Below, one piece after another: positions 1-64,000 of a DNA stretch of 64,000 bases. The notes under the pieces were generated by a model. The model saw only the letters and a list, made by a program, of their open reading frames with translations, ran no database searches and had not been told where the DNA came from. The DNA comes from Haematobia irritans (lineage: Eukaryota > Arthropoda > Insecta > Diptera > Muscidae): the NCBI RefSeq assembly GCF_050003625.1, contig NC_134397.1, forward strand, positions 192,903,063-192,967,062. Direction: 5' to 3'. Both the position numbers and the translations under genes were made by a program. How positions within the stretch are numbered: the stretch's first letter is position 1; each line of letters begins with the position of its first letter.

Positions 1-1291
1 ATTTCAGGAGGGCTTGAGGACTTGAGGACACTTCCCGAAGATAAATTTAAAGATTTCACCTATGGGGACTATATCAGATTCTGGATTTGTAAGAACCATT
101 TTTGTTTGAGTTTTAGCGGAATCATTAACATCTCTTGTAATTGTGCAAGAAAATTATAAAATAACGTCTTGATTTGAAATCTTAAATCTGCAACTTTCAT
201 GATCAGTGCGCCTTCTACACCCTCAAGAAGTGAATTCGGTCTATATAAAGGCATTACCAAATGGACCGATAATAACTTATCCGATACACGTTTTTGTGAG
301 CCTAAAATACCAGAATATTTACAATTTCAGGCAAATCAGATAAAAACTACGGTTTCTAGAAACCCAAGGAGTTAAATCGGGAGATCGTTCTTATGGGGGC
401 TATACTAAAATAAGGACTGATACTCACCGTTTTCGGCACACCTCTTTATGACTCGAAAATACCTCTAGATTTCCAATTTCAGGCAAATAGTATAAAAACT
501 TCGGATTCTAGAAGCCCAAGAAGTAAAATTGGGAAATCGGTCTATATGGGGGCTATACCAAAATATGGACCGATACTCACCATTTTCGGCACACCTCTTT
601 ATAGTCCTAAAATACCTCTAGATTTCCAATTTCAGACAAATTGGATAAAAACTACGGTTTCTATAAGCCCAAGACCCCAAATCGGGAGGTCGTTTTATAT
701 GGAGACCATACCAAAACATGGACCGATACTCACAATTTTTGGCACACATATTTGTGGTCCTAAAATACCTCTAGATTTCCAATTTCAGGTAAATTGAATA
801 AAAACTGCGGTTTCTATAAGCCCAAGAAGTAAAATCGGGAGATCGGTCTATATGGGGGCTATACCAAAACATGGACCGATACTCACCATTTTTGGCACAC
901 CTCTTTATGGTCATAAAATACCTCTAGATTTCAATTTTCAGGCAAATTGGATAAAAACTACGATTTCTATAAGCCCAAGACCCCAAATCGGGAGGTCGGT
1001 TTATATGGGGACTATATCAAAACCGATAAGCCCATCTTCGAACTTGACCTGCCTGCAGACAAAAGACGAGTTTGTGCAAAATTTCAGCACGATTGCTTCA
1101 TTATTGAAGACTGTAGCGTGATTACAACAGACAGACAGACGGACAGACGGACATCGTTATATCGTCTTAGAATTTCTCCCTGATCAAGAATATATATACT
1201 TTATATAGTCGGAAATCGATATTTCGATGTGTTACAAACGGAATGACAAACTTATTATACCCCCGCCACCATTCTATGGTGGTGGGTATAA
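1..1291 (+). mobile_element. Family B Helitron/DINE-like element, 5' end cut by window
   Basis: The stretch consists of diverged tandem units of about 153 bp, each carrying 'ATGGGGGCTATACCAAAA', 'CACCATTTTCGGCACACC' and 'CCTCTAGATTTCCAATTTC'. It ends in a distinctive 3' block: a GACA/GGAC microsatellite near 1128-1155, a TATATATACTTTATATAG motif, and a terminal hairpin formed by 'CCACCATTCTATGGTGGTGGG' arms at about 1265-1289. The block resembles the 3' part of dipteran mini-me/DINE-1 elements, which carry a GTCY proto-microsatellite and TA repeats beside a conserved core. The assignment to Helitron-like elements is inference; no transposase or Rep/Hel coding is present. Open frames here are repeat read-through, not genes. 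Confidence 0.7.
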
Positions 1292-3382
1292 AGATGTGAT
1301 TTTGATTAAATTGCTAAAAAAATACTTTGTCTATAAAAAATTTTATTTATAAATGCTTAATTTTGCCAAAATTGTTTATAAAGAGAATTTTTTTATAAAC
1401 ATTTAATTTTGACCAAAATTTAAAAAAAAATAAACAATACAAATTTGACCAAATTTGTTCATAGAAATAATATTTCCACGACATGTAAATATTTATAAAT
1501 ATTTATGTTTTTTATATTTTAAAGATACAATTTTAAACTTAAAGATGCGGTAAGAGTTTATTACATTAAAATTTTGAAGTTGATCTTGCAGCTCAAAAAC
1601 TTTTTGGGGAATTTTGTGCGGAGTTTTAATGTTAAATGATAATTTTTGTGGACGAAAGCGTCCTAATTTGGGAATAGGAGTCTGAAAAATATTGACAACA
1701 CTGAATAAGAGGATTCTGAGATTTAAGTTATCTCCACACATTTTTGTCGCTGAGCAAAAATATTTTTTTGTATAAATTGTATAATTTGAAGAAATTGAAT
1801 TGTGAAATTGAAGAAACTTGATTAGAAATAACGACACTTTTTCTGTTGTTTAAAAAAATGTCATACATTCAAGGAAAGAATTGGTATTAATAATTGTTAA
1901 AATTCTTTTAGTGCAATACTAATAATATTTAACTCATCTTATGAAATTATGAATATAATTTAAATAAAATTTACTAATTTTAGAAAATATGAGTTATTTA
2001 CTTCATGTCATAAAAGTAAAAAATAATCAAACTAAGGATAGTTAATTCTAAACATTTTTGTCATTTGAGCAAAAAAAAAATATTTTCTTACATTTGTATT
2101 GGTAATAATTTATATCAACTACCCATAAAATTAACTAAGATCGTGTTCGTTTCGTAAACAATATGTTGCCTTGGTATTACAACACTTTTTTCCTAATTTT
2201 ATTTTCGCCCAAATGATAGTATCATTCCAAAGTTAATGTTAATTCATACTATTGTGAGGGATACAGGATCCCAAATCTATAGCAGTGTCGTTTATATTTT
2301 GCAATAAATTTCGAAATCGCCAAAAATGTATATAATGTGATTTAATAAATTTAATTAACCTAATACTCTAGTGACAAATATTTTTATCTTCATCATTAAA
2401 CAAACTTCAACAACAAAATATCTCACACTTTTAGAAATAATAACCAATAAATTTGGTTTGGACAAATACTCTTTGTTATTATTTTATTTTAGTTATAAAT
2501 TAGGAAGTTATAATTTTTTTTACGTTAAAAGTAATATATCAAAATAATGACACAAAGACTGGTAACATTTCGAAAACACAATGTTTTATTATCATTTGGT
2601 CGTAAATGATAAATTTAATATCAAAAATAAAAGTTTTGTAGTGCCCTTGAATAATGATAACATTTGACTACTGACGCCTATCGAATGGGAAACAGGTGTA
2701 AAATCAAAACAAACTTTTTATGTATACAAAAGATTGTACTAAGTCCATCATAATGGGTTCGCTATTCTACAAAATTCATTATGAATTTCGAGTGGTGATA
2801 ACAATTATAGGAAATAAGTGGCATGAAGAAGAAACTGTATATGTTAAACAAAACCTGTCGAAAAAGTATTTTCGTATTTTGTTAATAGATGTCGATCGGC
2901 TCGCTCATCTTCAGTGGGGGATATTTCGAACTCTGATCAGAATAATAAATCAGGAAACGGATGCAGGATTTTGTAATGTTGCCCCCTCTTCTGCGTATGA
3001 TGAATATGTTTCATATGGACATGCTGACCGAAATTTCATTTTTATTTCTCGAGTCGATTTTCTTAGGATAAAAATTCGACTATTCTTTGTATCCATAATA
3101 AATACTGATTGGATGATAGTTTGATCGTCTTGATTTTGTGTTATGAAATCTTGATTTTGTAACTCTCAAATTGTCATAACAATTATTATAATTATTACGG
3201 ATTTCTTAAAGCAGACGCCTATTTCATTACTTTTTGTTCATAAAATCTTGTATTGGGGATGTATTGGGGATTTTTGTGAGGACTTTTAACTTAAATTTGG
3301 GATTTTAGAGAAATACGATTTGGGGACGCAACACTGGGCGGAAAACCTCAGATTCTAGCCGTGATAAGCAAAGTGGAATAGA
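1292..3382. other. AT-rich stretch, no gene recognised
   Basis: This is AT-rich sequence. One open frame at 2720-3124 (134 codons, plus) has no recognisable domain, no clear splice or promoter context and no family match known to me, so it is not called as a gene. The phrase GGGGATT recurs near 3254-3325 and the segment ends GGGGACGCAACACTG, which looks like the outer end of a hAT-type element, but no partner end was found. Confidence 0.5.
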
Positions 3383-3588
3383 AACAAGTATATACGGCCG
3401 TAAGTTCGGCCAGTCCGAATCTTATGTATCCTCCACTATGGATTGCGTGGAAACTTCTACTAAAGACTGTCATCCACAATTGAATTACTTGTATTGTGGT
3501 AACACTTGCCGATGACAAGGTATCTTAAAACTTCTTAACATCGTCTTCTAAATTGTAAGTTAGTCCATGCGGTGTATATGTTAAACAA
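3383..3588 (+). mobile_element. Family A DINE-like element, 5' segment (interrupted)
   Basis: The 5' end of family A begins with 'AAGTATATACGGCCGTAAG' followed by a palindromic 'TTCGGCCAGTCCGAA' and 'CCTCCACTATGGATTGCGTGG'. The sequence tracks the family A copy at 28600 up to the stretch TTAAACAAAAG and then stops at the start of a family B element. Homologous family A sequence resumes at about 5550, so this is the left part of one element split by an insertion. Confidence 0.75.
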
Positions 3589-5549
3589 AAGAAGTATATA
3601 CGGTAAGTTCGGCCGGGCCGAATCTTAAATACCCACCACCATGAATCAAATATAATAGTTTCCTTTGACAATTTCAGGGGGGTTTGATGGCAGATAGTTT
3701 CCCAAGCAGATCTGTTCAACCAGTACGCTTCCCACAGATATGTTAAATGTAAAGATTTTACCTATGAAGACTAGATCAGATTCTGAATTTATAAGAACCA
3801 TTTTTTGTTTGAGTTGTAGAGGAATCATAAACATCTCTTGTAAATGCAAGAAAATGATGAAATAACGCCTTGATTTGAAATCTAAAATCTGTGAATTTTC
3901 ATCCCAATTATTTAAATGACTACGAGAAATAAAATCTGGTAATTTTGCATTCAGTTTCAAGCAATTTTCATGATCAGTGCGCCTTCTATACCCTCAATAA
4001 GTGAAATCGGTCTATATGGAGGCCTTACCAAATGGACCGATAAAACTAAATCAGATACACTTTGTTATGGGTCTAAAATGCCAGTATATTTTCAATTTGT
4101 GGCAAATCGGATAAAAACTACAATTTCTAGAAACATGGAAGGATACACACAGTATTCAGCACATATAATTGTAGTTCTAGAATCTAGACCCCAAATCGGA
4201 GGGCCGGTTTATAAGGGGGCTATATCAAAAACTGTACCGATACTCAATATATTCGGCACACCTCTTTGTGGTCCTAGAATACCTGTAGGTTTCCAATTTC
4301 AGGCAAATTGGGTAAAAACTACGGATTCTAGAAGCCCAAAAAGTAAAATCGGGAGATCGGTCTATGTGGGGGCTATATCAAAACATGGTCCGATAATCAC
4401 CATTTTCGGCACATCTCTTTATTTTCCTAGAATACCTCTAGATTTGCAATTTCAGGCAAATTGGGTAAAAACTACGGATTCTAGAAGCCCAAGAAGTAAA
4501 ATCGGGAGATCGGTCTCTATGGGGGCTATATCAAAACATGGACCGGTACTCACCATTTTCGACACACGTCTTTTTGGTCCTAGAATACCACTAGATTTCA
4601 AATTTCAGGCAAATTGGATAAAAACTACGGATTATAGAAGCCCAAGAGGTAAAATCGGGAGATCGGTCTATATGGGGGCTATATCAAAACATGGACCGAT
4701 ACACCCCATTTTCGGCACAACTCTTTATGGTCCTAGAATACCTCTTGATTTCCAATTTCAGGCAAATCGGATAGAAAATACACTTTCTAGACGCCCAAGA
4801 AGCAAAATCGGGAAATCGGTCTATGTGGGGGCTATATCAAAACATGGACCGATAATCACCATTTTCGGCACATCTCTTTATTTTCCTAGAATACCTTTAT
4901 ATTTCCAATTTCAGGCAAATTGGGTAAAAACTACGGATTCTAAAAGCCCAAGAAGTAAAATCGGGAGATCGGTCTATATGGGCGCTATACCAAAACATGG
5001 ACTGATAGGCACCATTTTCGGCACAATTCTTTATTTTCTTAGAATATCTCTAGATTAATAATTTCAGGCAAATCCGATAGAAAATACACTTTCTAGACGC
5101 CCAAGAAGCAAAATTGGGAATCGGTCCATATGGGGGCTATACCAAAACATGGTACCATTTTCGGTACACGTTTTGATGGCCCTAAAATATCTCTAGATTT
5201 CCAATTTTAGGCAAATTGGATAAAAACTACAGTTTTTATAAGCCCAAGAGCCCAAATCGGACGGTCGGTTTATATCAAAACGTGGAGCGATATAGCCCAT
5301 CTTCGAACTTGACCTGCCTGCAAACAAAAGACGAATCTGTGCCAAATTTCAGGACGATAGCGCCATTATTGAAGGCTTTAGCGTGATTACAACAGACAGA
5401 TAGACGGACATGCTTATATCGTCTTAGAATTTCTCCCTGATCAAGAATATATATACTTTATATAGTCGGAAATCGATATTTCGATGTGTTACAAACGGAA
5501 TGACAAACTTATTATACCCCCGTCACCATTCTATGATGGTGGGTACAAA
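3589..5549 (+). mobile_element. Family B DINE-like element, complete, nested in family A
   Basis: It starts with AAGTATATACGGTAAGTTCG and a subterminal TACCCACCACCATGAA block, and ends with the complementary ATTCTATGATGGTGGGTA. Between them lie about seven to eight 153-bp central repeats (compare ATGGGGGCT at 4519 and 4672), then the GACAGATAGACGGACATG segment and TATATATACTTTATATAG block. Because 153 is divisible by three, one 362-codon open frame (3970-5058) runs through the repeats; its product is a degenerate 51-residue repeat and is not considered a real protein. Both ends are visible and the host element resumes directly after it, so the copy appears complete. Confidence 0.75.
4270..5110 (+). 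repeat. 153-bp central tandem repeats of family B
   Basis: Each unit carries 'AAAATCGGGAGATCGGTCTA', 'ATGGGGGCTATATCAAAACA', CACCATTTTCGGCACA and 'TTTCAGGCAAATTGG'. Unit starts at 4519 and 4672 are 153 bp apart. Neighbouring units differ by point changes, as expected of an old array. Confidence 0.8.
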
Positions 5550-6832
5550 AAGTCCGATTAAATACGAATATAATTCAGTTTGAAAAAATTTTGTATAGAA
5601 ATAAAATTTTGGTGGTTTAATTTTTTCGATTTGGACAAATTTTTGTGTGATTGGCCATCGGCTATATATAACTATAGACCGATATGGACGAATTTTTGCA
5701 TGGCTGTCAGCGGCCCTATACTAGCACAATGTACCAAACTTCAACCGAATCGGATGAATTTTGCTCCTCCAAGAGGTTCCGGAGGTCAAATCTGGGTATC
5801 GATTTATATGGGAGCTATATATAATTAAGGACCGATATGGACCAATTTTTGCATGGTTGTTAGAGATCATATACGAAACAATGGCTCTTTTGCGCAACAA
5901 ATTCAATGGCCGTGTTATCTCACATAATGGCGATGTCAATTGGCCGCCAAGATCATGTGATTTGGCACCGTTGGACTTTTTTCTTTGGGGTTATTTGAAA
6001 GAAAAGGTGTACGTCGATAAGCCAGCAACAATTCAAGAGCTAAAGATGAGATAATTCGGCACATTAACGGCATAGAACCTCCTTATGCCTCAGCGTCATC
6101 GAAAATTTGGACCATCGGATGGAGGTGTCCCACCGAGGTCGCGGCGCCCATTTGGCCGATATTTTGTTCCATACATAATTGAGTAATACCAATATATCAT
6201 AATAAAATAAAATTACAATAATTTCCTAAATAGTTTGTGTTTTATTCAAAATCAACATCGACCCTTCAAATTTTAACCACCCTTTATAATTATGGACCGA
6301 TATGGACCAATTTTTGCATGGTTGTTAGATACCATATACTAACACCACGTACCAAATTTCAACCGGATCGAATGAATTTCGCTCCTTCAAGAGGCTCCGG
6401 AGGTCAAATCTGGGGATCGATTTATATGGGGGCTATATATAATTATGGACCGATAATGACCAATTTTTGCATTGTTGTTAGAGACCATATACTAATACCA
6501 CGTACCAAATTTCAACCGGATCGGAAGAATTTTGCTCCTCCAAGAGGCTTCGCAAGCCAAATCTGGGATCGGTTTATATGGGGGCTATACGTAAAAATGG
6601 TCCGATATGACCCATTTGCAATACCATCCGACCTACATCAATAACAACTACTTATGCCAAGTTTCAAGTCGATAGCTTGATTCGTTTGGAAGTTAGCGTG
6701 ATTTCAACAGACGGACATGCTTAGATCGACTCAGAATTTCACTACGACCCAGAATATATATACTTTATGGGGTCTAGGAGCAATATTTCGATGTGTTAAT
6801 ATACCCCCATCCTATGGTGGAGGGTATTAAAA
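5550..6832 (+). mobile_element. Family A DINE-like element, 3' segment
   Basis: The sequence resumes with TCCGATTAAATACG, which follows directly on the 3588 break in the intact copy at 28810. It contains short ~29-bp repeat remnants, 153-bp units with 'TTTATATGGGGGCTATATAT' and 'GGACCGATATGGACCAATT', then the 3' block with GATTTCAACAGACGGACATG, 'AGAATATATATACTTTATGG', and the terminal ATCCTATGGTGGAGGGTATT. A DD41D transposon fragment interrupts it at 5874-6284. Confidence 0.75.
5874..6284 (+). pseudogene. DD41D (rosa-like) Tc1/mariner transposase, 3' fragment
   Basis: From ACGAAACAATGGCTC onward the frame encodes the C-terminal third of the transposase also present at 36025-36896, including the third catalytic Asp in PRSCDLAPLDFFLWGYL. 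The 3' inverted repeat (ending CCACCCTT) is present and is followed by TA and the continuation of the family A array. The 5' half and left inverted repeat are missing, so the fragment cannot move itself. A frameshift after KPATIQELK truncates the frame at 6054. The region corresponding to GIEP.. holds about 48 bp that are deleted in the 36-kb copy, so neither copy derives from the other. Confidence 0.85.
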
Positions 6833-8614
6833 TTGCGCTATAAATATGGGTGTAATGAAAACTAGCCCTAAAATCCTAATCAAGTAGCACTCAAAAAATT
6901 ATATGGAAAACAACAACGCCATTTTTTTTGTGTAACTCCATTTTATTTCAAAACACCAATTTCCTTGGGATCTATTTTGACATTCTGGGATTTGGCCACC
7001 AGACACATTTTTATTGTTCATAGTAGCATTGTTTCGCATCCGATTTGGTTTTTGCGTGACCGGCCAGAGTTTAGACTTTCTCGCGATTCCCAAGAGCAAG
7101 AGTGTACTGAGTACTGAGCAAGAGTGGCTCCCTTCTGTCATAGGAAATTACAATAATTTCAAAACGAATAAGATACTGAATTCATATTTTGCTAGTTAAG
7201 TAAGTAGGTCGGCGAGTTTTCAAAATTGATCATATTCTCCAATACAAGCCACCTTCAAGGTAGAACATCTTGACCGCCACAAAGATGTATTTAATGATAA
7301 GGTTATTATTATACGTAGTCCCATATAGAAAGATTTTTCGATTTGACATCTTATTGACTGATTTCATGCACTAATATTTCAACTTACAAATAATATTCTC
7401 ATAAACATTTTGCTTATACAACAATACAATTAACATGCAACAGACATTCAATTATCTCCAATCGCATCTATATGACATGTGTTTGCATACTTTTGCAATG
7501 ACATGGGAAAATTGAGAAAAGTTTGCGTTTGGTTTGGATTTTTTGTTTATCAATTTTCAAACAATTTCCTCTCATAAAGTAAATGTGTGTTGAAAACAAT
7601 TTATGAGCATTATAAAAATGCGACCAATAACCCTGACACTTTGGCCAGTTTTTTTGCGAATAGTGATAGTAAACTGAAACAATTTCGTATACCAACGCTT
7701 AGAGAACAATAAGGCGTGAAATTCATTTAATGCTAATTTTTCCCACCAATTATCTAAATGTTTTTCCTCATATGTGTTTACACCTTTGTTTGCAGGTAAT
7801 AAAGATGTCTAAATATATACAGCGTGTAAAAATCCAATAGGGAAATACAAAAATCCCTTAATCCCAATTTGTTTACTTATATAGATGGGGAAATGTGTGA
7901 ATAAAAGGCAGGAAATTTGCACATTCATTTATTTGTTTGTATACCTGCTTCTGGATAATGTTTGTATTAAAGACAAACCAATTGGACATTTGAAAAATTC
8001 GTTTTCAAACAAATTTTTTTCGGAAAATTCTGAATTTAAAAGGGGTTTAAAGAAGCAACTTAACTTTAAATTATATTAAATATAATTCCGAAACAGCTGT
8101 ACATCCAACCATCTTGCAGTCTATAGGGCTTTGCCCAAATACATTTGACAAGCATACTTTTCCTCTATTGGTTAAGCTACACTTGTAGTTTAATCAATGC
8201 ATGGTTTTAAGCTGAAATCAAAAACAACAATAATGATTGAAGAGAAACCAACAATAACAAACAAAACGAATTTAATATAAACATATATTTGCCACCAACA
8301 TTAATAAGATTGCAGTCCTTTCTAATTTTTTTTTCATAGATGACGCCTGTTTCTAAGTTTTTCCATTGGTATAGTCAACGACGTCCAATTTCATAACGAT
8401 AATAAAATTTATTGCAAAATAAAATAATAAAATAATAAATAAATAATAAAAATAATAAATAAATTTTATTTACGCAACATCTAAGTTGACTTAAATCATT
8501 ACAATTAAGAAAGAATTCATCTAAAAGATCATAGAATTACAGCAATTATGTTAGTTGGTAATTATTTTATTTTGGGATGATTTTATCACAATTACTATCA
8601 ATTCTCCCTTCGTA
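6833..8614. other. AT-rich non-repetitive stretch, no gene recognised
   Basis: No transposon family recognised elsewhere in the window occurs here. Short open frames (7014-7199, 7885-8079 and 7468-7695 on the minus strand) lack recognisable motifs. AAT/AATAA microsatellite-like sequence lies near 8400-8465. Confidence 0.45.
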
Positions 8615-8700
8615 ACAGGTTGGCTGATAAATTTCCGGTCTGACACATAGATGGCATCGCTAGTATTAAATGCATATATTTTTATATAGTATCAACCTTC
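8615..8700 (+). repeat. Himar1 left 5' terminal inverted repeat and flank
   Basis: It begins ACAGGTTGGCTGATAAATTT with CCGGTCTGACACATAG following. It pairs with 11297-11370 in inverse orientation. It carries AATTT where canonical Himar1 has AGTCC, so it is a diverged end. Confidence 0.9.
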
Positions 8701-8784
8701 AAATGGTTCGTGTCAAAATTTGACGTCTGTAAGTCAATTAGTTTGTGAGATAAAGCGTCTTTTGTGAAGCAACTTTTGTTATTG

Positions 8785-9826
8785 TGAAAAAAGGAATTTC
8801 GTGTTTTGATAAAATACTGTTTTCTGAAGGGAAAAACTACGGTGGAAGCAAAAACTTGGCTTGATAATGAGTTTCCGGACTCTGCCCCAGGGAAATCAAC
8901 AATAATTGATTGGTATGCAAAATTCAAGCCTGATGAAATGAGCACGGAGGACGGTGAACGCAGTGGACGCCCGAAAGAGGTGGTTACCGACGAAAACATT
9001 AAAAAAATACACAAAATGATTTTGAATTAACGTAAAATGAAGTTGATCGAGATAGCAGAGGCCTTAAAGATATCAAAGGAACGTGTTGGTCATATCATTC
9101 ATCAATATTTGGATATGCGGAAGCTCTGTGCAAAATGGGTGCCGCGCGAGCTCACATTTGACCAAAAACAACAACGTGTTGATGATTCTGAGCGGTGTTT
9201 GCAGCTGCTAACTCGTAATACACCTGAGTTTTTCCGTCGATATGTGACAATGGGTGAAACATGGCTCCATCACTACACTCCTGAGTCCAATCGACAGTCG
9301 GCTGAGTGGACAGCGACCGGTGAACCGTCTCCGAAGCGTGGAAAGACTCAAAAATCCGCTGGCAAAGTAATGGCCTCTGTTTTTTGGGATGAGCATGGAA
9401 TAATTTTTATCGATTATCTTGAGAAGGGAAAAACCATCAACAGTGACTATTATATGGCGTTATTGGAGCTTTTTAAGGTCGAAATCGCGGCAAAACGGCC
9501 CTATATGAAGAAGAAAAAAGTATTGTTCCACGAAGACGACGCACCGTACCACAAGTCATTGAGAACGATAACAAAAAATTACGAATTGGGCTTCGAATTG
9601 CTTCCCCACCCACCGTATTCTCCAGATCTGGCCCCCAGCGACTTATCTTGTTCTCAGACCTCAAAAGGATGCTCGCAGGGAAAAAAATTGGCTGCAATGA
9701 AGAGGTGATCGCCGAAACTGAGGCCTATTTTGAGGCAAAACCGAAGGAGTACTACCAAAATGGAATCAAAAAATTGGAAGGTCGTTATAGTCGTTGTATC
9801 GCTCTTGAAGGGAACTATGTTGAATA
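8785..9826 (+). pseudogene. Himar1 mariner transposase, inactive
   Basis: This is a near-full-length DD34D mariner transposase with long blocks identical to Himar1. Defects: the start region is deleted (GTGAAAAAAGGAATTTCG, no ATG), a TAA stop at 9028-9030 falls between the two N-terminal helix-turn-helix segments, a frameshift lies just after the third catalytic Asp near 9643, and the first catalytic Asp is replaced by Gly (TMGETW instead of TMDETW, codon 9253-9255). The second Asp (in FHEDDAP, codon 9535-9537) and third Asp (PYSPDLAPSD, 9640-9642) remain. The WVPREL linker and YSPDL motif are visible. The last residues (GNYVE) are followed by unrelated sequence from about 9827. It cannot make active enzyme. 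Confidence 0.95.
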
Positions 9827-9990
9827 CGAGCAACATATTAGATGCGGGAGCAACATATTAGATGTGAGCAACATATTAGATGTGAAGCGATGGTCAGAAT
9901 GTCTGTGCCACATGCAGAAGGTCATGAGTTTAATCCCGAACTCGGAAAAATTTGCAAAAAAAAAATATAGGCGGGAGCAACTGTGGTGCA
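9827..9990. repeat. Short tandem repeats at broken Himar1 3' end
   Basis: GAGCAACATATTAGATG occurs three times between about 9829 and 9883. The normal Himar1 3' untranslated region and 3' inverted repeat are absent from this point. The stretch ends with GGGAGCAACTGTGGTGCA, a partial match to the SINE head that follows immediately. Confidence 0.6.
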
Positions 9991-10335
9991 GGGAGCCACC
10001 GTGGTGCAATGGTTAGCATGCCCGCCTTGCATACACAATGTCGTGGGTTCGATTCCTGCTTCGACCGAACACCAAAAAGTTTTTCAGCGGTGGATTATCC
10101 CACCTCAGTAATGCTGGTGACATTTCTGAGGGTTTCAAAACTTCTCTAAGTGGTTTCATTGCAATGTGGAACGCCGTTCGGACTCGGCTATAAAAAGGAG
10201 GTCCCTTGTCATTGAGCTTAACATGGAATTGGGCAGCGCTCAGTGATAAGAGAGAAGTTCACCAATGTGGTATCACAATGGACTGAATAGTCTAAGTGAG
10301 CCTGATACATCGGGCTGCCACCTAACCTAACCTAT
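9991..10335 (+). mobile_element. tRNA-derived SINE (full length)
   Basis: The head has tRNA-like pol III boxes: an A-box-like 'TGGTGCAATGGTTAGCATG' at about 10002-10020 and a B box GGTTCGATTCC at about 10047-10057. The body includes TTCAGCGGTGGATTATCCC and CGCCGTTCGGACTCGGC, and the 3' end is CCACCTAACCTAACC. Three other copies or fragments lie at 26265, 51998/52480, 52660 and 55272. It sits inside the composite Himar1 element. Confidence 0.85.
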
Positions 10336-10597
10336 CTAAAATAGGCATGAAATTGGTATTTTCTATAGTTTTCTGGCTAAAAAGCCACGGTGACGTGCTT
10401 CACGGAAAATTTTTTATATAAACATACATTTTTGTTGGTTCAATTTTAATAAAACTTTCTGTGCGTGTAGGCATTGATGACATCTTCGGACTTTCAGATG
10501 ATTCCTATATTTAATTATGTTATTGTCTCCAAAATGATTCGAAGACTACTGTATCGGTAGTAGTGTGGTAGTCGGTTATGGTCGGTTTTAGTATTGG

Positions 10598-10853
10598 TGC
10601 ACACAAAAATATAATAATAATGAAATTAATTCATCCAATTAATTTTTAATTGAAATCAAGCACAGAAGTGATATCAATTAAAAAAATAATTAATAGTCAA
10701 TTACAAAATCAATTGATACTATTAATTTTTGTAATTGATTTTTGTTTCAATTAAAAAATTTGTTGAATCAATTAAATTGTTAATTGGATATTTTTTAAAA
10801 CTCAATTAAGACTTTAATAGGACAAAATTTTCGTGAAATGTTTTTTCTGTGTG
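10598..10853 (-). mobile_element. AATT-type MITE copy
   Basis: It belongs to a family of 255-290 bp elements whose ends are CACACAAAAA and TTTTTTCTGTGTG and whose interior is built from repeated 'CAATTAATTTTTTAATTG' blocks plus a fixed TGATACTATCATTTCTGTGATTG segment. This copy reads in the minus orientation relative to the one at 16065. Confidence 0.8.
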
Positions 10854-10879
10854 GGGACTATCATGAAATCTAGTGTAGA

Positions 10880-11292
10880 AATGCAGCTCCAAATAGGGAA
10901 ACGGTAGGCCCAAAAGTCTCAGTGAAAGATCTGCAAGTCCGGAGGTATCAATAGAACAACTGTATGCCTGAAGGTCTCAATAAGATATGTAGGTCTCAAT
11001 GTCTCATTGGTGGAACTGTAGGCCCGAAGGTCTCAGTGGGAAACTATAAACCCGATGTTGTCAGCGGTAGAATTGTAAGGACTCAATGAAATCTTAGAGG
11101 TCCGAAGGTTTCGTTAGTGGAACTGTAGACCAGAAGTTCTTACTGGCAAGTTCCCACTGGGAACCCGAAATTCCTAGTGGGAGACTGTAGGCTCGAATTT
11201 CTCTGTGGTTGATCTGTTGACTTGAAAATTTCAGTGGTGGACCTATAGGCCCAAATGTGGGAAACTGTAAGTCTGTAGGCCTCAGTGGAATA
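10880..11292 (+). repeat. Degenerate ~30-bp minisatellite
   Basis: A phrase of the form 'GAACTGTAGGCCCGAAGG' + TCTCAGTGG recurs about a dozen times with substitutions and small indels. It lies between the AATT MITE and the inverted Himar1 end. No similar array was seen elsewhere in the window. Confidence 0.7.
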
Positions 11293-11296
11293 ACAT

Positions 11297-11370
11297 ATAT
11301 AAAAATAATATGCATTTAATACTAGCGACGCCATCTATGTGTCAGACCGGGGACTTATCAGCCAACCTGT
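11297..11370 (-). repeat. Inverted second Himar1 5' end
   Basis: On the minus strand it reads ACAGGTTGGCTGATAAGTCC, the canonical Himar1 inverted repeat, then CGGTCTGACACATAGATGG and ATTAAATGCATATTATT, matching the left end of the composite until about 11297. A TA follows at 11371. Confidence 0.9.
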
Positions 11371-13166
11371 TAACTGCAGGAATGCCAAAGTCGAAAAATC
11401 GACTTTTGAAATCATTAAATGCGACCAATCGAATTGAAATGGGAATTTCGTGGAGATATTTTTACGTTGAATTTTCATCTTGAAAAGTCGTTACTCATAT
11501 GATAAAAATTACTAACGATAAATTCAAAAATTCGATTATAAATTGAAAGGTGAATGGGATGTAGATCTTTTCATACTGAAAAATCTTAAAATCGTCGAAC
11601 TTCAGGCATGGGCTTTGTAGTGATCGCAATTGCCTCCAAATTTTAGAAATATACTTTTTGATTACAATCCCTAATTCAAGGTGGTCCGATTAGTATTTCA
11701 CCGATTAATGTTTCGCAAGCCGTACGATGAGCCCATCCCCGCCACTCGAGTGCTTTTCATATTTATTTATTTCATTTATTGATTAAAATTACTTCGGATT
11801 TGATTGAATTCGAACCGTTAGAAATGAGGGACTTTTTTTCAATGTTAGGGAATTTATTCCGACAAAAAATTATAAGACTGATTAACAGAAGTATTGTCCA
11901 TCGCTAGCTACGACCTTTTCTCATCTTTCAAGCTACACACGGATACCGGGACGAAAAACGGTTCATCTTTTGAGTCGATACACGAATCGACCCAATTCTT
12001 TTCTTCCTTGTAAGAGTGAAAATTCTAATCAGCCCAGTCAATGTCCATTTTAGGGTTACCAAAGAGATTTTTTACGGGTTTTGCAACATGTGTGCGAACC
12101 ATATCGTGTGGTGATAAACAAAATTGTGGTTGTTTATCACCACAAGTGTGAACTTTGTAACACTTTGTTTCATATATGTACTCTGAGTATGTCAGTCAAA
12201 TCAACGACAAATTTGCCGACGAACTATGTGTCTTCACTCACATTAATTATCTCTTTGTTATTATTCTTTATTCATATTTACTTCAATTTATTTCTTAGAC
12301 ATTTATGAGAATTTTATCTTATTAATACTCACAGCAAAGGTTTTCCATGAAAATAAACTTTCTAAAATAGAATTAGCTCAAAGGTCACACACAAATTGAC
12401 TCTCTCTTAGTACAGATGAATAATCGTTTAAATCTCGAAGTATATTTTCCTGATTTTTAAATTTCACTAAAAATTCTTGAAGTATTTTACTTTTCACCAA
12501 AAACTTATTTTAAACTACTGAAAAAAATGTCGACATGTGAATAGTTGCGAATACGTAAAAAACTATAAGAAATTAGAAATTTCTCCATACCGACAAAGTA
12601 AAAATATAATCAAATAGAATGATAAGAATAATGTCGTGTCCATAATCGGTGGAATATTTTATCGAACACTAATAACTTAGTAGATAAATAATGAGTTTTT
12701 TTTTTACAATATAAATATTGAACAATGATAATAAATTCATAAGAATCACCAACACCTGTTGAATGATAAAAAAATCGTAATAAAATTTCATGGATTCATA
12801 AATTTTTCATATCTGTATAGATGGCAATTGTGATTCAGTTAACGCAGTATTTGGTAATTTCTATATAAAAACCAAATGAGAGTGTGAACGAGTTTAGAAA
12901 TAATATTTTTAAATAGACAATTGAGTCAAAATCTCCCCCTGGATTCTAAAACAGAACGACGAGATATGACGCTAATTTTTAGACCGATGTGATTGTTCTC
13001 ACTAAGTTTTTGATTATGGTAACTCATTACTGCCAAGAATATAGCTGGCTGTAACGATACAAATGGTTTTGTTTACCAGTTTTTCATCTCAGTAGACATT
13101 CGTATTAGATGTATTTCCAGGAAAATAATAAAAAATTCCAGCTTTACGGAATGGAAGAAGAAAAAA
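11371..13166. other. AT-rich stretch, no gene recognised
   Basis: No known coding motif was recognised. A perfect 14-bp stem (GTGGTGATAAACAA with its complement) lies at 12108-12121 and 12130-12143. Confidence 0.45.
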
Positions 13167-13507
13167 CCCCTGCACTAGACCCCTGGGCTATATCTAAAAT
13201 ATTACCAAATTCTCAAGAGTCAAAGAAAAAGTGACCACCCGATTTATAAGGGCCTATATCGAAACCTGCACCGATATAACACATCTTCGAATTTGACCTG
13301 CTTGCAGAAAAAAACGAGTCGGGTAAATTTCTGCACGATTATCGAAGGCTGTAGAGTGATTAGAGCAGGCAGACGGACATCGCTAGATCGTTTTTAAACT
13401 TGATATGGTGGGAAATCGATATTTGTTTCAAAACCAATTGCTCTCCCATCATAGGGGGTGCGTATAACAGCCGAGTAATAGATACATAGAACGAAAAAAT
13501 ACTTTCC
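13167..13507 (+). repeat. DINE-like 3' block, first copy of direct repeat
   Basis: It starts with CTGCACTAGACCCCTGGGC and includes ACCTGCACCGATATAACACA, GCAGACGGACATCGCTAGAT and the closing CCCATCATAGGGGG hairpin, then GAACGAAAAAATACTTTCC. The content parallels the 3' block of family B elements. The same ~345-bp module recurs at 13709. Confidence 0.65.
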
Positions 13508-13708
13508 TCCGGAACGAATTTTTGTAGAAACAAAAAATCTCTTTGATATAAAATATTGGGTGCATTAATTACAAATGTGGGATTGATTACAGATGGCGTA
13601 GTTCATAGCTTTCATTTCACTCGACTGCCATAATTCGTCACAGATGTGCTCTCAATTTTAGTTGCCCGGCCATTATTCCCACGGTACTCCTGACTGTCGT
13701 CCAACTCT

Positions 13709-14085
13709 CCTGCACTAGACCCCTGGGCTATATCTACAATATTTTCAAACTCTCAAGAGTCAAAAAAAAGTGACCACCCTATTTATAAGGGTCTATATCG
13801 AAACCTGCACCGATATAACACATCTTCGAACTTGACATGCTTGCAGACAAAAACGAGTCGGGTAAATTTCTGCACGATAGAGTTATTATCGAAGGCTGTA
13901 GAGTGATTAGAAAAGGTGGACGGACATCGCTAGATCGTTTTCGAATATCACCCTTATCAACAATATATAATCTTTATATGGTAGGAAATCCATATTTCGA
14001 TTTGTTACAAAACCAATTGCTCTCCCATCATAGGGGGGGCTTATAACAGCCGAGTAATAGATACATAGAACGAAAAAATACTTTC
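13709..14085 (+). repeat. DINE-like 3' block, second copy of direct repeat
   Basis: It repeats the 13167-13507 module with point differences and a few extra bases (for example GATAGAGTTATTATCGAAGG). Both copies end GAACGAAAAAATACTTTCC. The 200-bp spacer ends TGACTGTCGTCCAACTCTCC, and a related TGTCATCCAACTTTCC follows the second copy, so the duplicated unit is longer than the module itself. Confidence 0.65.
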
Positions 14086-14139
14086 CTTGGACTGTCATCC
14101 AACTTTCCTTGGGTAGTTCTCGAGTCTTTATCTTATCTG

Positions 14140-14867
14140 GGTCACCCTTCCGTCCGTTTCATTAGTCCAAATCGCTTTATATGCCTCCTGGCTTTGTGTT
14201 TTCTAAATTCTCTTCCCTCTGTGCTTTTACGTTTCTTTCTATTCCCAGCATGTCCCGGCACCCATATGATGCGAATCCTGTCGTATGCCAAGTATTCGTT
14301 GATCATGCTTTTGCATTCTAATGTGGTTGGCGATCGCACCGTAATGTCTGCTATTGCCTAAATTTCCCTCCAGGAATCTGTGCAAATATCCACATTTTGT
14401 GGCCGGGTTTTATTTCCGAGTCATTTAACACATTCCGTTATGGCTCGCAAATTGTGGTGTGGTCCGGTAATGGGAATAGGATCTCGGTGTCTGAGTCCTC
14501 CACATATACGCTCAGTCCTGTCCTCTTAGCCATCTTTAATCCATCGACGTAGCAGTTAGTTTCCTTTGGTATCTGTTCTTAGGTCCCATATTCCCAGGAT
14601 CATCTTACTGGCGTAAGAATGTCGTATTCGGCAGCTATGACCACTTCGGGTACATGATCATGGATTATTGTGGCTATATGGCGGCTAGGCTTTTGGTCTA
14701 TTCTATGTTGCACTTCCTTTCATCGACGCCTATGTCAATATTGGCCTTATTACGCTCTCATATATCCAGAGCGCCACCATTGGATTCAGGCTCACCGCTC
14801 TTCTTCATCTCTGTAGGCTTTCTCAATCCCCAGCTTCCTGTATAAAATTATTCCTTCCTTCCTCTCA
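14140..14867 (-). pseudogene. LINE remnant with RNase H domain
   Basis: Read on the minus strand, 14142-14339 encodes SPTTLECKSMINEY and RIRIIWVPGHAGN, the typical end of the RNase H domain of insect non-LTR retrotransposons. Higher coordinates supply earlier parts in other frames, including a TGLSVYVEDSDTEILFPLP-like stretch of the RNase H start. Frames are broken throughout. The clade (I, R1, LOA or Jockey) cannot be settled by eye. Confidence 0.75.
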
Positions 14868-14871
14868 TCGA

Positions 14872-15393
14872 CGCCTAAACTCAAAAAAAGTGAACTCACT
14901 ATTTCACTAAAGCCAATTTAACTATATTTTAGTTCATGAAATTATTATATTTGGAGAAAGTTTCATTTACTCTAATAATTTTTTGCGTACGTTAGTTAAA
15001 TGAACTAAAAGACGGGAAAAAATTATACACAAATGAAGTAAAAAGTTTTACTAAATTCGTACTTCTCACAAAATAGTTCATTATTTCTTTAAATTTGTAA
15101 ATTTTACTACAACAGCGTCCATCATGAACTTCGTATGTCACTAAAGACATTCTTGCATTTTTGAACTCCAATTTTTTCCTTCAAACTACAAAATTTTCTT
15201 TAAAAAGTGAAAAAAATTATTTATGTCTAATAAATTTTCTTGAATTTGTCGAAAAATATTTACTTATTTTTGTGATATTGGCGTGATGCCAGCGCTTGTA
15301 ATACTGTTTAGTTAAAAATTTCTAAAACTATTCAAAATTTTCTAAAATTAATCAAAAGTTTCCTTCCTGGTGGGTTCACTGTTTTTTCAGTGT
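14872..15393 (+). mobile_element. CACT-type MITE (TIR 'CACTCAAAAAAAGTGAAC')
   Basis: The ends are ACTCAAAAAAAGTGAACTCA and GTGGGTTCACTGTTTTTTCA, inverted repeats of one another. The interior has GTACGTTAGTTAAATGAAC and TGCCAGCGCTTGTAATACTG. Related copies lie at 27385, 32819 and 38072. It is inserted in the second of two tandem copies of a LINE segment. Confidence 0.8.
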
Positions 15394-15895
15394 ATGTCAG
15401 TATTGGCCTTATTACGCTCTCATATATCCAGAGCGTCACCATTGGATTCAGGATCACCGCTCTTCTTCTTCGCTGTAGACTTTCTCAGTCTCCAGCTTCC
15501 TGTATGAAATTATTCCTAAGTACTTTATTTTACAGGCACTGGAATTGTCTTGCCAAAAAAAAACTCGTTTCGATAAATAGGGCAATTTTAGACATTTTAG
15601 TGAATATAAAATATTCTGTCTTCTCCGGTTTAACATTGAGGCCCCTGGATCTTGTCCAGTTATATGCCATTCTCAACCTTTCTACCCTCCGTTCGCTGCA
15701 GAAGTATTATAACATCGTCTGCATAACAGGCGGGTTCAAATCCTTCCTTAGCGAGAATCCTTAGCAGGACGTGTTGTTACCCACAGTAGTGGCTATAGTA
15801 TACCTCCCTTTGAAACTCCCCGCTCTACATTGGTCATTATGGCCACAACATGAACTCTCCAGCTTATCCTTCTATTCCTAAGGATATGGAATAAA
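15394..15895 (-). pseudogene. LINE reverse transcriptase fragment with YADD motif
   Basis: On the minus strand near 15740-15690 the sequence encodes FEPACYADDVIILLQRTEG; the YADD box is the catalytic core of reverse transcriptases. Frames on either side are shifted. Bases 15394-15515 duplicate 14729-14855 (both read GGCCTTATTACGCTCTCATA), a local tandem duplication preceding MITE insertion. Confidence 0.8.
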
Positions 15896-16064
15896 AGATG
15901 AGGTCACCCGAAACAAAAATGTTTTACGTTCAAAGAAAACTTAAAATTTCGTTCCTTAGAAAAGAAAAGTTTTCTTTCAGTTTTGTAAGTCGGCTATGTC
16001 AATCAATTGTAATCAATCTGAGTTTTGATATATGTGTTTTTTTTTCTAACAATTGCAATAGCTA

Positions 16065-16353
16065 TACACACAAAAAAATTTCACGAAAATTTTTCCAATT
16101 AAAATTTTAATTGAGTTTTAAAAAATATTCAATTAAAAATTTAATTGATTCCACAAATTTTTTAATTGAAACAAAAATCAATCACAAAAATAATAGTATC
16201 AATTAATTTTTTAATTGGATCAATTAACTTTTTAATCGATCTTCAATTAATTTTTTGATTGATACTATCATTTCTGTGATTGAAGACATTTTAATTAAAA
16301 ATTAATTGTATCAATTAATTTCGTGATTGAATCAGAAATTTTTTTTGTGTGTA
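16065..16353 (+). mobile_element. AATT-type MITE, full copy
   Basis: It begins ACACACAAAAAAATTTCACG and ends AAATTTTTTTTGTGTG, with the AATT-rich blocks and TGATACTATCATTTCTGTG between. This copy shows both ends clearly and can serve as the family reference. Confidence 0.85.
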
Positions 16354-17639
16354 ATAAGTGGAAATAATAGATGCATTAAAACATAAAATATGTTTTCAAA
16401 TTTTTTTAGAATCATGGTGCGATTCACAAACTCTCTGGGTCTTTGAACACCCCTCATATTCATGGAAAAATTATTCGAAAAAGTTTATACGTTATCAAAA
16501 TCCAATCTATTCAAAAGAAAATGAAACATCTGTGAAATAGTGTAGTGTATACGTATATACAATAATTAAGTGGAATACATATTTAGGTGCTTTAGGTGAT
16601 TTCATTTTTTTTTTTTTAATTGACAAATTTTGTGTGAATATTGCTGCGAGTGATAATTTTAGTTAATAGATTAATAGTGACATTTAGGCTATATGTTTCA
16701 ATAACTATTAACAAAAAAAAATACATTTCTACTTGAAATATTTGAAATATCGTCACCTGGTGATGATGGACCCGGGCTGTAGCTTAAACTATCGGTTGAT
16801 GACAATTTGGGCAAGTGGGCAGTTTTTAAAGATGACCGTCGCATGAATTTGAATTCAAAAGCTAAATTGATATAAATGGGAGTCTTTTATTGGTATACAT
16901 TCTTCAATGTGGGACATGAATGACTATAGTTAGTAAAAACGATTTTTTTATTTTTATAATCACAAAATAAACAAACATTTATACAAATATGATAAAACCA
17001 AAAAAAAAAAAAACCGTAGGGACAAATGATGTACATACATAAATAATACAATAAAAAAATGAATACCCAAAAAAAAAATGGAATAAAGGGAAAAGAAACA
17101 AAAACAGCAACATAAAAATATTTGTTTAATAAATTGCTGCGAATTTGAAGACGTACCATAGACTGGCAAATTGTCATACAAGCGAAAGAAAAAAAACTAT
17201 ATTTTAGTGTCTTCATTTACCGCATTCCGGTGTCAATTCTTTCCTTCCGGTACAAGTTTTGGGCAAAATCCACAACTATCTAATACACTATTTTATTCTT
17301 AATGATAAGCAAATGTGGGTTTAGTCATTCCGCGAGCAATGAAAACATTTACATCAAAATGTTTGCTTTTCATAGAGTGTATTAAAATATTGTTTGTGAT
17401 TTTGGATTAATGGAAAGGGTCAAGGCAAATCTTATCAATATTCAAAGGCATAAGGGAATTTTGAAAATTATGAATTGAGATAACGCCGTGTAATACTGGC
17501 AGATCGATGGTTCTAAAGATTTTGCCTTTACACCAATGATTTTGGTATTGATTCCGAACCAAAGAAGCGGAGGATTGAAGAAACCATAATTTTAGGAAAT
17601 TTGAGTTTTGTGAACTTGATTCTAAGAAATAAATTTTCA
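16354..17639. other. AT-rich stretch, no gene recognised
   Basis: No coding motif was recognised. Near 17515-17560 'TTTGGTATTGATTCCGA' matches a segment of the TTTACTTGGATCC MITE family, so part of this is probably an old MITE fragment. Confidence 0.4.
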
Positions 17640-18300
17640 TTTTATTCACTTTTCAACTTTTTTCTTCATGTGTTATCAAAGTCCTTTTTAAACGTGTTAA
17701 TGAAAACTTAAATTTGCAAATTCAAACTCGACTTTAAGTAGAAATAATGCTATGTTTTAAATAAACATCGTCTTTAAGATAAATTGTTTTACCCAAGATG
17801 CAAAAAGACAACAAATTTAAAGACAAGTTCATTAATTTTGAAGAATTTTTCAGAGTTATTAAAACCAAGAGAACCTTAGTCAAATAAAATTTTCTTTCGT
17901 GTAAAGATAACCATATGATCACTTCAAACATGTTTCAAGATCAAAGTGTTATTTTTGTATGGTGACCATGTAACATGTTTGTCACTAAAATGTTATTTTC
18001 TCGTCAAATATAACCTGCTTGCCGAAATCAAATACATGATTTCCGAGAAAATAACATGGCTGCGAAAACCATGTTACATGGTCACCACCCAAAAATAACA
18101 TTTTGCTCTTAACACATGTTTGAGGTGATCATATTCCTTCTCTGGGTGTATAGGGCCATAACGACTTCATTGAAAAGTTTATCGAGTTTTGGGCAAGGGA
18201 AAAAACTTTTTATCAGAGAAATGCGTCTTCTATGCTAAGCAAAATTAGCATTCGTATTTTAAGGACATGAAATCTTTAGCCTCCCGACAATATTTTTTTT
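17640..18300 (+). mobile_element. Family E MITE, interrupted by a foldback element
   Basis: It shares CAAATTCAAACTCGACTTTAAG, TAAAGACAAGTTCATTAATTTT, ACGACTTCATTGAAAAGTTT and GAGAAATGCGTCTTCTATGC with copies at 38500-38916 and 21311/22863-23105. It ends at a GACAATATTTTTTT. The middle (17895-18146) is a separate inverted-repeat element. Confidence 0.65.
17895..18146. mobile_element. Foldback MITE with ~70-bp inverted arms
   Basis: Arms at about 17909-17978 and 18069-18138 are inverse copies sharing ATGATCACTTCAAACATG, AATGTTATTTTTG and TGGTGACCATGTAACATG. The ~90-bp centre has a smaller imperfect inverted repeat around AAATGTTATTTTCTCG. A single arm of the same family stands alone at 43257-43321. 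Confidence 0.75.
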
Positions 18301-18344
18301 TTTTCAAAGTACTACATTATTTCTCTAGAATTTTTTGTCAAAAT

Positions 18345-18905
18345 TTTTCTCTACAGAAAATTTCGTCAAATTTTTTTCAATAGAAAATTTTGTCAGTTTT
18401 TTTTCTATAGAATTTTTTTTTTCTATAGAAAATAGAAAATTTTGCCAAAATTTTTTTCTATAGAAAATTTGTCAATTTTTTTCCTATAGAAAATTTGTCA
18501 ATTTTTTTATATAGAAAATTTTGTCAAAATTTTTTTCTATAGAAAATTTTGTCAAAATTTTTTTCTATAGAATTTTTTTATAGAAAATTTTGTCAAAATG
18601 TTTTTCTGTAGAAAATCTTGTCAAAATTTTTTTCTATAGAAAATTTGATCAATTTTCTTTTCTGTCACATTTTTTTTCATAGAAAATTTGATCAATTTTT
18701 TTCTATAGAAAATTTTGTCAATTTTTTTTTCTATAGAATATTTTGTCAACATTTTTTTTCTATAGAAAATTTTGTCAATATTTTTTTCTATAGAAAATTT
18801 GGTCACATTTTTTTCCATAGAAAATTTGATCAAATTTTTTCTATAGAAAATTTTTTTCTATAGAAATTTTTTTCAAATTTTTTCAATAATAATAATTTTT
18901 TTTTT
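18345..18905 (+). repeat. Array of ~29-bp TTTCTATAGAAAATTTTGTCAA repeats
   Basis: The unit combines the palindrome TTTCTATAGAAA with AATTTTGTCAAAATTTTT; about 18 degenerate units occur. Array sequence resumes at 20397 after a family C element, so that element inserted into the array. Confidence 0.85.
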
Positions 18906-20396
18906 TAATATTTATACCCTTCACCACTACTGTGGTACAGGGTATAATAAGTTTGTGCATTTGTATGTAACGCCAAGAAGGAGTAATCATAGACCAACCT
19001 TTTAGTATACGGATCGGCTTAGAATTAAATTCTGAGTCGATATTGAATCGGTTCAGATTTAGATATAGCTGCCATATATATTTTTCACCGATCTGGTCAT
19101 AATTGGCGTGTATATCAACCGATCTTCCTCAAATTCCGTACATCCGAATATTTTATGAGTCTCGAAAAATTTGCAAAATATCAGCCAAATCGGTTCAGAT
19201 TTAGATATAGCTCCCATAAATAGCTTTCGCCCGATTTACACTCATTTGCCAACAGAGGCCAATTTTTTGCTCCGATTTAGTTGAAATTTTGCATAGGGAG
19301 TAGAATTAGCATTGTAACTATGCGTGCCAAATTTGGTTGAAATCGGTTCAGATTTGGATATATCTCCCATATATAGCTTTCGCCCGATTTACACTCATAT
19401 GACTACAGAGGCCAACTTTTAACTCCGATTTAGTTGACATTTTACACAGGGAGTAGAATTAGCATTGTAGCTATGCGTGCCAAATTTGGTTGAAATCGGT
19501 TCAGATTTAGATATATCTCCCATGTATAGCTTTCACCCGATTTACACACACAAAAAAATATTTTTCTGTTTCAATCACGAGATTAATTGATCCAATTAAT
19601 TTTTTAATTGAAATGTCTTCAATCACAGAAATGATGTATCAATTAAAAAATTAATTGACAGTCAATTAAAAAATTAATTGATCCAATTAAAAACTGAATT
19701 GATACTATTAATTTGTGTGATTGATTTTGATTTCAATTAAAAAATTTGTAGAATCAATTAAATTTTTAATTGAATATTATTTAAAACTCAATTAAGATTT
19801 TAATTGGAAAATTTTTCATAAAATTTTTTTCTGTGCACCCATATGACCACAAAGGCCAATTTTTAACTCCGATTTAGTTGAAATTTTGCACAGGGAGTAG
19901 AATTAGCATTGTTGCTATGCGTGCCAAATTTGGTTGAAATCGGTTCAGATTTAGATATAGCTCCCATATATATGTTTTTCTGATTTCGACAAAAATGGTC
20001 AAAATACCAACATTTTCCTTGTAAAATCGCCACTGCTTAGTCGAAAAGTTGTAAAAATGACTTTAATTTTCCTAAACTTCTAATACATATATATCGAGCG
20101 ATAAATCATAAAAAAACTTTTGCGAAGTTTCCTTAAAATTGCTTCAGATTTAAATGTTTCACATATTTTTTTACTAATATTGTGTTTCACCCTAGTGCAT
20201 TAGCCGACTTAAATATTGAGTCTATTCTGTCCAGATCGAGTGATATTTAAATGTATGTATTTGGGACAAACCTTTATATATAGCCCCTAACACATTTGAC
20301 GGATGTGATATGGTATCGAAAATTTAGATCTACAAAGTGGTGCAGGGTATAATATAGTCGGCCCCGCCCGACTTTAGACTTTCCTTACTTGTTTTT
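18906..20396 (-). mobile_element. Family C DINE-like element, complete
   Basis: Read on the minus strand it begins CAAGTAAGGAAAGTCTAAAG, GTCGGGCGGGGCCGAC, then TATACCCTGCACCACTT, and ends 'CTGTACCACAGTAGTGGTGAA' + GGGTATAAA. Between lie 153-bp repeats; the phrase GCCAA..CTCCGATTTAGTTG recurs at 19258 and 19411. An AATT MITE is nested at 19544-19837. The layout (5' palindrome, central 153-bp repeats, complementary subterminal blocks) matches families A and B although the sequence differs. Confidence 0.75.
19544..19837 (-). mobile_element. AATT-type MITE nested in family C
   Basis: It interrupts a 153-bp unit between GATTTACAC and CCATATGACCAC, which are contiguous (with T for C) in the neighbouring unit. 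Ends are ACACAAAAAAATA and AAATTTTTTTCTGTGC. Confidence 0.85.
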
Positions 20397-20472
20397 TCTA
20401 TAGAAAATTTTGTCAACATTTATTTCTATAGAAAATGCCAAAATTTTGTCAACATTTTTTTCTATAGAATTC
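20397..20472 (+). repeat. Continuation of ~29-bp TTTCTATAGAAA array
   Basis: Two to three further units follow the family C element, completing the array started at 18345. Confidence 0.75.
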
Positions 20473-21234
20473 TACCAACTGTGGCAACCGTGACCATGAT
20501 ACATTTTAAAATGTCCACCACTGTGTAGATCGTTAAACCATTACCAACCATTTTTCCATTACTTCGTTATCATTCCATACCAGAAATTGACGACGAAATA
20601 GAAAAATAAACTCGATTAAGAAATAAAAGAAGATGACGATGATGATGAATTTTATGAGGTCAGCAGAAGAGGACTTTCTATATCCTACGCAAATTCAAAA
20701 TTGTTCCATCTCTCCAACAACCATACTTCTCTCGCTGGACAGACTGGACTTTATACATGTAAAAATTCAATTCGCATCTGATAGATGGTGTCACTTCACA
20801 CACCAGCAAAGTGTTGCAATTTCCATGATAGGCATTCCAACAAAAACAAAACACGACTGCAGTCATTTAAAACCGTATTGATTTTTAATTAAAAGTTTCA
20901 GTTTTTCTTCATGCGCAACCAATTGGATTTTTCGATTGAGTTTGTTTTGTAAATAAGACAAAAGAGGAATGAAAGTTGGTGATTAATACTAAGCGGATAT
21001 TTTAATTTATACATATTTGTGGTTAAATGCTGTATATATAGCAGTCCTTAAAGTATAGTATACCGATACAAAAATAGATAGTATAGCTGAATTAAATGAT
21101 ATAGAATCATTTTGTTATAGTATTTTGATATTCAAAATATATTCTTGGAAACTCCGAGTGTAAGAATCAATAACACCAACACGTATTTAATAAATGATGG
21201 GCTTAAAGATTCTCCTTTAAAATAAATTAATGTA
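20473..21234. other. Non-repetitive stretch, no gene recognised
   Basis: Base composition is less biased than the flanks around 20630-20880, where an 82-codon frame is open, but no motif or splice context supports a gene. Confidence 0.4.
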
Positions 21235-21309
21235 AATTAAATTTCATTAAAATAAAATGTATTTTTTAAAACTTAATTGAAAAATTTTCGTGATTTTTTT
21301 TCTGTGTAC
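21235..21309 (-). repeat. AATT-type MITE, end fragment
   Basis: Only one end is present: TTAATTGAAAAATTTTCGTG then TTTTTTTCTGTGTAC. A similar fragment lies at 23325-23386. Confidence 0.6.
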
Positions 21310-21310
21310 A

Positions 21311-21472
21311 CAGGATTTTTTTTAATTAAAGTTTTTATAACTCGCTTTTTTCTGGACAATTTTAAATTTATTGAAAAACATGTCCTATATTTTAACGATT
21401 TTTTGCTTTTTAGTCAAGATGCACAGAAAGACAAAAAATTTAAAGACAATTTCATTAATTTTAAAGAACTTT
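21311..21472 (+). mobile_element. Family E MITE, left part
   Basis: GTCAAGATGCACAGAAAGAC and TAAAGACAATTTCATTAATTTT match the copies at 17760 and 38690. Homology continues at 22863 after a family A element. Confidence 0.6.
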
Positions 21473-22862
21473 TATACCCTCCACCATAGATGGGGGTATA
21501 TTAACTTTGTCATTCCGTTTGTAACACAACGAAATATTGCTCTAAGACCCCATAAAGTATATATATTCTGGGTTGTGATGAAATTCTGAGTCGATCTGAG
21601 CATGTCCTTCAATCCGCCCGTCCGTCCTTCTGTTGAAATCACGCTAACTTCCGAACGAAACAAGCTATCGACTTGAAACTTGGCACAAGTAGTTGTTATT
21701 GTAGGTCGGATGGTATTGCAAATGGGCCATATCGGTCTACTTTTACGTATAGCCCCATATAAACGGACCCCCAAATTTGGCTTGCAGACCCTCTAAGAGA
21801 AGCAAATTTCATCCGATCATGCTGAAATTTGGTACATGGTGTTAGTTTGTGGTCTTTAACAACCATGCAAAAATTGGTCCACATCGGTCCATAATTATAT
21901 ATAGCCCCAATATAAACCGATCCCAAGATTTGGCTTGCGGAGCCTCTAAGAGAAGAAAATTTCATCCGATTGGGCTGAAATTTGGTACATGGTGTTAGTA
22001 TATGGTCTCTAACAACCATGCAAAAATTGGTCCATATCGGTCAATAATTATATATAGCCCCCATATAAACCGATCCCCAGATTTAACCCTCGGAGCCCCT
22101 TGGAAGAGCAAAATTCATCCGATTCGGTTGAAATTTGGTACGTGATGTTAGTATATGGTATCCAACAACCATGCAGGACTTGGTTCATATCAGTCCATAA
22201 TTATATGTAACCCCCATATAAACCGATCCCCAGATTTGACCTCCGGTGCCTTTTGGAGAAGCAAAATTCATCCGATCTGCTTGAAATTTGGTACGTGGTG
22301 GTAGTATATGATATTTAATAACCATGCCAAAAGTGGTCTATATCAGTCCATAATCATATATAGCCCCATATAAACCGATCCCGAGATTTGGTTTTGGAGC
22401 CACTTGGAGGAGCAAATTTCATCCGAGTCAGTTGAAATTTGGTACATTGTGCTAGTATATGGCCGTTAACAACCATGCCTAGCTAGGTCCATATCGGTCT
22501 ATAGTTATACATAGCCCTCAGATAAATCGATCCCCAATCGCACAAAAATTGGTCGATATCAAGTTCATAATTGTATATAGCCCCCATATAAGCGACCCCC
22601 ATATTTCAATTCTGGCTCCCTACGTACCGTGCAAAAATTCATATCGAGTCGTAATTATTTGTAGACTTACCTACACATACCTTTTTTGTCTAATAACATA
22701 TATACCACGTATGGACTAACTCACAATTTAGAAAACGATTTAAGATACCACAACCCAAGTAATTCGATTGTGGATGACAGATGACAGAAGTTTCTACGCT
22801 ATCCATGGTGGAGGGTACATAAGATTCGGCCTGGCCGAACTTACGGCCATATATACTTGTTC
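21473..22862 (-). mobile_element. Family A DINE-like element, complete
   Basis: On the minus strand it starts AAGTATATATGGCCGTAAG and GTTCGGCCAGGCCGAATC, then TACCCTCCACCATGGATAG, and ends 'CCATCTATGGTGGAGGGTAT'. About six 153-bp repeats occupy the middle and the 3' block has GGACGGACGGGCGG and AGAATATATATACTTTATGG. It splits a family E MITE; no target duplication is obvious, as expected for Helitron-type insertion. Confidence 0.8.
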
Positions 22863-23105
22863 TGAATTATTAAAGTCAACTTGACCTTAGCCCAAAAATT
22901 TTGTTTTCATGTTATGATACCCATTTTTAAATCAAATCACTTAATTATAAGGACAATACGACTTCATTGAAAAGTTTATCGACTTTTGAACAAGGAAAAA
23001 GACTTAAAATTAGAGAAATGCGTCTTCTATGCTAAGCAAAATTTGAATTCGTATTTTAAAGACATGAAGTCTTTGATTTCACGACAATATTGTTTTCAGT
23101 GTAGA
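22863..23105 (+). mobile_element. Family E MITE, right part
   Basis: ACTTCATTGAAAAGTTTATCG, GAGAAATGCGTCTTCTATGC and the closing CACGACAATATTGTTTTCAG match the other copies. Confidence 0.65.
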
Positions 23106-23225
23106 TAAATTGCGAATTTTTGGAAATATTTGAAGTCAAACGTTTCAGACAAGCGTTGCATTATAAATCATAAAAAATTATAGAAAATTTTTAAATATTT
23201 AATTTAAAATATTACAATTTTTTTT

Positions 23226-23322
23226 AATTCACATCCAAAACCTGAATTCGGATCGTACCTTAAGATATGATGCAAATTCAGTGCAACGGCTGTTGAAATG
23301 GTGGACATTCGTCCTATAACTG
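23226..23322 (+). repeat. Dispersed repeat shared with 32275-32380
   Basis: Both copies contain ACATCCAAAAC.TGAATTCGGATC and GATGCAAATTCAGTGCA.CGGCTGTTGAAATGG. The family is not recognised. Confidence 0.6.
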
Positions 23323-23384
23323 AATATTAATTAAAACTCAATTAAGACTTTAATTGGAGAAACTTCGTGAAATTTTTTTCTGTG

Positions 23385-23787
23385 TAAAAAAAAAAAATTT
23401 TGACAAAATTTACTATAAAAATAAAATTTTGACAAAATTTTCCATAGAAATAAAATTTTGATAAATTTCTTTAAAGAAGTAAAATTTTGAAAAACTTTTC
23501 TAAAGAAATAAAATTTGAAAAAGATTTCTATAGAAATAAAATTTTGACACAATATTCTATAGAAATAAAATATTGACAAAATTTTCTACAAATATAAAAT
23601 TTTGACAAAATTTTCTATATAAATAAAACTTTTAACAGAATTTTTCATAGAAATGAAATTTTGACAAAATTTTATTTATATAGATAATTTTGTCAAAATT
23701 TCATTTGTATGAAAAATTCTGTTAAAAGTTTTATTTCTATAGAAAATTTGGTCAAAATTTTATATTTGTAGAAAATTTTGTCAATAT
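23385..23787 (-). repeat. ~29-bp repeat array with a long palindrome
   Basis: Units of AAATAAAATTTTGACAAAATTT with CTATAGAAATAAA run from 23385. About 23570-23672 and 23687-23787 are inverse copies of one another, sharing the odd variant 'AACTTTTAACAGAATTTTTC', so this is an inverted duplication and not chance similarity between units. Confidence 0.8.
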
Positions 23788-24437
23788 TGAAATATGGGGG
23801 TCGCTTATATGGGGGCTATATACAATTATGAGCTTGATATGGACCAATTTTTGTGCGATTGGGGATCGATTTATCTGAGGGCTATATATAACTATAGACC
23901 GATATGGACCTAGTTAGACATGGTTGTTAACGGTCATATACTAGCACAATGTACTAAGAGGCTCCAAAAACAAATCTCGGGATCGGTTTATATGGGGGCT
24001 ATATATGATTATGGACTGATATAGACCACTTTTGGCATGGTTATTAAATATCATATACTATCACCACGTACCAAATTTCAACCAGATCGGATGAAATTTG
24101 CTTCTCCAAAAGGCACCGGAGGTCAAATCTGGGGATCGGTTTATATGGGGGTTATATATAATTATGGACTGATATGAACCAATTCCTGCATGGTTGTTGG
24201 ATACCATATACTAACATCACGTACCAAATTTCAACCGAATCGGATGAATTTTGCTCTTCCAAGGGGCTCCGGAGGTCAAATCTGGGGATCGGTTTATATG
24301 GGGGCTATGGACCGATTTCGACCAATTTTTGCATGGGTGTTTGAGGCCATATATTAACACCAAGTACCAAATTTCAACTGAATCAGATTAATTTTGGTCT
24401 TCCAAGAGGCTCCGGAGGTCAAATCGGGGGATCGGAT
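23788..24437 (+). mobile_element. Family A DINE-like fragment (central repeats)
   Basis: Four to five 153-bp units are present (GGGGATCGATTTATCTGAGG, 'GGTTTATATGGGGGCTATAT'). Both ends are lost: it passes directly into ~29-bp repeat arrays on each side. Confidence 0.7.
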
Positions 24438-24444
24438 GTAGTTT

Positions 24445-25085
24445 GCTGTGTAAAAATAAAATTTTGACAAAATTTACTATAAAAATAAAATTTTGACAAA
24501 ATTTTCCATAGAAATAAAATTTTGATAAATTTCTTTAAAGAAGTAAAATTTTGAAAAACTTTTCTAAAGAAATAAAATTTGAAAAAATTTTCTATAGAAA
24601 TAAAATTTTGACACAATTTTCTATAGAAATAAAATTTTGACAAAATTTTCTATAGAAATAAAATTTTGATAATCTTCTCTATAGAAATAAAATATTGACA
24701 AAATTTTCTACAAGTATAAAATTTTGACAAAATTTTCTATAGAAATAAAACTTTTAACAGAATTTTTCATAGAAATGAAATTTTGACAAAATTATCTATA
24801 TAAATAAAATTTTCTATAGGAATAAAAATTTGAAATAATTTTCTAAGAAAAAAAATGTTGACAAAATTTCTATATAAATAAAATTTTGACAAAATTTTTT
24901 ATATAAATAAAATTTTGACAAAATAAAATTTTTGCGAAATTTTCTATAGAAATACAATTTTGACAAAGTTTTCTACAGAAATAAAATTTTGACAAAATTT
25001 TCTATAGAAATAAAATTTTGACAAAATTTTCTACAGAAATAAAATTTTAACAAAATTTTCTAAACAAATAAAATTTTGGCAATTT
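24445..25085 (-). repeat. ~29-bp repeat array, second block
   Basis: The first ~350 bp repeat the 23385-23670 array unit for unit, including the variants GAAGTAAAATTTTGAAAAAC and AACTTTTAACAGAATTTTTC, so the two arrays are a block duplication about 1.07 kb apart. Further units follow to 25085. Confidence 0.85.
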
Positions 25086-26264
25086 AAAGTTGACATGTTA
25101 AATTCATCAATTTGCGACTACTCCCGGACGCAAATAGAACATTTGTACTACTTTTTTGGCGACGCTTTTTTGCTGGGTTCTGTTAGACATACCAACTGTT
25201 CTGTGTACCGATAAAACAGTCAGATATAATAAGGGAATATCTAAGCCAATATTTATTTCAGAAAAAAAGATTGCGAAATATATTATTTCTGAATAATGCA
25301 GTTTCTATATAATGAAATAAATTCCTAGTCCCTTGAAGATTCATTATACACTAAAAAATACCCGGCTCCCAATATTTAGTCTTTACACTAATGATATTGA
25401 TACCAAGCCAAAGAAGCGAAGAATCAAACTAAGGGCTCTTTTACAGGGAAAATAGTTTAATGTATACATTTTTCCGCCTATGCTTACTTGATTGACAAGG
25501 GACCTCTCTTTTAAAACCAAATCGGAATAGCGTTTCACATGGCTTCTTCTTTTTGAGCAAACTCAGCAAAGATTTGGGTGTTCTCCAATTTCTCGCATAT
25601 GAACCACCCTAATGTAATTTCACTATAGAACAATTTGTCTACAAACACATATACATATTTTATGAAGTCACATGGGATAATACTAACGAACGCATTATTA
25701 CGTTAGTTACCCACATTTTCACTTCGTATCATGAGTCACGCAATGGCATATAAATTATACAGTTTGCAATGGTGTACGGAAGGAAACGTGCCGTTGCTCA
25801 ACACTCATTTGCTATACGCTGACTTAATTTTTCGAACTAGCTCTCTGTTCCTCTCTTTATTTGATTGTAGGTCGAATGCTTAGGATGTTAATGGTAGGTG
25901 TTGGTGGTAATGGTGGCAAAAAGGATAAATAGAACCGACTTACTATGTTAATGGTGGTCATTCTTAAAGGCTCTTAATTAATTGTCATCACATTGCTGTA
26001 TAAACAGAAATTATAATACATATTTGCATTGAAATTTCATAGAAAAACCAAGAAAAATTTAACGAAACTGAGAGAAAATATACAACACAATTCAAAGAAA
26101 ATAAATAAATAAAAAAATTAATAAACATTTCTTTGATGTTAATATGGATCTATCTGTGTATATGGGTAATTGTTATATTACGAAATATTTTCCTGATATT
26201 TAAGAAATGTTTAGGAGTTTGCGTTTTTACACCATGATCAACAGGTTCGCCTTTAGATACATTA
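25086..26264. other. Mixed stretch, no gene recognised
   Basis: A short MITE fragment near 25380-25440 (GATATTGATACCAAGCCAAAG) is recognisable. The remainder has no recognisable gene. Confidence 0.4.
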
Positions 26265-26468
26265 GATTAGGTAAGGTATAATGGCAGCCCGTTATTTCAG
26301 GCTCAGTTAGACTATTCAGTCCATTGTGATACCACAGTGTGGAACTTCTCTCTCGTCACTGAGTGCTGCCCGATTCCATGTTTGGCTCAATGACAGGGGA
26401 ACTCCTTTTATCGCATCCTGAGAAGGGATAATTTATCGCTGCACCATTGCCCCATGCTGGCTCCCAAA
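26265..26468 (-). mobile_element. tRNA-derived SINE, internally deleted
   Basis: On the minus strand it begins GGGAGCCAGCATGGGGCAATG, lacks the B box, and continues with TGTCATTGAGCCAAACATGG, GGTATCACAATGGACTGAAT and a CCTTACCTAATC tail. It is the same family as 9991-10335. Confidence 0.75.
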
Positions 26469-26560
26469 TAATGACTTTAAAAAAGTCGGACCAAATTAAA
26501 TAATGAGAGAGCATTTCAGTGAAAAGAATCGATAATCCGAAAATATTATCTTAGACAAAA

Positions 26561-26630
26561 TTTTCCCGATAATATTGGGCATTTATTTTGACCATGAGGT
26601 CAAAATATATGCCCAATATTATCGGGAAAA
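26561..26630. repeat. Hairpin with 33-bp arms and 4-nt loop
   Basis: Arms 26561-26593 and 26598-26630 are complementary at 32 of 33 positions around the loop ATGA; the core is CCCGATAATATTGGGCAT. Weaker pairing continues outward. Confidence 0.9.
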
Positions 26631-26639
26631 TGTCCTAAA

Positions 26640-26830
26640 GACAGCATTGAAGCCACGAGCCAAAATCGGCGGATCTCAGTCCGTTGGACTTTTGTGCCTC
26701 GAGTATTTTGGAGAGTATTGTTGGTACTAAAAAATATCGGCGCTTCACGGGGAATGGATCAAAATACCATATAGCCAAGTGTAGGATGATTTGTCGGCCA
26801 TTTAAAAGTCATAATTAGAGTCCTAATTTT
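26640..26830 (+). pseudogene. Tc1/mariner-superfamily transposase C-terminal remnant
   Basis: One frame gives ADLSPLDFCASSILES and another EWIKIPYSQVRMICRPFKS, resembling the third-catalytic-Asp region and the C-terminus of a Tc1/mariner transposase. A related C-terminal stretch lies at 27060-27190. Both are too degraded to classify. Confidence 0.5.
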
Positions 26831-27059
26831 CATGAATTTAATTTTAAAAAATCAATGCAACAAAAAACTTAAATTAAGGGCAAAATCTTTGAATTGTACA
26901 AAACTGGGGCTTCTTCATAATCAGTCTGGTATTAGTCTCAGGGAATGTCGATTCACGTGACATCCAATCTGGTATTAGGTTACTGCTACTATCGAACCCC
27001 TTATAGTTCCAGGCTGGTCAATATCAAGTTGATCTAGTAATTTTACAAAATATTATTGT

Positions 27060-27189
27060 AGCTGCCGACAAAAATGGGTCGGTTTCATTTTCTGGCCCAG
27101 CATCTCACGGTTCGCGGCGAATGGATCAACATACCGCAGATCCATTTCGAGCATCGGGTGATGGCTTTTTTGGCAGTTTAAAGGCCACA
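27060..27189 (+). pseudogene. Second Tc1/mariner C-terminal remnant
   Basis: ANGSTNIPQIHFEH and a FLAV*RP stretch parallel the 26735-26830 remnant at DNA level (AATGGATCAACATACC against AATGGATCAAAATACC). Only the last ~40 codons are present. Confidence 0.45.
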
Positions 27190-27748
27190 CTCAAAAAAAG
27201 TTTACTTGGATCCAAAAATTGTGACCTTTCCTTAAGGATTTTGGTATTGATTCCGAGTCAAAGATGCATTTTCTTTAAAATAAAGAAATTTTTTAGCGAC
27301 CTATCTAGCTTTAAATCTAGGACCAATATTAAAATTAGGATACAGATCTCATTTATCAAATTTTCATTCTCTTTTCGCGGTTTATTAATAAAGGTACTCA
27401 CGTACAAACATTATATTTGGAGAAAGTTTCCTTGTATACGTTAGTTAAATGAACTAAAAAAACGGAAAAAAATCATCAAAAGAAATTCGTACTTCTCACA
27501 AAATAGTTGATAATTTCTTTAAATTTGTAAATTTTACTACAAATGCGCTCATCTTGAACTTTGTATGGCAATAAAGACATTCTTGCAATTTTGAAAAAAA
27601 AATTCTTTAACAAGTGAAAAAAAGATAATTATGTCTAATAAATTTTCTTAAATTGGTCGAAATATATTTACTTATTTTTGACATAGCGGCGCTATGTCAG
27701 CGTTTGTAATAATTTTGCTACCTGGTGGGTTCACTGTTTTTTCTGTGT
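27190..27748 (+). mobile_element. Chimeric MITE
   Basis: The left ~200 bp (ACTCAAAAAAAGTTTACTTG to GGTACTCACGTACAAAC) is of the TTTACTTGGATCC family, as at 34736. The right ~360 bp (ATTATATTTGGAGAAAGTTT to GGGTTCACTGTTTTTTCTG) is of the CACT type, as at 14872. One outer end comes from each family. Confidence 0.75.
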
Positions 27749-28547
27749 CTCTTCTTTTTTTTGAAGGAAACAGAAAAGTAAAAATCCCCTACCAAGGCTC
27801 CAGAAAGGTTTTTCACATCGTCCCACATGGCGTATGATGTAAAACAAAAAAGTAAAAACTACATGCTTACTGCTTAACTGCAATGATTCGAATCATCTGT
27901 ACATTGGTATAGCTGTGTAAACGATAACTTTCCTAGGAATACATATAAAAAGTAAATATTTCAGTAAAGAAGAATGAAATAAGGAAATTCCCTTAGATTA
28001 TGAACATGGAAATTTCATTTGGGGTAGAACCATCGTCGTACATGTATACACCAAACTTTCCCCCTTTTTTACTATTTTGTTTTTCGTTGATTTGCCAAAG
28101 TTTTCACATTCACAAAAAATTCCTCTTTTACTTTTATTCTGGTAACCAAATGAAAACATGTGGGTTTTGTGAGGCCTATTTGTGACGGAAGCAAAGATTG
28201 TGATTTTTTTCCCTGTCCATTGTCGGTTTTCGTCACAACAAAGTTTTATTTTCTTTTATTATTTCCAACCAAAAGTTACCGCTCATGGGCCATATTTGCT
28301 TTCAGTTTTTTTTTCACCATGGAATTTAAGTGAAAATATTTCCATGAAAATAAAATGGAAAGAAAATAACTCTTCAAGTTAAAAAAAATAATAATAAAGG
28401 AATATTTTATAACTACAACATTCGGTTTGTCGCCTGCGTTTAATGTTGCATTGCAAAGGAGATTTACTCTATAACCAATATATGTGTCCCATACACAGAA
28501 AAAAGTCCGTTGTTAAAGTATTGTTAAAAATAACAGATGTTTATTGA
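27749..28547. other. AT-rich stretch, no gene recognised
   Basis: Two short open frames (28000-28185, 28182-28382) have no recognisable domain. No repeat family of the window is seen until 28490. Confidence 0.4.
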
Positions 28548-28550
28548 TAG

Positions 28551-28599
28551 ATGAAAAAACGGAACATTTTTCCAATTAAAGTCTTAATTGAGTTTTAAA
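28551..28599 (+). mobile_element. AATT-type MITE, left part split by family A
   Basis: It reads CATTTTTCCAATTAAAGTC and TTAATTGAGTTTTAAA; the intact family continues with ATATTCAATTAAAAATTT, which is found at 30177 beyond the family A element. Confidence 0.8.
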
Positions 28600-30176
28600 C
28601 AAGTATATAGGGCCGTAAGTTCGGCCAGGCCGACGCTTATGTACCCTCCACCATGGATTGCGTAGAAACTTCTACTGAAGACTGTCATCCACAATCGAAT
28701 TACTTGGGTTGCGGTAACACTTGCCGATGACAAGGTATCATAAAACTTCTTAACACCGTCTTCTAAATTGTAAGTAAGTCCATACGTGGTATATATTAAA
28801 TTAAAAAAGACCGATTAAATACGTATTTAATTTAGTTTGACAAAATTTTCTATAGAAATAAAATTTTAACAAAATTTTCTATAGAAATAAAATTTTGACA
28901 AAATTTTCTATAGAAATAAAATTTTAACAAAATTTTCTATAGAAATAAAATTTTGACAAAATTTTCTATAGAAATAAAATTTTGACAAAATTTTCTATAG
29001 AAATAAAATGTGGGTAGATTATTATTTGGCTCGAGTGGGAACCATGATTATGAACCGATATGGACCAATTTTTGTGGCTATATATAACTTTAGACCGACA
29101 TGGACCAATTTTAGCATGGTTGTTTATATGGGGGCTATATAATTATGGACCGATATGGACCAATTTTTGCATGTTTGTTGGAGACCATATACTAACACCA
29201 CGTTCCACATTTGAACAGGATCGGATGAATTTTGCTCCTCCAAGAGGCTCCATATCTGGAGAACGGTTTATATGGGGGCTATATATAATTATGGACCGAT
29301 ATGGACCAATTCTGGCACGGTTGTTAGAGACCATATGCTAACACCATGTTCCAAATTTCAACCAGATCGGATGAAATTTGTTTCTCTTTGAGGCTCCACA
29401 AGCCAAATATGGGGATCGGTTTATATGGGGGCTATATATAATTATAAACCGATGTGGACCAATTTTTGCATGGTTGTTAGAGACCCTATGCCAACATCAT
29501 GCACCAAATTTCAGCCGGATCGGAAGAAATTTGTTTCTCTTTGAGCCTCCGCAAACCAAATCTGGGGATCGGTTTATATGGAGCCTATATATAATTATGG
29601 ACCGACATGGACAAATTTTTGCGTGGTTGTTAGAGACCATATACCAACACCATGTACCAAAATTCAGCAGGATCGGATGAAATTTGCTTCTCTTTGAGGC
29701 TCCGCAAGCCAAATCTGGGAATCGATTTATATGGGGGCTATATATATTAATTATGGACCGATGTGGACCAATTTTTGCGTGGTTATTAGAGATCATATAC
29801 CAACACCATGTACCAAATTTCAGCCGGATCGGATGAAATATGCTTTTCTTAGAGGCTTCGGAAGCCAAATCTGGGGGTCCGTTTTTATGGGGGCTGTACG
29901 TAAAAGTGGACCGATATGGCCCATTTGCAATACCATCCGACCTACATCAATAACAACTACTTGTGCTAGGTTTCAAGTCGATAGCTGGTTGCGTTCGGAA
30001 GTTAGCGTGATTTCAACAGACGGACGGACGGACGGACGAACATGCTTAGATCGACTCAGAATTTCACCACGACCCAGAATATATATACTTTATGGGGTCT
30101 TAAAGCAATATTTCGATGTGTTACAAACGGAATGACAAAGTTAATATACCCCGTCCTATGGTGGAGGGTATAAAAA
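28600..30176 (+). mobile_element. Family A DINE-like element, complete, in AATT MITE
   Basis: It starts CAAGTATATAGGGCCGTAAG, then TACCCTCCACCATGGATTGC, a ~29-bp repeat array at 28838-29010, about seven 153-bp units, the (GGAC)n block at 30018-30036, TATATATACTTTATGGGGTC, and ends CCTATGGTGGAGGGTATAAA. Flanks are the two halves of one AATT MITE with no duplicated target, which fixes both ends to within the run of A. Confidence 0.85.
28838..29010 (+). repeat. ~29-bp repeat array inside family A
   Basis: Six regular units of GACAAAATTTTCTATAGAAA plus TAAAATTTT. Units here are more alike than elsewhere, suggesting recent expansion. Confidence 0.85.
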
Positions 30177-30385
30177 TATTCAATTAAAAATTTAATTGAT
30201 TAAACTAATTTTTTAATTGAAACAAAAATCAATCACAAATATTAACAGTATCAATAAATTTTTTAATTGGACCAATTAATTTTTTAATTGGATCAATTAA
30301 TTCTTTAATTGGTTCAATTAATTTTTTAATTGACTTCCAATTAATTTTTTAATTGATACTATCATTTCTGTGATTGATGTCAGAT
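30177..30385 (+). mobile_element. AATT-type MITE, right part
   Basis: It continues from 28599 with ATATTCAATTAAAAATTTAA and extra 'AATTAATTTTTTAATTGG' blocks, then TGATACTATCATTTCTGTG. The far end is lost after TGATTGATG. Confidence 0.8.
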
Positions 30386-31057
30386 TCCAGATGATTATAT
30401 CCACAAGAGAAGCATGTGAAACAAGAGCAATTAATTCAAACAAATATTGGTGGATTAATTTCTAAACTTTCAAATATGTAAGTTTTTAATTTCGTGACAA
30501 ATTTTCTTTTATTAAACAATATCAACGATAATGTTTTCACTATCAAGGATTTTCTACGTAATTTGTATATATATTCTTAATATATAATATTCTGAAAAGA
30601 TGTATAACAATGAAATGATAGGTTATTGTACTGAGAGCTCGTTGAAGGGACTATGTATATACTAATGATAAACAGTTATGAAAAATCTATTTTGTTTATT
30701 TGTAGATGTAATAATATTCAATGATTCAAAATAAACAATAAAAAACAAATTGAATCAGATTTTTTTTTTTGTACTTAACAATTGGAAAAATCTTAGTGTG
30801 TTCTCATTATTTTTATAAAACATTATGGAAATCTCAAAAAGGGGAATACAATATAGTTAAAATTTCTCATGATAGTTCATTCTTCCCATAAAACAGTTCA
30901 CTTTTGTCTGTGTGATAAAAATTTACTAATGAAAATTCGACTTCGAACGAAAGAGAAATGTGATGTAAATTTTTTATTAAATTCGATACAAATACGAGTA
31001 TAATGTAACGACTCCAACCCAATGCATTGCCAAAGCTTTAATAAAAATCTACGTTAA
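30386..31057. other. AT-rich stretch, no gene recognised
   Basis: Nothing recognised beyond short poly-A/T runs. Confidence 0.4.
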
Positions 31058-31335
31058 ACAGAAATAAATAATTTTTATTTTCAATCACGAAATTAGTTGA
31101 TCCAATTAATTTTTAATTGAAATTTCTTCAATCACAGATATGATAGCATCAATCACCAATGTCAATTAAAAAATTAATTGATCCAATTAAAAAATTAATT
31201 GATGCACTTAATTGTTGCGATTGATTTAAGTTTTGATTAAAAAAATTTTTGAAACAATTAAATTTTTAATTGATTCAATTAATTCAATTAATATTTTAAT
31301 TGGAAAAAATGTTGGTGATATTTTTTTCAGTGTAC
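31058..31335 (-). mobile_element. AATT-type MITE copy
   Basis: TTCAATCACGAAATTAGTTG at one end and GGTGATATTTTTTTCAGTGT at the other, with AATT blocks between; minus orientation. Confidence 0.75.
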
Positions 31336-32274
31336 AATGGTCATAGTTATTATTTTTTTTTTGTATTTACCAAAACCCGATTTTTCTATTCACAAAAATA
31401 AATTGAATTTGAACAATTGCATTGAAATAAAGGAAAAATGTCAAAAGATGAAATGATTTAAGTTTAATCCCACGAGTATGTATAGATTTTTTTTCATTTA
31501 TGTAAATCTAAGTTCTTTTGCATGTTTATCCGAATACAAATTTACATAAATGCTCTTTGTTTCAGGCATATCCATAGCACGAACACAAAACAGCATCACA
31601 TTGCAGAAACTACTTCAAGGATCTCTTAATATGCCTTGGGCAGAAATGTTATATTTTTTTGTACTGATTTCTTTCTCTTCTAGTTTTGTTTGAATTTAAA
31701 TGAGGATTTAAAATAAAAATATCTATATAATATCAAAGTTGAAAATCCCAAAATGACTTAAGTTAGACGAATAGTAGAAGAATGGATTGGATTAACTTCT
31801 CAAAACGATAAAACTTTTGTCTGCAGACAATTAGGTAGAAGTGGTTCACAAATAAATATCAAGCAACGACATTTCATATATAATAAATATGAACGCAATC
31901 TTCAAACTAATATGTTGATTTGATGGCAAACGTTATATCACACACTGAAAGAAGAGTTCTCTTTTCAGAGGAAGGAAATTATTGACAAATTAACTAAGTT
32001 CTCTTTAGCGCTAAAAGATTTCTTTGAAGAGAGATCAAAAAAGACTGAATAAAATCGTTGTAACGCTTTTCACAAATGTTGGTTTATTTTCTCTTAAAGA
32101 CAATACTTTTTTAGCAAAGGAAAATTTCGTTTGTTTAAAATTTCGCTCCGGAGGAAAAGATTTGTCCTTTGGATGCAGAACAGGATATTATCCTACATAG
32201 TTCGAATAGGTCTAGGGGGAGCCTCCCACCATTAAAAATTATAAAAATGATTTATTTGACAAAATATCACAGCA
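31336..32274. other. AT-rich stretch, no gene recognised
   Basis: Nothing recognised. Near 31940-32060 there is TTCTCTTTTCAGAGGAAGG with related phrases, possibly another MITE, not resolved. Confidence 0.35.
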
Positions 32275-32640
32275 TTTTTTAATTTACATCCAAAACATTG
32301 AATTCGGATCACACCTAAAGAAGTGATGCAAATTCAGTGCACCGGCTGTTGAAATGGAGGATTTCTCTTCTATGACAAGCCCATGTTAAATTCATCGCTT
32401 CTGCATCAATTTTGCACCACTTCCGGATCCATAAAGAACTTTTTAACGGGAACATTGAAAATGTTTGTCGGAACCATTTTATTGATTATCGGAAATGACA
32501 TTCCGTATGAAACCATTAAGAGAAGTTTTAAAACACTCAGGAATGTCATCATTTCCGAGTGTTTCAAATTCGGCCGAAACAGGGATTGAACCAATGGCCA
32601 ATGGTCTGTAAAGCTGGCATGCTGAAAATGAGGATCATTT
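32275..32640 (+). repeat. Dispersed repeat with SINE-head-like end
   Basis: 32275-32380 matches 23226-23322. At 32563-32630, minus strand, there is a tRNA-like remnant with CATTGGTTCAATCCCTGTTTC, comparable to the pol III B box seen at 41908 and 59937. A 68-codon frame (32383-32589) has no recognised domain. Confidence 0.5.
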
Positions 32641-32818
32641 TGGTAGAAGCATAGGCTTTTCTCATCCTCATATTAAAAAATTATATATCCAATTTTTAAC
32701 ACAAGACTCACTCCCTGAGAATTTGAAAGATAGCCAATCAGAGCGAGATCCCTATATCACAGGGTTTTTTTGGAAATTTTTCATATAAAGTTCATTGTGC
32801 ATGATTTGAATTAAGCAT

Positions 32819-33953
32819 ACACTCAAAAAAAAAGTGAATCCTATATTTCACTAAAAGCCTATTTTATGTTATTTCAGTTATTAGAAATATTATGTGTGGA
32901 GAAAGTTTCCTTTACTCTAATAATAGTTTGCGTACGTTAGTTAAATGAACTAAAAACCCGGGAAAAAATTATACACAAATGAAGCAAAAAGATTTACTAA
33001 ATTCGTACTTTTCACAAAATAATTGATGATTTCTTAGAATTTGTAAATTTTACTACAAATGCTCCCACCTTGAACTTCGTACGGTACTAAAGGCATTCTT
33101 GCAATTTTTAACTACAATTCTGTCCTTCAAAGTACAAAATGTTCTTTCACACACAGAAAAAAAATATTTACGTGACATTAAAGATTAGGCAACCTCAATT
33201 TTAGGATGCGCAATTTAGACACTATTAGGGAAAAATGTCTTTAAAATAATGAAATTTTAATTAAAAGAAAGTTTATAATCCTTGCTTCAAATTTTTTTTT
33301 CATTAAATTTAGAACATACATTTTGAAAATTCCTTCCGTCCCTTCGTTAAAGTTGCATGTCTTTAAATTAAGGGAAAATTTCCTTAAAGTAAAGAAACAC
33401 ATTTTTGATTTAAAGAAATCTCCTTAAATTAACTGAAATATTGAATCTTTAGATTTAAGATAAAAACGCTTCAAATACAGGCTAAGATTTATTTTGAGGA
33501 TTTATCATCTTTGGTTTAAAGTTTTTTTGGAATTAAGAAAATATTTGTTACTTCGAAGTATCGGTCATATTTTGGATTCTTAAACTGGCATTTGTTTGTA
33601 CGTGAACAGCTTTAGTAATATACCGGAAAAATAGATAGGCAGATAGGTCGCAGAAAAATTTCCTTATTTTAAAGAACCCGCTTCTTTGGCTCGGAATCAA
33701 TACCAAAATCCTTAAAGGAAGGTCAAAATCTTTGGATCCAAGTAAACTATTTTTTGAGTGCAAGTGAAAAAAATAATTATTTCTAATAAATGTTCTTGAA
33801 ATTGTCGAAACATATTTACTTATTTTTGTTATATAGGCGTGCTGTCAGCGTTTATAATACTATTTAGTTAAAAATTTCTAAAAATAATCTAAATTTTCTA
33901 AAATTAACCAAAATTTTTCTTCCTGATGTGTTCACTGTTTTTTCAGTGTACGA
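32819..33953 (+). mobile_element. CACT-type MITE with nested MITE
   Basis: The left end ACTCAAAAAAAAAGTGAATCC and right end GTTCACTGTTTTTTCAGTGT match the 14872 copy. The interior is interrupted at about 33150-33762 by a minus-strand TTTACTTGGATCC-type MITE. Confidence 0.75.
33150..33762 (-). mobile_element. TTTACTTGGATCC-type MITE, full copy, nested
   Basis: Minus-strand ends are CACTCAAAAAATAGTTTACTT and ATATTTTTTTTCTGTGTG. The interior has GATTTTGGTATTGATTCCGA. It shows what a single complete copy looks like (about 610 bp), compared with the duplicated copy at 34736. Confidence 0.75.
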
Positions 33954-34011
33954 AAGTCAAAAACCTACTTAAGTCGCATTTCTACTTTTCTACTCCAATT
34001 TCTTTATGTTC

Positions 34012-34158
34012 ACCAAGGTGGTTGTAACACATCGAAGTATTGGTCACAGACCCCATACACAATATTCTCGGTTGTGACGAAATAACATACTGAGTTGATC
34101 TAGTTGATCCGTCCGTCTGTTGAAACCATGCTAACTTCGAACTAAATAAGATCTCGAT
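34012..34158 (-). repeat. Family A DINE-like 3' block fragment
   Basis: The minus strand shows TTAGCATGGTTTCAACAGACGG and a degraded TATTGTGTATGGGGTCTGTG. Only the 3' block is kept. Confidence 0.55.
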
Positions 34159-34545
34159 TTGATGAAGCTCCGTCAAGATCTCGTGTTTATCGATGGTATA
34201 GTGAATTCAACCGAAATCGTCGTTCACTCCAAGACGAATTTCGTGAAATTCGTCCAATATCAGCTGTTGTTCCGGAAATCGACTGATATTGCAAAATGAT
34301 CAACTGATACTGCAAGAAGCGCCATCGTGGTATTGCACGATCGTCATGTGACCTACGAGATTGGTGAGATTGAGACAACCATAGACAATAGAGGGACCAG
34401 CATACTTTCAATATTGCATGAACATTTGTATATCAAAAAAAAAAGTTTTCACGTTGGATCCCGCACAATTTGCCAATCGCTCAAAAAAGGATCGTGTCGA
34501 TTAGACCTTAATGGGAAATATTTTGAAAAACAATAAAGAGATTTT
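34159..34545 (+). pseudogene. Diverged mariner-like transposase remnant
   Basis: Segments in different frames read RVYRWYSEFNRNRRSLQDEF, HEHLYIKKK and, near 34455, TLDPAQFANRSKKDRVD, the last corresponding to the WIPHNL..AQ..RV.WC region that lies between the DNA-binding and catalytic domains of mariner. It is not Himar1. The catalytic half is missing. Confidence 0.55.
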
Positions 34546-34554
34546 CGATTATTA

Positions 34555-34735
34555 ATATTTGGTTTTGTTCTCTAAACCCGTAATATACAAGGTGACCTTC
34601 TTATAGCCCCTATATAAACTGACCCCACAGATTTGACTTCTGGGGCCTTCCGAAGAGCAAATTTCATTCGATTGAAATTTTGTGTGTGATGTTAGTATAT
34701 GCTCTCTAATAACAATGGTCCACTTCGGTCCCCAT
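34555..34735 (-). repeat. Family A central repeat fragment
   Basis: TATAGCCCCTATATAAACTG and GAAGAGCAAATTTCATTCGA are minus-strand family A unit phrases. The unit leads into the MITE at 34736. Confidence 0.65.
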
Positions 34736-35207
34736 ACACTCAAAAAAAAAATTTACTTGGATCCAAAGATTTTAAAATAAAGACATTTTTTAGCGATCTA
34801 TTTGTCTTTAAATCTAGGACCAATAAAATTAAAATTAGGATGCAGATCTCATTTATCAAATTTTCATTCTCTTTTCGCGGTTTATTAATAAAGGTACTCA
34901 CATACAAACAAATGTCAGTTTAAAAATCTAAATTATAACGGATACTTCAAAGTAAAAAATGTTTTCTTAATTCCAAAAAAAAAAAACTTTAAACCAAAGA
35001 CGCTAAATCTTCAAAATAAGTCTTAGCCTATATTTGAAGCATTTTTATCTTAAATCTAAAGTTCCAATATTTTAGTTAATTTAAGGACAATTTCTTTAAA
35101 TCAAAAATGTGTTTTTTTTTTACTTTAAGGAAAAGTAGCCTTAGTTCAAAGACACGCGCCATTAACGGAGGGACGCAAATTTACAAAATTCGTGTCCTAA
35201 ATTTAAT
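34638..35207 (+). repeat. Tandem duplication, first copy
   Basis: This 570-bp block (TTCTGGGGCCTTCCGAAGAG to GTCCTAAATTTAAT) recurs at 35227-35796, offset 589 bp, with only homopolymer length differences noticed. It spans the junction between a family A unit and a MITE. Confidence 0.9.
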
Positions 35208-35914
35208 ATAAATAAAATTAAAATAATTCTGGGGCCTTCCGAAGAGCAAATTTCATTCGATTGAAATTTTGTGTGTGATGTTAGTATATGCTCTCTAATA
35301 ACAATGGTCCACTTCGGTCCCCATACACTCAAAAAAAAAATTTACTTGGATCCAAAGATTTTAAAATAAAGACATTTTTTAGCGATCTATTTGTCTTTAA
35401 ATCTAGGACCAATAAAATTAAAATTAGGATGCAGATCTCATTTATCAAATTTTCATTCTCTTTTCGCGGTTTATTAATAAAGGTACTCACATACAAACAA
35501 ATGTCAGTTTAAAAATCTAAATTATAACGGATACTTCAAAGTAAAAAATGTTTTCTTAATTCCAAAAAAAAAAACTTTAAACCAAAGACGCTAAATCTTC
35601 AAAATAAGTCTTAGCCTATATTTGAAGCATTTTTATCTTAAATCTAAAGTTCCAATATTTTAGTTAATTTAAGGACAATTTCTTTAAATCAAAAATGTGT
35701 TTTTTTTTTTACTTTAAGGAAAAGTAGCCTTAGTTCAAAGACACGCGCCATTAACGGAGGGACGCAAATTTACAAAATTCGTGTCCTAAATTTAATGAAA
35801 AACATTTTTGAAGCAAAGATTATAAGCTTTATTTTAATTGAAATTTCATTATTTTAAAGAAATTTGTCCTTAATAATTCACATCCTATATTTGTTTATAC
35901 ACATTTTTTCCAGT
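34736..35914 (+). mobile_element. TTTACTTGGATCC-type MITE, partially duplicated
   Basis: It begins ACTCAAAAAAAAAATTTACT and ends ACACATTTTTTCCAGTGTA. The first copy stops at TTAAT 35207 and a full second copy continues to the right end at 35914. The single-copy form is at 33150-33762. Confidence 0.75.
35227..35796 (+). repeat. Tandem duplication, second copy
   Basis: Near-identical to 34638-35207; the 74-codon frame at 34699-34923 is repeated exactly at 35288-35512. The joint between copies is ATAAATAAAATTAAAATAA. Confidence 0.9.
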
Positions 35915-36024
35915 GTATAAACAAATATGGGCCCCATATAAACAAATCCCAAGATTTGACTTCCGGAGCCTCTTGAAAAAGTAAATTTCATCCCATTCGG
36001 TTGAATTTTTTGTATGTGATGTTA

Positions 36025-36896
36025 AAGGGTGGTTAAATTGTAAGGGCCGATGTTGAATGCGAACCACACCTAAACGACAAGTTTTTTTCCGAATTTTATT
36101 TGACATTTCGCTATTTCAGACTCACTCAAATTGAACCATGGGGAGATACACAATCCAACAACGTGTTAAATGGTTCCAAGAAATTGCAACAGTGGATGAT
36201 CAATTTTCGAAGAAAATCATCTTCAGTGATGAGGCACATTTTCACCTCAGTGGATTCGTCAATAAACAGAATTGCCGCATTTGGGCGAATGAGAATCCAA
36301 GAGTGATTGTCGAAAAACCAATGCACCCACAAAGAGTGACTGTTTGGTGCGGTTTATGGACATCATCGGGCCGTATTTTTTCCCAAATGAGGCCGATCAG
36401 GCAGTTACTGTGAATGGTGTTCGCTATCGTGAGATGATAACGAACTTTTTATGGCCCGAATTGGAAGATATGGATGTGGACGATATGTGGTTTCAACAGG
36501 ACGGTGCCACTTGCCACACAGCTAACGAAACAATGGCTCTTTTGCGCAACAAATTCAATGGCCGTGTTATCTCACGTAATGGCGATGTCAATTGGCCGCC
36601 AAGATCATGTGATTTGACACCGTTGGACTTTTTTCTTTGGGGTTATTTGAAAGAAAAGGTGTACGTCGATAAGCCAGCAAAACTTCAAGAGCTAAAGGAT
36701 GAGATAATTCGGCACATTAACGGCATAGAACCTCAATTATGCCACCGAGGTCGCGGCGCCCATTTGGCTGATATTTTGTTCCATACATAATTGAGTAATA
36801 CCAATATATCATAATAAAATAAAATTACAATAATTTCCTAAATAGTTTGTGTTTTATTCAAAATCAACATCGGCCCTTGAAATTTTAACCACCCTT
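36025..36896 (+). mobile_element. DD41D (rosa-like) Tc1/mariner element, internally deleted
   Basis: Inverted ends AAGGGTGGTTAAATTGTAAG and its complement ending CCACCCTT share about 30 bp including GGGCCGATGTTGA. TA dinucleotides flank both ends (36023-36024, 36897-36898) and the interrupted family A unit is restored across them. The element is 872 bp. Confidence 0.9.
36138..36789 (+). pseudogene. DD41D transposase, DNA-binding domain deleted, frameshifted
   Basis: The frame opens MGRYTIQQRVKWFQ and then jumps to DDQFSKKIIFSDEAHFHLSG, so nearly all of the N-terminal DNA-binding region is missing. The catalytic triad remains: Asp in FSDEAHF, Asp in WFQQDGATCHTA, and Asp in CDLTPLDFF. Counting residues, 41 lie between the second and third Asp, which defines the DD41D (rosa) type. 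A frameshift near 36400 separates the first and second catalytic blocks. It cannot encode a working transposase. Confidence 0.9.
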
Positions 36897-36990
36897 TATA
36901 TGCCCCCTAATAACCACATCGGTTCATAATTATAAATAGCCCCATTTAAACCGGCCCAAATTGATAATTGTATATTATGAAGTGAACACC

Positions 36991-38071
36991 ACCCAAATAT
37001 CGTCAAAATGTAGGCGACCGTGATTTCAATAAGTTTCATTGTAAATGCTTATTTAATTTTTTTGTATTTATATCAATTTATACTATATTCTTATATACAG
37101 TATTAAATCACCATCCCTTTGCAAGGCTTAAAAACTCTATTTCCGATACTTCTAAACAGAAACAATTCAATAATACAAATTTCCCATCTACTGCAACCAA
37201 TAATACAATCCACATTATAGTAAACATCAAATATCCGCACCTATGTGCAGATAGTTTATGATGTATGCTATCTATTTAAATAATACACCGGAAAGTATGG
37301 AAGAACATTGAAAAAAAAAACAAGCAAAGCTTTTTTTTTGTAATTGCAAAAAGTTAACACAAAGAATTCATGCATCAATAAAAGTTTATATATTACCATG
37401 AATGTTAATGTATGTGTGCGTGCAATATGTCTGGGTTATAACAAAACTAAATACAAGGCTAGCAAGAGCAGAGAGAGAGAGAGAGAGAGCGAGAGGAAAA
37501 GGGAAAGTATTTTGAATCCTTTTGTGAACATTATCAACCATTTTCACACCCTCGCTGACAACTCAGGTGTATTGTAAATGTGGCGGGCGTTGATGTTTAC
37601 ATTCATATGATAATAGTGGAGAATACAGAAACATGTTCAAGTGCGTGTTTGTTAAGATTACAAGAGCGGCGAGAGAGAGGCCTATGCGAGAAAAGAATAC
37701 CACTTAATACATAGTTATATATATTATGTCATATGTCAAGGGCTTAAATACAATCACTTCTATAAAATAGAGGCGAATTGGATAAATGTTTGCCATTTCT
37801 ATAGGTTATTTGCGATTATTGTGAATAAGTTTAGTTAGCATATACGCAAAAACGGTATTATTAAAATGTTATGGGGCTATAAAAACGTCTACGAAACTAA
37901 TAAATATAAGCTTTATTTGCCAAACATTTTTTTTAGACAAGCTAAAGAAAATTTTAGATACTTCAAACTTTAATACTGGCATTCACTCAATTATATTTTA
38001 TTCTATATACAGGAAGACTGAAATATAATGTAACAAAGTAGAGGACAGTATTTCTTTCTTTTTAATTTTAC
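36991..38071. other. Non-repetitive stretch with (GA)n, no gene recognised
   Basis: A GA microsatellite lies at about 37466-37492. No recognised gene or mobile element was found. Confidence 0.45.
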
Positions 38072-38392
38072 ACAAAAACAGTGAACTCACCAGCAAGAAA
38101 TATTTTGGTTAATTTTAGTAAATTTAGATTATTTTTAGAAAATTTTAACTAAACAGTATTACAAACGCTGGCATGACACAGATATCACAAAAATAAGTAA
38201 ATATTTTTCGAAAAATTTAAGAAAATTTTTTAGACATAATTAATTTTTTTTTTTCAATTGGTAAAGATTGTTCATGAAACTAACGTACACAAAAAATTTT
38301 TAGAGTAAAGGAAACTTTCTCCAAACATAATAATTCCATGAACTAAACAAAAGTTAAATTGGCTTTAGTGAAATAGAGGGTTCACATTATAA
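38072..38392 (-). mobile_element. CACT-type MITE, shortened copy
   Basis: ACACAAAAACAGTGAACTCACC at the left and TAGTGAAATAGAGGGTTCAC at the right are its ends; about 190 bp of the interior is missing compared with 14872-15393. Confidence 0.7.
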
Positions 38393-38499
38393 AAAAATGA
38401 TTTGTCACTTTTTTTAATAAAATTTTAGTTTGGTTTTGAAATTGTGAGAAATTCGAAATACATTACTTTTATTTAAATTGTAGAAAATACCTACAGTTT

Positions 38500-38916
38500 A
38501 CATTTCCCAGTAAAAACATTTTCATTTTCTTCAAGTGCTTTAAAAACGTGCTAACGCCAACTTAAATTTCCAAATTCAGACTCGACTTCAAGTAGAAATT
38601 ATTGAATGTATACGTTTTTAAAATAAAGTGTTGAAAAACATCTTCTATTTTTGAACGCTATTTTGGTTTGTGGTTAAGATGAAAAAACTCCTCACATTTA
38701 AAGACTATTTCATTAATTCTTCCTTCTTTCATGAAAACATACCCATTTTTAAGTTGAGTCACTTAATTATAAGGACAAAACGACTTTATCGTCTTTTGGA
38801 CAAGGAAAACAGTTTATATAAGAGAAATTCACAAATGCTATTATAACCAAAATTCGCGTTCGTATTTTAAGGAGATAAAATCTTTGGCCTCACGACAATA
38901 TTTTTTCAGTGCACAA
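38500..38916 (+). mobile_element. Family E MITE copy
   Basis: CAAATTCAGACTCGACTTCAAG, TTTAAAGACTATTTCATTAATT and CTCACGACAATATTTTTTCAG match the copies at 17640 and 21311/22863. It is the only copy here without a large insertion. Confidence 0.65.
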
Positions 38917-39404
38917 AGCAATTCACATCTACTATTTTAATTTAGTAATATCGCAATAACTTTAGAATATTATAATAACATAAAAAGGATAAACGAGTCA
39001 AATGCTAATATTCCCAATAATTTACTGACAGTTTATCTAACAAATTTGTATGGTAATAGTAGATTTAAAGTTTACGATAACTTTTATGAATATGATGAAA
39101 AAACTTTACAACAAGGTGTATTTGCTACAAAAATGCCCGCATAATGGCTGGAATCATTATTAATGTTTCAACTGAGCTTTGAAATATGTGGAAACCCTTA
39201 TTCTTGCAGCAAGGCTGAGATAAAAACGCCGTTTTATCCATATTTCAATAGAAACATGTCGAAAATAAAAAAAGCCAAAAATAGCTAAAAGGGTTATGAA
39301 AAAAAGCCAGAAAAAAAGCTAAAAGCTAAATGCATTGTTTTCCCGCTAAACGTCTTCAAAAAAAGCCAAATCTAGCGGGAAAAAAGCTAAATTGGCAACG
39401 CTGG
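38917..39404. other. AT-rich stretch ending in hAT-like terminus
   Basis: 39280-39403 is rich in AAAAAGCTAAA and CCGCTAAA phrases and ends AAATTGGCAACGCTG, resembling a hAT-type end; the matching left end was not found. Confidence 0.4.
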
Positions 39405-40179
39405 GGCTATATATAATTATGGACCGATTACGACCAATTTCTGCATGGGTATTTGAGGCCATATATTAACACCACGTAATAAATATCGACTGAATCAGAT
39501 GAACTTTGGTCTTCCAAGAGGCTCCGGACGTCAAATCTGGTGATCGGTTTATATGGGGGCTATATATAATTATGCACCGATGTGGGCCAATTTTTGCATG
39601 GTCATTAGAGTCCACATACTAACACCATGTTCCAAATTTCAGCCGGATCGGATGAAATTTGCTTCTCTTAGAGGCTCCGCAAGTCAAATCGGGGGATCGG
39701 TTTATATGGGGGCTATATATAATTATTGACCTATGTGGACCAATTTTTGCATAGATGTTAGAGACCATATACTAACACCATGTACCAAATTTCAGCCGGA
39801 TCGGATGAAATATGCTTCTCTTAGAGGCTCCGAAAGCCAAATCGGGGGATCGGTTTATATGGGGGCTATATATAATTATGGACCGATGTGGACCAATTTT
39901 TGCATGGTTGTTAGAGACCATATACCAACACCATGTACCAAATTTCAGCCGGATCGGAGGAATTTTGCTTCTCTTAGAGGGTCTGCAAGCCAAGTTTCAA
40001 GTCGATAGCTTGTTTCGTTCAGAAGTTAGCGTGATTTCAACAGACGGACGGACGGACGGACATGCTCAGACCTACTCAGAATTTCACCACGACCTAGAAT
40101 ATATATATACTTTATGGGGTCTTAGAGCAATATTTCGATGTGTTACAAACGGAATGACAAAGTTAATATACCCCCATCC
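39405..40179 (+). mobile_element. Family A DINE-like element, 3' portion
   Basis: 153-bp units (GGTTTATATGGGGG at 39699 and 39852, 153 bp apart) are followed by GACGGACGGACGGACATGC and the 3' block. The last hairpin is split: CCCCCATCC at 40171-40179 and TATGGTGGAGGGTATA at 41461. Confidence 0.8.
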
Positions 40180-40181
40180 TA

Positions 40182-41460
40182 AAGGGTGATACGGTCATAA
40201 TTTGGTCAAGGGAAAACGCGTGTAAATCGGTGAAATCGTTTATTTAAAAAAACAAATTAAATTTCTTTTTCCAGTTCAATTAGTATAAAATTCAGGAAAA
40301 ATATTCAGTTAGGCTTTCGCTTTTCCAAATCCGAATTGCCGGGCCTCACGCTTAACACCTGCCATCAGATTTTGGACAGCCACCTTGTCCACCTTCTTCG
40401 CCGCAGAAAGCCAGTTTGCCTTGAACTGCTGCTCGTCCTTAGCAGGTTCCGCTTGACAATAGTCCAGTATTTCTCAATTGGGCGGAACTCTGGCGTGTTG
40501 GGAGGGTTCTTGTCCTTGGGAACCACCTGCACGTTGTTGGCGGCGTACCACTCCATGACTTTTTTACCGTAATGGCAATATGCCAAATCCGGCCAAAACA
40601 GTACGGAACAACCGTGTTTCTTCAGGAAAGGCAGCAGACGTTTATTCAAACACTCTTTCACGTAAATTTCTTGGTTGACAGTCCCGGAAGCTATGAAAAT
40701 GTTGCTTTTCAAGCCACAGGTACAGATGGCTTGCCAAACCAGATATTTCTTTGCGAACTTTGACAGTTTTATGTGCTTGAAAATATCTGCTACCTTTCCC
40801 CTTCCTTTTGCCGTATAAAACTCCTGTCCCGGAAGCTGCTTGTAGAAGGCTTTGACGTAGGTTTCGTCGTCCATTACCACGCAGTCAAACTTCGTCAGCA
40901 TCGTCGTGTACAGCCTCCGGGATCGCGCTTTGGCCGTCGTATTTTGTTTATCATCGCGATTTGGAGTCACTACCTTCTTGTAAGTCGATAGTCCGGCTCG
41001 GTTTTTGGCTCGATGCACGGTTGTAGACGATACACCCAGCTTATTTGCGGCATCTCGGAGAGAGAGGTTAGGGTTTCGCTTGAAACTACCGGCAACTCTC
41101 TTTGTCGTCTCAGCGGCTTCCGGATTTCTATTTCCCCCCGATCCAGACTTCCTGGTTGTCGACAAACGTTCCCCAAACACTTTAATTACATTTGTAACGG
41201 TTGATTTGGCAACTTTTAGCGATTTTGCCAGCTTTGCGTGCGAGTAGCTCGGTTTTTTGCGATGCGTGAGCAAAATTTTGATACACTGCTCTTCTAGCTT
41301 GGACGGCATTTTGACAACTGAAGAGTGAATTCCAAAATCAAAATAGAAGCAACATTCTACACACACACCTTCAAAGTGAGGGGTGTTCAGGGTTTTTTAA
41401 TGCAAAATTGAAAGAAATACGTCATGTTTATATTGACCAAATTTTGACCGCATCACCCTT
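40182..41460 (-). mobile_element. ITmD37E-type Tc1/mariner element, near complete
   Basis: Inverted ends AAGGGTGATACGGTCATAATT and, on the other strand at 41460, AAGGGTGATGCGGTCAAAATT are about 28 bp long. TA flanks both sides (40180-40181 and 41461-41462), and removing the element restores the family A terminal hairpin. The 1279-bp length is that of a full element. Confidence 0.92.
40309..41309 (-). pseudogene. DD37E transposase, one frameshift
   Basis: The start is taken at 41309 (MPSKLEEQ), the family-typical start, although the frame is open upstream to 41366. Residues about 20-110 form the N-terminal helix-turn-helix DNA-binding region (SHAKLAKSLKVAKSTVTNVI). The triad is Asp in VVMDDETY (about 148), Asp241 in FWPDLAYCHYG and Glu279 in PIEKYW, with 37 residues between the last two, defining the DD37E (ITmD37E) group known from mosquitoes and other insects. 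After about residue 290 a one-base loss shifts the frame, giving a stop at 40365; the proper C-terminus (KKVDKVAVQNLMAG...FGFGKAKA) continues in the next frame to TAA at 40309. The neighbouring DINE-like element is its insertion site. Confidence 0.92.
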
Positions 41461-41476
41461 TATGGTGGAGGGTATA

Positions 41477-41905
41477 ATAAAAATGCTTCAAATGTAGGCT
41501 AAGACTTATTTTTAGAATTTGCATCTTTGGTTTAAAGCTTTATTAATATACTGCGAAAAGAGAATGAAAATGTAATAAATTAGATCTGTATCCTAATTTT
41601 AATTTTATTGATCCTAGATTTAAATACAGATAGATTGCTAAAAAATGTCCGAATCAATACCAAAATCCTTAAGAGAAGGTCAAAATCTTTGGATCCAAAT
41701 AAACTTTTTTAGTGTAGGATACAGATTTCATTTATTGAAATTTCTTTCACGTTTTGCACTGTAAGTATAAAAATTCAACACATATAATTTTAAAGTAGGG
41801 ATACGAATTTCTTGCCCTAAATTTAAAGGAAACTCTTTTAAAGCAAAGATTATGAACTTTTTATTTATTAAAATTTCCTTAGCTTAAAGAAATTTGTCCT
41901 GTGTA
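41477..41905 (-). mobile_element. TTTACTTGGATCC-type MITE fragments
   Basis: AATGTAGGCTAAGACTTATTTT, TTTAGTGTAGGATACAGATTTC and GGTCAAAATCTTTGGATCC are MITE phrases in rearranged order; this is a mosaic of at least two fragments. Confidence 0.55.
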
Positions 41906-41907
41906 TA

Positions 41908-41985
41908 TATTTCGGTCGAAGCTGGAATTGAACCCATGACCTTTTGTATTCAAGACGGACATGCTAATCATTGCGTCACGATGAC
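41908..41985 (-). repeat. tRNA-like SINE head
   Basis: On the minus strand it reads GTGACGCAATGATTAGCATG then CATGGGTTCAATTCCAGC, matching pol III A and B box positions. It is related to but not the same as the SINE at 9991. The SINE body is not present. Confidence 0.6.
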
Positions 41986-42152
41986 TACCTTATAAAACAT
42001 AATTCATTTTATTTTCACTAAAAGAATTAACTAATTAAGTATGTACACGCTTCCAAAGCGGAATAATATTACAAAATAAAGTATATATATTGTATTACAA
42101 GAGAACATAGCTACGTGATGTCACATTTTTAAATATTACAAATAATTCTTCC

Positions 42153-42471
42153 TACAAAACATACCATTTATTGTGATCATATACATATTCATCCTTTCGG
42201 TAATTTCAATATACTTTCGCAAACACTGTAACATTTCTTGGGCAATTTCATAATTGTTGTGATGGAAAAATTGATGCTCTTCACGACGAAATGCCAAAAG
42301 AATGTGTTCAATATCCTTAAGGCATCCTCCTCGATATTGACTCATTTCAAAAACGACGCCAATCAATGTCAATTGGACACTATCAAATTGTGTTTTCATA
42401 AACCGAACAATTGTTGATAGCTTTTCAAATTGTTGATAGTCGCCAAAACACAAAAGCCACAATGACACTAA
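42153..42471 (-). CDS. Possible internal exon, unknown protein
   Basis: A 106-codon open stretch between a plausible acceptor (…TTTGTTAG or TTTGTTAGTTAG just above 42471) and a plausible donor (AATG|GTATGT near 42153) is free of the repeat families seen around it. The conceptual peptide includes LWLLCFGDYQQFEKLST, VVFEMSQYRGGCLKDIEH, FRREEHQFFHHNNYEIAQ and LRKYIEITERMN, with a balanced, helix-like composition. Spacing of helices and the C-terminal LRKYIEITERM vaguely recall insect odorant receptors, but no diagnostic motif is present, so I do not assign it. No ATG start exists in frame at the left, so if real it is an internal exon. It may also be a chance frame. Confidence 0.3.
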
Positions 42472-42474
42472 CTA

Positions 42475-43256
42475 ACAAAGACACTCTTCTTATCCTTTAG
42501 CAGGATATAATTCTCGTAGACAAAATAATAAAATTATATGTACACAATGTTCAAAACTAAACTGAACGTAAAATTGAAAGGATTTTTATTGTGAGAAATA
42601 TACTTCCGGTATAGAATTGTGGGATTTCCATCGTCAAGAGTCCATCTATGCAAATAGGTTTATATGGCTGCCAAATGCTTATTTTTCCACAATGAAAAAT
42701 AATGACAAAATGATACGAAAGTATATTGCGGTTTTATTTGTTATTAATATTTCATTGGCAAATTCATGGACATGAGAAAGCTCCATGCTGATATTGATTT
42801 TTGTCCAATAGGAATAGGAAACAAATTCAGGTTTATAACAATTATGAAACGCTTATCTCCAACAGGATAGATAGATACCATAAATAATGGTCAAATGCAG
42901 GGAAATTTAGAAGTCTCCCGTCTAAAACACACCTAGCGAAGACAGGAAAATTTAGAAGACCACTCTCCAAATAAAAAATTAATTAAAAACAACAAAAAAT
43001 ACTTGATGACGAGTTTCAGGCATTGGTATCAGAGTGATCAAAACCGGAGGACCGTTTTATCTTTTTGTACCGATCATCGGTTTTGTTAATATTCCCATTT
43101 ATTAGTTAGGACTGTTTATTATATTATGTTGACTTCTTTTAGATGATGCAAAAATTAATAAAAACTTTTTAATTTCTGGATAATTGCATCTTCCCTATTT
43201 GTTTCTCACTTCCACATAATTTATTTAGCTCTCACAACTTTCTCTTCTCTACACCA
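42475..43256. other. Non-repetitive stretch, no gene recognised
   Basis: Nothing recognised. If the exon at 42153-42471 is real, its preceding intron would begin here on the minus strand. Confidence 0.4.
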
Positions 43257-43321
43257 AGAGAAGGAATATGATCACCTCGAACATGTTTTAAGAGCAAAAT
43301 GTTATTTTTGGGTGGTGACCA
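43257..43321 (+). repeat. Single arm of the foldback MITE
   Basis: AAGGAATATGATCACCTCGAAC, AAGAGCAAAATGTTATTTTT and GGTGGTGACC match the arm at 18069-18138 (reverse). The other arm is absent; family A sequence follows directly. Confidence 0.7.
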
Positions 43322-43560
43322 GAATTGAAATATGGGACTCGCTTTATATGGGGACTATATACAATTATGAAGGTCGATTAAATACGTATATATTCAGTTC
43401 TTGACCGGTATATATAGGGAAGAAATAATTACGAACCGATATGAACTTTTGTGCGGTAATTGTAGAGCCAGAATTGAAATATGGGGGTCGCTTTATATGG
43501 AGGCTATATATAATTATGAACACGGGTCTATCAAAAATGGCAGATTTTTTACTGTGTGGT
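43322..43560 (+). mobile_element. Family A DINE-like fragment
   Basis: GAATTGAAATATGGGGGTCG occurs twice (43324 with a variation, 43470), as in the 5' units of intact family A copies. Confidence 0.65.
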
Positions 43561-43631
43561 ACATTGGTAGAATTTTTGATGCTTTGGAACATTTTGCAAA
43601 ATATTCCTCTCCAACTATGAAATGCTTCATA

Positions 43632-43935
43632 AATTTTCTATAGAAATAACATTTTGACAAAAAATTCTACAGAAATAAAATTCTGACAAAATTTTCTATA
43701 GAAATAAAATTTTTACAAAATTTTCTATAGAAATAAAATTTTGTATAGAAATTATATTTTGACAAAATTTCCTACAGACATAAAATTTTGTCTTTAGTCC
43801 AACTATGAAATGCTTCATAAATTTTCTATAGAAATAACATTCTGACAAAATTTTCTATAGAAATAAAATTTTGACAAAATTTTCTATAGAAATAAAATTT
43901 TGACAAAATTTTCTATGGCAATAAAATTTTGGTAG
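43632..43935 (+). repeat. ~29-bp repeat array
   Basis: About nine units of GACAAAATTTTCTATAGAAA plus AATAAAATTTT, with the ~22-bp phrase CAACTATGAAATGCTTCATA duplicated at 43612 and 43800. It leads into family A units. Confidence 0.8.
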
Positions 43936-43959
43936 ATTATTTTTGGCTCGAGTGGCAAT

Positions 43960-44785
43960 CGTGATTTTTCTATGATTGGGGAATATAGATCGATACGGAC
44001 CAATTTTGGCATGGTTGTTATCGGCCATACACTAGCGAAATGTACCAAATTTCAACCGGATCGAATTAATTTTGCTCCTTCAAGAGACTCCGCAAGCTAA
44101 ATCAGGGAATCCGTTTATATGGGGGATATATATAATTATGGACCGATGTAGACCAATTTGTGCATGGTTGTTAGAGACCATATACTCGCACCACGTAACA
44201 AATTTCAACCGAATCGGATGAAATTTGCTTATCTTAGAGGCTCCGCAAGTCAAATCTCGGGATCGGTTTATATAGGGGCAATATATAATTATGAACCGAT
44301 GTGCACCAATTTTTGCACGGTTGTTAGAGACTATATACCAACACCATGTTACAAATTTCAACCGAATCGGATGAAATTTGCTTATCTTAGAGGCTCCGCA
44401 AGTCAAATCTCGGGATCGGTTTATAAGGGTGCCACATATAATTATGGACCGATGTGGACCAATTTTTGCATGGTTGTTAGAGACCATATACCAACACTAT
44501 GTACCAAATTTCAGCCGGATCGGATGAAATTTGCTTCTCTTCGAGGCTCCGCAAGCCAAATCTGGGGATCGGTTTATATGGGAGCTATAAGTAAAAGTGA
44601 TCCGATATGGCCCATTTGCAATACCATCCGACCCACATCAATAACAACTACTACGGACGGACATGCTTAGATCGACTCATAATTTTACCACGACCCAGAA
44701 TATATATACTTTCTGGGGTCTGAGAGCAATATTTCGATGTGTTACAAACGGAATGACAAAGTTAATATACCCTGGTGGGTATAAA
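43960..44785 (+). mobile_element. Family A DINE-like element, 3' portion
   Basis: Five 153-bp units are followed by a 3' block in which the stretch before GGACGGACATGC is deleted (ACAACTACTACGGACGG, missing the GTTTCAAGTCGATAGC region). It ends CCTGGTGGGTATAAAA. Confidence 0.75.
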
Positions 44786-44805
44786 AACATAATTTAAAAA
44801 TTTTA

Positions 44806-44990
44806 ACATTCACAAAAAAATATTTTTGTTTTCAATCGCGAAATTAATCCAATAAATTTTATTTTATAATTAAATGTCTTCTATCACAGAAATGAAAGTC
44901 AATATAATTAATTTTTGTGATTGACTTTTGTTTCGGATCACCGCTACGATGGTGATCCGAAACAAAAGTCATGGTTTCGTTAAGTCGAGG
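44806..44990 (-). mobile_element. AATT-type MITE, rearranged
   Basis: TTTTCAATCGCGAAATTAATCC and CTATCACAGAAATGAAAGTC identify the family. The right half is replaced by a perfect inverted repeat (44922-44971). Confidence 0.65.
44922..44971. repeat. Perfect 21-bp inverted repeat with 8-nt loop
   Basis: Arm TGACTTTTGTTTCGGATCACC is followed after GCTACGAT by its exact complement. Confidence 0.9.
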
Positions 44991-45126
44991 GAGATAGGAT
45001 TTCCTAAGTTGATTTAAAAAAAAATTCTTTGAAGCAATAATTTAAATTTTTATTTTAATGTCCTTTGTCACAATTCGGTCCTTTTCGTTACATTAAATCC
45101 ATACACAATATCGCTTATTTTAATTC

Positions 45127-45132
45127 TTTATT
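45127..45132 (-). terminator. Polyadenylation signal AATAAA for 45149-45295
   Basis: AATAAA on the minus strand begins 17 nt after the stop codon at 45149, a normal distance for a short 3' untranslated region. Confidence 0.65.
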
Positions 45133-45148
45133 TGAGTATTTCACGATT

Positions 45149-45295
45149 TTAAAAAGGCATTCTTGGTGGTGGATTGGGATTATAAGGTCCAGTGCTACTT
45201 GGTGGCCAGCGACCACGGTTTCCGCCAATGCCAGCAGCGGCTGATCCAATAAAGAGTAAAATAGCGCAAACTTTGGTAAGAATTTTAAAATTCAT
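45149..45295 (-). CDS. Secreted proline-rich cationic peptide, metchnikowin-like candidate
   Basis: This 48-codon intronless frame is too short for usual gene finders. Residues 1-21 form a signal peptide: basic Lys4 and Lys8, a hydrophobic core VCAILLFIGSAAA, and an AAA cleavage site before Gly22. The predicted mature peptide (22-48, 27 residues) starts GIGGNRGRW and ends NPNPPPRMPF. It contains eight Pro, five Gly, three Arg and no acidic residue or Cys, so it is cationic and probably unfolded. Size, charge and the C-terminal NPN-x-P-...-P-aromatic pattern resemble Drosophila metchnikowin (26 residues), an antifungal peptide secreted by the fat body. Support also comes from the TATA box, initiator, 29-nt leader, AATAAA signal and upstream kappaB and GATA sites. 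A different proline-rich secreted peptide is possible. Homology to metchnikowin is inference from pattern, not alignment. Confidence 0.75.
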   Translation of the reverse strand: MNFKILTKVCAILLFIGSAAAGIGGNRGRWPPSSTGPYNPNPPPRMPF

Positions 45296-45320
45296 CTTTA
45301 ATGCGGACTGTTCGAAGACA

Positions 45321-45358
45321 AACTGATGCCAGCTAGAGCATCGATTGTATTATTTATA
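45321..45358 (-). promoter_or_regulatory. Core promoter: TATA box and initiator
   Basis: On the minus strand TATAAATA (45358-45351) is followed by the initiator TCAGTT (45326-45321), the consensus insect initiator, with its A at 45324, 34 nt from the first T of the TATA box. The inferred leader is 29 nt, ending ATTAAAG before ATG. Confidence 0.7.
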
Positions 45359-45414
45359 CTGTTTACGAATATCGGTGTTAAAAAATGTGTAATTCACCCA
45401 AAAATGCTTCTAGC

Positions 45415-45420
45415 AGATAA
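45415..45420 (+). promoter_or_regulatory. GATA site AGATAA
   Basis: AGATAA lies about 57 bp upstream of the TATA box and 10 bp from the nearer kappaB-like site. In Drosophila immune genes GATA factors (serpent) act together with NF-kappaB sites. Confidence 0.5.
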
Positions 45421-45429
45421 TAGAACTCG

Positions 45430-45439
45430 GGGGATTTTT
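45430..45439 (+). promoter_or_regulatory. kappaB-like site GGGGATTTTT
   Basis: It fits the Relish-type consensus GGGRAYYYYY at all positions. It lies about 72 bp upstream of the TATA box of the peptide gene. Confidence 0.6.
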
Positions 45440-45483
45440 GCAAATATTTATTTACTTGTGCATACAGTTCACCGTGGTGGTCC

Positions 45484-45489
45484 TTATCT
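45484..45489 (-). promoter_or_regulatory. GATA site (TTATCT on plus)
   Basis: AGATAA on the minus strand, 9 bp from the second kappaB-like site. Confidence 0.5.
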
Positions 45490-45497
45490 CTTTAGTT

Positions 45498-45507
45498 GGG
45501 GATTTTT
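45498..45507 (+). promoter_or_regulatory. Second kappaB-like site GGGGATTTTT
   Basis: It is identical to the first kappaB-like site and in the same orientation, 68 bp further upstream. A weaker GGGAATTATC at 45646-45655 overlaps another TTATC. Confidence 0.6.
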
Positions 45508-45559
45508 TGTATGTGATACAATAATATTCATTGCTCCAAAAACAAAAGTAAACATTGGA

Positions 45560-46078
45560 GAGTTAGGTGACAAATTGGGGAAACTGCAGGTCAAATCATT
45601 TCATTAAAACCAAAAAAATAACAGATATAATTATGAATATGCATTGGGAATTATCGTAGAAGGTATATTACCTTCTTGTCGTCTTTCTACAATCCATTTA
45701 TTAAACCTTTTGGCAAAATATTTTCCCGCCATTTATGGTCTTGACCATGACCTAGACTTTGGACATACACTATTTATGTGCATATGGTTAAGTGGTTAAC
45801 CGCACACACATGGTTAATTTACCTTGTTTATGTGTTCATTCTTTCTACCTTTCGTGCAAGGGCTATTAGAAACGCTTTCATGGTGGAAACTATTGTAAGG
45901 TTTCCCATACATTGAGGACATTTAAGTATATATTTTGATTTTATAGCTAGTAAGAGGAATTCTCGATTCGAGTACCAAAAATCGAATCCGATTAACCTAT
46001 AAAATGTCCAGTAATTAGATATCCGAGAAACAAAAATATCTAACATTAGGTTCCATCCAATAAGAAATTAGCAAAAAC
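45560..46078. other. Non-repetitive region upstream of peptide gene
   Basis: No gene or repeat recognised; it may hold distal regulatory sequence. A small inverted motif, GTTAAGTGGTTAACCGC, is near 45787. Confidence 0.4.
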
Positions 46079-47567
46079 AAGTATATACGGCAGTGATGCC
46101 CAATGCAATAGTATTGGTGAGAGCGACGAAATAACACTTGAAGAAAAGATTTTTCTATTCATTTTATTCAGTCGTCAACGAGATAGCGACGAAAGCACAT
46201 GTGTGGCGGGTGTCGTCATTTTAAAATTTTAAAATTTTGGTAGATTATTTTTTTTTTTGTGTGACTGGGGATCGGCTATATATAACTATGGGCCGATATG
46301 AACCAATTCTGGCATGGTTGTTGGAGACCATATACTAACACCACGTACCAAATTTCAGCCGGATCGGATGAAATTTGCTTCTCTTTGAAGCTCCGCAAGC
46401 CAAATCTGGTGATCGGTTTATATGGAGGCTATATAATTATGGACCGATGTGGACCAATTTTTGCATTTTTGTGTGACTAAGGATCGGCTATATATAACTA
46501 TAGACCGATATGGACCAATTTTGACATGGTTGTTAGATACCATATACTAACACCGCGTACTAAGTTTCAACCGAATCGGATGAATTTTGCTCCTCCAAGA
46601 GGCTCCGGAGGTCAAATCTGGGAATCGGTTTATATAAGGGCTATATATAATTATGGACCGATATGAACCAATTCTGACGTGGTTGTTGGAGACCATATAC
46701 TAACACCACGTACCAAATTTCAGCCGGATCGGATGAAATTTGCTTCTCTTTGAGGTTCCGCAAGCCAAATCTGGGATCGATTTATATGGGGGCTATATAT
46801 AATTATGGACCGATGTAGACCAATTTTTGCATGGTTGTTAGAGACCATATACCAACACCATGTAAAATCTGCATGGTTGTCAGAGACCATATACCAAATT
46901 TCAGCCGGATCGAACGCAATTTGCTTCTCTTTAAGGCTCCGCAAGCCAAATCTGGGATCGGTTTATATGGGGGTTATATAATTATGGACCGATGTAGACC
47001 AATTTTTTCATGGTTCTTAAAGACCATATACCAACACCATGTACCAAATTTCAACCAGATCGGATGAAATATGCTTCTCTTAGAGGCTCCACAAGCCAAA
47101 TCTGGGGGTCCGTTTATATGGGGGCTATATATAATTATGGACCAATGTAGACCAATTTTTGCATGGTGGTTAGAGACCATATACCAACACCATGTACCAA
47201 ATTTCAGCCAGATCGGATGAAATATGCTTCTCTTAGAGGCTCCACAAGCCAAATCTGGGGGTTCGTTTATATGGGGGCTATACGTAAAAGTGAACCGATA
47301 TGGCCCATTTGCAATACAATCCGACCTACATCAATAACAACTACTTGTGCCAAGTTTCAAGTCGATAGCTTGTTTCGTTCGGAAGTTAGCGTGAGTTCAA
47401 CAGACGGACGGACGGACGGACGGACGGACGGACGGACATGCTTAGATCGACTCAGAATTTCACCACGACCCAGAATATATATACTTTATGGGGTCTTAGA
47501 GTAATATTTCGATGTGTTACAAACGGAATGACAAAGTTAATATCCTATAGTGGAGGGTATAAAAATA
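46079..47567 (+). mobile_element. Family A DINE-like element, rearranged 5' end
   Basis: It opens ACAAGTATATACGGCAGTGAT, where the usual CGTAAGTTCGGCC palindrome is replaced by other sequence (CAGTGATGCCCAATGC to 46205). From 46255 there are about eight 153-bp units, then the longest (GGAC)n tract of the window (47402-47437), TATATATACTTTATGGGGTC and a shortened final hairpin (CCTATAGTGGAGGGTATA). Confidence 0.75.
47402..47438 (+). repeat. (GGAC)n microsatellite in family A
   Basis: About eight to nine GGAC units, against one to four in other copies (6711, 30020, 40040, 44653). Confidence 0.9.
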
Positions 47568-48180
47568 GTGCGTGAACGTTCCCTATTCTAAACAGGGTAA
47601 CAACAAAATATAAGTCGAATTGACTGGAATGTCGAAAGTAGACATATATGTTACGCGAATGTACTAAACTGTAGTCTATTGCTCCTGCATTGGGGATGGT
47701 TCGATAAGTACTTCTCAACTTTTTTCTATTCTCGGCTTTTGAAATGATTGTCCTTCCACTCTATCAATTTATGGAAAAATCGATTTATCGACTTTTATCG
47801 CTTTTACTTGATTTTCAAGAAGAAATCAAGTCTATTAGTGGAATTTAAAGATTACAAAAAGTCGAGTTCGACTTTTTTGCTTTTATATCTCTGAGTCAAA
47901 AATAGGACAGTCATTGTCGACAAATGGGATTTAAATTACGATTTCCAAACCCCAATGGAGTAATATCAGAAGATCTGTCTATTTAGCGATATTGCCCATC
48001 CGAAACATGAAAAACGCACAACCGGTGATCAAGAAACAGAAACAGTTGACACTGTGAAACCAACTGGGCGAAGGTGCTCGAGGGAAGGTGAAGGCTGCTT
48101 CATCGGTTGGAATGGATGGCATGATCACCAGTTTCTGAAACCCGAAAGGCGCCGGCTCACAACTTCTTCCTCGTCATAAT
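47568..48180. other. Stretch with no gene recognised
   Basis: Less AT-rich sequence at 47990-48165 (GAAACAGTTGACACTGTGAAAC, AAGGTGCTCGAGGGAAGG) may be a degraded transposase, but no motif confirms it. Confidence 0.35.
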
Positions 48181-48220
48181 AGCATTCTCCCGCAGTGTTG
48201 TTAGATTAGGGGATTTTTCT

Positions 48221-48304
48221 CCATACAGGGGATTTCTTCTCGTTGTTGGGTATATTTTTTCACCATACAGGGGATTTCTTCTCGTTGTTGGGTATATTTT
48301 TTCA
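48221..48304 (+). repeat. 42-bp tandem duplication
   Basis: CCATACAGGGGATTTCTTCT and CGTTGTTGGGTATATTTTTT are repeated exactly once, at 48221 and 48263. Confidence 0.9.
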
Positions 48305-48360
48305 CGTTGGAGATCTGAGGATTTGGTTAGGGATACAGTCGTGATTTGGGGATATTTCAA

Positions 48361-49565
48361 CCTTCAATCACATAGCATTAAATTTGTTATAGAAAGTGTA
48401 AAAGCGAAGTACAATAAGGCTTATAAGTTAACTTTCACGAGTTAATTTAGTTGGGGCTAAATCGCGTTCCTCTTTACCATTGCAGCTTCATATTTATGTA
48501 ACAAATTTAAATACCATTATTACTTTGGGTTATATATCTGTCCGGCCTTACACAATTCATTTTAAGTGAAAATTTTCTTGTTGTTTCATTTCGTTTGTTC
48601 CTACGATCGGTCATCAGAACATAAAAAATTTTAATTAGGAATAACCTAATTTCATTCTAAATGTTTTCAATGAAACATAACTTTCTTTCAAAACACACAT
48701 CGATTACAACAGTTGACCAACTGACAGACTTGTTGAAGTCCCAACCTATTAAAGAACTCGATAATGAGATTATTCTTCTTTTTTAAAGAATAAAATTTAT
48801 ATGCATACATACAATATTTATTATTACTTTCGCATGTCTGTAGCAGTGTTGCCAGTTGGGGATTTGGTAGGAATTTCTACATACGAGTATATGGGTATTT
48901 TTGTGGAAATTTTTCGAAATCTATTCAGTATAATAAATCAGGTTTAAATTCCTATTTCTATATTTTAAAAAAATGGCCTAAAGAAGTACAGCAAGTCCTA
49001 AAAAAAATATGAATAAAAATGTCCTTTCCTTTCCACGCCATACGTATGGTGCAAACATTTGGGCTGCAAACGGACTCAGGATTTTATTTGGAGGCCCAAG
49101 GTTTAATTTACATTTTACTCTACTTGGCTAAGACATTTTTCTACTATTGTGAAATCATTTCGTGAGAACTCTGGTCGAAACATAGCCCCTTCATCGACGC
49201 ACATCACTTATTTTAGACAAAATATATAATCATGTTAATGAATCGCCAAAATTTGTTTCTTGAGTATTTAGAAGTATATGCTTCCATTTATCGAGCATTT
49301 AGAGGGAGTCTCCCGGTAAATCGCAATCTAACAAAAATTTTATTTAATTAAATTTTTAAATTGAATTATTATTTTAATTATTTTAAGTCGAGTTTAGCTT
49401 GAAAAATGGCTGTTTTAGCGAATTATTTCCGGCCTTCATGACGGATTTTCAACAGCAGACCCTATTCCTTTTGTTTTTTATAAACACTTTTCAAAAAATT
49501 AATGGGATTTTTCAGGTCAATTTATATCCGATCGCAGTTCCAACTTACATTGAAACAAGACTAAC
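48361..49565. other. AT-rich stretch, no gene recognised
   Basis: A hAT-like start CAGTGTTGCCAGTTGGGGAT lies at about 48845 without an identified partner end. Confidence 0.4.
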
Positions 49566-49781
49566 CCCCATTTTCATAAAGCTCCGTTAGTGTTCCGTTA
49601 ACTAACCAACTTTTAAACCGTATTAGGAACGAAGCTGTGATCTTGCCTTTATATCCCATAGGCCAGTTGTTAACTTAACTGACGCAAATTTTTCAGTTAA
49701 AGTTAACCGGAGAGAATATATTTGCAATTTACTTTCTGTTAACTGGCAGTTAAAGCCTAACAGAGCTACATGAAAATGGCC
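49566..49781. mobile_element. Short MITE with TIR CCATTTTCAT..GCTC.GTTAG
   Basis: The left end CCATTTTCATAAAGCTCCG and the right end GAGCTACATGAAAATGG are imperfect inverted repeats of about 25 bp, and TTAACT/AGTTAA blocks pair further in. Length is about 216 bp. Confidence 0.6.
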
Positions 49782-50615
49782 GTAAATGAGGAAAAGTACT
49801 AAGCCTTCTTTACTCGTATACAAAAAACATCAGAAATATACTGCCTCTTCCGGATAATAGTGGCGAAACTCAACCAACAATCATTACCTATCGCAAATTA
49901 GCAATGGCTGTTGATTTAAAAACTGGACAACATAAGCCCGGAAGCAAAACATCCATTATAATAGCACGGAGTTGAGCAAGTCGAAGGCCCCGTGAACTTA
50001 ATGATTATCGCCAAAGATTTTCCAAACTATTACAGCAACAACAATGACTTTGATAGCGAATTAACACACATGTGGTGTCAAACAAAGAATAGACGGTGTC
50101 AATGTGATATCGATAAAATGACACCATGCGTTGTCAAAACAACAACCAGCGTTCATGATCTGTAAATGTAATGGTTACGAATTTATACAAAAAAAAATCC
50201 GCTACCATGACTCTGGATTGCCTGCACCATGCGCATTGCACCACCTACGGAGTTGCCATAAAAAGGTCCAACGAATATTTTAAGACTTTTCATGGCCAAA
50301 GAAAAACGGAAGCCGTTCATGAAATCGTGAACGCCGTTGCACGAAACCGTGAACATTCCGTTTTGATTTTTCCATTTTGATTTTTCGTGAACGTTTCCGT
50401 TTAATTTTGTTACCATCCGTTCACGATTTTGGAACGATTTTTTTTTTCTATTAGTTTATATATATGTAACATAAAACAGTCAAAATTATATTTTAAATTT
50501 GCGAGGCATATGATTCAAGTAAGTTCATTTATGTACTGTACACAACAGAATTTTTTACTAACAAAAAATATATTTATTTATTTTTTTCCAAACGGTTTGG
50601 ATTTGTAGCAAATGA
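49782..50615. other. Stretch with no gene recognised
   Basis: 50300-50440 contains repeated CGTGAACG..CCGTT phrases that look like repeat-derived sequence. No coding motif. Confidence 0.35.
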
Positions 50616-50818
50616 TGCACACAAAAAAATTTATTTATTCACATATTTTATGAATATTATTCACAAAAATTTTCTAATGATGGAATTCATAAATTGTATG
50701 AACAACTTCTTTATTTTTGGATGTATTATGCAAAAGTTCATGAATTTTTTTGAAATAGTTATGTAAACATACATTTCATAAATTCACAAATTCATGTACA
50801 AATTTTTGATGTGTGTAT
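50616..50818. mobile_element. Short MITE, ends CACACAAAAAAATTT / AAATTTTTGATGTGTGT
   Basis: Imperfect inverted ends enclose repeated TTCA(C/T)AAATT and AATTCATGAATT-like blocks. It may be related to the AATT family, which has the same type of ends. Confidence 0.55.
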
Positions 50819-51848
50819 TTCTTAATCTTCCCACTTCATATATGTACATATGCGATAAACAGTCTAATGAACGACCTATTTTACCAAGAAATTCTGTATA
50901 AGAATTCTTGGAGGATAACATCTCTGTCATACCATAATAAGGAATAAGTACGAGTCAATTGTTAAATTAAATCACCATTATTAAAAGTTGCCTTACATTG
51001 ACTAAGTGCGTTTAATTAACAACATAAATGTTTTGATTTTCTTGCAAACAATAAAACCCTCTACAGATAAAATCTCTAAACATCTATTGTTTTTACATTG
51101 TATGAAAGCTTATATATTGTTAAAGCTTAGAACATCGAATATTATCATCTTCTTATGTCTGAAGAGCAATATCCAAATAACTTAAGAATATCGGCAAGTA
51201 GGTAAAATCATTTTCACATTGTTATTCATGAATTCCAGCAAAGATTTATATCATTAGGATACGCATTGTTGTCTTAAAAATAAGGTAATAAAAATATTTA
51301 ATGGGTTTGCTATTATTTTCTCATTTATCTTTAAGGAATATTAATTAAACAATTATTATTGTTAAATAATGTTGTCATAAATAATAAACAATGTAATTAT
51401 AACATCAAAAACATGAGCATTCTTAACAAATAAAATAATGAACAATTTTCTTCTCCTACTCTCATGTTTCAAAAGCAATTGAAAGAACCTATAACTAATG
51501 ACTTATATGACATATCATGATGAGAAAAAAGCGGACATTATGGTCGAAGTAATTGCGGAGAAATATTATGAAAGGTATACAGACTAGAAAAATGATTGAT
51601 TGTAAGAAATACTATGGAATTCAAAGGACATAAAATTGATACCATACTGTAAAGATAAATTTCTTTAATGTAAACTAATTTTAAAGATATCAACTAAATA
51701 TTTTTACTATGAGTCTCGATCTGAAATGGGGGATGCCTAGACAATCAATTTTATTTAATACCTTGAAAGGGAAGTTCCTTCAATTACTATGGAAATGTCG
51801 AAAATGGCCTTAAAAAGTACTGATTCACTCATACAATACGTTGCGTCA
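50819..51848. other. AT-rich stretch, no gene recognised
   Basis: Nothing recognised. Confidence 0.4.
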
Positions 51849-51990
51849 AAAGTCTGTGAAAACAATAACGAAAATCCATATTCTCCAGTTCTGGTGCCAA
51901 TGGTTATCTCTTGTTCTCAGATTTCAAATATATGCTCGTCGAAATTGAGTCATATTTGAGGCAAAGGACACATCATACAGCAAAAATGAG
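51849..51990 (+). pseudogene. Short mariner fragment
   Basis: CATATTCTCCAGTTCTGGTGCC, CTTGTTCTCAGATTTCAAAT and ATGCTCGTCG parallel the third-Asp region of the Himar1 transposase (compare 9615-9680) with many changes. Both ends are missing. A SINE follows directly, as in the 8615 element. Confidence 0.65.
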
Positions 51991-51997
51991 AGAAAGG

Positions 51998-52515
51998 CCC
52001 GTGGTACAATGGTTCAACATCGCCATGCGACCGAACACTAAAAAGTTTTTCAGATTATCCCCTCTCAGTAATTCTGGTGACATTTCTGAACGTTTTAAAG
52101 CTTCTCTAAAGTGGTTTCACTGCATTGTGAAACACTGTTCGGACTTGGCTATAAAAATGAGGTCCCATGTTACACAAAAAAACAATTCACGAAAATGTTT
52201 CCAATTAAAGTCTTAATTGAGTTTTTAAAAATATTCAATTAAAAATTTAATTGATTCAACAAAGTTTTTAATTGAAACAAAAATCTATCACAAAACTTGA
52301 TAGTATCAATTAATTTTTTAATTGTATCAATTAATTTTTTAATTGACTTTCAATTTTTTTTAAATTGATACTATCATTTCTGTTATTGAAGACATTTCAA
52401 TTAAAAAATTAATTGAATCAATTAATTTCGTGATTGAATCAGAAAAAAAATTGGTGTGCATAAGAGAGAAGTATAACAATGAACTGAATAGTCTAAGTGA
52501 GCCTAAAATAACGGT
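51998..52515 (+). mobile_element. tRNA-derived SINE interrupted by AATT MITE
   Basis: The head CGTGGTACAATGGTTCAACAT lacks most of the B box region. The body runs to AGGTCCCATGTTAC, is interrupted by the MITE at 52173-52459, and resumes with ATAAGAGAGAAG and 'GAATAGTCTAAGTGAGCCT'. Confidence 0.75.
52173..52459 (+). mobile_element. AATT-type MITE nested in SINE
   Basis: Ends ACAAAAAAACAATTCACG and AAAAAAAAATTGGTGTGC. It is the same orientation as the 16065 copy. Confidence 0.8.
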
Positions 52516-52659
52516 TGAAACAGTTGGTAGAATTCTAACAAAATGAGAGATTTTCTACAGTTGGATAGATTGATAGAGTTCTTGGTATTGTGGTACATTT
52601 TGCAAAATATTCCTCTCCATCGAAGTGGTACGTCAATTGCTCTTCTTTACGATTTACAG

Positions 52660-52858
52660 TGCAGAGAAAAGCTTCTATAAGTGGTTTCACTGCAATGTGG
52701 AACGCCGTTCGGACTCGGCTATAAAAAGGAGGTCCCTTGTCATTGAGCTTAACATGGAATCAGTGATAAGAGAGAAATTCACCAATGTGGTATCACAATG
52801 GACTGAATAGTCTAAGTGAGCCTGATACATCGGGCTGCCACCTACCCTAACCTAACCT
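52660..52858 (+). mobile_element. tRNA-derived SINE, head missing
   Basis: It begins AGCTTCTATAAGTGGTTTCA and ends CTACCCTAACCTAACC. The tRNA-like 5' third is absent. Confidence 0.8.
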
Positions 52859-53086
52859 ATAAAAATCTATCCACTTCTCGAAATGTGTTCTTTAATTACG
52901 TAAATAAAAGTCGATTGTTCGAGTTCCACCAACGGTGTATTTTTGAAAAATAATATTCGTTCATGGTTCTTCTTTAAATAGTTGGCTTTCATTTTGTTAT
53001 TTTTTTATATTTTTTGAAAATTACTCTAAATAAATAAATACATTTCCCGTGCTAAATTTTATTCAATTATAAGTTTGGTATTATAG

Positions 53087-54155
53087 TACCAACCTTCAAA
53101 TGATTCGTGTTAAAATTTGACGTCTGTAAATCAATTAGTTTGTGAGATAGACCGTCTTTTGTGAAACAACTTTTGTTATTGTGAAAAAAAAATGGAAAAA
53201 AGAATTTCGTGTTTTAATAAAATACTGTTTTCTGAAGGAAAAAAATACGATGGAAGCAAAAACTTGGCTTGATAATGAGTTTCCGGACTCTGCCCCAGGG
53301 AAATCAACAATAATTGATTGGTATGCAAAATTCAAGCGTGGTGAAATGAGCACGGAGGACGGTGAACGCAGTGGACGCCCGAAAGAGGTGGTTACCGACG
53401 AAAACATCAAAAAAAATCCACTAAATGATTTTGAATGACCGTAAAATGATGTTGATCGAGATAGCAGAGGCCTTAAAGATATCAAAGGAACGTGTTGGTC
53501 ATACCATTCATCAATATTTGGATATTGGGAGGCTCTGTGCAAAGTGGGTGCCGCGCGAGCTCACATTTGACCAAAAACAACAACGTGTTGATGATTCTGA
53601 GCGGTGTTTGCAGCTGTTAACTCGTAATACACCCGAGGTTTTCCGTCGATATGTGACAATGGATGAAACGCTGAGTGGACAGCGACCGGTGAACCGTCTC
53701 CCAAGCGTGGAAAGACTCAAAAGTCCGCTGGCAAAGTAATGGCCTCTGTTTTTTGGGATGCGCATGGAATAATTTTTATCGATTATCTTGAGTAGGGAAA
53801 AACTATCAACAGTGACTATTATATGGCGTTATTGGAGCGTTTGAAGGTCGAAATCGCGGCAAAACGGCCCCATATGAAGAAGAAAAAAAGTGTTGTTTCA
53901 CCAAGACAACGCACCGTACCTCAAGTCATTGAGAACGATGGCAAAATTTCTTGAATTTTTATTCGAATTGCTTCCCCACCCACCGTATTCTCCAGATCTG
54001 GCCCCCAGCGACTTTTTCTTGTTCTCTGATCTCAAAAGGTCATTATAATCGTTGTATCGCTCTTGCAGGGAACTATGTTGAATAATAAAAACGAATTTTG
54101 AAAAAACAAAAATGTGTTTTTCTTTGTTAGACCGGGGATTTATCAGCCAACCTGT
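53087..54155 (+). mobile_element. Himar1 mariner, 5' end lost
   Basis: Homology with the 8615 element begins at CAACCTTCAAATG.TTCGTGT, inside the 5' untranslated region, so the left inverted repeat is missing. The right inverted repeat (54128-54155, ending TTATCAGCCAACCTGT) is the true 3' version and is followed by TA. Confidence 0.92.
53192..54086 (+). pseudogene. Himar1 transposase, inactive second copy
   Basis: A methionine codon is present at 53192 but one base is missing after it, putting the rest out of frame. Later defects: frameshift near 53410-53420, about 45 bp lost right after the first catalytic Asp (TMDET), a TAG in place of Lys near 53793, a frameshift near 53890 before HQDN, and about 105 bp lost after FFLFSDLKR. 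The Asp of TMDET and of PYSPDLAPSDFF are intact at sequence level. Compared with the 8615 copy it keeps the first Asp, so the two decayed independently. Confidence 0.92.
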
Positions 54156-54361
54156 TATGAACTATTGTTAATTTGCCAGTGGATTTTTTATATATTGAAA
54201 TTTGTTAGTACAAATCAATTTTTTTAGTAGACTGAACTGTCTGTGTCATTTTGTTATAATTATACGAAATTTAGTAATGTAAATATGATTTTTTTACTTA
54301 AAATAATGAATATTCTATTTTCCAATAGTTGTCTAAAACAACTCCATATAAAGAGGAAGCA

Positions 54362-54708
54362 CGCACAGAAAAAAATTTCACAAAAAAAAAAAATTCTAAT
54401 TAAATTCTTAATTGAGTACGTTTGTTGTTTTTGTTTTTTTGACCTTTTTGTTTATTACCTTATTCTTAATTGAGTTTTAAAAAATATTCAATTAAAAATT
54501 TAATTGATTCAACAAATTTTTTAATTGATACAAAAATCAATCACAAAAATTAATAATATCAATTATTTTTTAATTGGATCAATTAATGTTTTAATTGACT
54601 CTCAATAAATTTTTTAATTGATACTATCATTTCTGTGATTGAAAACATTTCAATTAAAAATTATTTTCGTGATTGAAGACAACCAATTTTTTGTTTGCGT
54701 ACACCCAA
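54362..54708 (+). mobile_element. AATT-type MITE with 55-bp insertion
   Basis: It begins CGCACAGAAAAAAATTTCAC. After CTTAATTGAGT there is an extra block ACGTTTGTTGTTTTTGTTTTT ending in a second TTCTTAATTGAG, then the regular family sequence. Confidence 0.75.
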
Positions 54709-55262
54709 ATAAAAAATTCTTGACTCAGGAAGTAAATTTTAGACAAACGAAAAAACTCTTCTTTCAGCGTTTATAGTATTGCCAAAATACTTAAAAAGCA
54801 ATGTATTTAGATGTCTAAATTTTTTGCTGTAGTATTCAGGAGGCTCTTAAATTGACTTGTTAGTGGGTATAGACATTGATATTAAGAAATTTATTGCAAA
54901 CTTCGTCTTTCACATTAGAATATTCTAGCAAACTTAATAATATTTATGCACCAAGAAAAACGAAGTCAAAGATAAGAAAAATCCCTGTATCTACTTGTGC
55001 AGTAAGCTCGTTAAAAATTAAAAAAAATCAGAAAATTCGTTACAACCCAATACCACGACACGATAAAAGTTTGTAATTCTATTATTGACACAAGCAATCA
55101 TAGTATACAACACGATATACAGTAATTAACAAATTAATCGAAATATCCACACATGCCTTCGTTCTTGATTTTTTGTCCATTAATGTAATTAATCACTTAA
55201 GATATTGTTGAGTTGCTTGAAAACACCTAACTTTACTAATAACTTAGGTCTTGCTAATAACT
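54709..55262. other. AT-rich stretch, no gene recognised
   Basis: Nothing recognised; a 66-codon frame (54876-55076) is basic and without motif. Confidence 0.4.
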
Positions 55263-55271
55263 TAGGTCTTG

Positions 55272-55542
55272 GGAGCCACCGTGGTGCAATGGTTAGCATG
55301 CCCGCCTTGCATACACAAGGGTTCGATTCCTGCTTCGACCGAGCACCAAAAAAAAAAGTTTTTCAGCGGTGGATTATCTCACCTCAGTAATGCTGGTGAC
55401 ATTTCTGAGGGTTTCAAAACTTCTCTAAGTGGTTTACTGCAATGTGGAACGGAAGAGAGAAGTTCACCAATGTGGTATCACTATGGACTGAATAGTCTAA
55501 GTGAACCTGATACATCGGGCTGCCACTTAACCTAACCTAACC
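55272..55542 (+). mobile_element. tRNA-derived SINE with target duplication
   Basis: The head has the A-box-like 'TGGTGCAATGGTTAGCATG' and B box GGTTCGATTCC; the tail is CACTTAACCTAACC. TAGGTCTTG is duplicated exactly at 55263-55271 and 55543-55551, proving LINE-mediated insertion. About 70 bp of the body is missing relative to the 9991 copy (after GCAATGTGGAACG). Confidence 0.92.
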
Positions 55543-55551
55543 TAGGTCTTG

Positions 55552-57118
55552 AAAGTAAAGCAAAATCTAAATCTTACATTTGGGTTTAAGGACGTCTCAT
55601 ATACGACGACATCTAATTGCAAAAAGAATACCGCACAATACGAGGTAGAGCTTACAAATATTTTGAAATATTCTGGAATATCACCGGCATTATTGAGATG
55701 TTAAACCAAGAGAGCTGATTGTAAAGTATGATATGCCAATCGTATTTAATATTTCTAACTAAAGACTTATTTTCAAAAATGTTTTCTTGGTCATGATATC
55801 CGACGAAGAAAGCATTGAATTCCAACTAAAGAGTTAACAAGCTTTAATGTTTTTCTTCCTCATTATCACAACTAAACTAGGACAATGGAATTGTTTCCCC
55901 TTGGGTGCATTAGCATTTGCAATTTTTTCCACTAACATCGAACTGTATTTAGTATGCTCAAATGCAAAATGGTGTAAATAGCAATGATCGAATTTTCCGA
56001 AGGATACATATATTAACCTAAAGTAAAAAAAAAATAAATATAATATAATATAATTAAAAAATGCCGACGATATGTGAATGCTAATTTGTGTGTGAGTGCC
56101 CGAATAAAGCTGAGCAATTACACAAGAAAGGTTTGATTGTTTCCTTCTCATTCGTATTTTTTGAAAACTTCACTAACAGGATCTAATGTAATAGGCAATA
56201 TTTCCATAGAATATGTAAAATAGTCCCCAGTCACTAATATCAGTTTAAAAATGAACTGCTCAGCCATCATGTTGAGAAATTTTGGGCAGTCTATGTCGCG
56301 TTGAAGAACTCGTAGTACAAAGACACCCTTTCAGCGTTTTAGATGCATAATGTTTAGCATTTAGATACAAGACTATGTTACGAAGAGATTTATTGCATGA
56401 ATGATCAAAAATTTTTTCACTTAATGTATATAAATATGAGGGTTTAAAATGTAGCTTAAGCAATTTCGATTTTCGCTTGATGTGGTGATTTATATAACAT
56501 TCTGAGGATATAATTTATATATGTATATATATGTATTGCTCATTTCTTACTCATACCCAGGATGAAATGTCATGCTGTCACCAGCACTATCGTCGTCATC
56601 TTCCATACTATGTACGAACATATGTACGTACATACATATTTATACTTTTAGGTTTGGTTGATAGAATCTTTCCTTTGGGAGTATATCAAAAATACAACAG
56701 CGTTTGTAAGACTCGAATAAAATGTCGCCACTTCTTCCATTAACAAACGTAAAGACTTATTGGCATCAATTTTACATATAGTTACTATACAAACATACTA
56801 TAACATACACATTTTTGCATTAAAATGCAAGTATGCAGCTTTCATTAGAAAATGTCTTAATTTAAATGTCTTAATGCCAAATAACATAAAGATTCTTTAA
56901 AATTCGCCCGAATTTTTTAAAACCTTTTCACTACAGCAACATCTCTGGCATTTGAAAAAAAGGATTCTGCTGAAGTGTAAAGGTTGTATTCAGTATATTG
57001 TTCACTTCATGACGGTTAGAGTGAAACTGTATAGCGAATCAATGTTACCATTCACTGCAAGCATTTATTCAAATATGCGATAGCTCTAACAGTACTAGTC
57101 TACGCGTTTTGTAAAGTA
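55552..57118. other. AT-rich stretch, no gene recognised
   Basis: Nothing recognised on either strand; short frames lack motifs. Confidence 0.4.
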
Positions 57119-57126
57119 GTTTTAAC

Positions 57127-57801
57127 CATAACCGTAGGAAGGCCTCTGGGGAGGGGCTTAGACCCCCAGAAACATTTCAGCCCCCCCCCCCCCCCCCCAG
57201 AATTTGAAAACCCATTTACGATCTTTCATTGTATTTATATCATATTAAACAAGTAAATACAATATATAAAGTTCCGCTAAAGACTTTCATGAACAATTTT
57301 ATTTTATTTAGTCTGATCTTTAGTCGCTTTAATTAAAAAATAGTAATTGATATCAAAACTATTCTTTAATAAATGAATATCTTAATAATGCTGCAAAAAA
57401 GCGTCGGCAAAAAAGTAGTGAAAATTTTCTTTTTGGGCCCGGAAGTGGCGCAGAAGAGATGAATTTAACATGGATATGTCATAGGACGGATATCTCCATT
57501 CCAACAGCCTTTAACTGAATTTGAATTAAAAAAATTTCCTGTTTAGTTAAAATAATTAACTTCTTTGTGAGGACATTTTTGGAAGTACTTTGTGCTTTTA
57601 GAACTCCCAATTTTTTGCAGGGAAAAAGTGTGGAACTGCTTTTAGTTTCTTTATTATAAATTAATTGTCTAGTTATATTGAAATAAGATTTTTTATTCAT
57701 TTTTATAAAATAAAACAATAATAGAACCTATAACTTCAGTCTATAATTTTTAGCTAGGGGTGCTATAGCCCCCCTAGGAAAATTTTCTAGCTACGCTACT
57801 G
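57127..57801. mobile_element. hAT-like MITE with 8-bp target duplication
   Basis: GTTTTAAC is duplicated at 57119-57126 and 57802-57809. The right end reads CAGTAGCGTAGCTAG on the minus strand and the left end CATAACCGTAGGAAG is a diverged version. Inside, 'GGGGCTTAGACCCCC' near the left and TGCTATAGCCCCCCTA near the right are subterminal palindromes. A run of 18 C lies at 57181-57198. Confidence 0.75.
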
Positions 57802-57809
57802 GTTTTAAC

Positions 57810-58028
57810 ACAATGAAATAAACCCCCCAAAATTCTTCGTTGGGTTTATTTTCATCAATGAAATATGTGTTTCTTTTATAATTAAATAACACTCTAAACT
57901 TTATTATGAAAAAACAAAGCGAAACAATACCACTCGAGCCACATATAATCTACCAACATTTGGAGAAAATTCTACCAAAAAACTATCAAACAAACCAACA
58001 AACAAACATATTTTGCAAAATGTTATTT
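57810..58028. other. Short unassigned stretch
   Basis: CACTCGAGCCACATATAATC and ACCAACATTTGGAGAAAATT resemble the edge of ~29-bp arrays; no gene. Confidence 0.35.
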
Positions 58029-58930
58029 CTATAAAAATTTTTTGCATTTCATTTCATTTCATTTATTTCATTAGTAATCGAAAAGCCCTACAGGCCTAAA
58101 ATAATTACGAAGTTAAATTCAGAGTAAGAGAGGAAATTATGACCAATTACAATAATAGTATGTTGCTTAATTTACTATTAAAAACTATAATCTTAAAGCT
58201 AACTTATATGTATAATTTATTTCAATTTATATATATAACTTATCAAAAATTTATTTCAATTTCAATTTATTGAGACAATACAATAAGCCAAATGAGACCA
58301 ATAATAGTGTTCTGCCATTTTAGTAAATCTTAATTCTATATATCACTATAAAAGTACTAAATTCAAATAAATACATATTAATTCCATGGATTAACATGAC
58401 CAATTATGGCTATCTATAACTATTTATCTATTCATATATATGGCTTAAGGTTCGGACGACAACTATATATATCCCTATTAATGAGACCCTTGGCTACTAT
58501 AAACATTATCAATTACTCATTTTGGAATCTAAGCAACAATTCATTCCTGAACTGAACAACCGTGAAATTAAAATTCCTGAGCACTATCGGCAAGGCATTC
58601 CATATCCTGGCTATGGATACCACAAATGATCTCTCAAATGTGGAACAATGAATAAATGGTATAATGATTTGCGGGTTCCGTACTGAACGAGAGAAAACAA
58701 ATTTAGATATAAGATCAGAAGGCATCGACCTTTTTATTGCCCTGTAAAAAAACAGCAATTTCCGAATTGAAACACTCCACTCACATGTTCGTACCATCTG
58801 ACCCCGAATACATACCGAACTATCCTATTCACAATGAGCCTAATTTTATATCTATTAAGATTCTGAGTGCACGACACCAACTCCAATCAGTAGTTCACCT
58901 GTGTCATAAGAAGAGCAAAAGCAATTGTGC
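58029..58930 (-). pseudogene. 5'-truncated LINE, reverse transcriptase C-terminus and 3' tail
   Basis: On the minus strand 58797-58513 encodes a stretch with FYRAIKRSMPSDLISKF, RNPQIIIPF and SIARIWNALPIVLRNFN, and ends FRNELLLRFQNE before a stop; SLPxxR/IWNALP is typical of the very end of insect LINE reverse transcriptases. Upstream, shifted in frame, is NRIVRYVFGVRWYEHVS. The 3' untranslated region ends CTGTAGGGCTTTTCGATTAC then repeated GAAAT units at 58061-58029. Non-autonomous remnant; probably Jockey or a related clade. Confidence 0.8.
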
Positions 58931-58964
58931 GCCTGGCGTGAAGTGGCAAATACAACCCATATTT

Positions 58965-59145
58965 ATTTCTATACAAAATGTTGTCAACATTTTATTTCTA
59001 TAGAAAATTTTCTCAAAATTTTCTTTCTATAGAAAATTTTCTCAAAATTTTATTTCTATAGAAAATTTTCTCAAACTTTTATTTCTATAGAAAAATTTCT
59101 CAAATTTTATTTCTATAGAAAATTTTCTCAAAATTTTTTTGTTTT
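58965..59145 (+). repeat. ~29-bp repeat array
   Basis: Six units of TTTATTTCTATAGAAAATTT with TCTCAAAA (the TTTTGTC of other arrays is here TTTTCTC). Confidence 0.85.
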
Positions 59146-59558
59146 ATTTTCATCATGTAATTTGAAGCCACATAGCGGACAATTTATATAAATTACACTA
59201 TGAATAAAGTACAATTCAAGTTATGACAATGTGAGAACATATGCGTGTATATAATAAGTATAAATATGTATATAAGATGGTATACAAATAAATTAATTAA
59301 TAATATGAAATATGACAAAACATTTTAGGTACCCAATATAAAAAAAGACAAAATAAGAAATGATTATATACTAAATCAACCACAACAAGGCAGCTCTACT
59401 AACACGAGGTTGGATAACCTTCGTGTAGGTAATCCAAGATGATCGAGTAATCTTTTTCGATAAGTAGGATCAGAAATCGAGAAATCCTTTAAGTTAGTAG
59501 AGAGACAATTATATGATCCGGCGATTCTAGCCTGACTTGCCTTCTCCATATAACCCAT
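59146..59558 (-). mobile_element. Probable 3' end of another retroelement
   Basis: A 60-codon minus frame (59558-59376) reads SQARIAGSYNCLSTNLKDFS and PTYRKRLLDHLGLPTRRL before a stop, followed by an AT-rich tail with AATAAA-like sequence. It interrupts a ~29-bp array, which indicates insertion. The family is not recognised. Confidence 0.4.
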
Positions 59559-59561
59559 ATT

Positions 59562-59935
59562 TCTATAAAAAAGTTTTCGCAGAATTTTATTTCTATAGAA
59601 AATTTTCTTAAAATTTTATTTCTATAAAAAATTTTGTCAAAATTTTGTTTCTATAGAAAATTTTGTCAACATTTTATTTCTATAGAAAATGTTGTCAAAA
59701 TTTTATTTCTTTAGAAAATTTTGTCATTATTTTATTTCTATAGAAAATTTTATCAAAATTGTATTTCTATAGAATATTTTGTCAAAATATTATTTCTATA
59801 GAAAATTTCGTCAGAATTTTATTTCTATGCAAAATTTTATTTTTATAGATAAATTTCTGAAATTTTTATTTCTATAGAAAATTTTCTCAAAATTTTATTT
59901 CTATAGAAAATTTTCTCAAAGTTTTTGGTCTTCTG
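59562..59935 (+). repeat. ~29-bp repeat array, continuation
   Basis: About twelve units of TTTATTTCTATAGAAAATTT plus TGTCAAAA. It continues the array that ends at 59145. Confidence 0.85.
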
Positions 59936-59936
59936 C

Positions 59937-60000
59937 CCGAACTGGGATTGAACCCAAATCTTTTGGATACTAAGTGGGCATTGCAGCACGGTGGTTCCCT
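59937..60000 (-). repeat. tRNA-like SINE head
   Basis: The minus strand reads GGGAACCACCGTGCTGCAATG and TTTGGGTTCAATCCCAGTTC, positions and spacing of pol III boxes; it matches the 41908 type. No SINE body follows. Confidence 0.6.
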
Positions 60001-60444
60001 TTCAAATGTATAGCTGATTAGTTGATATTGAATAAAAATCTTCCATCGATAATCTTATGGACTTCAGTTACGATCAACAAGCAAGGTTAATGGTTGGACC
60101 TTCTGTATATAATACAAAAATATAGAGGAAAGAAGAAACCAAGCAAACCCCCTCAAAGACATTGTTTATCAATTAGCAGTTACATATGCAAACAGAAAGA
60201 AACCAAACCAATAAGAGAAACAAATCGAAAAATTTACAACATAGTTTGTAAATTAACAGAAAAAAAAGAAACCGCTCGAAAACACACAGACACACTGAAA
60301 TTAAAAATATATGGTGTACATCTAGATAATGCATAAATCTGGGGGAAATTTTGTGAAAATGTGAGAACCAAAAAGAAATTCATAGTATTAAATTTCAGAC
60401 ACACTGTTATTCATACTATGATTATTTTCACACACTTCAACTTA
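60001..60444. other. Start of intron downstream of coding exon
   Basis: On the minus strand this follows the splice donor at 60445. No further exon was recognised between here and the peptide gene at 45.3 kb. Confidence 0.5.
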
Positions 60445-60446
60445 CC
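60440..60446 (-). promoter_or_regulatory. Splice donor G|GTAAGT
   Basis: GGAG|GTAAGT is a full consensus donor. It leaves the reading frame in phase 1. Confidence 0.8.
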
Positions 60447-60788
60447 TCCTGATTGACGTAAACCAGCACTATTTGGTGGTGTAACACTAGAACTCATAGC
60501 AATCGTTGATGAAGATGTTTGCTGTTGCTGCTGCGGCTGTGACTGCTGTTGTTGATGCGTGGACGACCCTATATTTAATGAAGCCGAACTTTGACCCAAA
60601 TGTCCCACAGAAGCTGGAACACTGCTGGATTGTTGTGACTGTGTTTGGGTTTGAGCCATAGGGGTGGGTGAATCTGTACCCCCAGTCGATGATACATGGC
60701 CATGATAACTGCCTATACGTATGGGTGTACTGGTTCCACTAGACATTATATTACTATGCGAACCCGATTTTGATGAACTCTGAGCCAT
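60446..60788 (-). CDS. First coding exon, Ser/Gln-rich protein
   Basis: The exon starts ATG with the insect-like context GCAATGGC at 60788 and ends at a consensus donor after 114 codons plus one base. The peptide begins MAQSSSKSGSHSNIM and includes GTSTPIRIGSYHGHVSS, TDSPTPMAQTQTQSQQ, a glutamine stretch HQQQQSQPQQQQQ, and SVTPPNSAGLRQSGG. It is Ser, Thr, Gln and Gly rich, with no fold expected, as found at the N-terminus of many insect regulatory proteins (transcriptional co-regulators, RNA-binding proteins, kinases). Composition is far less AT-biased than its surroundings and no repeat is present, supporting a conserved host exon. I cannot name the gene. CAG/CAA mixture encodes the Gln tract. 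Confidence 0.85.
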
Positions 60789-61433
60789 TGCAATTTAAAA
60801 TGAGTTGTACACCTTAATTGAGTTTTACACGATTATTGTGTTTAACTTTTTTTTTTAATATATGTTTTTTTACTAAAATTATAGTAATCAGTATTGTATT
60901 TTAAAATTATCCAAAATCTATGCACACTTCTCTCAATGGGGGTTTTGTAATTCTTGTGCTTCCTGCTTTCTTTATTGATTTATTTTCACAATCACCACAA
61001 AATATATTCGTTGTACAGATATACGATGATTAGGTTTTTTTTTACTATTTTCATTAGCTGCTCCTCTCGATTAGGAAAGATTTTGTTTTGCATTTAGTGG
61101 AGCAACGCAAGCATAGGGATCGATTATTAACAAATGCCTATGATATTTTCTTTTGCTTACAATTCTAAATTGTTCTAATTAAAAGCCACAATTGAATGGG
61201 GAAAAATATTCTATATCACTCAGAGCATGTCATCGGTTGATTTGGCAGAAGCAGCAGTGGTGTTTGGACTTCGTCATCAAAAAATGCTTGTTTTACAACC
61301 ACCAATACCATATATTTTTGCTATTTATTTTTTTCTTGCTTTGCTCCCCGAATACTTGGACAGACCGCATATGGCGGTAGGCAAACAATATTATTAAAAG
61401 ACAGCTAACGTAACACGTATCCAACGAGCGACT
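60789..61433 (-). other. Probable 5' untranslated region
   Basis: Non-repetitive sequence upstream of the exon. It contains several short upstream ATGs and no evident splice sites; a non-coding first exon further up is equally possible. Confidence 0.45.
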
Positions 61434-61435
61434 GA
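61430..61435 (-). promoter_or_regulatory. Candidate initiator TCAGTC
   Basis: TCAGTC on the minus strand fits the arthropod initiator TCAKTY, in the less AT-rich segment GTCAGTCGCTCGTTGGATAC. No TATA box precedes it at the usual distance. It is a tentative start for the transcript of the 60446-60788 exon. Confidence 0.3.
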
Positions 61436-62035
61436 CGACTACACATCAAATGTTCATAGATGTTTTTCCATTCTCTCTGAATTTCAGCTCCAAACTTGTT
61501 CCAACGGCAACGGCAGTTACTTGCGTGCGCATGGAGAAAAAAACAACACATACAAAACAAGTTCACTTATATGGTTTATGAGCTCATCAGGTCTCTGAAG
61601 AAATACATATCTATTGTTTGGCAGCGGCCTCCAATTCTCTCCCACTTTTCACATGCTACCAAACCACCAAAAAAAAAACAAACATTTGCAAATTTGCGAA
61701 TCCCGGTGGTCGAAATAACACACAAAATTAAAGTTGTGTAGAAGATTTTATAAACTGTCATTCACATAAATTAGTATTTTACATAAATTTATTGTTTTAA
61801 TTAAGTCACAACTTCGAAAATAATTTTGCAATGCAAACTTTGCCATTATCTTGTAAAAACAACAACAGTGTTCAAAAAAGTGCAAAACCAAAACAAATCC
61901 CTTACTTGACGTTCTCTCCATCTACTTTCTTTGATCTAGTAAAACATAGGAATATTAAAGAGGAATATTAAAACGTGGAAGAGACTAAACGTCAATTATG
62001 CGCCGTTCATACCATAAGTTTAGTCGTACAATAAT
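61436..62035. other. Upstream flank of Ser/Gln-rich gene
   Basis: Non-repetitive; includes ACTGCCGTTGCCGTTGGAAC on the minus strand. It probably contains promoter sequence. No gene recognised. Confidence 0.4.
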
Positions 62036-62049
62036 GTCGCTAAACAACC

Positions 62050-62337
62050 ACCCATTTTTGTCGGCGGCGGCTGACACTAAATTTTTGCCTCCGGCGGCGG
62101 CGACTTGACGGCTAAGCCGATATAAATATGCCAATTCGGCGGGGTGGCCAATTATTCATTATAAAATCAATTTTAAGTTATTCAAATGGTAATGAGATTA
62201 GTTGTACATCCAATCTTATAATCAAATTTAAATTTCATTCAAATTTTCTGAGCTAAATTTTTGAAAAATTATTATAACAGCTTGAAATTGATTAAATATG
62301 GGTAAAAGGTTCATAATTTTGGCACAAAATACAACAA
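62050..62337 (+). repeat. CGG-rich direct repeat, left copy
   Basis: It opens CCCATTTTTGTCGGCGGCGG and continues GGCTAAGCCGATATAAAT, AATTCGGCGG, TTATTCATTATAAAAT and ATGGTAATGAGATTAGTTGTA. The same order of motifs recurs at 63755-64000. Confidence 0.7.
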
Positions 62338-62399
62338 ATATTAATACATTTTTCCGATTTAAACCGATAGGTTTAATTAATTGGCGTCTAAATTTGAGA

Positions 62400-62467
62400 T
62401 TCGACATATTCGGCGGCGGCGTCTCTCCGCTGCCCGGGGGAGAGAGACCTCCCACGGCAGACCAGGA
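62400..62467 (+). pseudogene. LINE fragment, left of MITE
   Basis: One frame gives CPGERDLPRQT, which joins across the MITE to RVVLAQLRSGKCSRLNSYL. LPR.TR..LAQLRSG is the conserved region just after RNase H in many dipteran LINEs. Confidence 0.7.
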
Positions 62468-63415
62468 CAGGGATGGAAAATGCAGTACTATAGTACTTTT
62501 TCAATACTTTTTCACCCCGGTCAGTACCGTAGTGCCCCCGCGAATGATTTAGTACCTTTTGTGTAGACATATTTGAGCCGATATCAGATTTATGGTACAA
62601 TAGCTTTGACATTAAAATATTTTGAGAAAGTCTTTATCAACCTTATTTGCTAATAGCCTTTTTACAAATTTGGCAAAACATACAAGTTCATGCGGGAAGA
62701 AAATATCGATTTTCTAAAAGCCATAGTCAAAAACACGATTTTCTTGAGTTTCAAGAATGTTTTGGTCGACAAAAGCATGCGATTCTATACTATCGATTTT
62801 TTATTTCATTAGAAAATTTTGTCAAAAATTTATTTCTATATAAAATTTTTGCAAAATGTTATTTCTATAGGAAATTTTGTCAAAATTTTATTTCTATTGA
62901 AAATTTTGTAAAAATTTTATTTCTATAGGAAATTTTGTCAAAATTTTATTTCTATAGGAAATTTTGTCAAAATTTTATTTCTATTGAAAATTTTGTAAAA
63001 ATTAAAAATAGGAAATTTTGTCAAAATTTTATTTCTTTAGTATATTTTGTCAAAATTTTATTTCTATAGAAAATTTTGTCAAAATTTTATTTCTATAGAA
63101 AATTTTGTCAAAATTTTATTTATATAGAAAAGTTTGTCAAATTTTTATTTATATAGAAAATTTTGTAAAAATTTTATTTATTTAGAAAATTTTGTCAACA
63201 TTTTATTTATATAGAAAATTTTCTCAAAATTTTATTTTTATAGACATTTTTTCAAAACTTTATTTCTATAGAAAATTTTGTCAAAATTTTATTTTCTTGA
63301 CAATTCTTGACAATAGTCTTCTAGTGGAATTTTTGTTGAAATTTTGTTAAAAGTACCTTTTCGACCAAAAAATACCTTCTTTGTACTTTCTTAAAGATTG
63401 TATTTTCCATCCCTG
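62468..63415. mobile_element. hAT-like MITE carrying a ~29-bp array
   Basis: Ends CAGGGATGGAAAATGCAGTA and ATTGTATTTTCCATCCCTG are inverted repeats (16 bp, then a gap). The target is duplicated: GACCAGGA at 62460-62467 and GACCAGGG at 63416-63423. An 8-bp duplication and CAGGG ends are typical of hAT elements. The interior holds the array at 62805-63300; no transposase. Confidence 0.85.
62805..63300 (+). repeat. ~29-bp repeat array inside hAT-like MITE
   Basis: About 16 units of TTTATTTCTATAGAAAATTT plus TGTCAAAA, here within clear transposon boundaries. Confidence 0.88.
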
Positions 63416-63700
63416 GACCAGGGTAGTTTTGGCCCAACTAAGATCAGGCAAGTGCAGCCGCCTCAATTCATACTTATCAGTGATTGATAGCAGCGTAGCT
63501 GACGTGTGTCCCATCTGTAATCAAGGGCCACATGACACTCGTCATCTTTTTGCTTGCCCAGCTAAGCCTACCCGTCTCACTACCAGATCACTCTGGACAC
63601 CCCATCCTTGTCGCAGAGTTCCTTGTTCTGGCTACCAGTTGAACTACACAAGCATAGAACAAAATGGATGAAACTACATTAAAAACTGTTACAACAACAA
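63416..63700 (+). pseudogene. LINE C-terminal fragment with zinc-finger-like motif
   Basis: The frame reads RVVLAQLRSGKCSRLNSYLS, then DVCPICNQGPHDTRHLFAC, a CPxCxxxxHDxxHLFxC motif that follows RNase H in Jockey-type LINEs of flies, then PAKPTRLTTRSLW. The frame then breaks (HPCRRVPCSGYQ) and an ACAACAACAACAA tail follows at about 63690. It is the 3' end of a 5'-truncated LINE split by the MITE at 62468. Confidence 0.85.
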
Positions 63701-63754
63701 CAAATGGCAAAAACTTGGTCGGCGGCTTCATTATCATAACCAGAGAATGAAGCC

Positions 63755-64000
63755 GGCCCATTTTTGTCGGCGGCAGCGGCTTGTCGGCTAAGCAGACATA
63801 AATTTGTCTATTCGGCGGTGCACAATTATCCATTATAAAATAAATTTGATGTCATCCAATTTGTAATGAGATTAATTGTAAAACCAATAAAATGTACATT
63901 TCTTTCCAATATTCGAAGCTACATTTTTGCAAAATTATTATAGAAATTTGATACTGATGAATTGTGCATGGAAAGTTCAAAATATTGGCAAAAAATACAA
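63755..64000 (+). repeat. CGG-rich direct repeat, right copy (cut by window)
   Basis: CCCATTTTTGTCGGCGGCAG, TTGTCGGCTAAGCAGACAT, TCTATTCGGCGGTG, TTATCCATTATAAAAT and TTGTAATGAGATTAATTGTA parallel 62050-62337. Family not recognised. Confidence 0.7.

Follow-up and report, generated by a model that had tools for sequence, protein, structure and literature searches.

A putative LSer-PRP4-type gene of Haematobia irritans, predicted to encode a secreted proline-rich immune peptide

Four proline-rich peptides (PRPs) of the blow fly Lucilia sericata have been identified by transcriptomics (PMC11678341; PMC7194015), and two of them are reported to be strongly induced by septic injury (PMC7194015). As a group, the LSer-PRPs are described as having moderate activity against E. 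coli and P. aeruginosa; PRP2 and PRP3 alone, at up to 100 uM, are described as showing no activity against E. coli or M. luteus, and both are said to bind DnaK with neither a block of protein synthesis nor, when acting alone, permeabilisation of E. coli, while stomoxyn raises the activity of PRP2 (PMC7194015). The main text of that DnaK paper makes no mention of PRP4, the sequence of which is given as SWIKKDKFPSSTGPYNPNPPPPRF in Table 3 of PMC11678341, citing Poppel et al. (2015). The name Lser-PRP4 and the strings GPYNPNPPP and STGPYNPN occurred, in the literature searched, in PMC11678341 only. As far as the openly readable literature goes, the LSer-PRP4 type has so far been described only from L. 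sericata, and we saw no muscid LSer-PRP4 there; subscription papers (Poppel et al. 2015) and supplements lie outside that scope, and an earlier report in them is possible.

The genome papers of the house fly (PMC4195910) and the stable fly (PMC7944917) list attacins, cecropins, defensins, and diptericins, and both report metchnikowin, drosocin, and drosomycin as absent. As described there, the antimicrobial peptide (AMP) screens used homology and known-family profiles, supplemented in the stable fly by a degree of manual annotation.

We analyzed a stretch of 64,000 nucleotides of H. irritans DNA (the window; C1:192903063-192967062 in a 1.17-Gb assembly of 181 contigs). On its minus strand, an ATG-start, intronless frame of 48 codons with a stop codon runs from 45295 to 45149 and translates into MNFKILTKVCAILLFIGSAAAGIGGNRGRWPPSSTGPYNPNPPPRMPF (48 aa). 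The first 21 codons (45233..45295, minus strand) form a signal-peptide-like leader that has a K close to its N-terminus and a hydrophobic stretch, ending in SAAA with A at -3 and -1 and with G following the AAA of the cleavage context; the call is made by inspection of hydrophobicity and of the (-3,-1) residues. The predicted mature peptide, GIGGNRGRWPPSSTGPYNPNPPPRMPF, occupies the remaining 27 codons (45152..45232, minus strand), consists of 30% P and 19% G, and has a computed pI of 11.7, a charge of about +2.8, and a mass of 2907 Da. Thus everything that the original prediction had said of the frame is present: 48 intronless minus-strand codons, a signal-like start, an AAA site, and a 27-residue cationic Pro-rich tail. 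One of the 266 ATG ORFs of 35-120 aa in the window passed our filter for small secreted Pro-rich frames, a crude filter that we devised once the candidate was known; 60 Markov-1 random windows gave 0.1 such frames on average. A secreted-like leader by itself is common (21 ORFs in the window vs a random mean of 12.8).

The mature tail shares 13 consecutive identical residues with LSer-PRP4 (local score 80), and no shuffled sequence scored as well in either 2000 or 100,000 shuffles. This core, PSSTGPYNPNPPP, is encoded at 45164..45202 (minus strand). When the tail was compared with all 24 insect Pro-rich peptides that Table 3 of PMC11678341 lists, LSer-PRP4 came far first (z = 8.9, the next being 3.7); the second-best of the 24 was lebocin 3 (score 43, 8 of 2000 shuffles as good), and LSer-PRP4 alone stands out clearly across the 24 comparisons. 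Outside the core, the residues of the two mature sequences largely differ. The features that define the LSer-PRP4 type, namely the core in a short cationic peptide with about 29% Pro, are both found in the candidate, although the type rests on the mature part of a single known sequence, so that the candidate is compared with one relative. LSer-PRP4 type, not metchnikowin, should be the correct label as far as the sequences indicate. A word search of a protein database, from which flies may be missing, returned no candidate with three common 5-residue words, and a PDB search with the peptide gave no match at E <= 10.

The TATA box, initiator, 29-nt leader, and AATAAA that had been proposed for the gene were all located by motif match on the minus strand, with consensus sequences for kB, GATA, Inr, DPE, and TATA as given in PMC11116330. 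The TATA box TATAAA lies at 45353..45358 (first base 45358 = -34), and the initiator TCAGTT (consensus TCAKTY) at 45321..45326, with its A at 45324. This A is the predicted TSS, from which the 5' leader of 29 nt (45296..45324) leads to the start codon. The AATAAA poly(A) signal is at 45127..45132, its first base 17 nt past the last base of the stop codon and slightly outside the range first proposed for the gene. Two kinds of element are additions to the original prediction: two kB/GATA modules, and a DPE match AGATG (consensus RGWYV; +28..+32, 45293..45297) that overlaps the start codon. Of 202 initiators in the window, 14 have a TATA box and only one, that of the candidate gene, has both a TATA box and a DPE; the mean number of such trios in the 60 random windows was 0.1.

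Many insect immune genes are reported to have a GATA motif near a kB motif (PMC11116330), and by motif matching the proximal promoter of the candidate has the kB motif with a nearby GATA motif that characterizes kB-controlled genes of this kind. The first kB motif, GGGGATTTTT (GGGRAYYYYY; 45430..45439, plus strand), is 9 bases from a GATA motif AGATAA (45415..45420, plus strand); the second kB motif has the same letters (45498..45507, plus strand) and is 8 bases from another AGATAA (45484..45489, minus strand). A GATA-linked kB pair within 200 bases occurs once in the real window and in none of the 60 random windows. Strict kB matches number nine in the window, including three at 48209-48279, where three kB-like motifs lie inside a short tandem repeat; a second immune gene at this trio was rejected, since no credible frame for a short secreted Pro-rich peptide was seen there. 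Of the 13 attacin-family matches in the genome (a lower bound), 12 are given as loci, and with 1.5-kb flanks, beyond which some of the promoters may fall, 4 of these 12 have a strict kB match, which is about the density of the window. The attacin loci list six kB sites, five of them distinct (L014 and L015 overlap), and within these flanks no GATA motif lies within 20 bases of a kB motif at any of the 12. The kB motifs of the Mibin-type gene described below (L003) likewise have no GATA motif within 20 bases. Because of these two controls and the kB trio that lacks a convincing gene, the kB evidence is softened. Judged from motif matching only, NF-kB control of the candidate gene is likely.

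We consider it quite probable that 45295..45149 (minus strand) is a functional gene of the LSer-PRP4 type whose product is a secreted proline-rich immune peptide. Most likely the product is an unexceptional defence peptide, induced on infection and of a kind already known, not a new metchnikowin. By analogy with its LSer-PRP relatives, from which the proposed mechanism is carried over, infection would activate an NF-kB factor (Relish or Dif), which, acting in fat body or epithelium jointly with a GATA factor, would switch on the TATA/initiator/DPE promoter. The intronless mRNA of about 0.2 kb would then be translated, and signal peptidase would cleave after AAA. The released 27-residue cationic peptide may enter microbes beside pore-forming peptides, where the Pro-rich core could bind an intracellular target such as DnaK. 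Induction, secretion, the cleavage point, antimicrobial activity, and the target of the peptide are all inferred in this scheme. That the core is identical in two fly families is a hint that a specific target constrains it.

The alternative that fares best is that the candidate encodes an immune-induced secreted peptide with a regulatory rather than microbicidal role, as proposed by likeness to IbinA and IbinB, which are reported to be short, to have predicted signal sequences, to be NF-kB-controlled, and to lack bactericidal activity in vitro (PMC12882233). The inactivity of LSer-PRP2 and PRP3 alone on two bacteria would fit such a role. However, the composition and charge of the candidate fit a Pro-rich antimicrobial peptide, it does not align with LSer-PRP1/2, and it has no Mibin motif (RPxTLPP[NQ]RPxxP[ND]F at the C-terminus; PMC12882233). 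The similarity to LSer-PRP1 and LSer-PRP2 is at chance level (1084 and 1330 of 2000 shuffles as good, respectively). Using LSer-PRP2 as query against the H. irritans genome, we found a match at C5:3144770-3144847 (E = 1.5e-5, 77% over 26 residues; L003), where the frame 1677..1498 (minus strand) of this locus encodes MNFLNLIAFAVFAFMAFTLRVTQAGSTFGSNPISRPSRPQTLPPNRPVPPDFNGPRQRF, a 59-aa precursor with the Mibin motif. Upstream of this frame are the kB matches GGGAATTCCC, GGGGATTTTT, and, further away, GGGGACTTTT, so that the set includes the same GGGGATTTTT as the kB motif of the candidate. Mibin and the LSer-PRP1/2 type thus seem to form a single family. A Mibin identity of the candidate was rejected, since the candidate does not have the motif and the Mibin-type gene of this genome resides separately on contig C5. 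A regulatory role for the candidate therefore seems to us unlikely, if still worth keeping in mind. LSer-PRP3 as query gave no match in the H. irritans genome, a negative result that lacks a positive control.

That the candidate is a genuine orthologue of metchnikowin, or one so diverged that recognizable sequence is lost outside P[FY]NPN, is improbable. The two share a small secreted design and a Pro-rich cationic tail, with PYNPN in one and PFNPN in the other; LSer-PRP4 itself scores above most shuffles against metchnikowin (score 44, 16 of 2000 as good), a small profile comparison with the metchnikowin pair gave P = 0.0039, and Mtk-like sequences in other Brachycera are mentioned by Hanson et al. 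2019 (PMC6857651). However, the similarity between the candidate and metchnikowin is limited to seven residues around P[FY]NPN and is not significant (score 35, 243 of 2000 shuffles as good), and hhalign of {candidate, LSer-PRP4} against {metchnikowin, LSer-PRP3} returned a probability of 8.6% over 9 columns, the second pair of this comparison not being significantly alike in itself (154 of 2000 shuffles as good). Metchnikowin matches PF08105 (Antimicrobial10) at 2.9e-15, whereas neither the candidate nor LSer-PRP4 does, and for these two the Pfam scan returned no family at E <= 10, in a scan that filters out the majority of matches with E above about 0.1. Metchnikowin is also, as noted above, reported absent from the house fly and stable fly in their genome papers (PMC4195910; PMC7944917). 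Membership of the metchnikowin family was rejected on Pfam PF08105, shuffles, and profile comparison. The NPN pattern, which had been taken as a mark of metchnikowin, is not diagnostic because LSer-PRP3 has it too and abaecins and lebocins carry it as FNPK; FNPN or FNPK is found in several other Pro-rich peptides. That the candidate and metchnikowin share an ancestor in the very distant past is conceivable. Of the original prediction, then, a small intronless gene for a secreted Pro-rich peptide stands, very probably that of an immune effector, and the kinship with metchnikowin finds no support in the shuffles or in Pfam.

The search of the peptide against the H. irritans genome that the original prediction had called for returned one strong match, the candidate locus itself (match counts in this assembly are lower bounds). 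A second copy at another locus (L002, E = 0.9) was rejected, since that locus has no similar ATG frame of at least 30 aa. The promoter stretch 45340-45640 matched only itself in the genome at E <= 0.001, in a search that skips very common words. Nine of the 13 attacin-family matches lie on C1, at 35.8-35.9, 142.1-142.2, and 255.1 Mb vs 192.95 Mb for the candidate, and none is on C5, the contig of the Mibin-type gene; an AMP cluster around the candidate was rejected for the attacin family, no member being near. The presence of attacin-family matches and of a Mibin-type peptide is consistent with the genome of a higher fly.

In the self-comparison of the window, repeats reach 44913 and resume at 46254 (all 62 rows of the region), and the candidate thus sits in about 1.3 kb free of window-internal repeats, apart from a hairpin that matches its own complement. 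This hairpin (44922-44971) is a perfect 21-bp inverted repeat with an 8-base loop (TGACTTTTGTTTCGGATCACC), about 180 bases past the stop codon of the candidate, and may be what is left of a small transposon. A repeat family of the window, whose copies have an internal offset of about 153 bases, occupies 43981-44803, 46254-47565, and other places, and its long open frames (...SQIWGSVYMGAIYNYGPMWTNFC...) are probably meaningless. By eye, broken or partial Mariner/Tc1-like transposase frames are seen at 40365-41396, 36126-36790, 53135-53739, and 9031-10016, and the long frames near the candidate are transposase-like or repeat-derived. A Gln/Ser-rich open frame at 60411-60794 (minus strand) resembles a host-gene exon. 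A decayed or chance frame without function, which AT-rich and repeat-rich surroundings might lead one to expect, is highly improbable against the open frame, the promoter trio, and an exact 13-residue core common to a fly of another genus.

If the candidate is a functional gene of the LSer-PRP4 type, a PRP4 core conserved outside Lucilia would mean a further Pro-rich peptide common to calyptrate flies, one that screens by homology and known-family profiles can miss, and the 13-residue core would serve as a handle for finding peptides of this type elsewhere. We would go further only tentatively: the core may mark a separate, strongly conserved calyptrate Pro-rich family that fills the slot of metchnikowin in Drosophila and whose members were missed since their genes are under 60 codons; its unvarying core would then act on a single conserved target, either in the microbe or in the host. 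A PRP4 core outside Lucilia would leave the list of known mechanisms unchanged; what is new here is a further LSer-PRP4 relative, the kind itself being already known.

Among the known systems, metchnikowin (Drosophila; PF08105) resembles the candidate as a small secreted Pro-rich peptide of similar length with P[FY]NPN and a C-terminal aromatic residue, but differs in the N-terminal half, and both a significant alignment and a PF08105 match are absent for the candidate. LSer-PRP3 and the P-rich peptides of Calliphora vicina (PMC5344439) are likewise described as Pro-rich with PFNPN near the C-terminus; LSer-PRP3 differs in that only 8 residues align with the candidate (score 33, 315 of 2000 shuffles as good). 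Mibin, LSer-PRP1, and LSer-PRP2 are also short secreted Pro-rich fly peptides with kB motifs near the gene, but the candidate is without the C-terminal motif of Mibin. LSer-PRP4 differs from the candidate in its N-terminal arm (SWIKKDKF vs GIGGNRGRWP in the candidate) and in its tail (PRF vs RMPF), whereas the two have in common the whole 13-residue core, a C-terminal F, an aromatic residue one or two places ahead of the core, and the make-up of a short cationic peptide (24 aa, 29% P, and pI 10.0 in LSer-PRP4; 27 aa, 30% P, and pI 11.7 in the candidate).
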